Shown: positions 1-64,000 of the stretch, piece by piece | Position numbering within the stretch: the first letter of the stretch is position 1 | How the letters are laid out: every line of letters begins with the position of its first letter | Source of the DNA: Flavobacterium sp. WC2421 | Lineage (GTDB): Bacteria; Bacteroidota; Bacteroidia; Flavobacteriales; Flavobacteriaceae | Reading direction: 5' to 3' | Assembly: GCF_040822115.1 (NCBI RefSeq) | Contig: NZ_CP162004.1 | Span: 1,364,001 to 1,428,000, forward strand | Length of the DNA stretch: 64,000 bases | The notes under the pieces: generated by a model | Databases searched by the model: none | The model's input: the letters and a program-made list of their open reading frames with translations, nothing else | Told to the model about the DNA's origin: nothing | Translations under genes and position numbers: made by a program

Positions 1-1
1 G

Positions 2-328
2 GTGGATATTTATAATCCCAAAGTAGTGCAAGCTACAATGGGGTCGATAACCAGAGTAAATGTAAGGTATATTGATTTAAATGACTTTCTCTCTCAGACA
101 AAATTGCCTGTTTTTGGTACTTTTATGGATGGAGTTAATATTTATAAAGAATCCTTGCCTCAAGAAGGAATCATCGTAATGGGGAATGAAGCTAACGGTA
201 TCTCTGATGAACTTGAAGAAATAATCCAAAACAGACTCTCTATTCCTCGTTTTGGAGATCTTAGAAAAACGGAAAGTTTAAATGTTGCAACAGCGACTGC
301 AATTATTTTAAGCGAATTTAGAAGATAA
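2..328 (+). CDS. TrmH/SpoU-family RNA 2'-O-methyltransferase, C-terminal part
   Basis: Only the last 108 codons are inside the window; the gene begins upstream, so the GTG at position 2 is just the first complete codon. The fragment carries the SPOUT-fold motifs: PKVVQATMGS (motif 1), GNEANGIS (motif 2, SAM-binding knot) and IPRFGDLRKTESLNVATA (motif 3). Such enzymes methylate ribose 2'-OH groups in rRNA or tRNA. The sub-family (rlmB-like or other) cannot be decided without the N-terminal substrate-binding domain. It converges with the porT gene on the other strand, with 34 bp between them and no obvious terminator hairpin. Confidence 0.85.
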   Translation: MDIYNPKVVQATMGSITRVNVRYIDLNDFLSQTKLPVFGTFMDGVNIYKESLPQEGIIVMGNEANGISDELEEIIQNRLSIPRFGDLRKTESLNVATATAIILSEFRR

Positions 329-362
329 TTAGTTTTTTTGGAATCACTTAATAGTATTTCAA

Positions 363-1067
363 TTAATGAAAAGAAAAATTAATTAATACGGCTCTGCTTT
401 TTATGGATTGAATATTTCCTGTCCAAGGACTGTTAGGATCATTATCGCGAATCAACTCGTCATTTATACCAAATGAACCTCGAATGGAAGGAGAGAATAT
501 GAAATATTCCGAAAATATATCAATACCAAATCCTATTTCGTAGCTCGTGGTCCAAGGTTTTACTCTAAATCTTTGTTCTTTATTATCGTCTATTGATTTC
601 GAATTACTTGATAAATTCAAAGTGGAAGCTACTCCACCTACTAAATAGGGGCGCACATTTCCAGTTCTCAATGAAGAGAATTTTAATAATAGTGGGAAAT
701 GAATGTAAGTGCTGTTTACTTCTCTTAGTGCGTCTAGTTTTGTTGTGAAGCCAGGATAATATAAATCTCTCTTTGTGTAATATAATCCAGGTTCAAATCG
801 TAAGTTTATATACTCCTGTAACTTTAGATCTCCTATTATCCCTACATTAAACCCTGTTGTTCTTTTTACAAGAATGTCAGGGCCTACGGTTTTATAGTCT
901 ATTTTGAAGTCAAATGAATTAAACCCTAAATAATATCCATAGTATACTCGTGCTTTTTGAAAATTCTCCAAATTTATTATTGGGTCTTTTCCAAACATGC
1001 TTTTTTTAAACTGAGAGTTGCCCTTAATAGATAAAGCAAGTAAAATTAAGAGAGCAATTTTTTTCAT
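363..1067 (-). CDS. porT: PorT/SprT-like outer-membrane protein of type IX secretion
   Basis: About 234 residues from the ATG at 1067. A reading frame extends 6 codons further up, but MKKIALLILLALS is a typical signal peptide start, so I chose the inner ATG. After cleavage near GNSQ the protein is rich in alternating hydrophobic strands ending in an aromatic residue (LINFSFH), as expected for a small outer-membrane beta-barrel. Length and position directly downstream of menG/ubiE and beside a TrmH gene match the porT (sprT) locus of flavobacteria, whose product is needed for type IX secretion and gliding. Identification rests on barrel features and synteny. Confidence 0.75.
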   Translation of the reverse strand: MKKIALLILLALSIKGNSQFKKSMFGKDPIINLENFQKARVYYGYYLGFNSFDFKIDYKTVGPDILVKRTTGFNVGIIGDLKLQEYINLRFEPGLYYTKRDLYYPGFTTKLDALREVNSTYIHFPLLLKFSSLRTGNVRPYLVGGVASTLNLSSNSKSIDDNKEQRFRVKPWTTSYEIGFGIDIFSEYFIFSPSIRGSFGINDELIRDNDPNSPWTGNIQSIKSRAVLINFSFH

Positions 1068-1091
1068 ATAGATGCTAAATAACAATCAATA

Positions 1092-1823
1092 TTATTTTTT
1101 AGAAGCGGAATAAATTGTAGCTACTCCAAAAGTTTGTGGCATAGCTACTACATCTATAAACCCAACTTTTCTTAAAATATTGTTCAAAGCCTCTCCATAT
1201 GGAAATGCCGCTGCTGATTCAGATAAATAACCATAGGCAACATCATCTTTTGAAAATAACTTTCCAATAAGTGGTAGTATGTTTTTACTATAAAAATTGT
1301 AGCCTTGTTTGTAAGGAGTTTTATCTGGAACTGATGTTTCTAAAATAACAAAAACACCATTAGGTTTTAATACTCTTAGGATTTCAACAAGTCCTTTTTC
1401 AAGAGTTTCAAAATTTCTAACGCCAAAAGCGACTGTTATTGCATCAAAAAAGTTGTCGTCAAAGGGCATTTTTTCTGAATCTCCTAATACCATTTCAATT
1501 GTATTAGAAAGTTTTTTATCGGCTATTTTTTTTACGCCAACTTCTAGCATTCCAGCAGAAATATCTAGTCCTATTATTTTTGTTGCTTTTGTTTGAGCCA
1601 TTAAAATAGCTAAGTCTCCTGTTCCTGTTGCAATGTCTAAAATTACATTTGGATTTGCCTTAGATACTATATCTAAAACTTTTTTACGCCATTTAACATC
1701 TATTCCAAAGGAAATAACACGATTCAAATTATCGTAATTACCAGAGATTGTATCAAACATTTTTGCAACTTGTTCTTTTTTGCCTAGAGAAGAGTCTTTA
1801 TATGGAGTTATGTTTTTTGACAT
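1092..1823 (-). CDS. ubiE: Demethylmenaquinone methyltransferase MenG/UbiE
   Basis: 243 residues, the usual family length. It carries the SAM-binding Rossmann motif [10 protein letters not shown] (61-70), the family signature around [18 protein letters not shown] (30-47), and the later GVRNFE segment. It transfers a methyl group from SAM to demethylmenaquinone in the last step of menaquinone synthesis, the respiratory quinone of this group. The gene lies 24 bp upstream of porT on the same strand and the two are probably co-transcribed. A TATATTTG box on the minus strand (1845-1838) lies just upstream of the ATG, which would give a very short leader. Confidence 0.93.
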
Positions 1824-2035
1824 TTTTTATTTTTTTACAAATATAATACAATCTATTTTGAACTGTAATTGACTATTCTAAAATATATAAAAGTTTTAGG
1901 ACAGTTTTTTGTTTCGTTTTGCCGCAATCATGAGAATCCATTATTAATAAAAAAAATGAAATATCACTAAAAGTGGGTATTGTGGCGTCCATTAATATTG
2001 CCGAATTTTACAAAATAAAAGTATGATATTATTCA

Positions 2036-2353
2036 ATGATTAAAAGGGAATTAATGATCCAAATCAAGTGGTTACTTCTTGCGCTAGTAATTTCACTTGT
2101 TCTTGTGAGCTGTTTTGATGGTGCTGTTTTAAAAAACAGTAATGTATTTTTAGCGCAACATACGTTCTTAGGATTAAATTTGTTTTTGGAAATTTTAATT
2201 TTCTTTGTCTTTAGTACCTTCGTGGTATTTGGTATTAAAGGCTTTTTTGAGATGTATTCTCAGAAAACAGCAAATGTTATCACCTTCATTTCTGGAGTGT
2301 TGTTGACATTTGTGATTTTTTTATTATGTTATCAAATTATGTTTCAAGAGTAA
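2036..2353 (+). CDS. Small membrane protein, unknown function
   Basis: 105 residues. I do not recognise a family. The protein has an N-terminal hydrophobic helix (about 8-27) followed by a cysteine (VLVSCFDG), then two more hydrophobic segments (about 44-66 and 80-101). It could be a three-helix inner-membrane protein; the cysteine sits like a lipobox, but the following helices argue against a simple lipoprotein. It is a single-gene unit ending at the shared terminator with folA. Start chosen at the first ATG; the alternative is MIQIKW six codons later. Confidence 0.6.
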   Translation: MIKRELMIQIKWLLLALVISLVLVSCFDGAVLKNSNVFLAQHTFLGLNLFLEILIFFVFSTFVVFGIKGFFEMYSQKTANVITFISGVLLTFVIFLLCYQIMFQE

Positions 2354-2382
2354 ATCATTTTTTCCCAATCATTGAGTTTAAT

Positions 2383-2416
2383 AAAAACACCCCAGTAAAA
2401 TGGGGTGTTTTTTTTT
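2383..2416. terminator. Bidirectional terminator
   Basis: The stem AAAAACACCCCA / TGGGGTGTTTTT is followed by a long T run on the plus strand and by an A-tract that reads as T's on the minus strand. It lies between the convergent small membrane gene and folA; the T run touches the folA stop codon. Confidence 0.85.
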
Positions 2417-2897
2417 ATTTTCTAATGTAAGTTTGATAAGTAAAATCAAAAAGATGCTTTTCGTCTTTTTGTTGAAACTCAGAATTTATTATCTGCCATT
2501 GTTCCTTGTTTATTATTGGGAAAAAGGCATCGGCTTCAAAAGTATGGTGAACCAATGTCAGTTCTATTTTATCTGAAAAGGGAATTCCTAAATCATATAT
2601 TTCTCCTCCTCCAATTATATATGTGTTCTCCTCTTTTGGGCAAATTTCAATTGCTTTTTCCATGCTGTTAACTACAATACATCCCTCTGGGGCATAGTTT
2701 TCTTGACGGGTTATTACAACATGTGTTCTGTTAGGAAGTGGCTTTGGGAAGCTTTCAAATGTTTTTCTTCCCATAATGATATGATGTCCCGAAGTAAGGT
2801 TTTTAAATCTTTTGAAATCATTAGGTAAATGCCAAACTAATTCATTGTTTTTTCCAAGGGCATTATTTTCAGCGGCTGCCGCAATCATTATAATCAT
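2415..2897 (-). CDS. folA: Dihydrofolate reductase
   Basis: 160 residues, normal for bacterial DHFR. The N-terminal IAAAAENNALGKNNELVWHL has the classic start of the fold, LPNDFKRFK holds the acidic residue that protonates dihydrofolate, GRKTFESFP and YIIGGGEIY are the NADPH-binding segments. It regenerates tetrahydrofolate after thymidylate synthase (the thyA gene lies 0.9 kb away on the same strand). It follows a 2TM-domain gene by 3 bp, so the two form one transcript. Confidence 0.95.
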   Translation of the reverse strand: MIIMIAAAAENNALGKNNELVWHLPNDFKRFKNLTSGHHIIMGRKTFESFPKPLPNRTHVVITRQENYAPEGCIVVNSMEKAIEICPKEENTYIIGGGEIYDLGIPFSDKIELTLVHHTFEADAFFPIINKEQWQIINSEFQQKDEKHLFDFTYQTYIRK

Positions 2898-2900
2898 TTT

Positions 2901-3242
2901 CTATTGTGCTAGTTTAGAGGGTTCTTCGGTTATTTGTGATTGTAATTCTTCTATTTTTTTTTGCTGTAAAGCAACAAGACGATCTATTTGGTCTCGTTCC
3001 CAGTTCTTATTCATAAAGCGATCGGTAATGTATACTTTAATAAAGTGTAAAAGAAATAAGAAAAACCAAATCGTAATTATCCAGATATACCAGTTTGAAT
3101 TAATTCCAAAATTTAAAATTTTAGTAGAAACGAATAGAAATAAACTAGCTAAAAACAAAACAACAAAATGAAAATACAGCCTTTTTTTTTGTTTTAATCT
3201 TTTCCTGGCATATTCATATAATTCATGTTGTTCCCTTTCCAT
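2901..3242 (-). CDS. 2TM domain-containing membrane protein
   Basis: 113 residues. A basic amphipathic N-terminus (YEYARKRLKQKKRLYFH) leads into two closely spaced transmembrane helices (about 24-43 and 51-68), followed by a positively charged cytoplasmic segment with a coiled-coil-like tail (RDQIDRLVALQQKKIEELQ). This is the layout of the small 2TM domain family common in Bacteroidetes, where it is found alone or fused to histidine kinases. Specific role unknown. Co-transcribed with folA. Confidence 0.75.
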   Translation of the reverse strand: MEREQHELYEYARKRLKQKKRLYFHFVVLFLASLFLFVSTKILNFGINSNWYIWIITIWFFLFLLHFIKVYITDRFMNKNWERDQIDRLVALQQKKIEELQSQITEEPSKLAQ

Positions 3243-3479
3243 AAGTTGAATTTTAGTTTATAAAGATAAAATTTTAAATTTAAAGTCACTATTCAGCTAA
3301 GGTAATATTTATTAAGAAAACGTTTTCTCTTTTTTTTTATGTAATTTAACATTTGAATGATTAGAAAATTGTTTATAATTTAACATTCTTTAGACTATAC
3401 TCTTAAAAGTTCGTGCCGATTGTTAAAAGTTCAAATGAATTTGTTTTCTTTGTCGCATAATATTAAAAATGAAATAGTT

Positions 3480-3776
3480 ATGTCTGTTAAGAAACAATTT
3501 ATAAAAACGAAACCAGTTTGTAAAGTTACTTTTTCGGTAGAAGCAAAAGAGGCAAGTAATGCTTCAGTTGTTGGAGATTTTAACAATTGGTGTCCAGAAG
3601 AAGGTGCATTAAGTAAGTTGAAAAATGGTACTTTTAAAGGAGTCTTTAATGTGGATAAAGGCGCTTCTTATGAGTTTAAATATGTAATTGACGGTGTTTT
3701 CGTTAATGATGATGAAGCTGATTCTTTCAAATGGAATGAATTTGCTGGAGCTGAAAATAGTGTTTTAGAGGTGTAG
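3480..3776 (+). CDS. Isolated early-set / glycogen-binding-like (CBM48) domain protein
   Basis: 98 residues from the ATG at 3480; a longer TTG-initiated frame from 3420 adds 20 residues with no family resemblance, so I used the ATG. The sequence KVTFSVEAKEASNASVVGDF followed by NNWCPEE, and YEFKYVIDGVFVNDDEAD, are the beta-strand signatures of the E-set/CBM48 domain of glycogen branching enzyme and AMPK beta subunits, where the N-x-W part contacts glucan. Here the domain stands alone with no catalytic partner. The gene overlaps no neighbour and converges on thyA. Confidence 0.75.
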   Translation: MSVKKQFIKTKPVCKVTFSVEAKEASNASVVGDFNNWCPEEGALSKLKNGTFKGVFNVDKGASYEFKYVIDGVFVNDDEADSFKWNEFAGAENSVLEV

Positions 3777-3794
3777 GCTTCTAAAACATTTTTT

Positions 3795-4619
3795 TTATAC
3801 GGCAACACTTCCTTTTATTAGAGCGTGTGGTTCGTAGCCTTCTAATGTAAAATCATCATAACCAAATTGGAAGATGTCTTTTATAGCAGGGTTTAAAATC
3901 ATTTTTGGTAATTGTTTTGGTTCGCGAGACAATTGTAGTTCTAATTGTTCAAAATGATTGTTGTAAATGTGCGCGTCTCCAAAAGTATGGATAAATTCTC
4001 CAGCTTCTAAATCGCAAACTTGAGCAATCATCATGGTAAGCAATGCGTAGGAAGCTATGTTAAAAGGAACTCCTAGAAATATATCTGCACTTCTTTGATA
4101 CAATTGGCAAGAAAGTTTGCCGTTTGATACATAAAATTGAAAAAATGCATGGCAGGGAGGAAGTGCGGCCTTATTGTTGGCTACATTTTCGTCAAATGTT
4201 TTTGATGTATCTGGTAGAACAGATGGATTCCATGCTGAAACGATCATTCTTCGGCTATTTGGATTGGTCTTTAGTTCAGTAATTAGATCTTTTATTTGAT
4301 CTATTTCTTCACTATTCCAATTGCGCCATTGATGCCCATAAACAGGGCCTAAATCACCATTTTCATCAGCCCAAGCATCCCAAATTTTAACACCGTTTTC
4401 TTGTAAATATTTTATATTGGTATCCCCTTTTAAGAACCAAAGTAGTTCATAAATGATTGATTTTAAATGTAGCTTTTTTGTAGTAACCATTGGGAACCCT
4501 TCACTTAAATCAAAACGCATTTGGTGACCAAATACACTTTTTGTACCAGTTCCAGTTCGGTCTCCTTTTTGACAACCGTTTTCCATTACGTGTTGTACTA
4601 AATCTAAATATTGCTTCAT
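3795..4619 (-). CDS. thyA: Thymidylate synthase
   Basis: 274 residues, slightly longer than the 264-residue enterobacterial enzyme because of an insertion just before the active site (around 136-150, [15 protein letters not shown]). The catalytic cysteine is C156 in [32 protein letters not shown] holds the dUMP-binding R, S and D/N residues. It methylates dUMP to dTMP with methylene-tetrahydrofolate. It is followed on the same strand by folA, which recycles the dihydrofolate product, although a divergent CBM48 gene sits between. Confidence 0.96.
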
Positions 4620-4680
4620 TTTTTTATACTTTGTGCTGAAGTTTATTTGCTTTAAATATATAGCCTATTGCTTATCTTAA

Positions 4681-5310
4681 TTACGATTCTCTTTTTGAAA
4701 TTTCGTCTCTAATTTTTGCTGCTTTTTCATAATCTTCGTGAGCAACAGCTTGTTCTAGTAGTTCACTTAATTCTTGTAGACTGTGTTTAATATAGGCTCT
4801 GTTTGATTGACTGCTTTCTTCTTCTTGTCCAAAAGTTTCAGGATTTGAAAGAATGTCATCAATTTCTTGCGAATCTTTGTCAGCTTCTTGTGGGTTTGCT
4901 TTTAAGTATATACCCGCCTTGTCAAGAATATTTTTATAAGTATAAATGGGCGCATTAAAACGCAATGCTAGAGCAATAGCATCGGATGTTCTAGCATCAA
5001 TTATTTCTTCTATTTTGTCTCTTTCGCAAATAATACTCGAATAAAAAACGCCGTCAACTAGTTTGTGTATGATAACTTGTTTCACCACGATATCAAATCT
5101 CTCAGCAAAATTTTTAAACAAATCGTGTGTTAATGGACGTGGTGGTTTGATTTCTTTTTCTAGTGCAATTGCTATTGATTGCGCTTCGAAAGCTCCTATT
5201 ACGATAGGTAACTTTCTCTCACCATCAACTTCATTCAAAATTAAAGCATATGCTCCATTTTGTGTTTGGCTGTATGAAATTCCTTTGATGGATAATTTTA
5301 CTAAGCTCAT
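4681..5310 (-). CDS. DUF151 bifunctional-nuclease-family protein with C-terminal UVR motif
   Basis: 209 residues. Residues 1-125 match the DUF151 (BFN) domain: YALILNEVDGERKLPIVIGA, FEAQSIAIALE, and RTSDAIALALRFNAPIY, the signature DAIALA helix. A linker rich in D/E/S (145-170) leads to a UVR-type helical hairpin (LLEQAVAHEDYEKAAKIRDE, about 183-202), as in UvrB/UvrC and Clp-associated proteins, where it mediates protein binding. The combination is frequent in Bacteroidetes. Nuclease activity is known only for plant and some bacterial members and is not proven for this architecture. Confidence 0.82.
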   Translation of the reverse strand: MSLVKLSIKGISYSQTQNGAYALILNEVDGERKLPIVIGAFEAQSIAIALEKEIKPPRPLTHDLFKNFAERFDIVVKQVIIHKLVDGVFYSSIICERDKIEEIIDARTSDAIALALRFNAPIYTYKNILDKAGIYLKANPQEADKDSQEIDDILSNPETFGQEEESSQSNRAYIKHSLQELSELLEQAVAHEDYEKAAKIRDEISKRES

Positions 5311-5406
5311 AATTGCTGAAATGAATAGTACAAAGTACTTATTTAGAGATTGGGAATTGTTGTTAAATTCAGTGCAATTTTAATAAAAAAAAAGGACACA
5401 AAAAAA

Positions 5407-5446
5407 CTGCCTGTTTACAAAGATACAATTATCTTGTTTCAGGCAG
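5407..5446 (-). terminator. Terminator of the etfBA operon
   Basis: The stem CTGCCTG / CAGGCAG is extended inward by an imperfect ACAAAGATA / TATCTTGT pairing. On the minus strand it is followed by a T run (the A-tract at 5385-5406), placing it just after the etfA stop. Confidence 0.85.
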
Positions 5447-5472
5447 CTTATTTATTTAACAATATAGTATTA

Positions 5473-6441
5473 TTAAGAGTGTTGTAATTTGAATGCTTTT
5501 AGTTTTTCTATCAATCTGGGTACGATGTCAAATGCGTCTCCTACAACTCCATAATCAGCAACTTTAAAGAAAGGTGCATCTGGGTCGCTATTGATAACAA
5601 CTTTTACTTTTGAAGAGCTAATTCCTGCAATATGCTGTATAGCTCCTGAAATTCCAATTGCTATATACAGGTTCGTTGCAACTGGTTTACCTGTTTGCCC
5701 TACGTGTTCACTGTGAGGTCTCCAACCTAAATCAGAAACTGGTTTTGAACATGCTGTAGCGGCTCCTAGAACTGATGCTAATTCTTCAATCATTCCCCAA
5801 TTTTCAGGTCCTTTTAATCCGCGACCTGCAGATACTACAATGTCTGCATCTGCAATAGATACTTTTCCAGATACTTTTTCTACTGATTCTACTTTTACAC
5901 CAAAATCATTTTCTCCAATTGTTGGGTTGAAATCTTCTTCAGTTAATGTGGAAGCATTTTCAAAAATCCCGTAGGAGTTTTTAGCAAGTCCTAATACTTT
6001 TACATCCGTTGTGATTTCTGTTGTGTTGAATGCTTTGTTTGAAAAAGCATTTCTTTTTACTTGAAATGGAGCAGTGCTTACTGGAAGTCCAACTACATTT
6101 GAAGCATAACCAGCTTCTAAAGCTACTGCTACAAGTGAAGATAAGTAAATGCTGTCAGTTGTTGAAGATAGTAGAACTACTTTAGCATTTTCTTTTTGTG
6201 CTGCTTGTTTAATAACATCAGCGTAAGCTTTGGCTGTAAAACCACTCAACTTATCATTGCTAACTTTTAATACTTTGTCCACTCCGTATTTTGCTAATTC
6301 TGAAACGTCTCCTGCGTTAACGGTTACAGCGGTTACAGTTGTTCCTAATGTTTCTGCTACTTTTTTTGCATAAGAAGCCAATTCAAAAGCTACTTTTTTG
6401 AATTTTCCTTCTGCTGATTCTGCATATATTAATATTGACAT
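5473..6441 (-). CDS. etfA: Electron transfer flavoprotein, alpha subunit
   Basis: 322 residues. The C-terminal half has the FAD-binding signature: VVSAGRGLKG, the HVGQTGK segment, IAIGISGAIQHIAG and NSDPDAPFFKVADYGVVGD. With EtfB it forms the heterodimer that passes electrons from acyl-CoA and other dehydrogenases to the quinone pool. The gene is 83 bp downstream of etfB; the spacer is an AT-rich inverted repeat of the kind found elsewhere in this window. Confidence 0.95.
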   Translation of the reverse strand: MSILIYAESAEGKFKKVAFELASYAKKVAETLGTTVTAVTVNAGDVSELAKYGVDKVLKVSNDKLSGFTAKAYADVIKQAAQKENAKVVLLSSTTDSIYLSSLVAVALEAGYASNVVGLPVSTAPFQVKRNAFSNKAFNTTEITTDVKVLGLAKNSYGIFENASTLTEEDFNPTIGENDFGVKVESVEKVSGKVSIADADIVVSAGRGLKGPENWGMIEELASVLGAATACSKPVSDLGWRPHSEHVGQTGKPVATNLYIAIGISGAIQHIAGISSSKVKVVINSDPDAPFFKVADYGVVGDAFDIVPRLIEKLKAFKLQHS

Positions 6442-6524
6442 GATTTTTTATTTTAAATGTTGAATTATAAATTTTAAATGTATTTGAGAATGTTAATTCA
6501 CAATTTAAAATTCATAATTTAAAA
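6442..6524. repeat. AT-rich inverted-repeat spacer between etfB and etfA
   Basis: The spacer contains TTTTAAATGTTGAATT and later AATTTAAAATTCATAATTTA, which are approximate inverted copies. A closely similar arrangement occupies the cysD-cysN spacer (27313-27425). It looks like a dispersed repeat and does not encode a protein. Confidence 0.55.
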
Positions 6525-7271
6525 TTATATTACTTTCGCTTCGTTGTGTAGTAAATCGATTAACTCATCTAAATTATCTGCAGAAACTAATTTTACTGCT
6601 GATTTAGCGGCTGGTTTTTCAAACTTTACTGCCTTTGTGTTTATTGGAGCATCAACAGGTTCTACAACTGCTAAAGCTTTTGATCTCGCGGTCATAATTC
6701 CTCTCATGTTTGGAATGCGTAAGTCTTTTTCTTCAACTAATCCTTTTTGACCACCAATAATTAATGGTAAACTAGTTGAGACAGTTTCTTTACCTCCATC
6801 AATTTCACGAACTGCTTTTACATTTGTACTATCAACTGTAATATCTGTACATGAATTAAGGAAGTTATAGCCTAAAATTCCTGCAATCATTCCAGGAACC
6901 ATTCCTCCATTATAATCTAGTGATTCTTTTCCTGCTATAACTAAGTCATAACCTCCAGTTTTGATTACTTCGGCTAGTTGTTTAGCAACAAAAAAACCAT
7001 CAGTTGGATTGGCGTTGATTCGAATTGCTTCGTTTGCACCAATAGCTAACGCTTTTCTTAACGTAGGCTCCGTCTCTGGACCTCCAACATTGACAACAGT
7101 TACTGTAGCTCCTTGTTTTTCTTGGAACCAAATAGCTCTAGTTAAACCAAATTCATCATTTGGATTGATTACATATTGTACGCCATTGGTGTCAAATTCT
7201 GAGTCGCCATTGACGAAATTAATTTTCGAAGTAGTATCAGGAACATGGCTGATGCAAACTAATATTTTCAT
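6525..7271 (-). CDS. etfB: Electron transfer flavoprotein, beta subunit
   Basis: 248 residues. It starts with the family N-terminus MKILVCISHVPDTTSKINF, contains the AMP-binding region (ALAIGANEAIRI, VIAGKESLDYNGGMVPGMIA) and the ETF-beta signature VKAVREIDGGKETVSTSLP. It is the first gene of the two-gene etfBA operon, transcribed away from pdhB; the 265-bp divergent spacer carries promoters for both directions. Confidence 0.95.
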   Translation of the reverse strand: MKILVCISHVPDTTSKINFVNGDSEFDTNGVQYVINPNDEFGLTRAIWFQEKQGATVTVVNVGGPETEPTLRKALAIGANEAIRINANPTDGFFVAKQLAEVIKTGGYDLVIAGKESLDYNGGMVPGMIAGILGYNFLNSCTDITVDSTNVKAVREIDGGKETVSTSLPLIIGGQKGLVEEKDLRIPNMRGIMTARSKALAVVEPVDAPINTKAVKFEKPAAKSAVKLVSADNLDELIDLLHNEAKVI

Positions 7272-7470
7272 GGTTGTATGTTTTATTTTCTTAATTTCTG
7301 TTACAAATTTAAAATAATAATTCGAATAATATACTATGCATGCATAATATTTTCAATTAACTATTACGATTTCGGAACTAGAAAATGAAATGAGTATATA
7401 TTTGGGTTCTTTATTAATCAGGATGATATAACAAATTACTGAAAATAACATATCATTATTTTGTTGTAAT

Positions 7471-7503
7471 TTTGCATTAAATGATTTTAAATATTTATTT
7501 TTG
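7471..7503 (+). promoter_or_regulatory. Promoter of pdhB (Bacteroidetes type)
   Basis: TTTG at 7471-7474 and TATTTTTG at 7496-7503 are 21 bp apart and match the Bacteroidetes -33/-7 consensus. The first TTTG is itself the end of another box (TAATTTTG, 7467-7474), so two tandem start sites are possible. Confidence 0.5.
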
Positions 7504-7536
7504 CTTTTCGAAAATTACACTGATACAATATCAAAT

Positions 7537-8517
7537 ATGAGAACGATACAATTTAGAGAGGCCATTTGCGAAGCAATGAGCGAAGAAATGCGTCATGATG
7601 AGTCTATTTACTTAATGGGTGAAGAAGTTGCTGAATATAATGGTGCTTACAAGGCATCTAAAGGAATGTTAGCCGAATTTGGAGAGAAAAGAGTTATTGA
7701 TACTCCTATTGCAGAGCTTGGTTTTACAGGGATTGCAGTGGGTTCGGCAATGAATGGTTGTAGACCAATTGTAGAATATATGACTTTCAATTTTTGTTTA
7801 GTTGGTATAGATCAAATTATTAATAATGCTGCCAAAATGCGTCAAATGACAGGTGGACAATTCAATGTTCCTATCGTTTTTCGTGGTCCTACAGCTTCTG
7901 CTGGACAATTAGGAGCAACACACTCGCAAGCTTTAGAAAATTGGTTTGCTAATACTCCTGGTCTTAAAGTAGTAGTTCCATCTACTGTTTATGATGCAAA
8001 AGGATTATTAAAAGCGGCGATTCGTGATAATGACCCAGTTATTTTCATGGAGTCAGAGCAAATGTATGGTGACAAAGGCGAGGTTCCTGAAGGAGAGTAT
8101 ACGATTCCACTAGGAGTTGCCGATATTAAACGTGCAGGAACTGATGTAACTATCGTTTCTTTTGGTAAGATTATTAAAGAAGCACATATAGCTGCTGAAG
8201 AATTAGCTAAAGAAGGAATTTCTTGTGAAATCGTAGATTTAAGAACGGTTCGTCCGTTAGATTATGAAACGGTTTTAACTTCGGTACGAAAAACAAATAG
8301 ATTAGTTGTACTTGAAGAAGCTTGGCCTTTTGCAAGTGTTGCTTCTGAGATTACTTATGTAGTTCAAGAACGTGCTTTTGATTTTCTTGATGCACCAATT
8401 CAAAGAATTACTACTGCAGATACACCAGCGCCATATTCTCCAGTTTTATTGAAAGAGTGGTTGCCAAATGCTGACGATGTAATTAAAGCAGTTAAAAAAG
8501 TAATGTATAAAAAATAA
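7537..8517 (+). CDS. pdhB: Pyruvate dehydrogenase E1 component, beta subunit
   Basis: 326 residues from the ATG at 7537 (MRTIQFREAICEAMSEEM, the usual start); the frame runs 12 codons further up but that stretch lies in the promoter region. Thiamine diphosphate contacts are seen in LMGEEVAEYNGAYKASKGM and the subunit interface in TPIAELGFTGIAVGSAMNG. It is the beta half of a two-chain E1; the alpha subunit and E2/E3 are not in this window. A strong terminator follows, so it is transcribed alone. Confidence 0.93.
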   Translation: MRTIQFREAICEAMSEEMRHDESIYLMGEEVAEYNGAYKASKGMLAEFGEKRVIDTPIAELGFTGIAVGSAMNGCRPIVEYMTFNFCLVGIDQIINNAAKMRQMTGGQFNVPIVFRGPTASAGQLGATHSQALENWFANTPGLKVVVPSTVYDAKGLLKAAIRDNDPVIFMESEQMYGDKGEVPEGEYTIPLGVADIKRAGTDVTIVSFGKIIKEAHIAAEELAKEGISCEIVDLRTVRPLDYETVLTSVRKTNRLVVLEEAWPFASVASEITYVVQERAFDFLDAPIQRITTADTPAPYSPVLLKEWLPNADDVIKAVKKVMYKK

Positions 8518-8540
8518 TACATTTACAAATAATATAAAGG

Positions 8541-8576
8541 CTTCATCATGCGTTAGTGTGATGAAGTTTTTTTTTT
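8541..8576 (+). terminator. Terminator after pdhB
   Basis: CTTCATCA / TGATGAAG stem with a 10-nt loop, followed by a run of ten T's. Confidence 0.88.
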
Positions 8577-8587
8577 AAAGTTGAATT

Positions 8588-11065
8588 ATGAAGAAGAATA
8601 TACTATTGTTTTTGTTGTTATTAACAAATGTCATAATAGGGCAAACTAAAGTTAGTGGGATTGTTGTTGATAAATCAAATCAACCAGTTCCTTTTGCAAA
8701 TGTAATTTTTAAGGATTCTAATACTGGTGTTTTGTCAAATGAGGACGGGCGTTTCTATATCGAGTCTGCTCAAAACTATACGGCATTAATTGTTACTTCA
8801 GTAGGGTATTCGGATAAAGAAATTTCTTTGTCAAAATTAATTAACTATGATTTTAAAGTACAAATAAACGAAGCCGAAAGTTTAAAAGAGGTTGTTATTT
8901 TTACGGGAAAGACATCTAAAAAAAACAACCCCGCTCTTGATATTCTTCGAAAAATTTGGGAGAGAAAACGTAAAAATGGTCTTTCTCAATTTGATCAATA
9001 TCAAATGGAGAAATATGAAAAAGTAGAATTTGACATGAACACAATTGATAGTGCGTTTATGAAGAATAAACTTTTCAAAGGAATGGAGTTTATTTTTAAT
9101 CACATAGATACTTCAAACGTTACAGGGAAAACGTATCTGCCCATTTTTATAAATGAGTCCTTATATGATGTTTATGGAAATAATAAAATTAATAAGGTTA
9201 AAGAGAAAATAAAAGCAAATAAAAACTCTGGATTTAGTAACAACCAACAAATTTTATCATTTGTAAAAGATTTGTATTCTGATTATGATATTTACAATAA
9301 TCACCTTACTTTTTTTGATAAGAGTTTTACAAGTCCATTATCTAAAACAGGAATAGATACCTATAATTATATCCTAAGAGATAGCGCGTATATTGATAAA
9401 AAATGGTGCTATAATATTTTATTTTATCCGAGACGGAAAAACGAATTGACTTTCAAGGGGGACTTTTGGGTTAGTGATACCACATTTGCAATTAAAAAAA
9501 TTAATATGGCAGTGACAAAAAGTGCCAATATTAACTGGGTGAAAGATATTTATATCGAACAAGAATTTGAAGTGCAAAACGACTCTATTTTTCTCTTAAC
9601 TCGAGATTATATGATGTCGGATTTTGCCTTGAATAAAAAAGACGAATCAAAGGGGGTCTATGGTAAGCGAACTACATTGTATCAAAATCATAAATTTAAT
9701 ATAGAAAAACCTACTACTTTTTATAAAGATGAGGTAAATTATATTGATAATGAAGTTTACAATAAATCAGATGAATTCTGGGAAGAAAACAGGTTTGAAA
9801 ATCTGAATAAAGATGAAAAAGGGGTTTATAAAATGCTGGATACCTTGCAAACCGTCAAGAAGTTTAAGCAAATTTATAGTTTAGTTCAGGTACTTGGGAG
9901 CGGTTATATACCCATAGGTCATTTTGATTATGGTCCAATTTTTTCTTCTTTTGGTTACAATGAAGTAGAAGGAGTGCGTTTGAGAGCAGGAGGAAGGACT
10001 TATTTTGGACCTAATGATGCTTGGAGATTACAAGGGTATACTGCTTATGGTTTTGATGACAATAAATTCAAGTATGGCCTGTCTGGGAAATGGATGGTGG
10101 ATAAGAAAAAGAGAATCATAATTTCTGGGGGTAATAGAAGGGATATTGAACAAATTGGAGCAAGTTTAACCACAACAAATGATGTTTTGGGTAGAAGTTT
10201 TGCTTCGTCATCTGTTTTTTCATCAGGAAGTAATGGTAAATTGACTAATATAAACCTGACAAATGTGGGTGTCGAAATGGAACCCATTAAAAATCTTACG
10301 TTCCAAGCTGGTTTTTCATATAGAACATTAGAGTCTGCATCTCCTACTTTTAGTTTGGATTATTTTACAGATGCAACAAATACATCCATTAAAAGTGATG
10401 TAAAACAATCCGAAGTTAATTTTCAGGTTGAATATACACCTAATAGGAAAACAATTGGTTATGGAGTAGAACGTTCTAATGTTGATAGTCCATTTAGTCG
10501 TTTTTATGTCAATTACAGTCATGGTTTTAAAGGTTTGTTGAATAGTGATTTTAAGTACGAAAAAATTCAATTGTATTATAAGCAACCTATAATTATAGGA
10601 CCACTAGGTCGTTCAAATGTGATTATGGAAGTGGGTAAAACTTTTGGTACTATTCCACTTGGTTTGATGAGTGTGATTCCAGGAAATCAAACTTATTTTA
10701 CAATTGAAAATACGTTTAGCAATCTTAATTTTTATGAGTTTGTAACAGATCAATATGCTACATTACAATGGGAACATAACTTTGGAGGACGAATTTTCTC
10801 TAGAATTCCATTTATGAGAAAACTCAACTGGAGAGAAATAATAGGGGCAAAAGGTGTTTATGGAACCATTTCAGATGCCAATAGAGCCATTAACGCTTCG
10901 GGTTTAAATTATGTAGCTCCAGAAAATGTGTATTGGGAATATAGTGCTGGAATCGGTAATATCTTCAAAGTATTTAGAATCGATTTTGCTTGGAGAGGAA
11001 GTTATTTAAATACACCAGATACACAGCGTTTTTCAGTGAAAGGATCTTTTGGTTTCTATTTTTAA
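8588..11065 (+). CDS. DUF5686 and carboxypeptidase-regulatory-like domain outer-membrane protein
   Basis: 825 residues. A signal peptide (MKKNILLFLLLLTNVIIGQ) precedes a carboxypeptidase-D regulatory-like beta-sandwich (about 21-100: VSGIVVDKSNQPVPFANVIF, VTSVGYSDKEISL), as found at the N-terminus of Bacteroidetes TonB-linked proteins. The rest is the DUF5686 region, with a long series of beta-strand repeats rich in Y/F/N and a terminal strand ending in F (VKGSFGFYF), consistent with an outer-membrane barrel. No TonB plug is visible. Function unknown; single gene between two terminator-like regions. Confidence 0.82.
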   Translation: MKKNILLFLLLLTNVIIGQTKVSGIVVDKSNQPVPFANVIFKDSNTGVLSNEDGRFYIESAQNYTALIVTSVGYSDKEISLSKLINYDFKVQINEAESLKEVVIFTGKTSKKNNPALDILRKIWERKRKNGLSQFDQYQMEKYEKVEFDMNTIDSAFMKNKLFKGMEFIFNHIDTSNVTGKTYLPIFINESLYDVYGNNKINKVKEKIKANKNSGFSNNQQILSFVKDLYSDYDIYNNHLTFFDKSFTSPLSKTGIDTYNYILRDSAYIDKKWCYNILFYPRRKNELTFKGDFWVSDTTFAIKKINMAVTKSANINWVKDIYIEQEFEVQNDSIFLLTRDYMMSDFALNKKDESKGVYGKRTTLYQNHKFNIEKPTTFYKDEVNYIDNEVYNKSDEFWEENRFENLNKDEKGVYKMLDTLQTVKKFKQIYSLVQVLGSGYIPIGHFDYGPIFSSFGYNEVEGVRLRAGGRTYFGPNDAWRLQGYTAYGFDDNKFKYGLSGKWMVDKKKRIIISGGNRRDIEQIGASLTTTNDVLGRSFASSSVFSSGSNGKLTNINLTNVGVEMEPIKNLTFQAGFSYRTLESASPTFSLDYFTDATNTSIKSDVKQSEVNFQVEYTPNRKTIGYGVERSNVDSPFSRFYVNYSHGFKGLLNSDFKYEKIQLYYKQPIIIGPLGRSNVIMEVGKTFGTIPLGLMSVIPGNQTYFTIENTFSNLNFYEFVTDQYATLQWEHNFGGRIFSRIPFMRKLNWREIIGAKGVYGTISDANRAINASGLNYVAPENVYWEYSAGIGNIFKVFRIDFAWRGSYLNTPDTQRFSVKGSFGFYF

Positions 11066-11068
11066 TTT

Positions 11069-11089
11069 ATGCTGAACTTGTTTCAGTAT
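11069..11089. repeat. Dispersed hairpin repeat, copy 1
   Basis: ATGCTGAACTTG then TTTCAGTAT forms an 8-bp stem with a small loop. It is identical at 20 of 21 positions to 33600-33620, inside the metH riboswitch. Confidence 0.8.
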
Positions 11090-11103
11090 CTGGAGCTATA
11101 TCC

Positions 11104-11172
11104 AGCTATTCGTTTCAATCTTTTCTTTTTTAAAGAAAAAAAGAAAAGGATTTTCACTGCTATCTGGGCTAA
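11104..11172 (+). repeat. REP-like dispersed element, copy 1
   Basis: Left arm GCTATTCGTTTCAATC, a central A/T hairpin (CTTTTC...GAAAAG) and right arm GGATTTTCACTGCTATC. The same arms with a different central hairpin occur at 33733-33822 (same orientation) and 35093-35202 (reverse). The ~300-bp gap between the DUF5686 gene and ppa holds this element, the preceding hairpin repeat, a small CTGGA/TCCAG hairpin and the ppa promoter; I see no gene in it. Confidence 0.7.
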
Positions 11173-11304
11173 AAAAAAAGAGTTCAAAGGCGATGGTAAT
11201 ATTTTTTTTAATTGTAACATTATTATTTAAAGAAAACACTTTTGTCCTTTCTCGTTGATAAATTGTAAAGCTTTTGTCTCATTGTGTTTTAAGATAAATA
11301 ATTC

Positions 11305-11335
11305 TTGTAATAAATGTGTTTTTACCTTACTTTTG
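11305..11335 (+). promoter_or_regulatory. Promoter of ppa
   Basis: TTG at 11305-11307 and TACTTTTG at 11328-11335, spacing 20 bp, about 38 bp upstream of the ppa start; matches the Bacteroidetes consensus. Confidence 0.6.
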
Positions 11336-11373
11336 CTCACGCATAGATATAGAATTTAAGACAATATAATAAA

Positions 11374-11904
11374 ATGACTGCAGATAAAATAACAACTTTC
11401 GATGTGTTAATCGAAATTCCAAGAGGAAGTAGAAATAAATACGAGTATGATTTCGAAATAAAAAGAATGCGTTTTGATAGAATGTTATTCTCTTCAATGA
11501 TGTATCCAGCTGATTATGGTTTCATTCCTGAAACTTTAGCTTTAGATGGAGATCCACTTGATGTATTGGTTTTAGTAAATGAACCCACTTTTCCAGGATG
11601 TGTAATGGAAGTAAAGCCAATTGGTGTTTTCCACATGGCAGATGATAAAGGACCAGATGAAAAAGTAATTTGCGTACCAGTTTCAGATCCAATTTGGAAT
11701 TCATTAAATGACTTGTCTGATATGAATCCACACTTACTAAAAGAAATTGAACATTTCTTTCAAGTATACAAAGATCTTGAAAACAAAACAGTTGATGTTG
11801 GTGGCTGGGGAGATGTAGGTGAAGCGTATGACATCATAAAAAAATGTACAGATCGTTTTAATCAAATCGAAAACAAACCAGAGGGATTATTTAGTATTAA
11901 ATAA
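11374..11904 (+). CDS. ppa: Soluble inorganic pyrophosphatase (family I)
   Basis: 176 residues. The metal-binding signature is LDGDPLDVLVLV (about 57-68), with the upstream IEIPRGSRNKYEYD and MMYPADYGFIPE segments of family I enzymes. It hydrolyses PPi to phosphate in the cytoplasm, pulling biosynthetic reactions forward. It is followed by its own terminator, then by a membrane pyrophosphatase that conserves the same energy as an ion gradient. Confidence 0.95.
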   Translation: MTADKITTFDVLIEIPRGSRNKYEYDFEIKRMRFDRMLFSSMMYPADYGFIPETLALDGDPLDVLVLVNEPTFPGCVMEVKPIGVFHMADDKGPDEKVICVPVSDPIWNSLNDLSDMNPHLLKEIEHFFQVYKDLENKTVDVGGWGDVGEAYDIIKKCTDRFNQIENKPEGLFSIK

Positions 11905-11924
11905 TTTTATCCTATAAATTTTAC

Positions 11925-11962
11925 AAAAAAAGCAATATTCTATAAAGAGTATTGCTTTTTTT
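11925..11962 (+). terminator. Terminator between the two pyrophosphatase genes
   Basis: AAAAAGCAATA / TATTGCTTTTT stem around a 12-nt loop followed by T's. Confidence 0.85.
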
Positions 11963-12016
11963 ATTTAAATTCGTTTCCTATACTATTGATTATTAACCAA
12001 AAACCAAAACGAATTT

Positions 12017-14482
12017 ATGAATACAATTATGATTTACTTGCCAATAGTAATGGCATTTGTTGGACTTCTGTTTATGTGGGTTAAAAGAGCTTGGGTGTTA
12101 AAACAAGATCCTGGAGATGGAAAAATGAAAGAGATTTCAGATCACATCTACGAAGGAGCATTAGCATTTCTTAAAGCAGAATATAGGTTATTAACATTTT
12201 TCGTAATAGGAGCAAGTATTGCATTGGCAGGGGTTTCTTATTTCGTGCCGACTACAAATATATTAATCGTAGTAGCTTTTGTTTTTGGAGCGTTTTTTTC
12301 TGCCCTCGCGGGGAATATGGGAATGAAAATAGCAACTAAAACAAATGTAAGAACAACACAAGCTGCTCGTACCAGTTTGCCACAAGCTTTAAAAGTTTCT
12401 TTTGGTGGTGGGACTGTAATGGGATTAGGTGTAGCGGGGTTGGCCGTTTTAGGGTTAACTTCTTTCTTTATTTTCTTTTTTCATTACTTCATGAATGGGG
12501 TTTGGACTTCTAATGAAGACATGACAATTGTTCTAGAGACATTGGCAGGGTTCTCACTTGGTGCTGAATCTATCGCTTTGTTTGCTCGTGTAGGAGGTGG
12601 TATTTATACTAAAGCAGCCGATGTTGGCGCTGATTTAGTAGGTAAAGTAGAAGCAGGTATTCCTGAAGATGATCCTCGTAATCCAGCAACTATTGCTGAT
12701 AATGTGGGCGATAATGTGGGTGATGTAGCAGGTATGGGGGCCGATTTATTTGGTTCTTACGTAGCTACCGTTTTAGCGGCTATGGTACTAGGTAATTATG
12801 TTATCAAAGATATGGGTGGGAAGATCGAGGATGTCTTTGGAGGAATCGGTCCTATATTATTACCGATGGCTATTGCTGGTTTCGGAATATTGTTTTCCAT
12901 CATCGGAACGATGCTGGTAAAAATTACTGATGTGAATGCTAAAGAAGCTCAAGTTCAAAAAGCGTTAAACATCGGGAACTGGGTTTCTATTGGTCTTACT
13001 ACCATTGCTTGTTATTTTTTAGTGCAATATATGTTACCTACAACAATGAAAATGGAATTTTTTGGTGAAGGAATACAGGATATCTCTTCAATGCGCGTAT
13101 TCTACGCTACTATCGTAGGTTTAGTAGTTGGGGCAACAATTTCATCAGTAACGGAGTATTATACAGGATTGGGGACAAAACCAGTAATGGCAATTGTACA
13201 AAAATCAAGTACTGGAGCTGGAACTAATGTTATTGCAGGATTAGCAACAGGAATGATTTCTACTTTTCCAACAGTTTTATTATTCGCAGCCGCCATTTGG
13301 ACTTCATATGCTTTTGCAGGATTTTACGGTGTGGCTCTAGCAGCTTCGGCAATGATGGCCACTACAGCGATGCAATTAGCAATTGATGCTTTTGGACCAA
13401 TATCTGATAATGCTGGTGGAATTGCTGAAATGAGCGAATTGCCAAAAGAAGTACGTACTAGAACAGATATTTTAGACTCTGTAGGGAATACTACAGCGGC
13501 AACTGGTAAAGGTTTTGCTATAGCTTCTGCAGCATTGACTTCATTGGCTTTATTTGCAGCATATGTAACATTTACGGGGATTGATGGGATTAATATTTTT
13601 AAAGCACCTGTTTTGGCCATGTTATTTGTAGGAGGAATGATACCAGTAGTTTTCTCCGCATTAGCGATGAACTCAGTGGGAAAAGCTGCTATGGATATGG
13701 TGTATGAAGTGCGTCGTCAGTTTAAAGAAATTCCTGGAATTATGGAAGGAACTGGCAAACCTGAATATGCAAAATGTGTTGATATTTCTACAAAAGCCGC
13801 ATTACGTGAAATGATGTTGCCGGGAATCTTGACCATTGGTTTTCCGATTGCAATTGTAATACTTGGTAAGTTAGTTTATGGCGATAATAACCAATTGATT
13901 GCGGAAATGCTTGGAGGTTATATGGCTGGAGTTACCGTTTCTGGTGTGCTTTGGGCTGTTTTTCAAAATAATGCAGGTGGCGCTTGGGATAACGCTAAGA
14001 AGTCTTTTGAGGCAGGTGTTATGATTAATGGAGAAATGACGTATAAAGGATCTGAAGCGCATAAAGCTGCAGTCACTGGAGATACTGTTGGAGATCCATT
14101 TAAAGATACATCAGGACCATCTATGAATATTTTAATTAAACTTACTTGTTTGATAGGATTAGTTATGGCACCAATTTTAGGTAATGGTAGTCATACTATT
14201 TCTGATTCTAAGGCTAGTTGTTGTATGACAACTGGGTCATGTACTTCGATGTCTAAAGAAGAGTGTATTGCAAAAGGATGTACAAATCCATCTTGTGAAC
14301 ACATGATGTCAGGGAATAAAATGATGCATGAAGAAGTCTCTAAACAAATAATGATTGAAAAAACAAGTGTAAACGGAACTGTTGTAGGAACAGTAACTAC
14401 AACTGTTAATGGGAAAGTAGATACCCAAGTTTTTGAAGGTACGGATGCTGAGGTTCAGGCAAAAATTGATGCTTTGAAGTAA
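12017..14482 (+). CDS. hppA: Membrane-bound ion-translocating pyrophosphatase with a Cys-rich tail
   Basis: 821 residues, about 16 transmembrane helices. The PPi-binding site is present ([33 protein letters not shown]). The segment [10 protein letters not shown] has alanine where K+-independent enzymes have lysine, so this should be a K+-dependent enzyme; whether it moves Na+ or H+ is not settled by eye. Residues 722-821 extend beyond the usual C-terminus: six cysteines at 735, 736, 742, 750, 755 and 760, then a soluble stretch with NGTVVG and NGKVDT. The tail is unusual for the family. Own transcript between terminators. Confidence 0.93.
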
Positions 14483-14498
14483 TGCTTTTTACTTATAA

Positions 14499-14532
14499 CG
14501 AAAAATGCCTCATGAAAGTGAGGCATTTTTCG
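14499..14532. terminator. Bidirectional terminator after hppA
   Basis: Fourteen-bp stem CGAAAAATGCCTCA / TGAGGCATTTTTCG, with T's on both strands; it serves hppA and the convergent kinase gene. Confidence 0.9.
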
Positions 14533-14590
14533 TTTTATATTTTAATTGAGTTATGGTTTCTTTTTCCTAGCAATAGAGTCGGGGAAAGAA

Positions 14591-15205
14591 CTAAAACAAT
14601 CCGTTTATTTCAGTATCTATGCGGTGTATGATGCCTCCTAAATCTTCTGGATTGTCGACAAAATTAATATTATCAACGTCTATAATAAGTAACTTCCCTC
14701 TATCATAAGTATGAATCCATGCTTCATAGCGTTCGTTCAAACGGCTTAAATAATCAATAGAAATTGTGGATTCGTATTCGCGGCCACGTTTGTGAATTTG
14801 ACCAACTAAGTTAGGAATGGAACTTCTTAAATAAATCAATAAATCGGGTGCTTTAACTGTTGATTCCATTAGTTCAAAGAGAGAACTGTAATTCTGGAAA
14901 TCACGATTTGTCATTAATCCCATCGAATAAAGATTGGGAGCAAAGATATGTGCGTCCTCATAAATGGTTCTGTCCTGAATAATTTTTTTACCACTTTCAC
15001 GAATTTGCATTACTTGACGGAAACGACTATTCAAGAAATAAATTTGTAAATTAAAGGACCAACGTTCCATTTGATGATAGAAGTCATCCAAATATGGATT
15101 GTCAACAACATCTTCAAAATGGGGTTCCCATTTAAAGTGTTTCGCTAATAAACGTGTTAAAGTTGTTTTTCCAGATCCAATGTTTCCTGCTACTGCTATG
15201 TGCAT
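14591..15205 (-). CDS. Deoxynucleoside kinase
   Basis: 204 residues. The P-loop is GNIGSGKTTL (7-16); the ERWSFNLQIYFLNSRF helix, the DRTIYEDAHIFA motif (the DRS-like substrate site) and the lid RGREYESTISIDYL match the dNK/dGK-dAK family. It phosphorylates deoxynucleosides for salvage; purine or pyrimidine preference cannot be read from sequence alone. Its ATG overlaps the stop codon of the upstream gene by one base, so translation is probably coupled. Confidence 0.88.
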   Translation of the reverse strand: MHIAVAGNIGSGKTTLTRLLAKHFKWEPHFEDVVDNPYLDDFYHQMERWSFNLQIYFLNSRFRQVMQIRESGKKIIQDRTIYEDAHIFAPNLYSMGLMTNRDFQNYSSLFELMESTVKAPDLLIYLRSSIPNLVGQIHKRGREYESTISIDYLSRLNERYEAWIHTYDRGKLLIIDVDNINFVDNPEDLGGIIHRIDTEINGLF

Positions 15206-15996
15206 TATGGTATTGTGATTTTATAATTTGTAATTCCCTCTGATGTAAAAATAGATAAAATTTGGTCTTTGTAGCTGAAATTTTTAAAGGTTTTTTCTAA
15301 AATTTCAATTTCATATTTTTCATTTTTGTCAATATCTTCAATACTAAGGATTGAATTCTTAGAAATGAGGTATTGATTTTCGGTGATGATTTTTATTTGA
15401 TCAAAATCAATGGTTTTTATCTTTGTAGTTATTTTGCCAAAACGGTCACATGAATACCAATTGTGTTTTTTATCGACCCAATAAAATGTTGTAAGATTGG
15501 ATTGGTAGTATTTTATACTTTCAGGAAACGAAGTTGAGATAGATTTATATTCGTTTTTTAAATAATCATATAAACCTATTTGCTGATTCAAACTATTGTA
15601 CACCCACAATTGGTTTTGGGAAGCTATTCCTACTGCATTTGCAACTATTGGAGTTGGGTTTTCTGAAAAGTTTATTTTTTGAATTTCATTCAATTGATTG
15701 TCTAAAATGATAACTGAATTGAAGTTTTCGTAGAATAAAATAATTTTCAAAGGATTTTGAATGTCCACTTTTGTGATTTTGCCTAAAGCAATATTTTTAT
15801 AGTCTAACGATTCACCGTCTTTAGTTTTGGTGAACACATTATTTTTAATGGTGTAATGAAAACCAAATTGGTCATAACCTATAAATTCATCAGCATCGAT
15901 TGCAATGTAATTTAACTTTGAAGCAAATAGCATTTTGTTCTGTCCAAAAACAGTAGCGATCGAGCTAAAAAAAAATAATACAATCAAGTTTTTCAT
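15205..15996 (-). CDS. Exported protein with propeller-like repeats, unknown function
   Basis: 263 residues. A signal peptide (MKNLIVLFFFSSIATVFGQ) is followed by repeated beta-strand blocks with patterns such as LNYIAIDADEFIGYD, IVANAVGIASQNQLWVYN and IGLYDYLKNEYKSI, resembling a short beta-propeller. I do not recognise a named family. It is translationally coupled to the deoxynucleoside kinase downstream, but nothing in the sequence explains a functional link. Confidence 0.7.
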   Translation of the reverse strand: MKNLIVLFFFSSIATVFGQNKMLFASKLNYIAIDADEFIGYDQFGFHYTIKNNVFTKTKDGESLDYKNIALGKITKVDIQNPLKIILFYENFNSVIILDNQLNEIQKINFSENPTPIVANAVGIASQNQLWVYNSLNQQIGLYDYLKNEYKSISTSFPESIKYYQSNLTTFYWVDKKHNWYSCDRFGKITTKIKTIDFDQIKIITENQYLISKNSILSIEDIDKNEKYEIEILEKTFKNFSYKDQILSIFTSEGITNYKITIP

Positions 15997-16068
15997 AATG
16001 CAGGCAAATTACAAAAAAAGCATTATACTATTTTTTTTATTTTATAAGAATATAACTGGTGCAAAATG

Positions 16069-16097
16069 AAAAACCCAGCTTAAGAGCTGGGTTTTTT
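16069..16097. terminator. Terminator of metK
   Basis: AAAACCCAGCT / AGCTGGGTTTT stem with a 4-nt loop and T runs on both strands. It ends metK on the minus strand. Confidence 0.88.
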
Positions 16098-16118
16098 GTA
16101 TAACTGAATTTAAATTAA

Positions 16119-17369
16119 TTACAATCCAAAAGCCGTTTTAACTTGGTCAACAAAGTCTAATTTTTCCCATGTGAACAACTCAACTTCAACAGTTTTTGTT
16201 AATCCTCCTGGAGCAGAAAAAGTTTTCGTTACCGTTTCAGGTGTACGTCCCATATGTCCGTAAGCAGCTGTTTCACTGTAGATAGGATTTCTTAATTTTA
16301 AGCGTTGTTCAATAAAGTAAGGACGCATATCAAAGATAGCTTCTACTTTTTTAGCAATTTCACCGTCAGTCAAGTTCAATTTTGATGTTCCGTAGGTCTC
16401 AATAAAGATTCCCATAGGTTTAGCAACACCAATAGCGTACGATACTTGTACTAAAATTTCACTAGCAACACCAGCAGCAACCAAGTTTTTAGCGATATGA
16501 CGAGTTGCATAAGCAGCACTTCTATCTACTTTACTAGGGTCTTTACCTGAGAATGCACCTCCACCATGAGCACCTTTTCCGCCGTAAGTATCCACAATGA
16601 TTTTTCTACCAGTCAAACCAGTATCTCCATGAGGTCCACCTATTACAAATTTACCTGTTGGGTTAATGTGGTAGTGAATCGCATCGTTAAATAAATGAGC
16701 GCTTTTTGGGTTTTTTGCAATGATTCTAGGAATCAAGATTTCCACAATGTCTTTCTTGATTTTAGCAAGCATAATCGCTTCTTCGTCAAAATCATCATGT
16801 TGAGTTGATATAACAATCGCGTCAATACGAGTTGGGATGTTATCATCACTATATTCAAGTGTTACTTGAGATTTAGCGTCAGGACGTAAATAAGTGATTG
16901 CTGTATTTTCACGTCTTAATAGGGCTAATTCTTGTAATAATTTATGAGATAAATCAAGTGCCAATGGCATATAATTCTCTGTTTCGTTTGTAGCGTAACC
17001 AAACATCATTCCTTGATCACCCGCTCCTTGTTCTTCTGGATTAGAACGGTCAACACCTTGATTAATATCTGCTGATTGTTCGTGAATTGCCGAAAGAATA
17101 CCACAAGAATTGGCTTCAAACATATATTCGCTTTTGGTGTAACCGATCTTTCTGATTACTTCACGAGCAATGTTTTGTACATCTAAATAGGTATTTGATT
17201 TTACCTCACCTGCTAAAATTACTTGACCTGTAGTCACTAAAGTTTCACAAGCTACTTTTGAATCAGCGTCAAATGCTAAAAAGTTATCAATTAATGCGTC
17301 TGAAATTTGATCTGCAATTTTGTCTGGATGTCCTTCGCTCACAGATTCTGACGTAAATAAATAAGCCAT
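16119..17369 (-). CDS. metK: S-adenosylmethionine synthetase
   Basis: 416 residues. The family motifs are clear: [19 protein letters not shown] (N-terminal ATP site), [12 protein letters not shown] (methionine site) and [19 protein letters not shown] (phosphate loop). It condenses methionine and ATP into SAM. The leader (17370-17540) carries a SAM-II-like riboswitch, so the enzyme's own product is expected to shut off its expression. It is monocistronic, diverging from the methionine genes to its right. Confidence 0.97.
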
Positions 17370-17394
17370 AATAATTTTTATTTTAAAATTAAGC

Positions 17395-17444
17395 GAGGAA
17401 AAATAATTGCAAATATCGAGCTAAAGGAGAGTTTCTGCTTTAGC
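17395..17444 (-). promoter_or_regulatory. Expression platform of the metK riboswitch (candidate)
   Basis: GCTAAAG (17444-17438) can pair with CTTTAGC (17426-17420), which would consume the conserved 3' pseudoknot strand. Further on, TTTTTCCTC (17403-17395) is fully complementary to GAGGAAAAA (17527-17519), the 5' P1 strand and start of its loop. These mutually exclusive pairings suggest a switch; no classical T-tailed terminator is evident. Confidence 0.4.
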
Positions 17445-17530
17445 ATTTTTTCTACTGAAAAATTTTCAGTATTCATAATGAATTCGTTTCATTATGAAGA
17501 GGTTGCAATCAGTTCAAATTTTTCCTCTTG
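17434..17530 (-). ncRNA. SAM-II-like riboswitch upstream of metK
   Basis: On the minus strand a 6-bp P1 stem, AAGAGG / CCTCTT (17529-17524 with 17502-17497), encloses a loop with AACTGATTGCAA. Downstream comes AATGCTAAAGCAG. ATTGCAA in the loop and GCTAAA in the 3' strand are the hallmark conserved bases of the SAM-II class, and CTG (17512-17510) / CAG (17437-17435) can form the pseudoknot. Two perfect hairpins (11 bp at 17472-17498; 9 bp at 17453-17471) are inserted between P1 and the 3' strand, unlike the compact alphaproteobacterial form. Class assigned from memory of the consensus. Confidence 0.62.
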
Positions 17531-17540
17531 TATTTGGGTG

Positions 17541-17570
17541 CAAATGTATGAAACCATTTTGAATTGCAAA
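17541..17570 (-). promoter_or_regulatory. Promoter of metK
   Basis: On the minus strand TTTG (17570-17567) and TACATTTG (17548-17541) are 18 bp apart. Transcription would begin just before the P1 stem of the riboswitch. Confidence 0.65.
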
Positions 17571-17913
17571 TTAAACTTAACTATTTTTTAAATTAAAAAT
17601 CAAATTAAATAGTACAACTGGTTTGAGGTCGTGATTTTTAAAAAAGTAGCAGGAGTGCCAGTTTAAAACGAAAAAGTAATTGATTTCATAACATTATCAG
17701 TGTTATTTGTTAATAGTATCTCTGTTTTTCATTTTAAAGATGAAAATATCGTTAAATAGTTGTGAATTATTTGGAAGATACAGAATTAAATAAGATATTT
17801 GTTTCAGTAAAAAATACCAAAGATGAATTTTAATATTTGTAAACAATTTGTAGTCCTATCGAAGAAATTCGGGAGCTAGTTATTGCTTTAAATTATATAT
17901 AATATAATATAGC
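17571..17913. other. Gene-free stretch, possibly the 5' part of a small RNA
   Basis: No credible reading frame on either strand. Weak TTTG-ending boxes occur near 17800 and 17835. GGGAG at 17871-17875 can pair with CTCCC at 17920-17924, inside the first arm of the following terminator, and TTGCT/AGCAA bracket an AT-rich loop (about 17883-17915). This is compatible with a structured non-coding transcript, but I recognise no known RNA family. Confidence 0.3.
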
Positions 17914-17946
17914 AAAAGCCTCCCAAGACAATTGGGAGGCTTTTTT
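17914..17946 (+). terminator. Strong terminator without an upstream protein gene
   Basis: AAAAGCCTCCCAA / TTGGGAGGCTTTT stem with a 5-nt loop and a T run. Upstream on the plus strand there is no coding sequence back to the divergent metK promoter. Confidence 0.85.
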
Positions 17947-18078
17947 AATTTATACAAATAGTACGATTCATAAAAATAAATAAATGAAAATATTTTCAAA
18001 TAAAAAGATTCAGATAGTTGTCGCAATGTTTTGCGATAAGGTCTGTTGATTCCAAAAGTATAAGTTTTATATAACTTG

Positions 18079-18114
18079 AATCCTTTTGGTATTTTGTCCA
18101 AAAGGATTTTTTTT
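18079..18114 (+). terminator. Second strong terminator in the same gene-free region
   Basis: AATCCTTTTGG / CCAAAAGGATT stem with an 8-nt loop, then eight T's. A hairpin TCGCAA / TTGCGA at 18021-18036 lies upstream. It ends just before the 68-residue reading frame, either closing a short RNA from about 17950 or acting as a leader terminator for that gene. Confidence 0.82.
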
Positions 18115-18178
18115 ATTCTGGTATCTAAATTTTTTTAAAATAATAAAGAGAAAACAAACTAACTTAAATATAATTATC

Positions 18179-18385
18179 ATGAGTACAACTAACAAATTTT
18201 CAAGAACATTGGGGTTTCTAAGGAATTTAAGAGGCAAAAAAAATACGGACAACGGACTAGTTGTTGATGAATTAGTGAATCCAAGATTGGGAATGGAAAT
18301 ACCAGACTCAAAAAAATCTAAAAAAGCAGTCAATTCATTACAACTTTTAATGTATTCAAAAGAAAATGATACACTTTTCATTTAA
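18179..18385 (+). CDS. Small protein, unknown function
   Basis: 68 residues from the ATG at 18179. Basic first half (SRTLGFLRNLRGKKN), then DNGLVVDELVNPRLGMEIP and a KKSKKAVNSL stretch. No signal peptide or membrane helix. Codons look like those of neighbouring genes and the frame is open, but I recognise no family. It lies between a terminator and the SAM-riboswitch leader, so it would need its own promoter; none is convincing. Confidence 0.45.
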   Translation: MSTTNKFSRTLGFLRNLRGKKNTDNGLVVDELVNPRLGMEIPDSKKSKKAVNSLQLLMYSKENDTLFI

Positions 18386-18505
18386 TTGGAAGTTGTTCAA
18401 CATCCCTTTTGTACGCGAGTAATTTCTGAATAGTTATATTCAGCGATGCCTTGCGTTTTTTTGTTAAATATATTTTTAGCTAAAAATCAGAATGTTTAAA
18501 ATTTG

Positions 18506-18533
18506 TTTGTTTAAAAAATTAGTAGTTAATTTG
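18506..18533 (+). promoter_or_regulatory. Promoter of the metX-thrA leader
   Basis: TTTG at 18502-18505 or 18506-18509 and TTAATTTG at 18526-18533 (one mismatch to TAnnTTTG), spacing 16-20 bp. The start would fall about 20-25 bp before the riboswitch P1. Confidence 0.5.
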
Positions 18534-18561
18534 CATCATTAAGTTCACTAACGTATTGAAA

Positions 18562-18668
18562 TGTTATAAAGAAAGGACGAGGGATTAGACCCGATGAAGC
18601 CTTAGCAACCCTTTGAGAAATCGAAGAAGGTGCTGCATTCTACCACTCCCAAAAGTGGAAAGATAACA
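18562..18668 (+). ncRNA. SAM-I (S-box) riboswitch upstream of the metX-thrA fusion
   Basis: P1 pairs TGTTAT (18562-18567) with ATAACA (18663-18668). Between them are the conserved S-box segments: GAGGGATTAGACCCGATGAA, CCTTAGCAACCC, AAGGTGCTGCATTCTACC and a P4 stem CCACT / AGTGG, followed by AAAGATAAC. A second example with the same core stands upstream of metH. An obvious intrinsic terminator is not seen; a weak CTAG...CTAG-T6 element at about 18682-18703 may be the expression platform. Confidence 0.9.
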
Positions 18669-18743
18669 ACAAGAAATTCTCTAGTAATTCCCTAGTTTTT
18701 TCTTTCTAATATTTCCAAATACAAATCAAAATCAATAAAAGAT

Positions 18744-21700
18744 TTGACATTGGAAAATAAACCAACACATATTACTTTACAAAATTTCACCACCCATAAT
18801 GGTGCATTATACGCTAGCCTCAACTTAAGTTATCAAGTTTTTGGTGCTCCGCTGCATACAGCTCCCATTATTTTAATAAACCATGCCTTGACCGGAAATT
18901 CACAAGTTATTGGTGAATCAGGTTGGTGGAATGATATCGTGGGTGTCGATAAAACAATTGATACTAGAAAATATACTATTGTCTCTTTTGATGTACCAGG
19001 TAACGGATTCAATTCGGCTACCATAGAGAATTACAGAGATTTTATCGCCAGAGATATTGCTAGGATTTTCATCGAAGGACTTCGGTTTTTGAAAATTGAT
19101 AGTTTATTTGCTCTCATTGGCGGTTCTGTGGGTGGTGGAATTGCTTGGGAAATTTTAGCTTTGGAACCTAAATTGGCACAAAACTTTATTCCTATTGCTA
19201 CTGATTGGAAAGCGACAGACTGGTTGATTGCTAATTGTTATTTGCAAGAGCAAATCCTTAATAATTCTAAAAAACCAATTGAAGACGCGCGTATTCACGC
19301 CATGTTGTGCTACCGAACACCTGAATCTTTCAAAGAAAAATTTAATAGGGATATCAATGTGCAACTCGAAACATTTCAAGTAGAAAGTTGGTTGAATTAC
19401 CACGGAGAAAAACTAGAAAAAAGGTTTCAACTATCTGCTTATAAAATGATGAATCAATTGTTGAAAACGATTGATATTACTCGGAATCATGAGTCTTTAG
19501 AATCGATTATTTCAAAAGTAGATGCCAATATATACATTGTAGGAATCAATTCGGATTTGTTTTTTACAGCAAAAGAAAATCGAGAAACCTATAATGAAAT
19601 TAAAAAATTTAAAAATAATGTATTCTATAGTGAGATTGACTCACAACACGGGCACGATGCCTTCTTGATGGAATACGAACAATTAGACAATTTATTAGAA
19701 GTTGTTTTTAAAAATAAAAAGCAGATGAAAATAGTAAAATTTGGTGGAAAATCTTTGGCTAACGGCGAAGGAATCAATACAGTTTTGGATATTATTGAAA
19801 GTAAAGTAAAGCAAGAAGAAAAAATTGCTGTTGTAGTTTCGGCACGTGGCAAAGCAACAGATGAGCTTGATGATATTTTAACCATCGCTGCCAAAAACGG
19901 AAACTATAAGCCTTTACTAGAAAGTTTTAAAACCTATCAAAAAGACGGTTTTGACGCAGTAGATTTCTCGGCTGAATTTGATAAACTAGACAAACTATTT
20001 GAAGGGGTAAGTTTAATTGGCGATTATAGCCCTAAAATCAAAGACCAAGTTTTAGCGCAAGGTGAAGTGCTTTCGGCAAAATTACTTGTGTTTTTATTGA
20101 ATCAAAAAAACATTCCTGCAAAGCTGGCTGATACAAGAGAGTTGATTGTAACCGACTCTAATTTTGGTGATGCACAACCATTAGACGCTCTTTCTAAAAA
20201 GAATATTATCCAAGTTTTTAAAGAAAATAAAGATTTCGTTCTAGTACTTACTGGTTTTATTGGTTCTAATGGGAAACAAGAAACAACCACTTTGGGTAGA
20301 AACGGAAGTAATTATACTGCTTCATTAATTGCTAATTATATTAATGCCGAGGAATTACAAAATTTCACGCATGTTGATGGGATTTATACTGCTAATCCAG
20401 AATTGGTTTTAGACGCAAAGAAGATTGAATCGTTGTCGTATAACGAAGCGAATGAAATGGCTAATTTTGGCGCTAACATTTTACATGCGAAAACAATTAT
20501 TCCGTTATTAGAAAAAAATATTCCACTTCGAATTCTGAATACGTTTAATCATGAAAATAAAGGAACGTTAATTACTTCTAACTCTAATGCTGCAGGAATT
20601 AAAACATTGTCTGTTTTAGAAAATGTGTCTTTGGTAAATTTAGAAGGAAGAGGATTACTAGGAAAAACGGGTGTTGATGCGCGTATTTTTAGAGTGATGG
20701 GTGATAATGATATTAGTGTAAGTATTATTTCGCAAGGTTCTTCTGAAAGAGGAATTGGTCTTGTGGTTGCTGCTGATAAAGCGACAAAAGCCATGATCGA
20801 ATTAGAAAAAGAATTCGAAAATGATTTTTATTCTAAGGATGTCAATAAAATCACGGTGACTGATAATGTATCGGTGATTTCGATTATTGGTCAGGATCTA
20901 AGTACGTTTCACAAGCCTTATACGGCTTTGATAAAAAATAAAATTGTTCCTATTTTATTCAACAATACTGTTACAGGTAAGAATGTCAGTTTAGTGGTTA
21001 AAAAATCAGAACTAAACAAAGCATTGAACGTAATTCATGGAGAGATTTTTGGAGTGGCCAAGAAAATCAATATTGCCATTTTTGGTCATGGATTAGTAGG
21101 GGGAACTTTGATAAATCAAATTTTAGAATCGGCCAAAGTCATCGAAAAAAGAAAAGACGTTAAGCTAAATGTGTTTGCTATTGCTAATTCTAGAAATGTC
21201 CTTTTGAATAAAAATGGAGTTTCGGCTAACTGGAAAAATGAAATTCAAACTAACGGTGCTTCATATACGATTGATGATGTAATTGCTTACGCAAATGAGC
21301 ACCATCTAGAGAATTTGATTGCCGTTGATAATACAGCTAGTGCAACGTTTGTAGAGAACTATATTCCGCTTGCCGAAAATAGTTTTGATTTAATCTCTTC
21401 TAATAAAGTGGCCAACACATTGAGTTATGGTTTTTATAAAGAACTGAGAAAAGTATTGGCTGATAATCAAAAGAATTATTTGTATGAAACCAATGTTGGT
21501 GCAGGTTTACCGTTAATTGACACGATAAAATTATTGCATCTTTCAGGGGAGAATATAACTAAAATCAAAGGAGTTTTCTCAGGAACATTAAGTTATTTAT
21601 TCAATAATTTCTCGGCTAAGGATGTTCCTTTTAGCGAAATATTGAAAGAGGCAATTGATAATGGTTTTACTGAACCAGACCCAAGAGAGGATTTGTGTGG

Positions 21701-22136
21701 GAATGACGTAGGAAGGAAATTGTTGATTTTGGCAAGAGAATTGGACTTACAAAATGAATTTGAAGAAATTGATATTCAGAATTTAATTCCGGAGCATTTA
21801 CGTGAAGGAAGTGCCGCTGATTTCTTGACTAAACTGAAAGAATTTGATCCTATTTACGATAAAATAAAAACAGACCAAAAGCCAAATCATGTCTTGAGAT
21901 ACATTGGAGAATTATCAGGAGATTTGCAGCATGACAAAGGGATTTTGGAAGTAAAATTAGTTTCCGTACCTTCGGATACCGCTTTAGGAGGATTGAAAGG
22001 TTCTGATTCTTTCTTCGAAATTTACACCGAATCCTATGGAGATCGTCCAATCGTGATACAAGGAGCAGGAGCAGGTTCAGCAGTTACTGCCAGAGGAGTT
22101 TTTGGAGATATATTAAGACTATCGGATAAAGGGTAA
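18744..22136 (+). CDS. thrA: Trifunctional homoserine O-acyltransferase - aspartokinase - homoserine dehydrogenase
   Basis: 1130 residues in one frame. Residues 1-327 are a MetX-type alpha/beta hydrolase (nucleophile S128 in LIGGSVGGG, acid near VGINSDLFF, His in SQHGHDAFL). From M328, MKIVKFGGKSLANGEGI opens an aspartokinase with ACT regions (GRGLLGKTGVDARIF), then homoserine dehydrogenase (INIAIFGHGLVGG, ETNVGAGLPLIDTI, GVFSGTLSYLF). It thus covers the first and third steps from aspartate to homoserine and then acylates homoserine toward methionine. No ATG starts the MetX part; TTG at 18744 (or 18750) is used. The SAM-I leader controls it. The internal ATG at 19725 could give a separate kinase-dehydrogenase. 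Confidence 0.92.
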   Translation: MTLENKPTHITLQNFTTHNGALYASLNLSYQVFGAPLHTAPIILINHALTGNSQVIGESGWWNDIVGVDKTIDTRKYTIVSFDVPGNGFNSATIENYRDFIARDIARIFIEGLRFLKIDSLFALIGGSVGGGIAWEILALEPKLAQNFIPIATDWKATDWLIANCYLQEQILNNSKKPIEDARIHAMLCYRTPESFKEKFNRDINVQLETFQVESWLNYHGEKLEKRFQLSAYKMMNQLLKTIDITRNHESLESIISKVDANIYIVGINSDLFFTAKENRETYNEIKKFKNNVFYSEIDSQHGHDAFLMEYEQLDNLLEVVFKNKKQMKIVKFGGKSLANGEGINTVLDIIESKVKQEEKIAVVVSARGKATDELDDILTIAAKNGNYKPLLESFKTYQKDGFDAVDFSAEFDKLDKLFEGVSLIGDYSPKIKDQVLAQGEVLSAKLLVFLLNQKNIPAKLADTRELIVTDSNFGDAQPLDALSKKNIIQVFKENKDFVLVLTGFIGSNGKQETTTLGRNGSNYTASLIANYINAEELQNFTHVDGIYTANPELVLDAKKIESLSYNEANEMANFGANILHAKTIIPLLEKNIPLRILNTFNHENKGTLITSNSNAAGIKTLSVLENVSLVNLEGRGLLGKTGVDARIFRVMGDNDISVSIISQGSSERGIGLVVAADKATKAMIELEKEFENDFYSKDVNKITVTDNVSVISIIGQDLSTFHKPYTALIKNKIVPILFNNTVTGKNVSLVVKKSELNKALNVIHGEIFGVAKKINIAIFGHGLVGGTLINQILESAKVIEKRKDVKLNVFAIANSRNVLLNKNGVSANWKNEIQTNGASYTIDDVIAYANEHHLENLIAVDNTASATFVENYIPLAENSFDLISSNKVANTLSYGFYKELRKVLADNQKNYLYETNVGAGLPLIDTIKLLHLSGENITKIKGVFSGTLSYLFNNFSAKDVPFSEILKEAIDNGFTEPDPREDLCGNDVGRKLLILARELDLQNEFEEIDIQNLIPEHLREGSAADFLTKLKEFDPIYDKIKTDQKPNHVLRYIGELSGDLQHDKGILEVKLVSVPSDTALGGLKGSDSFFEIYTESYGDRPIVIQGAGAGSAVTARGVFGDILRLSDKG

Positions 22137-22147
22137 TGATTTAAGAT

Positions 22148-22177
22148 TGTAGAGTAACTATTTTTGATTTCAGATTT
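22148..22177. repeat. 30-bp dispersed repeat, copy 1
   Basis: The sequence starts TGTAGAGTAACTATTTTTGA and differs at one position from 23943-23972 after metZ. Confidence 0.75.
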
Positions 22178-22189
22178 AAAAAAATAATA

Positions 22190-22218
22190 AAATCCGCGTT
22201 TGCAAATCCGTTTCATCC
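22190..22218. repeat. TCCGCG-type degenerate repeat
   Basis: ATCCGCG, ATCCG and ATCCGCG occur in succession within 29 bp in the thrA-osmC spacer, a GC-richer patch in AT-rich DNA. Confidence 0.5.
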
Positions 22219-22240
22219 GCGTTCAAATAAATGCATAACT

Positions 22241-22675
22241 ATGAAAATCACATTAAATAGAGTAAATGATAATTTCCATTTCGAATTAAAAAACGAACGT
22301 GGGCATATTGTAAACGTAGATAGCCGTCCAGAATTTGGTGGCGATGATGAAGGACCAAGTCCGATGGAATTAGTATTAATGGGAGTTGCAGGATGTAGCG
22401 CCATCGATATGATTTCGATTCTAAAAAAACAAAGACAAGAAATTACTTCTTTCAAAGCTGAGGTTGAGGGAGAGCGCGTGCAAGTAGGAGAAGCAAAACC
22501 TTTTAAAGATATTCACTTGGTTTTTTATTTAGAAGGAAACATAAAAGAAGATAAAGCAGCCAAGGCAGCACAATTATCTTTCGATAAATATTGTTCCGTT
22601 TCTAAAACATTAGAACCTACAGCAACAATTCACTATAAAGTGGTATTGAATGATATCGAATTAGCTAAAATTTAA
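22241..22675 (+). CDS. OsmC/Ohr-family peroxiredoxin-like protein
   Basis: 144 residues. The two redox cysteines of the family are present: C52 in GVAGCSAIDMIS and C118 in FDKYCSVSKTL, the first with the following helix (ILKKQRQEI). Members reduce organic hydroperoxides or store reactive sulfur species. Sitting between thrA and metZ in a methionine operon, a role in sulfur or thiol chemistry is plausible, but that is inference from position. Confidence 0.85.
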   Translation: MKITLNRVNDNFHFELKNERGHIVNVDSRPEFGGDDEGPSPMELVLMGVAGCSAIDMISILKKQRQEITSFKAEVEGERVQVGEAKPFKDIHLVFYLEGNIKEDKAAKAAQLSFDKYCSVSKTLEPTATIHYKVVLNDIELAKI

Positions 22676-22725
22676 AAATACAAATTATTCGTTTATAGAT
22701 GGAGTGTTGTAATACTAGTTTCCAG

Positions 22726-22750
22726 CAACTTTAAACTTTAAACTTTAAAC
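22726..22750. repeat. Tandem AACTTTA spacer repeat
   Basis: Three consecutive copies of AACTTTA end eight bases before the metZ start. Related A/C/T repeats lie at 26376-26406, 37956-38012 and 51207-51237. Confidence 0.6.
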
Positions 22751-22758
22751 AAAAGATA

Positions 22759-23931
22759 ATGAGCGAACAAGAATACGGTTTTGAAACACAAGCCATACGT
22801 AACCAATTAGAAAGAACACAATATTTAGAACATTCAGTTCCTTTGTACTTAACATCAAGTTTTGTATTTGAAGATGCCGAAGACATGCGTGCTTCTTTTG
22901 CTGAAGAGAAAGATAGAAATATTTATAGCCGTTACAGTAATCCTAATACTAACGAATTCATAAACAAAGTTTGTAAAATGGAGGGTGCTGAAGCTGGATT
23001 TGCTTTTGCATCTGGAATGGCAGCGGTTTATTCTACTTTTGCAGCTTTGTTGCAATCAGGAGATCATATTGTGTCTTCTAGTAGTGTTTTTGGAGCAACA
23101 CATTCTTTGTTTGTAAATTATTTTCCAAAGTGGAATATTGAAACAACGTATTTTGATATCAATAAACCTGAAACAATTGAGAGTTGTATAAAACCCAATA
23201 CAAAGATTCTTTTTGCTGAATCACCAACCAATCCCGCAGTTGATATTATAGATTTGGAACTGTTAGGGGCTATTGCTAAAAAGCACAATTTGATTTTGAT
23301 TATTGACAACTGTTTTGCAACTCCATATATTCAGCAATCTATAAAATGGGGAGCGCATTTGGTGGTGCATTCTGCAACTAAATTAATGGATGGACAAGGT
23401 AGAGTTTTAGGTGGAGTAACAGTTGGTGATGCGGAATTGATTCAAAAAATCTATTTATTTTCACGACTTACCGGTCCTTCGTTATCACCATTTAATGCTT
23501 GGGTATTATCAAAAAGTTTAGAAACATTGGCGATTCGTTTAGATAGACATTGCGAAAACGCATTGAAAGTAGCAGAGTTTTTAGAACAGCATCCTAATAT
23601 AAATAGAGTAAAATATCCATTTTTAAAATCGCATCCACAATATGAAATTGCTCAAAAACAGATGAAGTTGGGTGGAAACATTGTGGCTTTTGAAATAAAA
23701 GGCGGACTAGAAGCAGGACGAGCGTTTTTGGATAAAATAAAACTATGTTCGCTTTCGCCAAATTTAGGAGATACAAGAACAATCGTGACGCATCCGGCAT
23801 CAACAACGCATACCAAATTATCTGTTGAGGAAAGATTAGCAGTAAGTATTACTGATGGATTAGTGCGTGTTTCAGTAGGATTAGAAACCGTAGCCGATGT
23901 TATTGCCGATTTAGAGCAAGCACTTTCGTAA
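22759..23931 (+). CDS. metZ: O-acyl-homoserine sulfhydrylase (trans-sulfuration PLP enzyme)
   Basis: 390 residues, fold type I Cys/Met-metabolism PLP enzyme. K208 in VVHSATKLMDGQGR is the Schiff-base lysine; YSRYSNPN (about 56-63) binds the PLP phosphate across the dimer, and DNCFATPY, THPASTTH are family segments. It probably takes the acylated homoserine made by the upstream MetX domain and sulfide from the cys genes downstream to make homocysteine. Whether it prefers O-acetyl- or O-succinyl-homoserine is not visible. Probably in the SAM-I-controlled transcript with thrA and osmC. Confidence 0.9.
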   Translation: MSEQEYGFETQAIRNQLERTQYLEHSVPLYLTSSFVFEDAEDMRASFAEEKDRNIYSRYSNPNTNEFINKVCKMEGAEAGFAFASGMAAVYSTFAALLQSGDHIVSSSSVFGATHSLFVNYFPKWNIETTYFDINKPETIESCIKPNTKILFAESPTNPAVDIIDLELLGAIAKKHNLILIIDNCFATPYIQQSIKWGAHLVVHSATKLMDGQGRVLGGVTVGDAELIQKIYLFSRLTGPSLSPFNAWVLSKSLETLAIRLDRHCENALKVAEFLEQHPNINRVKYPFLKSHPQYEIAQKQMKLGGNIVAFEIKGGLEAGRAFLDKIKLCSLSPNLGDTRTIVTHPASTTHTKLSVEERLAVSITDGLVRVSVGLETVADVIADLEQALS

Positions 23932-23942
23932 CGATTATTGAA

Positions 23943-23998
23943 TGTAGAGTAACGATTTTTGATTTCAGATTTTCTGTAAATCAAAAATCGTTTTTTTT
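23943..23998 (+). terminator. Terminator after metZ, built on a dispersed repeat
   Basis: ACGATTTTTGATTT (from 23952) pairs with AAATCAAAAATCGT (from 23978), followed by a T run. Bases 23943-23972 are the second copy of the 30-bp repeat found at 22148-22177. Confidence 0.8.
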
Positions 23999-24022
23999 AT
24001 GTGATTTGTATTAAAAATAACA

Positions 24023-24030
24023 TATTTTTG
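24023..24030 (+). promoter_or_regulatory. -7 box of the Rrf2 regulator gene
   Basis: TATTTTTG fits TAnnTTTG; the nearest TTTG (24005-24008) is 14 bp upstream, shorter than usual. Confidence 0.45.
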
Positions 24031-24104
24031 TTTTTATTCAAGTGTTAACTGATTATTTAAATCAAAAATCGCTATTCTTCACTAAAGAATCAAAACTCTT
24101 TAAC

Positions 24105-24515
24105 ATGCTTTCAAAGAAAACAAAATACGGAATTAAAGCTTTGACTTTTTTGGCCCGCCAAGAAGATCAAACTCCTGTTGCTATTGCTGATATTGCAAAA
24201 AGCGAAAACATTTCGATAAAATTTTTAGAAAGTATTTTGTTGCTTTTGCGTCATTCAGGTTTTTTGGGTGCCAAAAAAGGAAAAGGGGGCGGTTATTATT
24301 TAATCAAAGATCCGAAAGAGATCAATATGGCTAAAGTGTACCGTATTCTCGAAGGGCCAATCGCTTTATTGCCTTGTGCTAGTCATAATTTTTATGAAAA
24401 ATGTGATGACTGTACTGATGAAGCTGCTTGTGCAGTGCGTAAATTAATGACAGAAGTGAGGGATAATACACTGAAGATACTCGAAAACAATTCCTTGGCT
24501 GACATTGCTTTTTAA
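24105..24515 (+). CDS. Rrf2-family transcriptional regulator
   Basis: 136 residues from the ATG at 24105 (MLSKKTKYGIKALTFLA, the usual Rrf2 start); a GTG-initiated frame 21 codons upstream lies in the promoter region and was rejected. It has a winged helix (AIADIAKSENISIKFLESIL, then wing GAKKGKGGGYYL) and four cysteines, C91, C100, C103 and C109, in the region where IscR-type members hold an Fe-S cluster. Flanked by metZ, a TauE transporter and the cys genes, it is the natural candidate regulator of sulfate assimilation. Confidence 0.88.
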   Translation: MLSKKTKYGIKALTFLARQEDQTPVAIADIAKSENISIKFLESILLLLRHSGFLGAKKGKGGGYYLIKDPKEINMAKVYRILEGPIALLPCASHNFYEKCDDCTDEAACAVRKLMTEVRDNTLKILENNSLADIAF

Positions 24516-24530
24516 GTAATATACAATCAA

Positions 24531-24576
24531 AAAAAGACCATTTAATTGTGTTCAAGCAATGAAATGGTCTTTTTTT
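24531..24576. terminator. Bidirectional terminator
   Basis: AAAAAGACCATTT / AAATGGTCTTTTT stem with a T run, between the Rrf2 gene and the convergent tauE gene. Confidence 0.88.
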
Positions 24577-24607
24577 ACTCTTTTATTTTATTAAACTCTC
24601 GCTTAAT

Positions 24608-25390
24608 CTAAAAAACTAGTTTGTATCCAACGAAGAATAACATTATTGCTATAGCATTTCTAAGGAATAAATCGGGTACTTTCCCACTCAGCATACTTCC
24701 TATATAAATTCCAGGAAGAGAACCTATTAACAATTGACCTAATAATCCAAGATCTAAATTACCCATTGTTGCATGTCCTAAACCTGCTACAAGCGTTAAA
24801 GGGACTGCGTGCGCAATCTCGGTACCAACCAATTTAGGTGTTGCTAAAATTGGGTATAGAAAAAATAAAGTGACTGTCCCTAGTGCTCCAGCACCTATTG
24901 AAGTCAGCGTTACTGTTGCCCCTAGCAATACACCAATGGCAACGGTTAGTGCATTTTGAGTTTTACTTTCACTGTGAAACTTGTCACCAGAATGTTTTTG
25001 AGAAAAAACTAAAAGTTTCTTTTTAAACAAAACGGCTACAGAGGTTAATAGTAATGCCCAACCTAAGCTGTATTTGATTACTGCATTTAGTGCTGTAATG
25101 TCTGTTTTTATGCTATGTAGTATCCATAGAGTTAGTAATGCCGCGGGAACACTACCTAGAGAAAGCCAACCTGTAATTGTCCAATTGATATTTTTTTTCT
25201 TATGGTGAACATAAACTCCACCCATTTTAGTAAAAGCAGCATATAATAAATCAGTCCCTACAGCTGTTGTTGGAGGGATACCAAACCATAATAAAATGGG
25301 CGTCATCAAAGAACCGCCTCCTACACCTGTCAGTCCAACAATGAAACCGACGGTTAAACCTGCAACTACTAATCCTATTTGAAAATCCAT
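24608..25390 (-). CDS. TauE/SafE-family sulfite/sulfonate transporter
   Basis: 260 residues from the ATG at 25390 (MDFQIGLVVAGLTVGFIVG); ten more codons are open upstream but lie in the leader. Eight hydrophobic segments and the two glycine-rich family motifs are present: GLTGVGGGSLMTPILLWFGI near the N-terminus and TLTSIGAGALGTV in the second half. These carriers export or import small sulfur anions. Divergent from cysH with paired operator-like sites, so it probably moves sulfate or sulfite for that pathway. Confidence 0.85.
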   Translation of the reverse strand: MDFQIGLVVAGLTVGFIVGLTGVGGGSLMTPILLWFGIPPTTAVGTDLLYAAFTKMGGVYVHHKKKNINWTITGWLSLGSVPAALLTLWILHSIKTDITALNAVIKYSLGWALLLTSVAVLFKKKLLVFSQKHSGDKFHSESKTQNALTVAIGVLLGATVTLTSIGAGALGTVTLFFLYPILATPKLVGTEIAHAVPLTLVAGLGHATMGNLDLGLLGQLLIGSLPGIYIGSMLSGKVPDLFLRNAIAIMLFFVGYKLVF

Positions 25391-25408
25391 AAAAAAAAAT
25401 ATTTTGGA

Positions 25409-25416
25409 CAAAAATA
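25409..25416 (-). promoter_or_regulatory. -7 box of the tauE promoter
   Basis: TATTTTTG on the minus strand, 19 bp upstream of the ATG. No good TTTG at -33; that position is occupied by the operator-like dyad at 25433-25455. Confidence 0.5.
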
Positions 25417-25432
25417 ACAACTATTTTATAAT

Positions 25433-25455
25433 TATCCTATAGGCAAGATAGACTA
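25433..25455 (-). promoter_or_regulatory. Operator candidate upstream of tauE
   Basis: On the minus strand, half-sites TAGTCTAT and ATAGGATA are separated by 7 bp; the right half read backwards is TATCCTAT, so the site is a near-perfect dyad. It overlaps the -33 region. A 23-bp site with the same outer bases lies in the cysH leader. Confidence 0.5.
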
Positions 25456-25511
25456 ATGAGAAAAATATTTGTACCAAATTAAAATTAAGCACAAAAAACG
25501 AAAAAAATATT

Positions 25512-25541
25512 TTGTTATTTAGAAATAAGTACTACTTTTGC
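25512..25541 (+). promoter_or_regulatory. Promoter of the cys operon
   Basis: TTTG at 25512-25515 and TACTTTTG at 25534-25541, spacing 18 bp, a close match to the Bacteroidetes consensus. Confidence 0.7.
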
Positions 25542-25546
25542 ATAGT

Positions 25547-25569
25547 AATCTACTAAACCGATAGGGTAA
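25547..25569 (+). promoter_or_regulatory. Operator candidate in the cysH leader
   Basis: Half-sites TAATCTAC and ATAGGGTA with a 7-bp spacer, right after the predicted start of transcription. Fifteen of 23 positions match the tauE site. Likely target of the Rrf2 regulator encoded 1.1 kb away; a repressor bound here would block the start. Confidence 0.5.
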
Positions 25570-25595
25570 TAGATTTTTTAATTAAAAAAAGTGAA

Positions 25596-26297
25596 ATGAG
25601 TGCATCAATAGTACATACGCTAATAGAAAAAACAAAAGACTTCTCGATTGAGGAAACTTTTAGCTTTTTGGCTAATGAATATAAAGATAAGGTGGTTTTT
25701 TCAACTTCTTTTGGGCAAGAAGACCAAGTTATAACCGCTTTAATTGCAAATAGCGATGTAGCTATTAATATCTTTACTTTAGATACTGGGCGTTTGTTTC
25801 AAGAAACTTACGATGTTTTTCATAAAACATTAAAGAAATATAAAAAACACATTGAAGTTTATTTTCCTGAAGCGTCAGATGTTCAAAATCTTTTAAATGC
25901 AAAAGGACCAAATAGCTTCTACGAGTCGGTTGAAAATAGAAAAGAGTGTTGTTTTATTCGAAAAGTAGCGCCATTAACTAAAGCTTTAAAAGGAAATTCA
26001 GTTTGGATAACTGGTTTAAGAGCGGAACAATCTGAAAACAGAAATGATTTGCAATTTTTTGAATATGACGCCAATTTCAATATTATAAAATTTAATCCTT
26101 TGTTAAAATGGACTTTAGAAGAAGTTCAAAAATATATAGACGATAATAATGTACCACAAAATGCTTTACATAAAAAAGGATTTGTAAGCATAGGTTGTGC
26201 TCCTTGTACTAGAGCAATTGCAGAAGGAGAAGACATAAGAGCCGGAAGATGGTGGTGGGAATCAAGTCATAAAGAGTGTGGTTTGCACCAAGGGTAA
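25596..26297 (+). CDS. cysH: Adenylyl-sulfate (APS) reductase, thioredoxin-dependent
   Basis: 233 residues. It carries both cysteine pairs C118-C119 (RKECCFIRK) and C201/C204 (IGCAPCTRA) that hold a 4Fe-4S cluster, which mark the APS-type rather than the PAPS-type enzyme, and the catalytic C228 in SHKECGLH. It reduces APS to sulfite. Consistent with this, no APS kinase (cysC) is in the cluster. First gene of the sulfate-assimilation operon. Confidence 0.93.
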   Translation: MSASIVHTLIEKTKDFSIEETFSFLANEYKDKVVFSTSFGQEDQVITALIANSDVAINIFTLDTGRLFQETYDVFHKTLKKYKKHIEVYFPEASDVQNLLNAKGPNSFYESVENRKECCFIRKVAPLTKALKGNSVWITGLRAEQSENRNDLQFFEYDANFNIIKFNPLLKWTLEEVQKYIDDNNVPQNALHKKGFVSIGCAPCTRAIAEGEDIRAGRWWWESSHKECGLHQG

Positions 26298-26375
26298 ATT
26301 AAAGAGAATAGAAAAAAGAATAAAGAGAAAAAAAATTATAAATAGTCGATTGGTTTTATTTGGAGGGAGCAACAA

Positions 26376-26406
26376 CCTGAAACTTTAAACCTGAAACTTT
26401 TAAACT
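26376..26406. repeat. CTGAAACTTTAAAC spacer repeat
   Basis: CCTGAAACTTTAAAC is followed by CCTGAAACTTTTAAAC in the cysH-cysD spacer; same family as the repeat before metZ. Confidence 0.6.
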
Positions 26407-26412
26407 AAAAGT

Positions 26413-27312
26413 ATGAGTTCAATATTAAAAACAAACGCATTAGAAAGCGAAGCAATATACATTTTCAGAGAAGTTATTTCTCAATTTGATAAGCCGGTAT
26501 TGCTTTTTTCTGGAGGAAAAGATTCAATCACACTGGTAAGATTAGCACAAAAAGCATTCTTTCCCGCCAAAATTCCTTTTCCACTATTGCACGTAGATAC
26601 AGGACATAATTTTCCTGAAACTATTGAATTTAGAGATCGATTGGTTAAAGAATTAGGATTGGAATTAATCGTTCGTAATGTGCAAGATGCTATCGATGAA
26701 GGAAAAGTAGTAGAAGAAACTGGTAAATATTCGAGTAGAAACAGTCTGCAAACAACAACTTTACTTGATGCAATTGACGAATTCAAGTTTGATGCTTGTA
26801 TTGGTGGTGCGCGTAGAGATGAAGAAAAAGCAAGAGCTAAAGAACGTATTTTTTCTGTTCGTGATGATTTTGGTCAATGGGATGAAAAAAACCAACGTCC
26901 TGAATTGTTTGATTTATTGAATGGTAAAATTGAAAATGGACAAAACGTACGTGTTTTTCCTATTTCAAACTGGACTGAATTGGATGTATGGAGTTATATC
27001 GAACAAGAACAAATCGAGATTCCATCGATTTACTTTTCACACAAACGTAAAGTTTTCTTGAGAGACGGAATGATTTGGTCACACTCTCCTTTTGTTTATC
27101 AAGAAGAAAACGAAGAAATTGAAGAGCGAATTGTTCGTTTTAGAACAGTTGGAGATATGAGTTGTACTGCAGCAGTTGATTCGTATGCAGCGACAATTTC
27201 TGAAGTGGTAGGTGAAATCAGATTGTCTACTATTTCTGAACGAGGAGCTAGAATTGATGATAAACGTTCAGAAGCAGCGATGGAGAAAAGAAAACAACAA
27301 GGATACTTTTAG
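26413..27312 (+). CDS. cysD: Sulfate adenylyltransferase, small subunit
   Basis: 299 residues. PP-loop ATP pyrophosphatase: SGGKDS at 33-38, followed by LHVDTGHNFPET, and the GGARRDEEKARAKER segment typical of CysD. With the GTPase CysN it makes APS from sulfate and ATP. Lies between cysH and cysN. Confidence 0.95.
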   Translation: MSSILKTNALESEAIYIFREVISQFDKPVLLFSGGKDSITLVRLAQKAFFPAKIPFPLLHVDTGHNFPETIEFRDRLVKELGLELIVRNVQDAIDEGKVVEETGKYSSRNSLQTTTLLDAIDEFKFDACIGGARRDEEKARAKERIFSVRDDFGQWDEKNQRPELFDLLNGKIENGQNVRVFPISNWTELDVWSYIEQEQIEIPSIYFSHKRKVFLRDGMIWSHSPFVYQEENEEIEERIVRFRTVGDMSCTAAVDSYAATISEVVGEIRLSTISERGARIDDKRSEAAMEKRKQQGYF

Positions 27313-27425
27313 GATTATTTTAAATGTTGAATTTTAAATGTTGAATGAAAAGACACTCATTTTAAAATTCAAGTAACGATTACCATTTAAAATTCAAAAT
27401 TTATAATTTAAAATAATAGAAACTG
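27313..27425. repeat. AT-rich inverted-repeat spacer between cysD and cysN
   Basis: Two copies of TTTTAAATGTTGAA are followed by ATTTTAAAATTCAA and by ATTTAAAATTCAAAATTTAT, arranged as inverted partners around a GC-poor loop. Same type as the etfB-etfA spacer. Confidence 0.55.
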
Positions 27426-28670
27426 ATGGAAGTTTTAAAAATAGCAACAGCAGGAAGTGTAGATGACGGAAAGAGTACATTAATCGGGAGGTTATTATAT
27501 GATACGCAATCCTTAACTACAGATAAATTAGAAGCAATAGAAAAAAGCAGCAAGCAAAAAGGATATGATTATTTAGATTTTTCTTTGGCTACTGATGGTT
27601 TAGTTGCTGAGAGAGAACAAGGAATTACAATTGATGTGGCGCATATTTATTTTTCTACGGCTAAAAAAAGTTACATCATTGCAGATACTCCAGGTCACGT
27701 AGAATACACGCGTAACATGGTTACTGGAGCTTCAACTTCACAAGTTTCAATCATTTTGATTGATGCTCGTAAAGGAGTGATTGAGCAAACCTACCGTCAC
27801 TTTTTTATCAATAATTTATTGAGAGTAAAAGAAGTAATTGTTGCTGTTAATAAAATGGACTTAGTAGATTATTCGGAAGAAGTATACAATAAAATTAAAG
27901 CCGACTTTCAAGCATTAAATGCTAAAAGTACTTTTAAAGAGCAAAACGTAAGTTATATTCCGTTGAGCGCTTTAACAGGAGATAATGTGGTGGAATCATT
28001 AGGCGGAATGCCTTGGTATGAAGGACAAACTATTCTAGAACACCTGGAGGCTTTAGAGCCTGCAGATGTTTATGAAAAAGGAAAAGCACGTTTCCCTGTG
28101 CAAACCGTTATCAGACCAAAAACCGAAGAGTACCACGATTTTAGAGGGTATGCTGGTAAGCTTTATGGTAACAATATCAAAGTAGGAGATGCCGTAACAG
28201 TATTACCTTCTTTAACAGAATCTAAAGTAACAAACATTCACTTTTTTGATCAACAATTTGACGAAGCTTCAGTTGGTTCTTCAATTACAATCGAATTAGA
28301 AAACGATATCAATGTAACTAGAGGAGATATGATTGTAAAATCATCTGAATTGCCTAAAGTAGAAAAAGATATTAATACAACAGTTTGTTGGATGGACAGT
28401 AAAAAACTAGTTCCAGGAGCAAAATATTTTATACAACACAATACGAACCGAGTTCTAGCTAAAATTGACAGCGTGAAAAACGTAATTGCAACTGATTTTT
28501 CAGGAACCACAGCAGCGTCTCAATTAGCGATTAACGAAATAGGAGAAGTAAACATCAAGTTAAGCAAAGCAATATATTTTGATGCTTACAATGATAACAA
28601 ATCAAATGGTGCTTTTATCTTAATTGATGCAGCAACAAATACAACTGCGGGAGTTGGATTTATCCGTTAG
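27426..28670 (+). CDS. cysN: Sulfate adenylyltransferase, large (GTPase) subunit
   Basis: 414 residues. Translation-factor-type GTPase: G1 GSVDDGKSTL, G2 region with REQGITIDVA, G3 DTPGHVEYTRNM, G4 NKMD; domain II follows (VQTVIRP...FRGYAGKLY). GTP hydrolysis drives formation of APS by CysD. No fused APS kinase domain, in agreement with the APS-type CysH. Confidence 0.95.
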   Translation: MEVLKIATAGSVDDGKSTLIGRLLYDTQSLTTDKLEAIEKSSKQKGYDYLDFSLATDGLVAEREQGITIDVAHIYFSTAKKSYIIADTPGHVEYTRNMVTGASTSQVSIILIDARKGVIEQTYRHFFINNLLRVKEVIVAVNKMDLVDYSEEVYNKIKADFQALNAKSTFKEQNVSYIPLSALTGDNVVESLGGMPWYEGQTILEHLEALEPADVYEKGKARFPVQTVIRPKTEEYHDFRGYAGKLYGNNIKVGDAVTVLPSLTESKVTNIHFFDQQFDEASVGSSITIELENDINVTRGDMIVKSSELPKVEKDINTTVCWMDSKKLVPGAKYFIQHNTNRVLAKIDSVKNVIATDFSGTTAASQLAINEIGEVNIKLSKAIYFDAYNDNKSNGAFILIDAATNTTAGVGFIR

Positions 28671-28739
28671 TTTTTGGCTTTAGCCAATAAAAAAATCCAG
28701 ATTTAAGAATTACAGTACTTAGCTAATAAGCCAACACAG

Positions 28740-30830
28740 ATGGAAAGTTTTAGAACCGAAATAGAGAATCCGATTGTTCAAAAAGAAATAATCGATTTAG
28801 AAAGAAAAATTGCATTATTCAAAGACGGTAAAATTGATGACGAACGTTTTCGCAGTCTTCGTTTAGCACGTGGTGTTTACGGTCAACGTCAAGAAGGGGT
28901 GCAAATGATTCGTATCAAATTACCTTATGGTAAAGTGAGCAGCGAACAGTTGGAGCGTATTACAAAGGTTTCAGATGAATATTCTACTGGACGTTTGCAT
29001 ATTACAACCCGTCAAGATATTCAAATTCACTATGTGAGTTTAGATAGAACTCCGGAACTTTGGGCACAATTGGCAATAGACGATATTACACTTCGTGAGG
29101 CTTGTGGTAATACAGTGAGAAATATTACGGCTAGTGAATTAGCGGGAGTAGATGTTGACGAACCGTTTGATGTTTCGCCTTATGCACACGCCATGTTTCA
29201 GTTTTTCTTGAGAAATCCTGTTTGTCAAGAGATGGGGCGTAAATTCAAAATGTCATTTTCGTCTTCTGATAAAGATACAGCACTAAGTTACCTACATGAT
29301 TTGGGTTTTATTCCAAAAATTGTTAATGGTGAGCGCGGATTCAAAGTAATGTTAGGTGGAGGACTAGGTTCTCAACCAAGTCATGCGGAGCTATTATCAG
29401 AATTTATTCCTGTAAACCAAATTATCCCAACAACAGAAGGGGTTTTAAGAGTTTTTGATCGTTATGGCGAAAGAGCCAAACGTTTAAAAGCACGTATGAA
29501 ATTCTTAATCAAAGATTTGGGGCGTGACGAATTTTTGAGATTGGTAGACGAAGAGAAAAAAGCATTGTCTTACCAAACAGTTGAAATTGACACCACTGAT
29601 TTTGATGGTGCTATTCCAGCCACTTTATTAGAAGTGCCAAAAGTTACTATCGAAGATACAGCTGCATTTGAAGCGTGGAAAAAATCTAACGTTATTGCCC
29701 AAAAACAATCGGGATATGTAGCTATTGGAATCAAGGTACTTTTAGGAGATTTTTATACGGATAAAGCGAGAATTTTAGCCAATTTAATTAAAAATTACGG
29801 AGCTAATGAACTGCGTTTTTCACTAAGACAAAACATTGTTCTTCGAAATATAAAAGAAGAAAACTTAGGGTTCTTCTACCAAGAATTAGCCAAATTAGAT
29901 TTTGTAGCTTTAGGCTATGACACTATTGGTGATATTACAGCTTGTCCTGGGACTGATACTTGTAATTTAGGTATTGCAAGCAGTACAGGAATTGCCGAAG
30001 AATTAGAAAGAGTGTTGAAATTAGAATTCCCTCAATATAAAGACAACAGAGAAATTACTATAAAAATTAGTGGTTGTATGAATGCTTGTGGGCAACACAA
30101 CATGTCGCAAATTGGTTTTCAAGGAATGTCTATCAACTCTGGTAAACTAGTGGCGCCAGCGTTGCAAGTGTTACTTGGAGGTGGGATTTTAGGTGATGGA
30201 AAAGGTCGTTTTTCGGATAAAGTAATTAAGATTCCAAGTCGTAGAGGACCTGATGCATTGCGTTATATCTTAAATGATTTCGAAGCAAATGCGAACGGAT
30301 TGTCGTTTTTAGATTATTACGATGCAAAAGGGGAAAAATATTTTTATGAGTTCCTTAAACCATTAGCAGATGTTACCAATCTAACAGACGAAGATTTTAT
30401 CGACTGGGGAAATGCAGATAATTATGTAAAAGCGGTTGGAGTAGGAGAATGTGCTGGAGTTGTAATTGACTTAGTAGCTACTTTAATCTTGGAAGCCAAA
30501 GATAAATTGACTTTCGCTCAAGAAGCTTTTGAAGACAAAAAATGGGCTGATGCGATTTACTTGGCATATGCAGGATTTGTAAATGGAGCAAAAGCATTGT
30601 TATTGGCTGAAAACCAAAAAACAAATCACCATGCAGGAATCATCAATTTGTTTGATACTGTTTTTGTTGAAACAAACAAAATTATTTTAGATTCTAGTTT
30701 TAAAGACTTGGTGTATCAAATCAATCAAAATGAACCATCTGAAGTGTTTGCACAAAAATACATTCAAGAAGCAATTGCTTTTTTTGAAAATATTGAAACA
30801 TACAGAGCCAAAGATTTAGCAAATGCATAA
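28740..30830 (+). CDS. Sulfite reductase hemoprotein with C-terminal HEPN-like domain
   Basis: 696 residues. Residues 1 to about 555 form a nitrite/sulfite reductase: ferredoxin-like half with LARGVYGQRQEGVQMIRIKL and TTRQDIQIH, then the siroheme/4Fe-4S cysteines C402, C408 (ACPGTDTCNLG) and C446, C450 (SGCMNACGQH). It reduces sulfite to sulfide with six electrons. About 560-690 is an extra all-helical region resembling a HEPN domain (AIYLAYAGFVNGAKALLL, KTNHHAGIINLFDTVF). The next two genes make siroheme and a ferredoxin reductase follows. Ferredoxin dependence is inferred from the absence of a CysJ-type flavoprotein nearby. Confidence 0.9.
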   Translation: MESFRTEIENPIVQKEIIDLERKIALFKDGKIDDERFRSLRLARGVYGQRQEGVQMIRIKLPYGKVSSEQLERITKVSDEYSTGRLHITTRQDIQIHYVSLDRTPELWAQLAIDDITLREACGNTVRNITASELAGVDVDEPFDVSPYAHAMFQFFLRNPVCQEMGRKFKMSFSSSDKDTALSYLHDLGFIPKIVNGERGFKVMLGGGLGSQPSHAELLSEFIPVNQIIPTTEGVLRVFDRYGERAKRLKARMKFLIKDLGRDEFLRLVDEEKKALSYQTVEIDTTDFDGAIPATLLEVPKVTIEDTAAFEAWKKSNVIAQKQSGYVAIGIKVLLGDFYTDKARILANLIKNYGANELRFSLRQNIVLRNIKEENLGFFYQELAKLDFVALGYDTIGDITACPGTDTCNLGIASSTGIAEELERVLKLEFPQYKDNREITIKISGCMNACGQHNMSQIGFQGMSINSGKLVAPALQVLLGGGILGDGKGRFSDKVIKIPSRRGPDALRYILNDFEANANGLSFLDYYDAKGEKYFYEFLKPLADVTNLTDEDFIDWGNADNYVKAVGVGECAGVVIDLVATLILEAKDKLTFAQEAFEDKKWADAIYLAYAGFVNGAKALLLAENQKTNHHAGIINLFDTVFVETNKIILDSSFKDLVYQINQNEPSEVFAQKYIQEAIAFFENIETYRAKDLANA

Positions 30831-31617
30831 TACCATAAAACCCATAGTAACTTTAGTAGGTGCAGGTCCGGGAGATCCAGATTTGTTGACCATAAAAGGT
30901 GCGAAAGCATTGGCTGAAGCTAATGTGGTTTTATACGATGCTTTGGCTAATGAAGAATTATTAAGTTATGCTCCAAAGAGGGCTTTAAAAATATTTGTCG
31001 GAAAAAGGAAAGGATGTCACGCTTACACACAAGACCAAATCAACCAACTAATTGTAGATAATGCCTTGACTTATGGTCATGTCGTTCGTCTTAAAGGAGG
31101 AGATCCTTTCATTTTCGGCAGAGGAAGTGAAGAAATAGAGTATGTAGAAAGCTTTGGAATTCCTACATTTGTTGTTCCTGGAATTTCATCGGCTATCGCA
31201 GTTCCAGCATATCAAGGTATTTCGTTGACAAAAAGAGGAGTTTCGGAGAGTTTTTGGGTAATAACAGGAACGACTTCGGCTCGACAATTATCAACTGATG
31301 TGGCCTTGGCAGCTCAATCTTCAGCTACTGTAGTAGTGCTGATGGGAATGAGCAAATTAGAAGAAATTGTTGCTATTTTCCAAAAAGAATCCAAAGGTGA
31401 AACACCTGTAGCGATCATTCAAAACGGTACGACTCCAGAGGAAAAAATAGGAATTGGAACAATAAGCACGATTCAAAAAATTGTTGTTGAACAAAAATTA
31501 AGTTCTCCAGCCATTATTGTAATAGGTGCGGTAGTAGGTGATAGTAAGAAAAGGAAAGGGTTTTACAAAGAGTTAAAATCCAATCATAACAAACTATTAG
31601 TTTATGGAAAGGAATGA
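30823..31617 (+). CDS. cobA: Uroporphyrinogen-III C-methyltransferase
   Basis: 264 residues. SUMT family: VTLVGAGPGDPDLLTIKGAK (N-terminal glycine loop), VRLKGGDPFIFGRGSEE (SAM site) and FVVPGISSAIAVPAYQGI. It makes precorrin-2 from uroporphyrinogen III, feeding siroheme for the upstream sulfite reductase. Its start overlaps the end of the reductase gene by 8 bp, and its own end overlaps the next gene by 14 bp, so all three are translated together. Confidence 0.93.
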   Translation: MHNTIKPIVTLVGAGPGDPDLLTIKGAKALAEANVVLYDALANEELLSYAPKRALKIFVGKRKGCHAYTQDQINQLIVDNALTYGHVVRLKGGDPFIFGRGSEEIEYVESFGIPTFVVPGISSAIAVPAYQGISLTKRGVSESFWVITGTTSARQLSTDVALAAQSSATVVVLMGMSKLEEIVAIFQKESKGETPVAIIQNGTTPEEKIGIGTISTIQKIVVEQKLSSPAIIVIGAVVGDSKKRKGFYKELKSNHNKLLVYGKE

Positions 31618-32185
31618 ATTATATCCCGTATTTTTAAAACTACACAATCTTAGTGTCTTGATTGTTGGTGGAGGAAATGTAGGACTAGAGAAGTTGAGTT
31701 TTTTGTTAAAATCAAGTCCAAATGCTAATGTTGAGGTGGTAGCACCACGATTTTTACCTGAATTGGTAACATTGGCAGATAAGCACGAAACGGTTACATT
31801 GACCGATAAGAAGTTCAAGAAAAAAATGCTCAAAAAACGGCATATTGTTATTGCTTGTACGGATGATCTTGAAGTGAATAGAAGGATTTACAATTTGTCT
31901 AGGGAAAGGTATCTCATTTGTAATATTGCCGATACGCCTGATTTATGTGATTATTATTTGGGAGGAATAGTGACCAAAGGAAATGTGAAAATTGCTATTT
32001 CAACCAATGGAAAATCACCAACAACAGCCAAAAGATTACGAGAATTTTTTGAAGAGGTTATTCCAGAAGACATCAATAAAATGGTCGAAAATCTAAACGA
32101 ATATCGCAAAACCTTAAAAGGAGATTTCGAAGAGAAAGTTCAGAAGATGAATGAAATTACAGAATCGTTAAAGAATAAAGAATAG
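31604..32185 (+). CDS. Precorrin-2 dehydrogenase / sirohydrochlorin ferrochelatase
   Basis: 193 residues, the N-terminal half of a classic CysG as a separate protein. NAD-binding loop LIVGGGNVGLEKLSFLL, then HIVIACTDDLEVNRRIY and GNVKIAISTNGKSPTTAKRL. It oxidises precorrin-2 and inserts iron to give siroheme. With the preceding methyltransferase it replaces a single trifunctional CysG. Confidence 0.9.
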   Translation: MERNELYPVFLKLHNLSVLIVGGGNVGLEKLSFLLKSSPNANVEVVAPRFLPELVTLADKHETVTLTDKKFKKKMLKKRHIVIACTDDLEVNRRIYNLSRERYLICNIADTPDLCDYYLGGIVTKGNVKIAISTNGKSPTTAKRLREFFEEVIPEDINKMVENLNEYRKTLKGDFEEKVQKMNEITESLKNKE

Positions 32186-32311
32186 AACCGAGATAATACA
32201 GTCAACATTAAAGAACAAAGAATCCTAATGATATTTATCATTTATTTTTGAGATATTCATTCGTTCCTTTGTGAAAAGAATAATAAGTAAGAACAAGTAT
32301 AACAAAAGAAA

Positions 32312-32357
32312 CTCTACCCAGTCTCCCCCTCCTTGGGAAGGGGGCTGGGGGGAGGAA
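32312..32357. repeat. GC-rich imperfect inverted repeat
   Basis: A run of C (CCCAGTCTCCCCCTCC) faces a run of G (GGGAAGGGGGCTGGGGGGAGG in part) about a TTGGG centre, in otherwise AT-rich DNA just before the ferredoxin reductase start. It looks like a dispersed repeat and could form a strong hairpin. Confidence 0.6.
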
Positions 32358-32371
32358 TAAAAGTATTGAAC

Positions 32372-33424
32372 ATGATTGAAACAGATATCCTTATAATAGG
32401 AGCCGGTCCAACTGGTTTATTTGCCGTTTTTGAAGCAGGATTATTAAAATTAAAATGCCATATATTAGATGCTTTACCACAACCAGGTGGTCAATTATCA
32501 GAATTATATCCTAAAAAACCTATTTATGATATTCCAGGATTTCCTGATGTATTAGCAGGAGATTTAGTAGATAATCTAATGGAGCAAATCAAGCAATTCG
32601 AACCTGGGTTTACTCTTGGTGAACGTGCTGAAACAATTGAAAAACAAGAAGACGGAAGTTTTATTGTAACTTCAAATGAAGGAACTGAGTTTCATGCAAA
32701 AGTAATTGCAATTGCAGGTGGTTTAGGAAGTTTCGAACCTAGAAAGCCGCTTATTGATGGAATTGATTTCTATGAAAATAAAGGGATTAAATATTTTATA
32801 AAAGATCCTGAAGAGTTTAGAAACAAAAGAGTAGTAATTGCTGGTGGAGGAGATTCAGCATTGGACTGGAGTATTTTCCTTACAGATGTAGCTTCAGAGG
32901 TGACATTGATTCACCGTCGTAACGAATTTCGTGGTGCATTAGATTCTGTTGAAAAAGTACAAGAATTAAAAGATGCCGGAAAAATTCGTATGATTACCCC
33001 TGCTGAGGTCGTAGGAATAAACGGAGCAGAACATATTGAATCAATTGACATTGATGAAAATGGAGCGCATCGTAAAATTGAAACAGATTTCTTTATTCCT
33101 CTTTTTGGTCTTACACCAAAATTAGGTCCTATAGGACATTGGGGATTAGAAATTGAAAAAAATGCAATCAAAGTAAACAATGCTTTAGATTATCAAACTA
33201 ATATTCCGGGTATTTTTGCCATTGGAGATGTGAATACCTATCCAGGTAAATTAAAATTAATTCTTTGTGGTTTCCATGAAGCAACATTAATGTGCCAGGC
33301 AGCGTACCAAATTATCAATCCAGGGAAACGATATGTGTTGAAATATACTACAGTTTCTGGTGTTGACGGTTTTGACGGAACTCGTAAAGAGGCGCCAAAA
33401 GCAGTGGTAAAAGCTATAGTATAA
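32372..33424 (+). CDS. Ferredoxin/flavodoxin-NADP+ reductase (thioredoxin-reductase-like)
   Basis: 350 residues from the ATG at 32372 (MIETDILIIGAGPTGLFAVF); an open frame further up runs through the GC-rich repeat and was discarded. FAD motif GAGPTG, the LPQPGGQLSELYPKKPIYDI segment, NADP motif VVIAGGGDSALDW and the C-terminal GIFAIGDV. There is no CxxC redox pair, which separates it from thioredoxin reductase and places it in the YumC-type reductases. It likely supplies reduced ferredoxin to the sulfite reductase. Confidence 0.9.
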   Translation: MIETDILIIGAGPTGLFAVFEAGLLKLKCHILDALPQPGGQLSELYPKKPIYDIPGFPDVLAGDLVDNLMEQIKQFEPGFTLGERAETIEKQEDGSFIVTSNEGTEFHAKVIAIAGGLGSFEPRKPLIDGIDFYENKGIKYFIKDPEEFRNKRVVIAGGGDSALDWSIFLTDVASEVTLIHRRNEFRGALDSVEKVQELKDAGKIRMITPAEVVGINGAEHIESIDIDENGAHRKIETDFFIPLFGLTPKLGPIGHWGLEIEKNAIKVNNALDYQTNIPGIFAIGDVNTYPGKLKLILCGFHEATLMCQAAYQIINPGKRYVLKYTTVSGVDGFDGTRKEAPKAVVKAIV

Positions 33425-33451
33425 CAATTTATCACATTCAAGTTAAAAAAT

Positions 33452-33483
33452 ATAGCGCTAATACTTGCAAGTATTAGCGCTAT
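33452..33483. terminator. 32-bp perfect palindrome after the cys operon
   Basis: ATAGCGCTAATACTTG and its exact reverse complement form an uninterrupted palindrome. The plus-strand T tract after it is poor (GTCTTTAC), so a terminator role is likely but not textbook. Confidence 0.6.
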
Positions 33484-33518
33484 GTCTTTACTTTGCACCG
33501 TTCCTATATTTATTGAAA

Positions 33519-33634
33519 GTTATCACGAAAGGCGGAGGGAAAGACCCGATGAAACCTTAGCAACCCTTTATCTTTAAAGAAGGTGCTACATTCTACTTTA
33601 TGCTGAACTTGTTTCAGCATCCAAGATAGATAAC
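33519..33634 (+). ncRNA. SAM-I (S-box) riboswitch upstream of metH
   Basis: P1 pairs GTTATC (33519-33524) with GATAAC (33629-33634). Core segments are GGAGGGAAAGACCCGATGAA, CCTTAGCAACCC and AAGGTGCTACATTCTAC, matching the first riboswitch. Its P4 arm is the 21-nt hairpin at 33600-33620, which is a dispersed repeat also found at 11069-11089. Confidence 0.9.
33600..33620. repeat. Dispersed hairpin repeat, copy 2, forming riboswitch P4
   Basis: ATGCTGAA / TTTCAGCAT stem. Occupies the place where the other SAM-I copy has a plain CCACT/AGTGG stem. Confidence 0.8.
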
Positions 33635-33732
33635 ACAAGAATACTTTTACAGTATTTCTCAAACCTTTTCTTGACAACATATCGATATTTTTTTAGAGCG
33701 AATGATTGGTGCTTTTTTACCATCATCCTTCC

Positions 33733-33822
33733 TGCTTTCCGTTTCAATCTTTTATCCTGAATTTAGTTCAGGATCCTGAACTAAATTCAGGATAAAAAGG
33801 ATTTTCACTGCAATCAGGGCTA
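33733..33822 (+). repeat. REP-like dispersed element, copy 2
   Basis: Arms GCTTTCCGTTTCAATC and GGATTTTCACTGCAATC flank a perfect 40-bp palindrome (33754-33793, half ATCCTGAATTTAGTTCAGGA). The 484-bp gap between the reductase and metH holds the palindrome, riboswitch and this element, but no gene. Confidence 0.75.
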
Positions 33823-33908
33823 AAAAGAAACAATAGTGAACTTTTGTAATTAATAATCAAAAGTATAAATCACAACAAATCATTGTGGTTTACAAGAAAT
33901 AAAAAGTT

Positions 33909-34910
33909 ATGTCAAGTATTCAAGAAGCCATTAAAAAAAACATACTCATCCTCGATGGAGCTATGGGAACCATGTTGCAGCGCTACAATTTCTCCGAAGA
34001 AGATTTTCGTGGAGAGCGTTTCAAAGATTTCCCACATTCTCTAAAAGGGAACAACGATTTACTATCACTCACACAACCACAAGCCATAAAAGCGGTGCAT
34101 GCTGCTTATTTTGAAGCTGGAGCTGATATTGTTGAAACCAATACCTTCTCAGGAACGACTATCGGTATGGCCGATTATCATCTGGAAGATATTGTATATG
34201 AGTTGAACTATGAATCGGCAAAAATTGCACGTGAAGTAGCCGATGAATGGACAGCTAAAAATCCAGACAAACCTCGTTTTGTAGCGGGTTCAATAGGACC
34301 AACAAACAGAACAGCAAGTATGTCACCAGATGTAAACGATCCAGGATATAGAGCCGTAACTTTTGATGATTTGCGCATTGCGTACAAGCAACAAGTAGAA
34401 GCATTAATTGACGGAGGAAGTGATTTATTACTCGTTGAAACTATTTTTGATACACTAAATGCCAAAGCAGCCCTTTTTGCGATCGAAGAAGTAAAAGACG
34501 AACGCAATATCGATATTCCCATCATGGTTTCAGGAACGATTACCGATGCTTCAGGAAGAACACTTTCTGGGCAAACAGTAGAAGCTTTCTTAGTTTCGGT
34601 TTCGCATATTCCATTATTGAGTGTAGGATTCAATTGTGCCCTTGGAGCTGATTTGTTGAAACCATACTTGCAGACTTTATCACAAAATACTTCTTTCAAT
34701 GTATCAGCGCATCCTAATGCAGGATTACCAAATGCCTTTGGAGAATACGATGAAACGCCACAAGAGATGCAAGCGCAAATTAAAACCTACTTAGACGATA
34801 ATTTAGTAAACATTATAGGCGGTTGTTGCGGAACAACACCAGAACACATCAAGTTAATTGCTGATATCGCCAAGGATTATAAACCAAGAGTTTCGACGGC
34901 AACAATGTAA
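33909..34910 (+). CDS. Methionine synthase, homocysteine-binding module (split MetH)
   Basis: 333 residues. Homocysteine S-methyltransferase barrel: [15 protein letters not shown] start, ETNTFSGT, and the three zinc ligands C243 (VGFNCALGA), C306 and C307 ([12 protein letters not shown]). This is the first module of cobalamin-dependent MetH made as a separate protein; the remaining modules are encoded 362 bp downstream. The leader has a SAM-I riboswitch. The break is not a frameshift: both parts have clean ends and starts at a domain boundary. Confidence 0.93.
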
Positions 34911-34920
34911 ACGGGGATAG

Positions 34921-35255
34921 AGACGCAATTTATCGCGTCTAAAACTGCTACATTATAAGTAAATAGCTTTTCCTGCAAGGTTTTTTTAACCTTGTAGGAA
35001 TAAATTGAGAAAGTGAATCGAGAAATAAACCTACAAGGTTAAAAAAACCTTGCAGGATTGTAGGACGAGAGAATTCGTTTCTCGTAATGATAGGGGCATT
35101 GCCCGCGTGAGGGATAGCAGTGAAAAGCCCACAGACAAATGAAGCGAAAGCGGAATTAGTCGAGGACTTGTAACGAATAGCCCGACCCTTGTGGTCACGC
35201 CCAAAATAAGAAGAATTAAAAAGTTAAACCTACATGGTTTTAGAAACCTTGCAGG
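34921..35255. repeat. Cluster of dispersed hairpin repeats between the metH halves
   Basis: In order: AGACGC/GCGTCT hairpin (34921-34940); a 27-bp hairpin beginning CCTGCAAGGTT (34972-34998); its exact reverse complement (35030-35056); ACGAGA/TCTCGT hairpin (35065-35085); a REP-like element in reverse orientation (35093-35202, with GGGATAGCAGTGAAAAGCCC and TTGTAACGAATAGCCC); and a third, diverged CCTACATGG...CCTTGCAGG hairpin (35229-35255). No gene is present in the 362-bp gap. Confidence 0.8.
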
Positions 35256-35272
35256 ACAAATAAAAATAAAAA

Positions 35273-37948
35273 ATGGCACAAGAAACTAGAAAAAACCTTG
35301 TATTATCGGGATTAGAGCCTTTAATCATTACGCCTGATAGCGTATTTGTGAATATTGGAGAACGTACCAATGTAACAGGTTCTAGAAAATTCCTTCGATT
35401 AATCAAAGAAGAAAAATACGAAGAAGCACTAAGTATTGCTAAGGAACAAGTAGAAGGTGGTGCGCAAATCATCGATATTAATATGGATGAAGGAATGCTG
35501 GATGGTGAATATGCCATGACAAAATTCCTAAATTTAATTGCTGCCGAACCCGATATTTCTCGTGTGCCTATTATGATTGATAGCTCAAAATGGGATATTA
35601 TCGAAGCAGGTCTAAAAGTAGTACAAGGAAAAAGTGTGGTAAATTCTATTTCTTTGAAAGAAGGAGAAGAGCAATTTATTCACCATGCAAAACTAATTAA
35701 GCGCTATGGTGCTGCAGCAATTATCATGGCTTTTGATGAAACAGGGCAAGCGGATAATTACGAACGCCGAGTTGAAATTTGCCAACGTTCCTATGATATT
35801 TTGGTGAATAAAGTGGGTTTTCCGGCTCAGGATATTATTTTTGATTTAAATATATTTCCAGTTGCAACTGGAATGGAAGAACACCGCTTGAATGCGTTGG
35901 ACTTCTTTAGAGGGACTAAATGGGTTCGCGAAAATTTACCGCATGCACACATTAGTGGAGGGGTAAGTAATGTGTCGTTTTCTTTTAGAGGAAATGATAC
36001 TGTTCGTGAAGCGATGCACTCCGTTTTCTTGTATCATGCCATTCAAAACGGAATGACGATGGGTATTGTAAATCCAGAAATGCTTTCAATTTATGATGAG
36101 ATTCCAAAAGATTTATTAGAACATGTTGAAGATGTAATTTTGAATAGACGTGATGATGCTACAGAGCGTTTATTGGATTTTGCCGAGAATGTAAAAGGAG
36201 ATGTAAAAAGTAATGAAAAGGCTGTTCAAGAATGGCGTTCAGGAACTGTTCAAGAAAGAATTACACACTCACTTGTAAAAGGGGTGGATCAATTTATAGA
36301 GGAAGATGTTGAAGAAGCTCGATTAGCAGCTACAAAACCAATTGAAGTTATCGAAATCAATTTGATGGCGGGAATGAATGTGGTAGGAGATTTATTTGGT
36401 TCTGGTAAAATGTTTTTACCACAAGTAGTTAAATCAGCTCGTGTGATGAAAAAAGCAGTGGCTTATCTATTGCCTTTTATTGAAGCAGAGAAAGATGGTG
36501 TTTCCAGTTTTGCAGGCCGTATTTTAATGGCAACTGTAAAAGGAGACGTACATGATATTGGAAAAAATATTGTTTCAGTGGTGCTTGCTTGTAATAACTA
36601 TGAAATTATTGATCTTGGTGTAATGGTGGCTCCCGAAAAAATTATCGCGGCGGCTATTGAACACAATGTAGATATTATTGGACTAAGCGGATTGATTACG
36701 CCTTCACTTGATGAAATGGTTTATTTGGCTAAAGAATTAGACAAAAGAAATATAAAAATACCAGTAATGATTGGGGGAGCAACAACTTCACGAGCGCATA
36801 CTGCTGTAAAAATTGCACCTCAATATAGAGAAACAGTAATTCACGTCAATGACGCTTCCAGAGCTGTAACGGTGGCTGGAAATTTATTGAATAGTGAAAA
36901 GAAAATATACGCAAGTGATATACGAGCGGAGTACGATGCATTTAGAGAAACGTTTTTGAATCGTTCACGAGACAAAAATTTCTTGACTATTGAGCAAGCC
37001 CGTAAAAATAAATTGCAATTGGATTGGGATAATTTTACGCCTGTGAAACCAAATATAATAGGCGAGCAAGTGATCGAAGTTGATTTAGAAATTCTAGTTC
37101 CATATATCGACTGGACGCCGTTTTTTAGAACATGGGAATTGTTTGGTAAATATCCAGCGATTTTGACCGACAATGTTGTGGGTGAGCAAGCCACTTCGGT
37201 TTTTGCGGATGCACAAGAAATGTTAGCCATTATTTTGAAAAAAAAGAAATTGACTGCTAAAGGAATCTACGGAATTTTCCCTGCAAATCAAATCAACGAT
37301 GATGATATTGAATTGACAGACGAAAACGGAAAACCATTTCAAACGTTCTTGACGTTGCGCCAACAATCTCAAAAAACAAAAGGAGCACCAAATATCGCTT
37401 TAGCTGATTTTATTGCTCCAAAAGACAATGGGAAGGTAGATTATATGGGTGCTTTTTGTGTGACTACCGGTTTTGGTGTTGATGAATGGGCTGCAGAATT
37501 TGAAAAAGATTTAGACGATTATAATTCGATTATGGTGAAAGCATTAGCAGACCGTTTTGCAGAAGCTTTTGCCGAATACCTACACGAAAAAATACGTAAA
37601 GAAGTTTGGGGATACGCATCAGATGAGAACATGAGTACCGAAGCGATGATTGCCGAAGATTACAAAGGGATTCGTCCTGCACCAGGTTATCCTGCTTGTC
37701 CTGACCATTTAGAAAAACCTACGATTTGGAAATTGCTAAATGTAGAAAAAGAAATAGGAGTGACTTTAACAGAGAGTATGGCGATGTGGCCAGCATCTTC
37801 CGTTTCAGGATATTATTTTGGAAATCCAGAAAGTAAGTATTTCGGACTTGGAAAAATAAAAGAAGACCAAGTTATTGATTATGCTAAACGTAGAAGTATT
37901 TCTACCGATATGGCAATGAAATGGTTGAATCCTAATATCGCAGATTAA
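35273..37948 (+). CDS. metH: Methionine synthase, folate/cobalamin/reactivation modules (split MetH)
   Basis: 891 residues. The pterin-binding barrel starts at [19 protein letters not shown]; the B12 cap helices lead into the cobalamin module with D425-x-H427-xx-G ([16 protein letters not shown]), then [17 protein letters not shown] and [13 protein letters not shown]; the C-terminal reactivation domain has [12 protein letters not shown], which binds SAM. It transfers a methyl group from methyl-tetrahydrofolate through cobalamin to homocysteine held by the separate upstream protein. Confidence 0.95.
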
Positions 37949-37955
37949 AAAACTT

Positions 37956-38012
37956 GTTTAAAGTTTAATGTTTCAAGTTACTCAAGAGAACTTTAAACAT
38001 TAAACTTTAAAC
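37956..38012. repeat. 18-bp perfect inverted repeat between metH and metF
   Basis: GTTTAAAGTTTAATGTTT (37956-37973) and its exact reverse complement (37995-38012) around a 21-nt loop; sequence of the AAACTTTAAAC family. Confidence 0.7.
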
Positions 38013-38029
38013 CTGAAACAAAAAATAAA

Positions 38030-38986
38030 ATGAAAGTAACTGAACATATAGAAAATGCCAAAGGAGAAACATTATTCTCTTTCGAAATCATTCCGCCTCA
38101 AAAAGGAAAAGGGATTCAAGAATTATACGATAATATTGATCCGTTAATGGAGTTTAAGCCCCCATTTATAGATGTAACGACTTCTCGTGAAGAGTATATT
38201 TATGTGGATAAAGGCAATGGTTTATTAGATAAAAAACTAACGAGAATGCGTCCTGGAACTTTGGGTATTTGTGCTTCGATTAAGCATAAATATACAGTTG
38301 ATACTGTACCACACGTACTTTGTGGTGGTTTCACCAAAGAGGAAACCGAGTATTTATTGGTGGATTGTCATTATTTAGGAATTAATAATGTAATGGCATT
38401 ACGTGGCGATGCAATGAAAGACGAACAGTCTTTTGTTCCAAAAGCTGGTGGAAATAATTATGCTGTTGACTTAGTATCTCAAATTCATCAATTGAATGAA
38501 GGGAAGTACTTACATGACGTAATGCATGTTGATAACAAAGCTGATTTTTGTATCGGTGTTGCGGGTTATCCAGAGAAGCATTTGGAATCTCCCTCTTTAA
38601 TTTCTGATTTAAAAAGACTGAAAGAAAAGGTTGATGCAGGTGCTGATTATGTGGTAACACAAATGTTTTTTGACAATTCAAAATATTTTGAATTTGTTGC
38701 TAAAGCAAGAGAAATGGGAATCACAGTGCCGATTATTCCAGGAATTAAACCTATTGCAGTGCAAAGACATTTACAAATTTTACCTCAAATTTTCCGTATC
38801 GATTTACCCGAAGATTTAATTCATGCAATTGATCAGTGTAAAAATAATACGGAGATTAAACAAGTGGGAATAGAATGGGCAATTCAACAATCATTGGAAT
38901 TAAAAGCGGCGGGTGTTCCTGTATTGCATTATTATTCTATGGGAAAATCAGAAAATATTAGACAAATAGCCTCTAAGGTTTTTTAA
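38030..38986 (+). CDS. metF: Methylenetetrahydrofolate reductase
   Basis: 318 residues. TIM-barrel flavoprotein: SFEIIPPQKGKG near the N-terminus holds the catalytic glutamate, FIDVTTSREE, the LALRGD-like NVMALRGDAM motif, and GADYVVTQMFFDN. It makes the methyl-tetrahydrofolate used by MetH. Last gene of the SAM-I-controlled metH-metF unit, ended by a strong terminator. Confidence 0.95.
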   Translation: MKVTEHIENAKGETLFSFEIIPPQKGKGIQELYDNIDPLMEFKPPFIDVTTSREEYIYVDKGNGLLDKKLTRMRPGTLGICASIKHKYTVDTVPHVLCGGFTKEETEYLLVDCHYLGINNVMALRGDAMKDEQSFVPKAGGNNYAVDLVSQIHQLNEGKYLHDVMHVDNKADFCIGVAGYPEKHLESPSLISDLKRLKEKVDAGADYVVTQMFFDNSKYFEFVAKAREMGITVPIIPGIKPIAVQRHLQILPQIFRIDLPEDLIHAIDQCKNNTEIKQVGIEWAIQQSLELKAAGVPVLHYYSMGKSENIRQIASKVF

Positions 38987-39015
38987 TTATAAAATAAAAT
39001 CGATGTCGTTCTACT

Positions 39016-39056
39016 AGTCCTGACAGGTTTTATATACCTGTCGGGACTTTTTTTTT
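39016..39056 (+). terminator. Terminator after metF
   Basis: AGTCCTGACAGGT / ACCTGTCGGGACT 13-bp stem (one G-T pair) followed by nine T's; the stem resembles another dispersed hairpin type. Confidence 0.88.
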
Positions 39057-39076
39057 AATTTAAATTAACTAAGCAA

Positions 39077-40480
39077 ATGAACCCAATACTCCAACAAGAC
39101 TTAAATGAAGTTAAAAATATTCTTGAAAAAGTAAAGCAACAAGGAATTGATTTTTTAAACTCAATTGATACCGTACCTACTTCAAATAAAAATAAGATAA
39201 CAACAGATCGAAATCTTAATGATGTTGGGTTAGGTTCTTTGTCAACTTTGGAAGAATTTAATGAACGGTTAGCACCATTGATGGTTTCACAAACGGGCCC
39301 GAGGTATTGGGGATTTGTAACCGGAGGAGCAACTCCAGCTTCTATTGTTGGGGATTGGTTGGCTACCATTTATGATCAAAATACACAAGCTACTAATGCA
39401 CAAGGAGGTGTTTCTGCGTTGATAGAAATAGAAACAATTAATCTGTTGTTGCAGTTATTAGATTTACCGAAAAATTATCTTGGAGGATTTGTAACCGGCG
39501 CGACTATGTCTAATTTCACTTGTTTAGCAGTAGCGAGACAATGGTTTGGTAGTCAATTAGGAAAAGATTTTGCTAAAAACGGAATTTCGGAACCCATTCA
39601 TGTTCTGTCTGCAACGCCACATTCCTCTTCAGTAAAATGTTTGGCAATGTTAGGAATGGGTAGTCAAAATTTCACAAAGATAAAAACAATTGAAGGAAAT
39701 CGTGAAGCGATTGATATTGCCGATTTAGAAAAAAATATTGAAAGCTTAAATGGGAAACCTTTTATTTTAATATCTAGTGCAGGAACCGTAAATACAGCTG
39801 ATTTTGATGATTTCAATGCTATTACTAAACTGAAAAGTAAATACAATTTCTGGTGGCATATCGACGCAGCTTTTGGAGGTTTTGCTGCTTGTTCGCCTAG
39901 ATACGGTCATTTGGTTAGTGGTTGGGAAAATGCGGATAGCATTACAGTTGATTGTCATAAATGGTTGAATGTACCTTATGAAAGTGCTTTCTATTTGGTA
40001 AAGGAAGAACATAAAAATCTTCAAATTGAATCTTTTCAAAATTCTAATGCACCCTATTTAGGGAATCCGCTGGACAATTTTAACTACCTCAATTTTTTAC
40101 CCGAAAACTCTAGACGTTTAAAAGCGTTGCCAGTTTGGTTTTCATTATTGGCATATGGAAAACAAGGCTATCAAGATATAATAGAAAATAGCGTTGCGAT
40201 GGCATTGCGGTTTGATGCTTTTATTAGTGAAAACGAAAACTTTGAATTATTAGCACCAACGCGTTTGAATAACGTTTGTTTTACTTTGGCGGGAGACCAT
40301 AACCAAGAAAAAGTAAATCAATTTTTGACACATCTAAATGAAAAAGGAAAAGTATTTATGACACCAACAGTTTATCAAAACCGAAAAGGGCTTCGGGCTT
40401 CTTTTGTAAATTGGAGAACTAATGAAAATGATATCCAAATTGTGATGAACGAAATGAAGGAAAGTCTGTTGTCAATTTAA
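39077..40480 (+). CDS. PLP-dependent (group II) amino-acid decarboxylase family protein
   Basis: 467 residues. The Schiff-base lysine is K295 in TVDCHKWLNVPYES; the upstream HIDAAFGGFAA carries the aspartate that pairs with the pyridine nitrogen, and GGFVTGATMSNFTCL binds the phosphate. This is the family of aromatic-L-amino-acid, tyrosine and glutamate decarboxylases, annotated variously. Substrate cannot be told by eye. Single gene. Confidence 0.88.
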   Translation: MNPILQQDLNEVKNILEKVKQQGIDFLNSIDTVPTSNKNKITTDRNLNDVGLGSLSTLEEFNERLAPLMVSQTGPRYWGFVTGGATPASIVGDWLATIYDQNTQATNAQGGVSALIEIETINLLLQLLDLPKNYLGGFVTGATMSNFTCLAVARQWFGSQLGKDFAKNGISEPIHVLSATPHSSSVKCLAMLGMGSQNFTKIKTIEGNREAIDIADLEKNIESLNGKPFILISSAGTVNTADFDDFNAITKLKSKYNFWWHIDAAFGGFAACSPRYGHLVSGWENADSITVDCHKWLNVPYESAFYLVKEEHKNLQIESFQNSNAPYLGNPLDNFNYLNFLPENSRRLKALPVWFSLLAYGKQGYQDIIENSVAMALRFDAFISENENFELLAPTRLNNVCFTLAGDHNQEKVNQFLTHLNEKGKVFMTPTVYQNRKGLRASFVNWRTNENDIQIVMNEMKESLLSI

Positions 40481-40516
40481 GAATTAAAGTGGTCAAATGA
40501 GAAGTTATTCTGGAGC

Positions 40517-40547
40517 TTGCTTACGAGTTTTTAAATTCTTATATTTG
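40517..40547 (+). promoter_or_regulatory. Promoter of the HRCD-repeat lipoprotein
   Basis: TTG at 40517-40519 and TATATTTG at 40540-40547, spacing 20 bp, 25 bp upstream of the ATG. Confidence 0.6.
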
Positions 40548-40572
40548 ATTATCAGCTCTTAATGATTTTAGT

Positions 40573-41211
40573 ATGAGATATTTTAATTATTCCCTTCTTG
40601 CAGTTGCGATACTAATTATTTCTTGTAAAAATAATGATGTTGCGCAAGAACAAGGTGACCCAAGGTTAGTTGTGCCTTTCACTCAACAAACAAATACGGG
40701 GCTTCAAAGCCAGTCAACATCAGTTGCGACCCAAAATCATAACTTGTTTCATGAAAATAATAATGGAATAGCAAGTTCAGTTGCAGCAGGAATTAATCCA
40801 GCACATGGACAACCCAATCACCGTTGTGATATTGCTGTTGGAGCACCATTGAATTCGTCAGTAAATGAAAGTATTGCGGTACAACCTACAAATGGACAAT
40901 CTACTCCAATGGGGCCCACACAAAATAGTCCAGCCAAAACGGTCACTGCAAAAGGGATGAATCCACCACATGGAGAGAAAAATCATCGTTGCGATATTGC
41001 TGTTGGTGCTCCGTTAAATTCGTCTTCAACAACCGCAAAAGCAACAAACTCAACTCAATCTTCACAAGAATATACAGTTCAGCAACCAGTGCCCACTTTA
41101 TTGTCAACTGCTACCGCCGATACGGAAACACCTCCAGGTATAAATCCTGCACACGGAAAAGAGGGACATCGTTGTGATGTAGCGGTTGGAGATCCTTTGC
41201 CAAAATCATAA
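40573..41211 (+). CDS. Lipoprotein with three HRCD repeats, unknown function
   Basis: 212 residues. Lipobox LIISC places the lipid on C18. The rest is low-complexity, rich in Q, N, S and T, with no predicted fold, except for three 24-residue repeats at 73-96, 128-151 and 189-212. The repeat consensus is G-(I/M)-NP-(A/P)-HG-x3-HRCD-(I/V)-AVG-x-PL. Each carries two histidines and a cysteine next to R and D, suggesting metal or heme binding or a processing site; this is speculation. Spacing between repeats is 31 and 37 residues. I know no characterised member. Confidence 0.8.
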   Translation: MRYFNYSLLAVAILIISCKNNDVAQEQGDPRLVVPFTQQTNTGLQSQSTSVATQNHNLFHENNNGIASSVAAGINPAHGQPNHRCDIAVGAPLNSSVNESIAVQPTNGQSTPMGPTQNSPAKTVTAKGMNPPHGEKNHRCDIAVGAPLNSSSTTAKATNSTQSSQEYTVQQPVPTLLSTATADTETPPGINPAHGKEGHRCDVAVGDPLPKS

Positions 41212-41229
41212 ATCATATTTAGTATCTTT

Positions 41230-41337
41230 AAAAAAGCTCGTTTAAAATAATTTTAAGCGAGCTTTTTTTTATCTGGTAACTTGATTCCTTTTGCTAACTT
41301 ATTTTGTAATCTCTCTAAAAATAGCTTCTAGATTTTA
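41230..41337 (-). pseudogene. Duplicated gldA 3' end with terminator (left direct repeat)
   Basis: About 93% identical to 44373-44480. It contains the terminator stem GCTCG(T)TTAAAA / TTTTAAGCGAGC and, on the minus strand, codons for the last residues of GldA, NLEAIFREITK and a stop; the ATA/ATT difference is synonymous. A stop codon lies directly upstream of the copied codons, so it cannot be expressed as a protein. It probably still terminates the lipoprotein transcript. Confidence 0.85.
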
Positions 41338-41518
41338 TTCTATTTATAGCACTTAAACTGAATAGTCTTGTTTGTAATTTTTTACTGCAATAATCAGAAA
41401 AGTGTGAAAATGGGATTGCGGTTAGTTTAATGATGATTATAAAAGCAATCATTTGATTAGTACAAAATTTAGAGTTTTATAGTTATATTTATAAATCAAT
41501 AATTTAAAAGTCTAATAG
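41338..41518. other. Intergenic spacer at the left end of the 3.1-kb block
   Basis: No reading frame and no clear promoter. AT-rich sequence between the partial gldA copy and the esterase gene; it may hold the left junction of the inserted segment. No transposon-like inverted ends were seen. Confidence 0.5.
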
Positions 41519-42370
41519 ATGAGATTCAATCTTTATTTTCTTTTGTTTTTTGTATTTATTTTTAATGTTGGATTTTCACAACAAAGTGGTTTGACAATTC
41601 CTCTTTGGGAAAATGGAGCTCCTGGTTTTGAAAACCGTAAAAACGAACCAGAACAGGCTAAAGACTGGTGGGTAAGAAACATTCATAATCCATCTATAAC
41701 AGCTTATTTACCTAAGAAACCTAATGGAATGGCTGTTCTTATTTGTCCTGGAGGAGGTCATGAAAATTTAGTATTCAATTCAGAGGGGAAAGATGCTGCT
41801 GAGTATTTAAATAGTTTGGGTGTTACTGCTTTTGTTTTAAAATATCGTTTAGCAAGAGAGAAAGATTCACCGTACAAACTAGAAATTCATGTGAAGCAAG
41901 ATGTGGAAAGAGCCATGAGATTAATAAGAAGTAAGGCTGATGACTTCAAAATTGATTCAAATCGTATTGGTGTCATGGGGTTTTCGGCAGGAGGAGAAGT
42001 AGTAGCATTGGTCGCATACACTTCAAATAATGGTATTGAAAATTCCTCTGATTTGATTGACAAACAAGATGCACAACCTAATTTTCAAATATTAATTTAT
42101 CCTGGCCCTTTGTTTATACCAAAAGAAATAAAACCAGATGCGCCTATCGCTTTTTTATTGGCAGCAAATGATGACCTGTGTTGCTCCTCTCCTATAGTTG
42201 ACTTACTTAATAAATACCGTCAAGCAAATGTATCCGTAGAAATGCATTTGTATTCAAAAGGATCACATGCTTTCAATATGGGAAAAAGGGCTACGACTAA
42301 TGCTTTGAAAACATGGCCACAAAGATTAACAGATTGGTTTGAAGAAAATAATTATTTTGCGGAGTATTGA
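41519..42370 (+). CDS. Secreted alpha/beta-hydrolase (acetylxylan-esterase-like)
   Basis: 283 residues. Signal peptide MRFNLYFLLFFVFIFNVGFS. Nucleophile S156 in GVMGFSAGGEV, oxyanion loop CPGGGHENL (76-84), acid near AANDDLCC and histidine in KGSHAFNMG, giving a complete triad. The WENGAPGFE start resembles secreted sugar-ester hydrolases (Axe/xynB family), so the substrate may be acetylated polysaccharide; this is inferred. First gene of the block bounded by the gldA-derived repeats. Confidence 0.85.
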   Translation: MRFNLYFLLFFVFIFNVGFSQQSGLTIPLWENGAPGFENRKNEPEQAKDWWVRNIHNPSITAYLPKKPNGMAVLICPGGGHENLVFNSEGKDAAEYLNSLGVTAFVLKYRLAREKDSPYKLEIHVKQDVERAMRLIRSKADDFKIDSNRIGVMGFSAGGEVVALVAYTSNNGIENSSDLIDKQDAQPNFQILIYPGPLFIPKEIKPDAPIAFLLAANDDLCCSSPIVDLLNKYRQANVSVEMHLYSKGSHAFNMGKRATTNALKTWPQRLTDWFEENNYFAEY

Positions 42371-42411
42371 TGTTTCTTTCCAGCAAGACCATTAATCAAT
42401 AATTTTTTGAT

Positions 42412-43533
42412 ATGATAAACTTTCCAATCATAATGGGGATTACCTCTGGAGCTGCTTTTCTACTGGGATTTTTACTTATTGCGCGTCCTCAGAAAAGTAA
42501 TTTAATTGCAAATAAATATTTGGGATTGTTTATTATGACGCTCGGATTAGCAATGCTTGAAATACCTATGTCTTATCAAAAAATCTATCTAAGACATCCT
42601 AATGTATTTGAATTAATTGGCTTGGTCAGGTTTCTAACTGCTCCTTTCCTTTATATTAGTATTTTATACTTTACTTCATTACAGAAAAAAATTGACAAGA
42701 AAAATGTATGGCATTTTTTACCCTTTTTGATTTTTTTGCTTTTCAGATTCCCGTTTTTTATTACAGGTAAAAATATTGAATTCAGTTATGTTTTTGGCAA
42801 AATTATATTTTTTATTCTGCAAACAGCATTACCGCTCCAAGCAATAATTTATTGGTATTTATCTTTTAGCAAATTGCAAAAACACATAAAATACATACGT
42901 CAATTTTCATCGTCAACGGAGAAAAGTGATCTTTCTTGGCTCAAATATTTTTTATTGGTTTTGATGCTAATTGTAATTGTTTGGTTCAATCTTATTTTTT
43001 TCGACTTAAAAAGTTTAATTAAGCTTACGCCTTTACTCTATTTTGTAGCTGTATTTTTGTTAGCTTATTTTTCTTTACAGCAAAAAGAAGTTTTTGATTT
43101 TAATAAAAACGATTTAAATGAACTTTCGACAATTAGAGAGTATAAAAAAGATAATCCTAAAAGAGTTTCAGAAAAACGATTGAATGAATTAAATGAAAAA
43201 TTGCGGATACTTATGAATTTTGAAAAAGTGTACTTAGAGAATGATTTAAGTTTACCAAAATTAGCCAACAGTATGAATGCTAGTTGTAATGAAACCTCAT
43301 TTGTGATTAACGAATTATACGGCGATAACTTTTATAATTTTATAAATAAATACCGAATAGAAGAGGCGAAAATTTTGTTGTTGTCTGAAAAATACAAGCT
43401 ACTAAATGTTTTAGGGATTGCTTATGAATCGGGATTTAATTCCAAAACCACTTTTAATACTACTTTTAAAAAGTATGTGGGGATTTCTCCAACGGCATTT
43501 GTGAAAGCAAATTTAGTTTTAGAAAAAAAGTAG
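42412..43533 (+). CDS. Membrane-anchored AraC-family regulator
   Basis: 373 residues. About seven hydrophobic helices fill residues 1-222 (for example IMGITSGAAFLLGFLLIA), then a cytoplasmic linker and a C-terminal AraC-type double helix-turn-helix (about 270-373: LSLPKLANSMNASCNETSFV, and IAYESGFNSKTTFNTTFKKY followed by GISPTAF). The architecture suggests sensing in or at the membrane and direct DNA binding. Target genes are probably its neighbours, by position only. Confidence 0.85.
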   Translation: MINFPIIMGITSGAAFLLGFLLIARPQKSNLIANKYLGLFIMTLGLAMLEIPMSYQKIYLRHPNVFELIGLVRFLTAPFLYISILYFTSLQKKIDKKNVWHFLPFLIFLLFRFPFFITGKNIEFSYVFGKIIFFILQTALPLQAIIYWYLSFSKLQKHIKYIRQFSSSTEKSDLSWLKYFLLVLMLIVIVWFNLIFFDLKSLIKLTPLLYFVAVFLLAYFSLQQKEVFDFNKNDLNELSTIREYKKDNPKRVSEKRLNELNEKLRILMNFEKVYLENDLSLPKLANSMNASCNETSFVINELYGDNFYNFINKYRIEEAKILLLSEKYKLLNVLGIAYESGFNSKTTFNTTFKKYVGISPTAFVKANLVLEKK

Positions 43534-43621
43534 TTTAAATAGGTTCGAACGGGTACATCGGAACAGTTGATATTTGATTAATAACCAAATTTGTGGACTA
43601 TTAATTCAAATATAAAACGAT

Positions 43622-44371
43622 ATGTTAGAACAATCAACTTCATTATCAAAAAAAATCAGCACTTCTTTAACCCTTGGTATAGTGTTTTCGGCTTTTGTCT
43701 TAATGCTGGGTAACGGCGGGAATATTTCTTGGTTTCCTCCAATAATAGTTTTTTCCTTAGTTGGGATTTCTTTATTGGTTACGCTACTATTTCCGTTTAT
43801 ATGGCATTATTTAGAACAAAAGCAAAAAGTGGAATCGGATAAGATATATGGTTTTACGTATAGTACTATCCGATATTGTCTTGCTTTTAATATTGCCAGT
43901 TTTGGGTGGAAAAAATTTTACGGACTTCAATTTATAGTTCCTACTGAAATTGCAAGTTTACCTATCAATAAGCTATCAGGTGAATGGCTGACTTGGTTTT
44001 ATTTTGGACATTCACAGACTTTTGGAATTATAGTAGCAGTGATCCAAATTGGGAGTGGTTATTTATTATTGTTTCGAAGAACTGTATTGCTTGGATCCAT
44101 AATTTTATTTGCACTACTAGCTAATTTGACTTTAATTAATGTTTTTTATCAAATGAATGTAGGTGCATTATTGCAATCTGTAGTGTTAACGATTGGAGTT
44201 TTGTTCTTGATTTCGTTAGATTATAAGAGTCTAGTTGACTTTTTTCTAAAAACAAAATCCAATTTACCCTCGTTAAGTTTTAATAGTGTTTTTGTAAAAA
44301 ATATAGTTCGGCTGTCGGCAATTGTGTTATCATTGTTGTTTACAATCTATTTGAAATCATTGATAAATTAA
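43622..44371 (+). CDS. DoxX-like integral membrane protein
   Basis: 249 residues with six or seven hydrophobic helices. The middle part (FGWKKFYGLQFIVP...HSQTFGIIVAVIQIGSGYLLL) resembles DoxX-like small quinone-related membrane proteins. No catalytic motif is visible. Last gene of the block; its stop is one base away from the right direct repeat, which supplies its terminator. Confidence 0.6.
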   Translation: MLEQSTSLSKKISTSLTLGIVFSAFVLMLGNGGNISWFPPIIVFSLVGISLLVTLLFPFIWHYLEQKQKVESDKIYGFTYSTIRYCLAFNIASFGWKKFYGLQFIVPTEIASLPINKLSGEWLTWFYFGHSQTFGIIVAVIQIGSGYLLLFRRTVLLGSIILFALLANLTLINVFYQMNVGALLQSVVLTIGVLFLISLDYKSLVDFFLKTKSNLPSLSFNSVFVKNIVRLSAIVLSLLFTIYLKSLIN

Positions 44372-44372
44372 A

Positions 44373-44480
44373 AAAAAAGCTCGTTTAAAATTATTTTAAA
44401 CGAGCTTTTTTTATCGGGTAACTTGATTCCTAATACTAACTTATTTTGTAATCTCTCTAAATATAGCTTCTAGATTTTTA
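44373..44480. repeat. Right direct repeat: terminator plus 3' end of intact gldA
   Basis: Terminator stem GCTCGTTTAAAAT / ATTTTAAACGAGC with T's on both sides, then the last codons of gldA. Direct-repeat partner of 41230-41337, with about seven substitutions and one indel in a T run. Confidence 0.85.
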
Positions 44481-45337
44481 TTTTTCTGATTCAATTGTAA
44501 TGTTTTTAAACCATTTGCTGTAGCAAAATCAAAAACTATAGGGCGCATGTCTTTGTCCGTTTTAAAAGTCAGTTCCCAAATCATGTCATGAGTATTTTTA
44601 TAAGAAGATATGTTTTCGATTTTAGCAATCACTTGTTCTTCGATTTTATAATCAAATTCTACTTCGATTACTTGTTCCTTATCTTCAGAAATTAAGTTGT
44701 CCAGTTTTTTGTCGGTTACAATCTTACCATTATTGATGATAATGACACGATCACAAAGTGCTTCCACTTCTTGCATAATATGTGTAGAAAGGAAAACCGT
44801 TTTATCTTTCCCTACGTTTTTAATCACATTACGAATTTCGATTAATTGATTCGGATCTAAACCTGTTGTAGGTTCATCAAGAATTAAAACATCAGGATTG
44901 TGTAATAAAGCATTGGCAAGGCCAACACGTTGACGGAATCCTTTGGATAACTGTCCTATTTTTTTATGACTTTCAGTGCTTAAACCAGTTAGTTGAATTA
45001 CTTCTTCGATTCGGGATTTAGCAACTTTATAGACTTCGGCATTAAAGGCAAGATATTCTCTAACATACAAATCCAAGTATAAGGGATTGTGTTCTGGTAA
45101 ATAACCTATAGAAAGCTGCACTGCTTTTTGATTTGAGTTTACATAGTTCCCATTCACTTGCGCAGTACCTTCATCGGCATTGATATAGGTCGTCAATATT
45201 TTCATTAAAGTTGATTTTCCAGCACCATTAGGACCAAGAAAACCTACAATTTCTCCTTTGTTAATAGAAAATGAAACGTTGTCAAGTGCTTTTTGGGCAC
45301 CATAACTTTTAGAGATATTATTTACTGCTATTGACAT
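44441..45337 (-). CDS. gldA: Gliding-motility ABC transporter ATP-binding protein GldA
   Basis: 298 residues, the usual GldA length. Walker A GPNGAGKST, Q-loop region, signature QLSKGFRQRVGLANALLHNP, Walker B LILDEPTTGLDP and the H-loop STHIMQEVEALCD. A GldA-type ATPase works with the membrane proteins GldF and GldG, which are not in this window. The last 13 codons and the terminator are duplicated 3.1 kb away (41230-41337). Confidence 0.88.
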   Translation of the reverse strand: MSIAVNNISKSYGAQKALDNVSFSINKGEIVGFLGPNGAGKSTLMKILTTYINADEGTAQVNGNYVNSNQKAVQLSIGYLPEHNPLYLDLYVREYLAFNAEVYKVAKSRIEEVIQLTGLSTESHKKIGQLSKGFRQRVGLANALLHNPDVLILDEPTTGLDPNQLIEIRNVIKNVGKDKTVFLSTHIMQEVEALCDRVIIINNGKIVTDKKLDNLISEDKEQVIEVEFDYKIEEQVIAKIENISSYKNTHDMIWELTFKTDKDMRPIVFDFATANGLKTLQLNQKNKNLEAIFREITK

Positions 45338-45491
45338 GATGAATTATTTGTAGCAAAAGTAAAAAGAAAAAGATTGATTTATTGTTTTTATTAGACAATA
45401 TCAAAAAGGGATTACTACTTAATCTTTAATTATTGGTATTTGAGAAATAGAATGATATATTTATAAAAAATTATAAAAAGCAAATCTAAAA

Positions 45492-46733
45492 ATGGAAGAA
45501 AGTAAGAGTTTGTTTAAAACCTATAGTGGTATTATATGGTTATTATGTGGTATAACTGCAGGAAGTATATTAGGTTTGGTTTTTGGGAAAGATGTAGAAG
45601 TGATTAAGCCACTTGGCGATATATTTCTAAATTTACTTTTTACGGCTATTATTCCTTTGATTTTCTTTACGATAGCGTCGTCAATTGCCAGTTTAGAAAA
45701 ATCAGAAAAATTAGGAAAGTTATTTGTAGTCGTTATTGGAGTATTTTTAAGTACGGTATTGGTATCGGCTATAATTATGATAATAGGTGTTTTGCTTTTT
45801 CCAATTCATCAAGATATTATCATTTCCAAAATTCCATTGGAGAGTATGCAAACCACTAGTCCTGGATCACAAATCACTCAATTACTGACTGCCAATGATT
45901 TTTATGAATTGCTTTCTAGAAAAAGCATGTTGGCTTTAATCATTTTCTCCTTTTTAATAGGATTTGCCAGTTTACGTTCGGGAGAGAAAGGAGAAAGTTT
46001 TAGAGGGTTCCTAAATTCAGGAAACGAGGTAATGAAACAATTACTACACTTGATTATGAAAACGGCACCGGTAGGTTTGGGTGCTTATTTTGCGTATCAA
46101 GTAGGTATTTTTGGACCGCAGTTATTTGGAGCCTATGCTAAGCCATTAGGACTTTATTATGCAGTATGTGGATTCTACTTTGTGGTGTTCTTTAGTTTGT
46201 ATGCTTTCCTTGCAGGAGGAAATAACGGATTGAAAGTGTTTTGGAGTAATAATATTGCACCTTCCTTAACAGCTTTGGGAACTTGCAGTAGTATTGCAAC
46301 AATTCCAGCAAATCTGGAGGCAACAGAGAAAATGAATGTTCCTTCACATATCCGTAATATTGCAATTCCATTAGGAGCTCCTTTGCATAAAGATGGATCA
46401 AGTATGTCATCTATTATAAAAATTGCTGTAATTTTTGCCATGTTCGGTAAAGATTTTACAGATCCCAATACCTTACTTTTAGCATTAGGGATTACGGTTA
46501 TCGTTTCGGTAGTTGAAGGAGGAATTCCTAATGGTGGATATATTGGGGAGATTCTAGCAATCACTATTTATGGTTTTCCAATGGAACAAGCTTTACCTGC
46601 AGCCATGATTGTAGGAACATTAGTTGATCCCATGGCTACTTTGCTAAATGCGAATGGAGATGTAGTCTCGGCGATGTTAATCACGCGTATTTCAGAAGGA
46701 AAAGAATGGCTTTCAGTAAAATTAGCTCGCTAA
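45492..46733 (+). CDS. Dicarboxylate/amino acid:cation symporter (DAACS family)
   Basis: 413 residues, about eight membrane helices and two re-entrant hairpins. Family markers are the serine-rich loop (ALGTCSSIATIPANL), the conserved PLGAPLHKDGSSMSS and VEGGIPNGGYIGE, and a late VDPMATLLNANGD that replaces the NMDGT-like site. It takes up glutamate, aspartate or C4-dicarboxylates with Na+ or H+. Single gene. Confidence 0.9.
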   Translation: MEESKSLFKTYSGIIWLLCGITAGSILGLVFGKDVEVIKPLGDIFLNLLFTAIIPLIFFTIASSIASLEKSEKLGKLFVVVIGVFLSTVLVSAIIMIIGVLLFPIHQDIIISKIPLESMQTTSPGSQITQLLTANDFYELLSRKSMLALIIFSFLIGFASLRSGEKGESFRGFLNSGNEVMKQLLHLIMKTAPVGLGAYFAYQVGIFGPQLFGAYAKPLGLYYAVCGFYFVVFFSLYAFLAGGNNGLKVFWSNNIAPSLTALGTCSSIATIPANLEATEKMNVPSHIRNIAIPLGAPLHKDGSSMSSIIKIAVIFAMFGKDFTDPNTLLLALGITVIVSVVEGGIPNGGYIGEILAITIYGFPMEQALPAAMIVGTLVDPMATLLNANGDVVSAMLITRISEGKEWLSVKLAR

Positions 46734-46885
46734 ACTGATTTATTAGTCATAAATTTAACCCAAAGCACTTTTCAAATATTTAAAAAGCAATGGATTAAAA
46801 CCTATTTTTTTAAGTATTTGGTAATCAAAAGTCGCTTTCACAAAGAATTCGTTTTTTGTTAGATAAAATCATATTTTTTTATGTG

Positions 46886-46912
46886 TTTGTATTGAATATG
46901 TTTATACATTTG
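46886..46912 (+). promoter_or_regulatory. Promoter of the Phe/Tyr operon leader
   Basis: TTTG at 46886-46889 and TACATTTG at 46905-46912; spacing 15 bp, a little short, but the -7 box is exact. The start would fall about 20-25 bp before the leader peptide. Confidence 0.6.
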
Positions 46913-46941
46913 CATTGATAACATTGAAAAAAAACATCAAA

Positions 46942-47001
46942 ATGTCAACTAATAACCGTTTTTATTTTAGCAACACTTATTTCTTCTTTTATAGGAAGTA
47001 A
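46942..47001 (+). CDS. Phe/Tyr-rich attenuation leader peptide
   Basis: ATG to TAA, 19 residues: MSTNNRFYFSNTYFFFYRK. Five phenylalanines and three tyrosines, eight of 19 residues, including the run YFFFY. It lies between the promoter and a terminator in front of the prephenate dehydratase gene, exactly as enterobacterial pheL does. The aromatic codons overlap the first strand of the regulatory hairpins. Too short for routine gene calling. Confidence 0.85.
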   Translation: MSTNNRFYFSNTYFFFYRK

Positions 47002-47081
47002 GGATTGTGCTATGGTTATTTGAAATAAAAGAAACAAATAAAAATAATATACAATCCTGATGAAAATCAGGATTTTTTTTT
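46976..47081 (+). promoter_or_regulatory. Transcription attenuator of the Phe/Tyr operon
   Basis: Three alternative pairings are visible. 1:2 is CTTATTTC (46976-46983, inside the Tyr/Phe codons) with GAAGTAAG (46995-47002), one G-U. The antiterminator is AGGATTGT (47001-47008) with ACAATCCT (47051-47058). The terminator is AATCCTGA (47053-47060) with TCAGGATT (47067-47074), then nine T's. A ribosome stalled at the aromatic codons would free 47001-47008 to form the antiterminator and allow read-through into pheA. Confidence 0.8.
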
Positions 47082-47088
47082 GGAATAA

Positions 47089-47916
47089 ATGGGAACAAAA
47101 ATTGCAATTCAAGGGATACTAGGTTCTTTTCACCATCAAGTGGCACAAGAATATTTTGAGCAAAATATAGCAGTAGACGAGTGTCTGTCATTTGAAGAAT
47201 TAGTGGACAGCCTATTGTCAGGAAAATCGGAACAGGCAGTTATGGCCATTGAAAATTCAATCGCGGGGCCTATTATTCCTAATTATGCGTTGATTGATAA
47301 GAATAATTTGCACATCATTGGAGAACATTATTTAAGTATTCATCAAAATTTGATGGCGCTTAAGGGACAAAAATTGGAAGATATTGTTGAAGTACATTCT
47401 CATCCAATGGCATTATTACAGTGTATGGATTTTTTAAAAAAATATCCTAATATAAAATTAGTTGAAGATAAAGATACAGCCGAAACAGCTCGTAGAATTC
47501 AGGAGAAACAATTAAAAGGAATCGCTGCAATTGCCAGTAAAACGGCTTCGATTATGTATGATTTAGAAATTCTGGCACCAGAAATTCAAACGATTAAAAA
47601 TAACATGACTCGTTTTGTTATAATTAAAAAAGAGAATGCATTTGTAGCAAAGGAAGATATTAACAGAGCGTCTTTGAAATTTGAATTGGATCATAAAAGA
47701 GGGAGTTTAGCAGCTGTACTTAATGTAATGAGTGATTGCAAAATGAATTTGACCAAAATTCAATCCTTGCCAAAAATTGAAACTCCTTGGAAATATTCCT
47801 TTTTTGTGGATGTAACTTTTGAAAAATATGCAGATTACGAAAAAGCAAAATCGTTATTAGAAATAATGGCAGAGTATTTTAAAGTTTTGGGCGAATATAA
47901 AAATACAAAGCCATAA
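47089..47916 (+). CDS. pheA: Prephenate dehydratase
   Basis: 275 residues. Substrate motifs: AIENSIAGPIIPNYALI, SHPMALLQC and the catalytic threonine in NNMTRFVIIKK. The C-terminal ACT domain (about 190-265) begins SLKFELDHKRGSLAAVLNVM. The usual ESRP motif that binds phenylalanine reads QSLP here, so feedback by Phe may be weak or different. It makes phenylpyruvate from prephenate. First structural gene after the attenuator. Confidence 0.93.
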   Translation: MGTKIAIQGILGSFHHQVAQEYFEQNIAVDECLSFEELVDSLLSGKSEQAVMAIENSIAGPIIPNYALIDKNNLHIIGEHYLSIHQNLMALKGQKLEDIVEVHSHPMALLQCMDFLKKYPNIKLVEDKDTAETARRIQEKQLKGIAAIASKTASIMYDLEILAPEIQTIKNNMTRFVIIKKENAFVAKEDINRASLKFELDHKRGSLAAVLNVMSDCKMNLTKIQSLPKIETPWKYSFFVDVTFEKYADYEKAKSLLEIMAEYFKVLGEYKNTKP

Positions 47917-47967
47917 TTAGTCAAAAGTTATAAACGCATCAAGGTCAAAAGAATTTAAAAAATAGTA

Positions 47968-49116
47968 ATGATTACAACAGCAAAAAGATTAGATATCATT
48001 GAAGAATACTATTTCTCCTCTAAATTGAGAGAAGTAAGACAATTGGCATCCGAAGGGAATCCAATAATAAATATGGGAATTGGAAGTCCGGATTTGCAAC
48101 CTTCACAAGAAGTTATTGATGCAGTGGTTCTTGCCGTGAAAGAGGAAAATGCTCATGGTTATCAAAGTTATCAAGGATTACCGGAATTGAGAAATGGAAT
48201 GGTTGATTTTTATAAAAACAACTATAATGTGGATTTGAATCCCAATACTGAAGTTTTGCCTTTGATGGGTTCTAAGGAAGGTATTATGCATATTTCATTG
48301 GCTTTCTTAAATGAAGGAGATCAAGTATTAATACCAAATCCAGGATATCCTACTTATACTTCAGTAACTAATTTAGTGGGTGCTGTTCCCGTTTATTATG
48401 ATTTAAAAGAAAGTACAAATTGGGAACCTGATTTTGACGCTTTAGAAAAATTGGATTTATCTAAAGTTAAAATTATGTGGATTGGTTATCCACATATGCC
48501 AACAGGAGCGAGAGGAAGTTTGGAGTTATTTGAAAAGTTAGTGGCTTTCGCCAAAAAACATACTATTTTATTAATCAATGATAATCCATATAGTTTTGTT
48601 TTGAATGATAAGCCAATGAGTTTGTTACAAGTGGAAGGCGCGAAGGACGTAGCATTAGAGCTAAATTCTTTAAGTAAAACGTTCAATATGGCAGGATGGA
48701 GAGTAGGAATGGTTCTGGGGAATGCAGCTTGTATTGATGCTGTTTTGAAAGTAAAAAGCAACATGGACAGCGGTATGTTTTTTGGAATTCAAAAAGGGGC
48801 TATAGCTGCTTTAAAAAGTGATAAAGCGTGGTTTGATTCGATGAATGAAATTTACAAGAAACGTCGTGTTTTGACAGAACAATTAGCGGAGAAATTAAAC
48901 TGTAAAGTATATAAGGAAGGTGTTGGATTGTTTGTTTGGGCCAAATTGCCAGAAGGAATAACTTCAGCTGAAAAATTTATAGACCAAATCTTACATGAGA
49001 AACATCTCTTTATAGCACCAGGAACAATTTTTGGAAGTAACGGAGAAGGATATATTCGTTTTGCATTATGTGTAGGGGAAGAAAAAGTACAGGAAGCAAT
49101 TGATAGATTTAATTAA
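47968..49116 (+). CDS. Class I/II (aromatic) aminotransferase
   Basis: 382 residues. PLP lysine in LNSLSKTFNMAGWRVGMVLG; NPGYPTYTS, the phosphate-binding MGSKEGIMHI, and the GRAP-like C-terminal arginine in GYIRFALCV. Its place between pheA and tyrA suggests that it converts phenylpyruvate and 4-hydroxyphenylpyruvate (or prephenate) to the amino acids. It ends in TAA directly followed by the ATG of tyrA. Confidence 0.88.
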   Translation: MITTAKRLDIIEEYYFSSKLREVRQLASEGNPIINMGIGSPDLQPSQEVIDAVVLAVKEENAHGYQSYQGLPELRNGMVDFYKNNYNVDLNPNTEVLPLMGSKEGIMHISLAFLNEGDQVLIPNPGYPTYTSVTNLVGAVPVYYDLKESTNWEPDFDALEKLDLSKVKIMWIGYPHMPTGARGSLELFEKLVAFAKKHTILLINDNPYSFVLNDKPMSLLQVEGAKDVALELNSLSKTFNMAGWRVGMVLGNAACIDAVLKVKSNMDSGMFFGIQKGAIAALKSDKAWFDSMNEIYKKRRVLTEQLAEKLNCKVYKEGVGLFVWAKLPEGITSAEKFIDQILHEKHLFIAPGTIFGSNGEGYIRFALCVGEEKVQEAIDRFN

Positions 49117-49974
49117 ATGAAAGTTTATATAATAGGAATAGGATTAATAGGAGGATCGATGGCGTTAGACATTAAAACCATAGATCCATCAGCCACTATT
49201 TATGGTATCGATCATAACGAAAGTCATGTGAAACAAGCATTGGATTTAGGGGTTATTGATGAAGCCGCTCAATTGGAAGATCTATCGAATGCTGATTTTG
49301 TAATTGTATCGGTTCCAGTAGATGTTGCCTTAACGCTATTGCCTAAGGTATTGGATGCTGTAGGTGAGAATTCTATTGTTTTTGAAGTGGGTTCTACCAA
49401 AGCGCCAATTTGTGAAGCAATTGCTAACCATTCAAGAAGAAGAAATTTTATTGCAACTCATCCTATTGCAGGAACCGAGTTTTCAGGGCCATCGGCAGCA
49501 ATACATGATTTGTTCAATGGGAAGACTAATATAATTTGTGAAGTAGAACGTACTGCTTTTAAATTGCAGGAGAAAGCATTAGCCCTTTTTAAAGCAATGG
49601 GAATGAGAATACGTTATATGGATCCAAAATCACATGACAAACATATTGCTTATGTGTCGCATTTGTCTCACATTAGTGCTTTTATGCTTGGAAAAACAGT
49701 AATAAACAAAGAAAAAGACGAGCAGGATATATTTGATATGGCGGGTTCTGGTTTTGAAAGTACAGTGCGTTTGGCAAAAAGTTCGCCTGCTATGTGGACC
49801 CCAATTTTCAAACAAAATAAGTTGGAAGTGGTGGAAGCTTTAGAAGGATATATAGCCAACTTGACTCAATTTAAAGATTTATTGGTAAAGGATGAATACA
49901 ATGCCATTTTTGATGAAATGGAAAGTGTAAATAAAATAAAAGAAATATTGAATGGAATGAATGTAAAAAAATAA
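49117..49974 (+). CDS. tyrA: Prephenate dehydrogenase
   Basis: 285 residues. Rossmann NAD site VYIIGIGLIGGSMALDI, EVGSTKAPI, the THPIAGTEFSGP active-site segment and HDKHIAYVSHLSHISAF, which carries the catalytic and substrate histidines. It oxidatively decarboxylates prephenate to 4-hydroxyphenylpyruvate. No ACT domain is attached. Zero spacing to the preceding gene. Confidence 0.92.
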   Translation: MKVYIIGIGLIGGSMALDIKTIDPSATIYGIDHNESHVKQALDLGVIDEAAQLEDLSNADFVIVSVPVDVALTLLPKVLDAVGENSIVFEVGSTKAPICEAIANHSRRRNFIATHPIAGTEFSGPSAAIHDLFNGKTNIICEVERTAFKLQEKALALFKAMGMRIRYMDPKSHDKHIAYVSHLSHISAFMLGKTVINKEKDEQDIFDMAGSGFESTVRLAKSSPAMWTPIFKQNKLEVVEALEGYIANLTQFKDLLVKDEYNAIFDEMESVNKIKEILNGMNVKK

Positions 49975-50040
49975 TTTTTGCAAAGATTAAATAAAGAAGA
50001 ACAACACAAAAAAAAATAATAAAATAAATAATTAGAAAAG

Positions 50041-51123
50041 ATGGAAAACAAGAAAGAAATGAGAAATTGGTTGAATGAATTTAATTTAACTCATCCATTT
50101 GTAATTGCAGGACCTTGTAGTGCTGAAACTGAAGATCAAGTATTAAAAATTGCTCATGAATTGAAAGATTCAGATGTAAGTGTTTTTAGAGCAGGTATAT
50201 GGAAACCAAGAACACGTCCAGGAGGATTTGAAGGTGTGGGAGAAATTGGTTTGAAATGGTTGCAAAAAGCAAAAGCAGAGACAGGTTTATTGATGGGAAC
50301 TGAAGTAGCAACAGCGGCACACTGTAAATTAGCTTTGGAGCATGATATTGATGTTTTGTGGGTAGGTGCTCGTACAACTGCAAACCCGTTTGCAGTTCAA
50401 GAAATTGCTGATACATTGAAAGGAACGGATAAAATTGTATTGATCAAAAACCCAGTGAATCCAGATATGGCTTTGTGGTTAGGTGGTGTAGAGCGTTTAT
50501 ATGCTGCTGGAATTAAAAATCTTGGAGTAATTCACAGAGGATTTTCTACTTACGAAAAAACAAAATACAGAAACATTCCAGAATGGCAAATTGCTATTGA
50601 ATTGCAAAATAAATTCCCTGATTTACCATTAATCATTGATCCATCTCATATCACTGGTAACCGAGATATGATTCTTGAAGTAACTCAAGAAGCATTGGAT
50701 TTAAATTATGACGGTATGATCATTGAAACTCATATTGATCCAGACAATGCTTGGAGTGATGCTGCACAACAAGTAACGCCAGACGCTTTGAAACAAATTT
50801 TCAAAGATTTGAGAGTAAGAAAAGTAAGTGGAGACACGGATGAGTATGCTAATAAAATGACAAAATTAAGAGCAAACATTGATGTTCTTGATGCTAATTT
50901 ATTAGAGTTATTAGGAAAAAGAATGAAAGTGGCTGACGAAATTGGTCAAGTGAAAAAAGACTCAAATGTGGCTGTTTTACAAAACACACGTTGGAACGAA
51001 ATTCTTGGAAAAATGATTCTTGAAGGGGAGAAAAAAGGCCTTTCAGAAGAATTTATTCTTAGAATGTTCAAAGCAATTCACCAAGAAAGTATTGGTCATC
51101 AAGACAAAATATTGAATGCATAA
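50041..51123 (+). CDS. aroF: Bifunctional DAHP synthase / chorismate mutase
   Basis: 360 residues. Residues 1-265 are a type I-beta DAHP synthase: FVIAGPCSAETEDQVL, FRAGIWKPRTRPGGFEG, and the metal and substrate residues in IDPSHITGNRDMI. About 272-355 is an AroQ-type chorismate mutase helix bundle (KMTKLRANIDVLDANLLELL, KRMKVADEIGQVKK). It thus combines the entry step of the shikimate pathway with the step leading to prephenate, the substrate of the two upstream enzymes. Last gene of the attenuated operon. Confidence 0.94.
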   Translation: MENKKEMRNWLNEFNLTHPFVIAGPCSAETEDQVLKIAHELKDSDVSVFRAGIWKPRTRPGGFEGVGEIGLKWLQKAKAETGLLMGTEVATAAHCKLALEHDIDVLWVGARTTANPFAVQEIADTLKGTDKIVLIKNPVNPDMALWLGGVERLYAAGIKNLGVIHRGFSTYEKTKYRNIPEWQIAIELQNKFPDLPLIIDPSHITGNRDMILEVTQEALDLNYDGMIIETHIDPDNAWSDAAQQVTPDALKQIFKDLRVRKVSGDTDEYANKMTKLRANIDVLDANLLELLGKRMKVADEIGQVKKDSNVAVLQNTRWNEILGKMILEGEKKGLSEEFILRMFKAIHQESIGHQDKILNA

Positions 51124-51147
51124 ATATTATTAGTATTTTATAATAGT

Positions 51148-51187
51148 AATCTCCACAGCTTTTAAATTAAAGTTGTGGGGATTTTTT
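51148..51187 (+). terminator. Terminator of the Phe/Tyr operon
   Basis: AATCTCCACAGCTTT facing AAAGTTGTGGGGATT with one or two mismatches, followed by T6. Confidence 0.82.
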
Positions 51188-51206
51188 ATTTGTAGACACT
51201 AATAAA

Positions 51207-51237
51207 AACTTCAAACTTTAAACTTCAAACTTGAAAC
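51207..51237. repeat. AAACTTTAAAC-type spacer repeat before rsgA
   Basis: ACTTCAAACTTTAAACTTCA and further AAACTTGAAAC; same family as the repeats before metZ, cysD and metF. Confidence 0.6.
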
Positions 51238-51244
51238 AAAATTT

Positions 51245-51252
51245 TACCTTTG
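51245..51252 (+). promoter_or_regulatory. -7 box of the rsgA promoter
   Basis: TACCTTTG ends four bases before the ATG, so the transcript would have almost no leader. No clear -33 TTTG at the right spacing. Confidence 0.4.
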
Positions 51253-51256
51253 CAAC

Positions 51257-52234
51257 ATGACAGGACTCGTATATAAATCTACAGGAAGTTGGTATACTGT
51301 AAAATCAGAACAAGGTGATTTTATAGAATGCCGTATGAAAGGGAAATTTCGCATAAAAGGAATTAAAAGCACTAATCCAATTGCTGTGGGTGATGTTGTG
51401 GATTATGAACTCGAAGAATCATCGGACACAGTTACTGGAACCATTCATAATATTCATGAAAGAAAGAATTATATTGTACGTAAATCAGTCAACTTATCAC
51501 ATCAGATGCATATTATTGCGTCAAATATTGATCGTGTTTTTTTATTAGTTACGGTAAATAATCCTCCAACGACTTTTAATTTTATTGATCGTTTTCTAGT
51601 AACTGCAGAAGCATATGGGATTGAAACTATTTTGGTTTTTAATAAGATAGACACACTTGACGAACCAACACTTGACGAACAGTTGTATATGCAACATGTA
51701 TATCAAGAAGTGGGGTATAAGTGCCTTAGGGTTTCTTCTACCGAAATGAAAGGAATCGATGCCTTGAAAGAAATGATGATTGGTAAAGTGAGTATGTTTT
51801 CAGGACATTCGGGTGTTGGGAAATCAACGTTGGTGAATGCTATGGAACCGTCTTTGCACTTAAAAACTAAAACAATTTCAGACGCCAGTAAACAAGGGCA
51901 ACATACAACTACATTTGCAGAAATGTATGATTTATCTTTTGGCGCAAGCATTATAGACACTCCAGGAATTAAAGGTTTTGGAATGGTAGATATGGAAAAA
52001 GCCGAGATTAGTGGTTATTTCCCTGAATTTTTCAAATTAAAAGATCAGTGTAAATTTAATAATTGTTTGCATAAAGACGAACCAAAATGTGCTGTAAAAG
52101 AAGCCTTAGAAAAAGATGAAATTGCATGGTCGAGATACAATAGTTACCTTAAAATTTTAGAAGGTGATGACGAGCATTATCGTACCGATATTTATAATGA
52201 AGATAGAATGGAAAGCGATGAATCTAGGAAATAA
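51257..52234 (+). CDS. rsgA: Ribosome small-subunit-dependent GTPase A
   Basis: 325 residues. N-terminal OB fold, then a circularly permuted GTPase with G4 NKID before G1 GHSGVGKSTLVNAM and G3 DTPGIKGFG, and a C-terminal zinc finger (CKFNNCLHKDEPKC). RsgA checks and releases factors in late 30S assembly. Probably co-transcribed with dtd 53 bp downstream. Confidence 0.95.
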   Translation: MTGLVYKSTGSWYTVKSEQGDFIECRMKGKFRIKGIKSTNPIAVGDVVDYELEESSDTVTGTIHNIHERKNYIVRKSVNLSHQMHIIASNIDRVFLLVTVNNPPTTFNFIDRFLVTAEAYGIETILVFNKIDTLDEPTLDEQLYMQHVYQEVGYKCLRVSSTEMKGIDALKEMMIGKVSMFSGHSGVGKSTLVNAMEPSLHLKTKTISDASKQGQHTTTFAEMYDLSFGASIIDTPGIKGFGMVDMEKAEISGYFPEFFKLKDQCKFNNCLHKDEPKCAVKEALEKDEIAWSRYNSYLKILEGDDEHYRTDIYNEDRMESDESRK

Positions 52235-52287
52235 TCTTTGCTAAAAGCAGTTTAAAAAAGTAAAATAATTTATAATTCACCATTAAT

Positions 52288-52740
52288 TTGAAAGTAGTCC
52301 TTCAAAGAGTTTCTTCCGCCTCTGTTACAGTAGATCATAAAGTAATAGCCGATATCCAAAAAGGGCTGTTGATTTTGGTAGGTATTGAGGATGCCGATGT
52401 GCAAGAGGATTTAACTTGGTTAGTAGGTAAGATTGCAAAAATCAGAATTTTTGATGATGAAAACCACGTCATGAATCACTCGATTCAAGATATTAAAGGC
52501 GAAGTAATTGTCGTGAGTCAATTTACACTGCATGCCGCAACTAAAAAAGGCAATCGCCCTTCTTATATTAAAGCAGCAAAACCAGAAGTTGCTATTCCGC
52601 TATATGAAAGCTTTATTGAAAAATTAGAGTTGGAGCTAGGAAAGAAAATCCAAACCGGAATCTTTGGTGCCGACATGAAAGTGAGTCTTTTAAATGACGG
52701 ACCAGTTACCATAATCATAGATAGTAAAAATAGAGAGTAG
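52288..52740 (+). CDS. dtd: D-aminoacyl-tRNA deacylase
   Basis: 150 residues. The family N-terminus KVVLQRVSSASVTVDHK shows that translation begins at the TTG at 52288; no ATG is near. SQFTLHAATKKGNRPSY (about 76-92) is the active-site Ser-Gln motif, with the Gly-cis-Pro NDGPVTI at 133-139. It removes D-amino acids wrongly attached to tRNA. Confidence 0.93.
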   Translation: MKVVLQRVSSASVTVDHKVIADIQKGLLILVGIEDADVQEDLTWLVGKIAKIRIFDDENHVMNHSIQDIKGEVIVVSQFTLHAATKKGNRPSYIKAAKPEVAIPLYESFIEKLELELGKKIQTGIFGADMKVSLLNDGPVTIIIDSKNRE

Positions 52741-52743
52741 AAC

Positions 52744-52773
52744 TTGTTTATTGTCAGAATTATTCTATTTTTG
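52744..52773 (+). promoter_or_regulatory. Promoter of the DUF3857 gene cluster
   Basis: TTG at 52744-52746 and TATTTTTG at 52766-52773, spacing 19 bp. A roughly 110-nt leader follows before the first gene. Confidence 0.55.
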
Positions 52774-52887
52774 ATAGCCACGAATACTTAAAATTCCCAA
52801 AACATAAAGTAAAAGCTCCCTTAGAGGTTTTTGTTACACTATGTAGTCCTTCTTATTTGGTAATTATTCAAACTCTCAAAACCTACT

Positions 52888-54798
52888 ATGAAAATAAAAA
52901 TGCTATTGGTATCCCTAGTTGTTTTTACAACTTTTACCGTACAATCCCAAAAAAATGATTATTCGGCATTACTTATTGCTGATAGTTTAAAAGAAAATGC
53001 CAATGCTGTTGTTCGTTTGAATCAAATAGATATTGTTATCGCTTCCCAACGAGATATGACTATCAATTCAACTAGAGTAATTACGGTTTTAAATGAGAAA
53101 GGGCTGTCGGAGATTGATGCTGTAGAGAATTACGATAAAAAAACAACTGTCAAAGATATTCAGGCAACCATTTATGATGCAGCAGGCAAAGAAATAAAAA
53201 AAATAAAAAGGAAAGATTTTAAAGATAACAGTGCTGCAGGTGGAAGCACTTTATTCTCTGATAGCCGTTATATTTATTTAGATTATACACCTACACAATA
53301 CCCCTTTACAGTTGTGTATGAAAGTAAACTGGAAACGTCTACGACGGCCTTTATTCCGCAATGGTACCCTATTTCCAATTTTTTTGTAAGTGTAGAGAAA
53401 AGTGTTTTGAATGTGACTTATCCAGATAATCTGGGTTTTAAAAAAATGGAATTTAATTTTGCGAATTTCAACATTCAAAAAACGATAGACACTTCAACTC
53501 AATTGTCTTATACAGCCATAAATATTCCAGTGCAAAAGCAAGAAGATTACAGCCCGTCCTATAGTTCTCTTTTTCCAAAAGTCATGATGGGTTTGGAACT
53601 TTTTCATTTAGAAGATGTTGATGGAAGAGCCAAGACTTGGAAAGAATTTGGACAATGGTATTATGATGATATTTTATCAGGAACAACTAGTCTACCTGAA
53701 GGTACAAAAGAAAAGATGAAAACATTAATAGGAGATGAAACAGATCCAATAAAGAAAGCACAATTGATTTATGATTATGTTCAAAAAAAATCTAGGTATG
53801 TTAGTATTCAAGTAGGAATTGGAGGTTGGAAACCAATGTTTGCCAATGATGTTGATCGTTTAGGATATGGAGATTGTAAGGCTTTGACTAATTATACAAA
53901 AGCACTTTTAGAAACAGTTGGCGTGCCGTCCTATAATACCGTTTTATATGGAGATAGTCATAAGAAAGATATTGAATCACAATTTGTGTCTATGCAAGGA
54001 AATCATATGATTTTAGCCATCCCAAATGGAGATTATTATACTTGGCTCGAATGTACAAGTCAAGATGCCCCTTTTGGGTTTCAAGGAACTTTTACTGACG
54101 ATAGAGATGTACTTGTTATAAAACCAGATGGAGGGGAAATAGTACATACTCAAAAATACATCGATAAATACAATAGCCAAATCAGTTCAGGAAATTATTC
54201 TTTGGCTGCTAATGGTGATTTGGCAGGTAAAATTGAAATAGTATCCAAAGGGTCGCAATACAGTCAAAAAGAACCAATAGAAAATCTTCAGCCAACAGAA
54301 AAAGAACAACATTATAAAGAGTATTGGAACACCATTAATAATTTAAAAATCAACAACTTATCTTTTTTAAATGATAAGTCAAGTGTCAGTTTTGCTGAAA
54401 AGGTTGAAATAAGTGCAGCAAACTATGGTAATTTATTGTCAGGTAAAATGATGTTTGCCATAAATGCTTATAACCAATACACGACAAGTGTAAAAAGGAT
54501 AAGAAACAGAAAAAACCCATTTGAAATTCAAAGAGGTTTTGCTGATATTGACCAAATAACCGTTGCTTTACCTAAGGAGTTTGCTATTGAATTCTTGCCT
54601 ACTAATTTTGAATTGAAAAATAAATTTGGGGAATATAAAACAGAATTTATTAAAAAAGATGACAGTACTATAGTGTATAAACGCAGTTTGTCTATTAAAA
54701 AGGGATTTTATTCTAATACAGAATATGATGAATACCGCCTCTTCATAGATCAAGTCTCTAGAAACGACAACGCCAAAATTATATTAACCAAAATCTAA
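52888..54798 (+). CDS. DUF3857 / transglutaminase-like exported protein 1
   Basis: 636 residues. Signal peptide ending near VQSQ; DUF3857 domain (about 40-220), transglutaminase-like fold in the middle and a C-terminal beta domain. Candidate triad is C330 (GYGDCKALTNY), H373 (GNHMILAI) and E388 (WLECTSQ), so this copy could be an active papain-fold enzyme, unlike most of its neighbours. Substrate unknown. First of five tandem paralogues, four bases ahead of the next; it is the most divergent. Confidence 0.85.
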   Translation: MKIKMLLVSLVVFTTFTVQSQKNDYSALLIADSLKENANAVVRLNQIDIVIASQRDMTINSTRVITVLNEKGLSEIDAVENYDKKTTVKDIQATIYDAAGKEIKKIKRKDFKDNSAAGGSTLFSDSRYIYLDYTPTQYPFTVVYESKLETSTTAFIPQWYPISNFFVSVEKSVLNVTYPDNLGFKKMEFNFANFNIQKTIDTSTQLSYTAINIPVQKQEDYSPSYSSLFPKVMMGLELFHLEDVDGRAKTWKEFGQWYYDDILSGTTSLPEGTKEKMKTLIGDETDPIKKAQLIYDYVQKKSRYVSIQVGIGGWKPMFANDVDRLGYGDCKALTNYTKALLETVGVPSYNTVLYGDSHKKDIESQFVSMQGNHMILAIPNGDYYTWLECTSQDAPFGFQGTFTDDRDVLVIKPDGGEIVHTQKYIDKYNSQISSGNYSLAANGDLAGKIEIVSKGSQYSQKEPIENLQPTEKEQHYKEYWNTINNLKINNLSFLNDKSSVSFAEKVEISAANYGNLLSGKMMFAINAYNQYTTSVKRIRNRKNPFEIQRGFADIDQITVALPKEFAIEFLPTNFELKNKFGEYKTEFIKKDDSTIVYKRSLSIKKGFYSNTEYDEYRLFIDQVSRNDNAKIILTKI

Positions 54799-54802
54799 CC
54801 TA

Positions 54803-56809
54803 ATGAAATCTAACCTATTCACTCTTTTATTATTTATGGCTTCTTTTTCTTCTAGCTTATATGCACAAGAATTCAAGCTAGGTAAAGTTTCTATTGCGGA
54901 ACTTCAAGAAAAAAATCATCCAAAAGATACTGCTGCAGTTGCTGCAATTTTATACAAAAAAGGAGAAACTAATTTTGAATATACAAATGACGCTGGTTTT
55001 ACCGTAGTTACTACTGTTGATGTTCGTATTAAAATCTATAAAAAAGAAGGTTATGATTGGGCAAATCAACAGGTAATATTTAGAATGGGAAGCTCTTTTA
55101 AAGAAAAAGTCACTTTTTCAGATGCAATTACTTATAATTTGGTTGATGGAAAAATAGAAAAGACAAAACTAAAAAGTGAAGGTGAATTTGAAGAAGTAGT
55201 TGATAGATATTGGAGTAAAAAGAAAATTACGATGCCTAATGTAAAAGTAGGTTCAGTAATAGAATACCAATATACTATTAAATCTCCAAACGTAGGTTCC
55301 CTTAGAGATTGGTATTTTCAGTCAAGAATACCAGTGAATTATTCTGAATATAAAACTTATATACCAGAATATTATACTTATTCAACCCATTTTAAAGGGT
55401 TTGTAACTCCAACAATTACTTCTGACAAAAAGAACAAAGAAATAGTTATGGTTGACAAGGAAATAATTATTGGGCAAGGAACCAAATTTTCGGAAAGAAA
55501 GACTTTTTATCAAGAAACGAATACAAACTATGTGGCTAAGAATCTTGCTGCTGTGAATGAAGAGGTTTATGTCAATAATGTCGATAATTATATTAGTAGT
55601 GTGTCGTTAGAATTGTCAATGATTAAATCTCCAAACAAACCTGTAGAAATGTTATCTACAGATTGGAAATCGGTTGTAAAGACCATCTATGATTATGAAG
55701 ATTTTGGCCCTGAATTAAATAAAACAGGCTATTTTGAGGATGATTTAAAGGGTGTTATTGCTGGTTTAACAACTACTGATGAGAAAGTGTCAGCCATTTT
55801 TAATTTTTTAAAAACAAAGGTAAAATGGAACGATTATTACGGGTATTCTTGTAATGATGGAGTGAAAAAAGCCTATAAAGATAAAACAGGAAATATAGCT
55901 GAAATTAACTTGATGCTTACCGCTATGTTGCGCTATGCGAATTTAACTGCTAACCCAGTTTTAGTAAGTACCCGTTCTAATGGAATTGCTATGTTTCCCA
56001 ATAGAACTGCTTTCAATTATGTTATAGCTGCTGTTGAAACTCCTACTGGGGTTATATTGCTTGATGCTTCAGATAAATTCTCAACACCAAACGTTTTGCC
56101 ATTTAGAGCGTTGAACTGGATTGGCAGGTTGGTTAGAAAAGATGGAACATCAGATGAAGTGAATCTAATGCCTAACTCATTGTCTAATACGACAGTGATG
56201 ATGAATTATTCTATTGATGCTAATGGACTTATAACAGGAAAACTAAGAAAACAACAAACAGATTATAATGCAATGGTTTTTAGGGACAATGTTAATAGCG
56301 TTACTGAAGATGCTTATTTAGAAAAATTAGAGAACAATAACAATAGTATTGAGATAAAGGAATATTCTAGAAATAATGAAGCAAATCTTGGATTGCCAAT
56401 AATGGAAACCTATGCCTTTTCGGGATCTAATTTGAGTGAGCGTATTGGAGGAAAAATTTATGTAAAACCCTTGTTGTTTTTTACTGATCTAAAAAATCCT
56501 TTTAAACAAGAAGTAAGAGAATATCCTATTGATTATGGATTTCCTTTTTTAGAAAAATATACAATAAATATTAATATTCCTGAGGGATATAAAGTAGAAC
56601 AGCTTCCAGCTCCAACTGTGATTACAATGGAAGATAACCTAGGAAGTTTTAAATTTATGACCACTTCATCTGATAATTCAATTCAGTTAGCAATTACGCA
56701 TCAAATAAATGAAGCAATCGTTTCTTCAGAATATTATTCCATGCTTAAATCCTATTATCAAGGGATGATTGATAAACAAAGTGAAAAAATAATATTAACA
56801 AAAATCTAA
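54803..56809 (+). CDS. DUF3857 / transglutaminase-like exported protein 2
   Basis: 668 residues, signal peptide ending at LYAQ, then FKLGKVSIAELQEKNHPKD. The DUF3857 core has VRIKIYKKEGYDWAN and the middle domain has GVKKAYKDKTGNIAEINLML. The position of the catalytic cysteine is I365 and that of the histidine is a tyrosine (FNYVIAAVE), so it is presumably not an enzyme. Very similar to the next gene. All end in KIILTKI or a close variant. Confidence 0.85.
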   Translation: MKSNLFTLLLFMASFSSSLYAQEFKLGKVSIAELQEKNHPKDTAAVAAILYKKGETNFEYTNDAGFTVVTTVDVRIKIYKKEGYDWANQQVIFRMGSSFKEKVTFSDAITYNLVDGKIEKTKLKSEGEFEEVVDRYWSKKKITMPNVKVGSVIEYQYTIKSPNVGSLRDWYFQSRIPVNYSEYKTYIPEYYTYSTHFKGFVTPTITSDKKNKEIVMVDKEIIIGQGTKFSERKTFYQETNTNYVAKNLAAVNEEVYVNNVDNYISSVSLELSMIKSPNKPVEMLSTDWKSVVKTIYDYEDFGPELNKTGYFEDDLKGVIAGLTTTDEKVSAIFNFLKTKVKWNDYYGYSCNDGVKKAYKDKTGNIAEINLMLTAMLRYANLTANPVLVSTRSNGIAMFPNRTAFNYVIAAVETPTGVILLDASDKFSTPNVLPFRALNWIGRLVRKDGTSDEVNLMPNSLSNTTVMMNYSIDANGLITGKLRKQQTDYNAMVFRDNVNSVTEDAYLEKLENNNNSIEIKEYSRNNEANLGLPIMETYAFSGSNLSERIGGKIYVKPLLFFTDLKNPFKQEVREYPIDYGFPFLEKYTININIPEGYKVEQLPAPTVITMEDNLGSFKFMTTSSDNSIQLAITHQINEAIVSSEYYSMLKSYYQGMIDKQSEKIILTKI

Positions 56810-56815
56810 TTACAA

Positions 56816-58840
56816 ATGCATCTAAAAAAAACTTTCTTGCTTGTTTTATTTGTTTTTCTATTTTCTAAAACAAATGCCCAAAATTTCGAATTAGGAAAAG
56901 TATCTATTGAAGAACTACAAGAAAAAGCACATCCAAAAGACAATGATGCTGTTGCTGCGGTATTATTTAAAAAAGGAAAAACTAGTTATGATTATTCCAA
57001 AAGTAACGGATTTGTAATGACTACTGAGGTGCAAACACGAATTAAGATTTACAAGAAAGAAGGATATGATTGGGCTAATCAAAAAGTAAGATACTATATA
57101 GGCAATAGTTCCAAAGAAAATGTCACCTTTTCAGATGCGATTACCTATAATCTTGTCGATGGAAAAATCGAAAAAACAAAACTGAGTAAAGACGGTGAAT
57201 TTGATGAGGTTGTAAATCGATATTGGGGCCAAAAAAAAATATCTATGCCCAATGTGCAAGAAGGTTCAGTAATTGAATTTGAATATACTATAAAAACGCC
57301 TTATGTAGGCAGTCCAAAAGACTGGAGTTTTCAAGCGAGTATTCCAGTCAATTACTCGGAGTATCGTACTTTTATTCCTGAATATTATACTTTTAATGTT
57401 AATTATAAAGGATTTATATTTCCAAAAGTAACAGCTGAAAAAAAGGCAAAAGCAGTTCTTTTTTCTACAATGGAAAGAGATGAAGGTGCTGGATTAATGA
57501 AAGGACAAGCCAGTAATTACAGTCAAAGTAAATTATCGTACGAAGAAACGAGAACCACTTATTTAGCTGAAAACTTGCCTGCAATGAAAGAGGAAGCGTA
57601 TGTTAATAATATTGAAAATTATACGTCTAGTTTAATTCAAGAACTTTCTCTTATTAAATATCCAAATCAACCACTGAAATCGTTATCCACCGATTGGAAA
57701 GCAGTGGCCAAAACAATTTATGATTATGATGATTTTGGTTTAGAATTGGAAAAAACGGGTTACTTTGAAAATGATGTAAATGCTGTAATCGCAGGTCTAA
57801 ATACACCAGAAGAAAAAGTGGCAGCCATTTTTAATTTTGTTAAGGCTAACGTAAAATGGAATAATTATTATGGATATTCTTGTAATGACGGAGTTAAAAA
57901 AGCCTACAAAGATAAAACGGGGAATATTGCCGAAATTAACCTAATGTTAACCGCTATGTTGCGTTATGCTGGATTAACTGCTAATCCAGTATTGTTGAGT
58001 ACACGTTCTAACGGAGTTGCGATCTTTCCAAATAGAACTGCTTTTGATTATGTAATAGCAGCAATAGAAACACCTAGTGGATTAGTTTTACTGGATGCTA
58101 CCGAAAAATTTTCATTGCCAAATGTGCTTCCTCTAAGAGATTTAAACTGGTTTGGTCGCTTAATTAGAAAAGATGGTACATCAACAGAAGTAAGCCTAAC
58201 TCCAACAACGCTTTCGAGGGAAACGGTGAATATGAATGCTGTTGTAAGTAAAGAGGGTTTTATATCAGGGAAGTTAAGAAAACAATTTACGGATCAAGAA
58301 GCATTATCGTTCCGACAAAAAAATGCAGCAACGAAAGAAGATACTTATTTAGAAGAATTAGAGAGTGATAACAATAGTATTGAAGTCAATGAATATACAA
58401 GAGAAAATGATTTAGACTTATCAAAACCTATCGTAGAATCGTATGCATTTAAAGACACTAAGGATTTTGAGAGAATCAATGATAAAATTTATATTACTCC
58501 GTCCTTATTTTTAGGAGTCAAAGAGAATCCTTTTAAACAAGAATCAAGAGAATACCCTGTTGATTTTGGTTTTCCTGTTCAAAGTAAATACAATATTACG
58601 CTTGAAATTCCGGAAGGATATGTGGTAGAAACCATTCCTACAGGCTTGAATATTGCCGGTGTTGACGGAATAGGAACTTTTAAGTATGTTATTGCCAATA
58701 CAGGAAATAAAGTGCAAATTATTATGACATCTGAGATTAGTAAAGCTATTGTTGCAGCCGATTATTATCAAGCATTAAAAGAGTTTTTTCAAAAAATACT
58801 TGACAAACAAAACGAAAAAATTATTTTAAAAAAAGTATAA
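56816..58840 (+). CDS. DUF3857 / transglutaminase-like exported protein 3
   Basis: 674 residues, signal peptide ending at TNAQ. Same layout as copy 2, with GVKKAYKDKTGNIAEINLML identical and I371 in place of the active cysteine; FDYVIAAIE replaces the histidine. Conserved blocks DATEKFSLPNVLPLRDLNW and NPFKQESREYPVDFGFP line up with the other copies. Copies 2 and 3 form one recent pair. Six bases separate it from copy 2. Confidence 0.85.
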   Translation: MHLKKTFLLVLFVFLFSKTNAQNFELGKVSIEELQEKAHPKDNDAVAAVLFKKGKTSYDYSKSNGFVMTTEVQTRIKIYKKEGYDWANQKVRYYIGNSSKENVTFSDAITYNLVDGKIEKTKLSKDGEFDEVVNRYWGQKKISMPNVQEGSVIEFEYTIKTPYVGSPKDWSFQASIPVNYSEYRTFIPEYYTFNVNYKGFIFPKVTAEKKAKAVLFSTMERDEGAGLMKGQASNYSQSKLSYEETRTTYLAENLPAMKEEAYVNNIENYTSSLIQELSLIKYPNQPLKSLSTDWKAVAKTIYDYDDFGLELEKTGYFENDVNAVIAGLNTPEEKVAAIFNFVKANVKWNNYYGYSCNDGVKKAYKDKTGNIAEINLMLTAMLRYAGLTANPVLLSTRSNGVAIFPNRTAFDYVIAAIETPSGLVLLDATEKFSLPNVLPLRDLNWFGRLIRKDGTSTEVSLTPTTLSRETVNMNAVVSKEGFISGKLRKQFTDQEALSFRQKNAATKEDTYLEELESDNNSIEVNEYTRENDLDLSKPIVESYAFKDTKDFERINDKIYITPSLFLGVKENPFKQESREYPVDFGFPVQSKYNITLEIPEGYVVETIPTGLNIAGVDGIGTFKYVIANTGNKVQIIMTSEISKAIVAADYYQALKEFFQKILDKQNEKIILKKV

Positions 58841-58844
58841 TTAA

Positions 58845-60833
58845 ATGAAGTATTGCAAAGTTGGAATTGTTTTAGTTGTTTTTCTTCTCTTTTCAAAAAG
58901 CAGTGCCCAGAATTTAGAATATGGTAAAGTAACAAACCAGGAGTTGCAAGTGAAAGTGCATCCTCTAGATTCAACTGCAGCAGCTGCAATTATTTTTAAA
59001 AAAGCGAGGACCTATTTTGTGTATGAACGAGGAAATGGCTTTTATCTATACCATGATTTTAATATTAGATTTAAAGTGTACAAAAAAGAAGGTTTAAAAT
59101 GGGCCGACTTTAGCGTCATTTATCTCAATAAGAGAGAGGGGTTTGAGGAAGAAATTGTTAAGTTTTCAAATTGTGTTACTTATAATTTAGAAAATGGAGA
59201 ATTAAAAGAAACACCGCTCAGAACGGAGGGTAATTTGAAAACTAATATTAATAAATATTGGAATCAGACATTAATTACCATGCCAAACGTAAAAGTGGGT
59301 TCCATATTTCAAATCAATTATACTGTGAAATCTAGAAATAATGTGCGGTTTCCCGTATTTAATTTCCAGTATGAAATCCCTGTTAATTATGCAGAATATC
59401 AAACGGATATTCCAGAAGTATTCATCTATAAAACACTTTTAACGGGGTATAATAAAGTAGAAGCCACTTCAAAGATTGTAAAAGAAACGGAATCATTTTC
59501 TCATAAATACAATCAGCAATCTGATTTTCCGTATAAATATCAATTGGCAAGCTATAAAGCAGAGAATATTCCTGCCTTAAAAGAGGAGGCTTATATTGAT
59601 AATATAAAAAATTACAGATCTTCCATACAGCATGAATTAGAAACTACTCGGTTTCCGTTTGATGGAGTAGTTGACTATTCAATGACTTGGGATGGAGTAG
59701 CTAAGAATATTTTTGATTACAATAGTTTCGGGAGAGAACTCAATAAAGACAATTATTTGGATGCATATGTAAAAGCACTCAATTCCAATGTTACTACTGA
59801 AATAGATAAGCTGGAAACCATTTTCAAATTTGTTCAAGCTAAAATGAATTTTGATGGAGATTACAGTATTTTGACAGATAAAGGAGTTAAAAAAGCATAT
59901 AAGGATGGTACTGGAAATACCGCCGAAATAAATCTCATTTTAATTGCAATGCTTAAAAGTGCTGGAATCAAAACTGATCCAGTATTAATAAGTACAATAC
60001 AGCATGGAGTTCCAGTTTACCCAAATAGGACCGTTTTTAATTCAGTTATTGCAGCAGCAGAAATTGATGGAAAACAAATTTTAATGGATGCTTCCAATAA
60101 ATATTCTTCAGTTGGTATTTTGCCATTAGAAGATTTAAACTGGACGGGTCGTTTAATAAAGGAAGAGGGAGATTCCCAAGAGATAAATTTAGTACCAGAT
60201 AAAAATTCCAATGAAAATGTAAATATTGTAGTTGCTTTAGATGCTCAAGGGAAAATGGTTGGACAAACTAGAATTCGCAAAACAGACTATGTAGCTCAAA
60301 GGTTTAGAGAGAGTACCGCTTTATTGACTGATGATAAATATCTTGAAAAATTAGAATCTGATTTAGGTGGAATTCTAATTGATGATTATAAACAAGTTAA
60401 CGATGATACTAACTCATCTACTGTCATAGAAAGTTTTAAATTCACATCAAACAAACATTGCGAAATCATAGCGGGTAAAATATACATAAATCCTTTGTTG
60501 TTTTTTAATACTACTCAAAATCCATTTGTGTTGGAAAAAAGACAAATGCCTGTTTATTTTGGATATCCAAAAACGGACAAGTATAATATCAACATTGAAA
60601 TCCCAAAAGGATATAAAGTAGTTTCTGTTCCGCAGCCCATAAAAATTTCAACAGCTAATTCAGTTGGGTCTTATTCAATAAATATAGCATATGACAATGA
60701 TAAAATACAAATTGTAATTGTAAAAGAAATAAACTTAGCTGTTGTTCCTCCTGATTTATATGATGCTTTAAAAGATTTCTTTCAAAAAATGATGGAGAAG
60801 CAGAATGAAAAAATTGTTTTAACAAAAATCTAA
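58845..60833 (+). CDS. DUF3857 / transglutaminase-like exported protein 4
   Basis: 662 residues, signal peptide ending at SSAQ. It begins NLEYGKVTNQELQVKVHPLD, shared with copy 5 (KVHPLDSTAAAAIIFKK). The catalytic cysteine position holds T359 (GTGNTAEINLIL); the histidine position is serine (FNSVIAAAE). Copies 4 and 5 form the second pair. Likely a non-catalytic envelope protein. Confidence 0.85.
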   Translation: MKYCKVGIVLVVFLLFSKSSAQNLEYGKVTNQELQVKVHPLDSTAAAAIIFKKARTYFVYERGNGFYLYHDFNIRFKVYKKEGLKWADFSVIYLNKREGFEEEIVKFSNCVTYNLENGELKETPLRTEGNLKTNINKYWNQTLITMPNVKVGSIFQINYTVKSRNNVRFPVFNFQYEIPVNYAEYQTDIPEVFIYKTLLTGYNKVEATSKIVKETESFSHKYNQQSDFPYKYQLASYKAENIPALKEEAYIDNIKNYRSSIQHELETTRFPFDGVVDYSMTWDGVAKNIFDYNSFGRELNKDNYLDAYVKALNSNVTTEIDKLETIFKFVQAKMNFDGDYSILTDKGVKKAYKDGTGNTAEINLILIAMLKSAGIKTDPVLISTIQHGVPVYPNRTVFNSVIAAAEIDGKQILMDASNKYSSVGILPLEDLNWTGRLIKEEGDSQEINLVPDKNSNENVNIVVALDAQGKMVGQTRIRKTDYVAQRFRESTALLTDDKYLEKLESDLGGILIDDYKQVNDDTNSSTVIESFKFTSNKHCEIIAGKIYINPLLFFNTTQNPFVLEKRQMPVYFGYPKTDKYNINIEIPKGYKVVSVPQPIKISTANSVGSYSINIAYDNDKIQIVIVKEINLAVVPPDLYDALKDFFQKMMEKQNEKIVLTKI

Positions 60834-60839
60834 TAACAG

Positions 60840-62828
60840 ATGTCTTTAAAAAAAATAGTGTTTATTTTTTTATTTATTTTTTCTTTTTCGAAAAGTGACG
60901 CCCAGAATTTTGAATACGGTAAGGCCTCTCAAGAGGAATTGCAACAGAAAGTGCATCCACTAGATTCAACAGCAGCTGCCGCAATTATATTTAAGAAAGG
61001 TAGGACGTTTTATACTTATAGAAGAAATAATGGATTTATCTTAAATCATGAATATACTTTTAGAATAAAAATTTATAAGAAAGAGGGTTTAAGCTGGGCT
61101 ACTTTTCAAGTTCCCTATTATGTAGGGTATGAAAAATACAATGATGATGTAGTTAAATTTTCAAATTGTGCAACTTATAATCTGGAAAATGACATTGTAG
61201 TTAAAACAAAGCTTAAAGGAGAAGGGGTTTTTAAGAATGAGATAAATAAGAATTGGGCTGAGGCATCAATTTTGTTGCCAAATGTAAAGGTAGGCTCAGT
61301 GATAGAGATCAAATATTTGCTTAAATCAGAAAATTTAGTAAAATTTCCTGTTTATAATTTTCAATATGATATTCCGGTAAATTACGCGGAATACGATACG
61401 GAAATTCCAGAATATTTTGTATACAAGCCAATTCTTACAGGATATACATCAATAAAATCAGAGGCTAAATATGCGCAAGGAAGTCAAAATTTTGAAGATG
61501 AGCATGGACAATCGGGAGGTTTTCGTTATAGCCAAATAAACAGCAAGTATAGTGTTGAAAATATGCCTGCATTGAAAGAAGAGGCTTTTGTTGACAATAT
61601 TATAAACTATAAAACAGCGTTGTATCATGAGTTGGAAAGTACTCGTTTTCCTAATGAAAAAGTAAAGGACTATTCGATGACTTGGGAAGGAGTGACAAAA
61701 ACCATTTTTAAAGATAATGATTTTGGAAAGCAACTGGAGGAGCGAGATTTTTTAATGCAAGACATTAAATTGATTCTTAAAGATGTTGAGGAAAAGAATA
61801 AACTAAATGTGATTTTTGAATTTGTAAAAAACAAAATGAATTGGAATAACGAATATGGTTATTTTACTAATAGAGGAGTGAAAAAAGCCTATTTGGAAAA
61901 AACGGGTAATTGTGCCGAAATCAATTTCATTTTAATAGACATGCTTAAATTAGCAGGAATAAAAGCAAATCCTGTTTTAATAAGCACGGTAGATCACGGA
62001 GTTCCTGTTTATCCGAACCGAACAGTTTATAATTATGTAGTTGCTGCAGTTGAAAGGGAGGGAAAACAAGTTTTATTAGACGCTACTCAAAAATACACCA
62101 CCCAAAATATTTTGCCTCTAAATGCTTTAAATTGGAACGGGCGACTGATTAGAGCAGACGGTACATCGGAAGAAATTATTTTGGCACCCACTTTTCAATC
62201 GAATATCAATTATACCGCTTTAGCAAATATTGATTCCCAAGGAAAAATTTCAGGAAAATTAAGAATTCAAAAAACAAATTATGAGGCATATAGTTTTAGA
62301 GAAAAAAACAATGCTATCAACACCGATACCTATCTTGAAAAATTAGAAAATGAATTGGGTGGAGCACGCATTACTGATTACAAAATAGAAAATAGAGAAA
62401 CAGATTTAATGAATCCTATTACTGAAACATTTACTTTTGTGTCCAACAATCATTATGAAAGAATAGGAGGAAAGTTGTTTATTAATCCGTTATTGTTTTT
62501 TGCTTATCAAAAGAATCCTTTTGTTATGGAAAAAAGGCAAATGCCAATCTATTTTGGATTTCCAAAACAAATGCGGTACAATTTGACCTTGGAAATTCCA
62601 GAAGGATATGAAGTCGAATCATTACCAACAGCTATAAAATTAACTACTGAGGATAATACGGCCGTTTTTAGTATTCTTTCGGCTAGTTCAGGAGATAAAA
62701 TTCAAATTTCTATAATTAGGGAAATTAATAAAAGTGTTATTTCTCCAAGTTACTATAACACGATAAAAGATTTTTTTCAAAAAATGATTGTTGCACAAAA
62801 CGAAAAAATTGTTTTAAAAAAAATATAA
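60840..62828 (+). CDS. DUF3857 / transglutaminase-like exported protein 5
   Basis: 662 residues, signal peptide ending at SDAQ. Alone among copies 2-5 it has a cysteine in the active-site position, C358 (KTGNCAEINFIL), but the histidine is still replaced (YNYVVAAVE), with D in VLLDATQKY present. It may be inactive or use another base. One base separates its stop from the next gene, so the MazG-like gene is in the same operon. Confidence 0.85.
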   Translation: MSLKKIVFIFLFIFSFSKSDAQNFEYGKASQEELQQKVHPLDSTAAAAIIFKKGRTFYTYRRNNGFILNHEYTFRIKIYKKEGLSWATFQVPYYVGYEKYNDDVVKFSNCATYNLENDIVVKTKLKGEGVFKNEINKNWAEASILLPNVKVGSVIEIKYLLKSENLVKFPVYNFQYDIPVNYAEYDTEIPEYFVYKPILTGYTSIKSEAKYAQGSQNFEDEHGQSGGFRYSQINSKYSVENMPALKEEAFVDNIINYKTALYHELESTRFPNEKVKDYSMTWEGVTKTIFKDNDFGKQLEERDFLMQDIKLILKDVEEKNKLNVIFEFVKNKMNWNNEYGYFTNRGVKKAYLEKTGNCAEINFILIDMLKLAGIKANPVLISTVDHGVPVYPNRTVYNYVVAAVEREGKQVLLDATQKYTTQNILPLNALNWNGRLIRADGTSEEIILAPTFQSNINYTALANIDSQGKISGKLRIQKTNYEAYSFREKNNAINTDTYLEKLENELGGARITDYKIENRETDLMNPITETFTFVSNNHYERIGGKLFINPLLFFAYQKNPFVMEKRQMPIYFGFPKQMRYNLTLEIPEGYEVESLPTAIKLTTEDNTAVFSILSASSGDKIQISIIREINKSVISPSYYNTIKDFFQKMIVAQNEKIVLKKI

Positions 62829-62829
62829 A

Positions 62830-63156
62830 ATGGACTTGAAAAATTCGCAATTAGACGTAGACAACTGGATCAAAGAACATGGAGTTCGTTATTTTAATGA
62901 ACTGACTAATATGGCACAATTAACCGAAGAGGTTGGAGAAGTAGCTCGTATTATTGCCCGTCGTTACGGAGAACAATCAGAAAAAGAAAGCGATAAAAAC
63001 AAAGACTTAGGGGAAGAATTAGCTGATGTCGTTTTTGTAGTTTTATGTTTGGCAAACCAAACAGGAATTGATTTACAAGCGGCTTTCGATAAGAAAATGG
63101 ATTTGAAATCGGTTCGTGATAAGGATCGTCATAAAAACAACGATAAACTTAAATAA
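62830..63156 (+). CDS. MazG-like nucleotide pyrophosphohydrolase
   Basis: 108 residues, a single all-alpha NTP-PPase domain. The metal-binding pattern EExxE...ExxD is seen in LTEEVGEVARIIARRYG and GEELADVVFVVLCLANQ. Such enzymes hydrolyse non-canonical or excess (d)NTPs to monophosphates. Probably co-transcribed with the DUF3857 genes and possibly with aroA. Confidence 0.88.
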   Translation: MDLKNSQLDVDNWIKEHGVRYFNELTNMAQLTEEVGEVARIIARRYGEQSEKESDKNKDLGEELADVVFVVLCLANQTGIDLQAAFDKKMDLKSVRDKDRHKNNDKLK

Positions 63157-63266
63157 TGTGATTTATAAATTATGAATTATAATTGAGGAGTAGTAAATTG
63201 CGCCCGAAAGTTTTTGAGTTCAAAGCTACAGCCACAACTCATAATTCATAACTCATAATTAAAACC
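63157..63266. repeat. AT-rich inverted-repeat spacer before aroA
   Basis: ATTATGAATTATAATTGAG and later CTCATAATTCATAACTCATA are inverted partners around a GC-richer loop. Confidence 0.5.
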
Positions 63267-64000
63267 ATGAATTTACTGTTACAAACTACCCACTCTAATT
63301 TACAAGCGCAAATTGCTGTTACCGGATCAAAAAGTGAAACCAATAGACTTTTGTTATTGAAAGCACTTTTTCCTAATATAACATTAGCAAATACATCCAA
63401 CTCTGACGATAGTGAGGTGATGGAGAAAGCATTGAAAGGAAAGGAAGAAATTGTAGACATTCATCATGCAGGAACAGCAATGCGTTTTCTTACTGCTTTC
63501 TTTGCAGTAAACGAAGGACGTGAAGTGGTGTTGACTGGTTCACAACGTATGACAGAGCGTCCTATAAAAGTGTTGGTGGAAGCATTGGAACAATTAGGAG
63601 CAAAAATCACTTACGAAAAAGAAGTAGGATATCCACCTATTCGAATCAAAGGACAAAAAATTACCGCTTCAAAAGTAAATATTCCAGCTAACGTAAGTAG
63701 CCAATACATTTCGGCTTTAATGTTGGTTGCACCAAAATTAGAAAACGGAATCGAAATAAATTTAGTTGGTGAGATCACATCAGTACCTTATATCAAAATG
63801 ACTTTGGCTTTGCTAAATGATTTAGACGTAAAAACAAGTTTTGAAGGAAATGTAATTAAAGTTTTTCCAAAAGCAACAGTAGAGCCAAAAGTAATGACAG
63901 TAGAATCCGATTGGAGTTCAGCTTCGTACTTTTTCAGTTTGGTGGCCTTGGCCGATAAGGCTTCAATATCATTGAGTAGTTACAAGGAAAATAGTTTACA
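63267..64000 (+). CDS. aroA: 3-phosphoshikimate 1-carboxyvinyltransferase (EPSP synthase), 5' part
   Basis: The frame starts MNLLLQTTHSNLQAQIAVTG and runs off the window after about 244 codons. VTGSKSETNRLLLLKAL holds the phosphoenolpyruvate and shikimate-3-phosphate contacts (Lys and Arg), HHAGTAMRFLTAF the second loop, and SQRMTERPIKVLVEALEQLG the family signature. It joins PEP to shikimate-3-phosphate, the step before chorismate, which feeds the Phe/Tyr operon encoded 12 kb upstream. Confidence 0.93.
   Translation, partial: MNLLLQTTHSNLQAQIAVTGSKSETNRLLLLKALFPNITLANTSNSDDSEVMEKALKGKEEIVDIHHAGTAMRFLTAFFAVNEGREVVLTGSQRMTERPIKVLVEALEQLGAKITYEKEVGYPPIRIKGQKITASKVNIPANVSSQYISALMLVAPKLENGIEINLVGEITSVPYIKMTLALLNDLDVKTSFEGNVIKVFPKATVEPKVMTVESDWSSASYFFSLVALADKASISLSSYKENSL

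Follow-up and report, generated by a model that had tools for sequence, protein, structure and literature searches.

The pheA operon of Flavobacterium sp. WC2421 is in all likelihood governed by classic (ribosome-mediated) transcription attenuation, a reading that we base on the sequence of its leader region and on its relatives, and by means of this leader the bacterium very probably switches on its aromatic amino acid genes when aromatic amino acids are short. The DNA analyzed, here called the window, comprises 64,000 nucleotides (bases 1364001-1428000) of a one-contig genome of 3.83 Mb. A gap of 355 bases between a symporter-type gene and pheA holds a 19-codon frame (ATG to TAA, 46942-47001) with five Phe and three Tyr codons, eight aromatic in all, and, in the 87 nt from its stop codon to the pheA start, a terminator. 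The initial annotation had placed this frame ahead of pheA and was exact to the base. The features, by position in the window, are as follows.

45492-46733: Na+/dicarboxylate symporter-type gene (PF00375)
46886..46912, + strand: putative Bacteroidota-type promoter, TTTG at 46886-46889 and -7 element TACATTTG at 46905-46912 (from sequence, loose -7 motif)
46942..47001, + strand: leader peptide gene, MSTNNRFYFSNTYFFFYRK, stop TAA (from sequence; aromatic frame kept in relatives)
46952..46985, + strand: segment 1 (46952-46959, 46970-46973, 46976-46985), predicted to pair with segment 2 when no ribosome is on it (predicted fold)
46993..47019, + strand: segment 2, including the antiterminator 5' arm at 47001-47008 (fold, arm-swap comparison, geometry)
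47051..47058, + strand: segment 3, the antiterminator 3' arm, overlapping the terminator 5' arm (exact complement of 47001-47008; arm-swap comparison)
47053..47081, + strand: intrinsic terminator, stem 47053-47074 and T tract 47073-47081 (sequence, covariation)
47089..47916, + strand: pheA, prephenate dehydratase (PF00800)
47968..49116, + strand: class I/II aminotransferase (PF00155)
49117..49974, + strand: tyrA, prephenate dehydrogenase (NF006307, above its cut-off)
50041..51123, + strand: aroF-type DAHP synthase fused to chorismate mutase (PF00793 and PF01817)

The window has 726 ATG frames of 10-40 codons, both strands counted; none but the leader has 8 aromatic residues in 12, and a scan of the window for biased short frames with a downstream terminator returned this frame alone. 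Behind it, the terminator stem (47053-47074) closes a GAAA loop with 9 pairs and runs into nine T residues (47073-47081), and the 8 bp of 47001-47008 (AGGATTGT) are the exact reverse complement of 47051-47058 (ACAATCCT), so that antiterminator and terminator are mutually exclusive. The predicted 1:2 pairs are 46976-46985/46993-47002, 46970-46973/47005-47008, and 46952-46959/47012-47019. Folded alone, the leader up to 47050 gave this 1:2 structure (-19.4 kcal/mol), which occupies 47001-47002 and 47005-47008, the stretch 46998-47062 gave the antiterminator (-14.8 kcal/mol), and the terminator stretch reached -11.4 kcal/mol. The perfect 8-bp antiterminator and the terminator with nine T's of the initial annotation were both confirmed in this way, and its 1:2 pairing inside the aromatic codons is present in the predicted fold. 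Within the 801 bases around the leader we found 2 terminator-like sites, which are one hairpin seen on both strands, against 0.2 expected.

To follow the element in close relatives, we kept the best 80 of 228 confirmed PheA relatives in genome contigs (77 named Flavobacterium and three with other names). Together with the window, 81/81 of these loci have an ATG-started frame with RFYF ahead of pheA; they are close kin rather than independent cases, the search word was set after inspection, and a looser ranking put another frame first in some rows. A family sample of 299 genomes contained 268 with PheA, of which we examined 69, namely the 29 best after the window's own and 40 hand-chosen from the places listed. 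The aromatic leader was present in all 69 (68 from other genera, some genera appearing twice, and one Flavobacterium, L082, which seems to duplicate the record L074). A detector score of at least 8 was reached by 69/69 of them, by 1/1,380 dinucleotide shuffles, and by 1/69 reverse strands. A short frame rich in codons for the end products is thus found in the window (8/19 codons for Phe or Tyr), in 81/81 loci of the Flavobacterium group, and in 68/68 from other genera. The initial annotation had named loss of the frame, or random codons in it, as what would speak against attenuation; every family leader examined keeps the aromatic codons.

An intrinsic terminator lies between leader and pheA in 148/150 loci, the exceptions by the detector used being L009 and L095. 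In an alignment of 73 leaders, 98.6% of the terminator cells are paired and both sides changed in 7/9 pairs (shuffle mean, 3.0; 0/500 shuffles as high), and the covariation score drops by more than half when the partner is slid by one column. For the antiterminator columns of the same 73 rows (MAFFT), 65.2% of cells are paired; with the partner moved by one column, 62.7% are paired and the covariation score is 0.266, versus 0.218 in register. About 28/73 rows look out of register by one base at this place, and 60/73 rows do not pair at the G-C position 47007/47052, so that the arm is shorter outside Flavobacterium. RNAalifold on the whole alignment returned the terminator alone and neither the 1:2 nor the 2:3 stem, as the stems are mutually exclusive; its output carries no confirmation of those two stems.

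Since the register problem spoiled the column count, we added an arm-swap comparison, in which the terminator arm of each locus was set against its own segment 2 and against segment 2 of loci with another arm. The mean Watson-Crick run was 6.03 for a locus's own arms versus 3.91 for lineage-swapped arms (6.73 versus 5.35 with G-U allowed), and a run of at least 6 was present in 132/148 loci versus 667/2,960 shuffles. The commonest pairs were AGGATTGT/ACAATCCT (56 loci), GGGATTGT/ACAATCCC (19), CGGGACT/AGTCCCG (12), and CGAGAC/GTCTCG (11), and more distant loci have AGCGGGA, GAGAACT, and CGAGGCTTT with their complements. Terminator and antiterminator arms therefore change together between lineages, the kind of compensatory change that the initial annotation had proposed to look for in an alignment of relatives. 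The arm CGGGAC/CGAGAC is kept in leaders ending in KRGTGLL and in leaders ending in KRNETLYV, which read it in different frames. Upstream of the arm, pairing with segment 1 is predicted widely: the segment 2 arm is at least half paired upstream in 133/141 loci, 0.75 of its bases being paired versus 0.58 in codon-shuffled leaders, and the mean leader fold is -17.8 versus -10.9 kcal/mol. Part of the 1:2 pairing comes from composition, as codon-shuffled leaders still reach 0.58.

Transcription probably starts from an element at 46905-46912 (TACATTTG) that we take to be of the Bacteroidota promoter type. The initial annotation had spoken of a good promoter; this holds for the -7 element and is weaker for TTTG (46886-46889), which lies only a short 15 nt ahead of it. 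Across the loci, TAnnTTnG occurs 15-60 nt before the leader in 137/150 versus 155/1,500 shuffles, a looser motif that was picked once the sequences had been seen. The exact form TAnnTTTG was discarded as a promoter test, being found within 110 nt in 43/150 loci, mostly far upstream, and at 15-60 nt in 15/150. A scan for sigma-70-type promoters in the 801 bases around the leader was uninformative, since it gave 6 matches versus 4.5 expected.

From this anatomy and its conservation we infer promoter use, translation of the leader, stalling, and read-through, in the following way. RNA polymerase would start a few bases past the -7 element and a ribosome would start on the leader. With charged tRNA-Phe and tRNA-Tyr plentiful, the ribosome would reach the stop codon, where it would cover segment 2, or be released, whereupon 1:2 would form; segment 3 would be left free to pair with segment 4, and the resulting terminator would end transcription before pheA. 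With these charged tRNAs scarce, the ribosome would stall on the YFFFY block and cover segment 1, and 47001-47008 would then be free to pair with 47051-47058, no terminator would form, and the genes for PheA, the aminotransferase, TyrA, and AroF would be transcribed.

The position of the aromatic codons is what this mechanism would need. We counted distances back from the base at which the antiterminator arm begins. Of the 148 loci with a terminator, 132 have an arm of 6 or more, and setting aside 6 AT-only arms left 126 loci for the count, 45 of them from other genera. Phe, Tyr, or Trp stands at 12-14, 15-17, 18-20, and 21-23 nt before the arm in 124, 126, 126, and 126 of the 126 loci, respectively (128-129/132 for this near block before the AT-only arms were dropped). 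The codon at 24-26 nt is aromatic in 106/126, a share that drops to 28-49 further out, and a second aromatic block lies 36-44 nt before the arm (100-106/126). The predicted partner of the arm, segment 1, has medians 17-31 nt upstream of it. A ribosome with its A site in a given codon covers about 12 nt further, so that with the A site in the near block its edge would lie just short of the arm. The codon placement is thus such that a stalled ribosome would cover segment 1 and free segment 2. In the window, a stall on Tyr13, Phe14, Phe15, or Phe16 would leave 47001-47008 free, a stall at Tyr17 would cover it partly, and a ribosome at the stop codon would cover the arm. The frame runs past the arm start in 103/141 loci, with the stop codon ending 12-22 nt beyond, and a ribosome at the stop would cover the arm there too.

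Phe and Tyr are both present in 150/150 leaders, and a Trp codon occurs in 54/68 leaders of other genera and in 22/82 of the Flavobacterium group. The distance to the arm was determined for 63 Trp codons; it is 13 nt for 21, in the near block, 29 nt for 15, and 38-44 nt for 23, around the outer block. Several leaders without Trp have Phe or Tyr in the aligned place. Joint sensing of Phe, Tyr, and Trp is plausible because the operon ends in a DAHP synthase, which feeds all three pathways, and among the Trp codons it is those 13 nt before the arm, and only those, whose position plausibly argues for it. The initial annotation saw in the mix of Phe and Tyr an operon making both amino acids; with Trp added in many relatives, this wording is perhaps too narrow.

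As for the neighboring genes, the aminotransferase, tyrA, and aroF were all matched in the fetched DNA of 80/80 Flavobacterium-group loci, and the upstream transporter in 22/80 (three of the 80 with <1 kb upstream). Of 28 loci of other genera with 1.5-kb flanks, 28 gave a match to the aminotransferase, 27 to tyrA, and none to the transporter; aroF lies beyond the flank. The leader is therefore linked to pheA rather than to the gene upstream, since the transporter often went unmatched where the leader stayed. At greater distance the remaining operon genes vary: 18 more distant loci with a leader had the aminotransferase in 13 cases, tyrA in 9, and aroF in 5.

To look further out we searched 148 genomes of the order, of which 74 matched, and 148 of the phylum, of which 128 matched. 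The leader was present at diverged PheA loci of the genus or family (L167, L173, and L185) and in three genomes of family f2 (L174, L176, and L177). In family f15, three of the five genomes examined have a reduced leader MNRLENTFNSFYFIYDR (L168-L170), another has MNTIEFTFNCFYFFYDR with a terminator (L172), and in the fifth (L171) no leader was seen; the attenuator may be minimal or in decay in these f15 leaders. No leader was seen in L175 (family f12) or L178 (family f16) either. Among 19 genomes examined outside the order with a PheA match of 2.1e-61 or better, the last 600 bases gave a score of at least 7 in 17/19 and of at least 8 in 15/19 with three start codons (16/19 and 14/19 with ATG only), versus 7/950 and 1/950 shuffles; L179 and L180 had no leader. 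Three of these 17 genomes (L184, L187, and L194) carry a label outside the class; the leader of L183 has an uncertain start, and that of L191 starts with GTG.

Where the PheA match was weaker (36 genomes picked by hand, 34 of them from outside the order and 2 of family f5), 0/36 reached a score of 7 in the last 600 bases, and 900 bases gave one score of 7, far upstream (L224); since fusions and long open frames occur among these PheA genes, the true start of some could be further upstream. The leader seems tied to one PheA type, given 17/19 among the closer matches and 0/36 among the weaker. Among 23 distant leaders, a terminator-like hairpin is present in 21, and the Watson-Crick antiterminator reaches 6 or more in 15, counts that stand without a shuffle control; by the hairpin test L177 and L197 had no terminator.

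Within the Flavobacterium group the N, R, and S of NRFYFS are nearly invariant, which might instead suggest a small protein that has its own function, with a terminator that merely ends transcription from the upstream transporter gene. This is very improbable: the N-R codons of the window leader belong to segment 1 in the predicted fold, the aromatics persist from genus to genus while the C terminus and the other residues vary, the upstream gene changes while the leader stays, and terminator arm and segment 2 match each other. The frame also seems to cross the conserved RNA arm in different reading frames by group, so that the RNA rather than the peptide seems to be conserved. Translation of an aromatic leader could also act in cis through Rho access, mRNA stability, or reinitiation at pheA, and short leader genes near structural genes (peak 11-14 bp) have been described in Bacteroidetes (Korolev et al. 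2016, PMC4833913). We give such routes very little credence, as 87 nt separate the leader's stop codon from the pheA start in the window and an intrinsic terminator with a covarying antiterminator stands between leader and pheA.

Least probable, to a degree that we hardly credit it, is a ligand-binding riboswitch or T-box that controls the terminator while the aromatic frame is incidental. Both kinds of element use a terminator/antiterminator pair, and SAM riboswitches do occur elsewhere in the window, but no Rfam model matched above threshold (best, 20.1 bits versus 85.6) and the codons at set distances from the arm are almost invariably aromatic. Ribosome-mediated attenuation, as the initial annotation read the leader, is supported by the kept codons, the covarying stems, and the distance from codons to arm.

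The same genome has other leaders of this kind. A His-rich leader MFTKQLHHHHFHYCSQAMC stands ahead of hisG (PF01634; L241 1537-1596), and behind it come the hairpin AAACCCGTTTG/CAAACGGGTTT and a T tract. The genome's one Rfam match to Bacteroid-trp (C1:3456746-3456867; 64.6 versus 49 bits) encodes a WWW leader MKTTINNTWWWNNLRQ upstream of a chorismate-binding (trpE-type) gene (PF00425), and a strong hairpin and T tract follow it (L243 from 266; also in L235). We rejected as an attenuator a Thr-rich frame MNNNRTTYHSSITTQNRVAISVTSTFTTTTTTP ahead of an aspartokinase-homoserine dehydrogenase gene (L240 227-328), which is followed by a long hairpin and no clear T tract. No Ile/Leu/Val leader was found in this genome ahead of ilvD or of a gene that is probably leuA.

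The enterobacterial pheA leader (pheL; RF01859) likewise has an antiterminator and a terminator ahead of pheA, and it encodes a Phe-rich leader peptide with the attenuation logic proposed here. It differs in that the window leader mixes Phe and Tyr (and in many relatives Trp) and that the window operon also has tyrA and a DAHP synthase. The two leaders showed no relation in sequence: Rfam RF01859 (Phe_leader) scored 15.7 bits in the pheA region of the window, below its threshold of 55. RF01692 (Bacteroid-trp) gave no match there. The latter is a cis-regulatory element of Bacteroidetes (Weinberg 2010, PMC2864571), and its copy in this genome differs from the pheA leader in having Trp codons and lying ahead of a chorismate-binding gene. 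The same work has a "pheA" motif, a candidate cis-regulatory pheA element whose entry lists Actinobacteria only.

Closer to our case, work on F. psychrophilum (2021, PMC9723704) reports strong clues that leader peptides attenuate amino acid operons, and it describes structured 5' elements ahead of pheA and hisG, which are conserved in other genera of Flavobacteriaceae and have no Rfam hit. That pheA element is very probably the one described here, although F. psychrophilum was not among the loci compared. The initial annotation knew of no described case in Flavobacteriia, a statement overtaken by this report of a pheA 5' element and leader-peptide clues. In its section on the pheA element the report gives no peptide, antiterminator, or covariation, and the attenuation clue is not tied to pheA there. 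Small frames reminiscent of leader peptides occur in Bacteroides 5' untranslated regions (PMC7366714), PMC2965389 is a survey of premature terminators, and PMC8305728, in its passages on attenuation, mentions it only for enterobacteria. A 2010 comparative survey by Lopatovskaya and others, cited in PMC4833913, may cover Bacteroidetes. In the parts of the open-licence literature that bear on the pheA element we found no peptide, antiterminator, or covariation for it, and Table S7 of PMC9723704 may hold more.

The pheA attenuator is a known mechanism that is well supported here and was partly anticipated, the report for this group having so far been in outline; what we add is its anatomy, covariation, geometry, and span, the Trp codon in many leaders, and the His and Trp siblings. 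With more doubt than confidence, we also suggest that the attenuator is old and phylum-wide (in Bacteroidota, as far as can be deduced) and reads Phe, Tyr, and Trp jointly, matched to an operon that ends in a DAHP synthase. Classic attenuation needs a ribosome close behind RNA polymerase, so a kept attenuator is indirect evidence of coupling. If the suggestion is true, close coupling of ribosome and polymerase would, together with the His and Trp leaders, be a standard amino acid sensor in bacteria that largely initiate without Shine-Dalgarno pairing. In this phylum the primary sigma factor is unusual and translation initiation differs from Shine-Dalgarno (PMC9723704). The indirect evidence of coupling there comes from an attenuator that is kept in all sampled Flavobacteriaceae and reaches into other orders. 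The pheA leader would also serve as a ready reporter for coupling and as a well-defined candidate RNA family for annotation.

Elsewhere in the window there are two SAM riboswitches (RF00162; 18561-18669 and 33517-33636, both on the + strand) and a SAM-II element (RF01726; 17430-17533, - strand), all above their Rfam thresholds and together within about 16 kb. Sulfur amino acid genes may in this genome use riboswitches, and the His, Trp, and Phe/Tyr operons leader peptides. Two Flavo-1 RNAs, a motif of unclear function, lie at 11095-11174 and 33724-33825, both on the - strand, the second about 90 bases beyond a SAM riboswitch and on the opposite strand to it.
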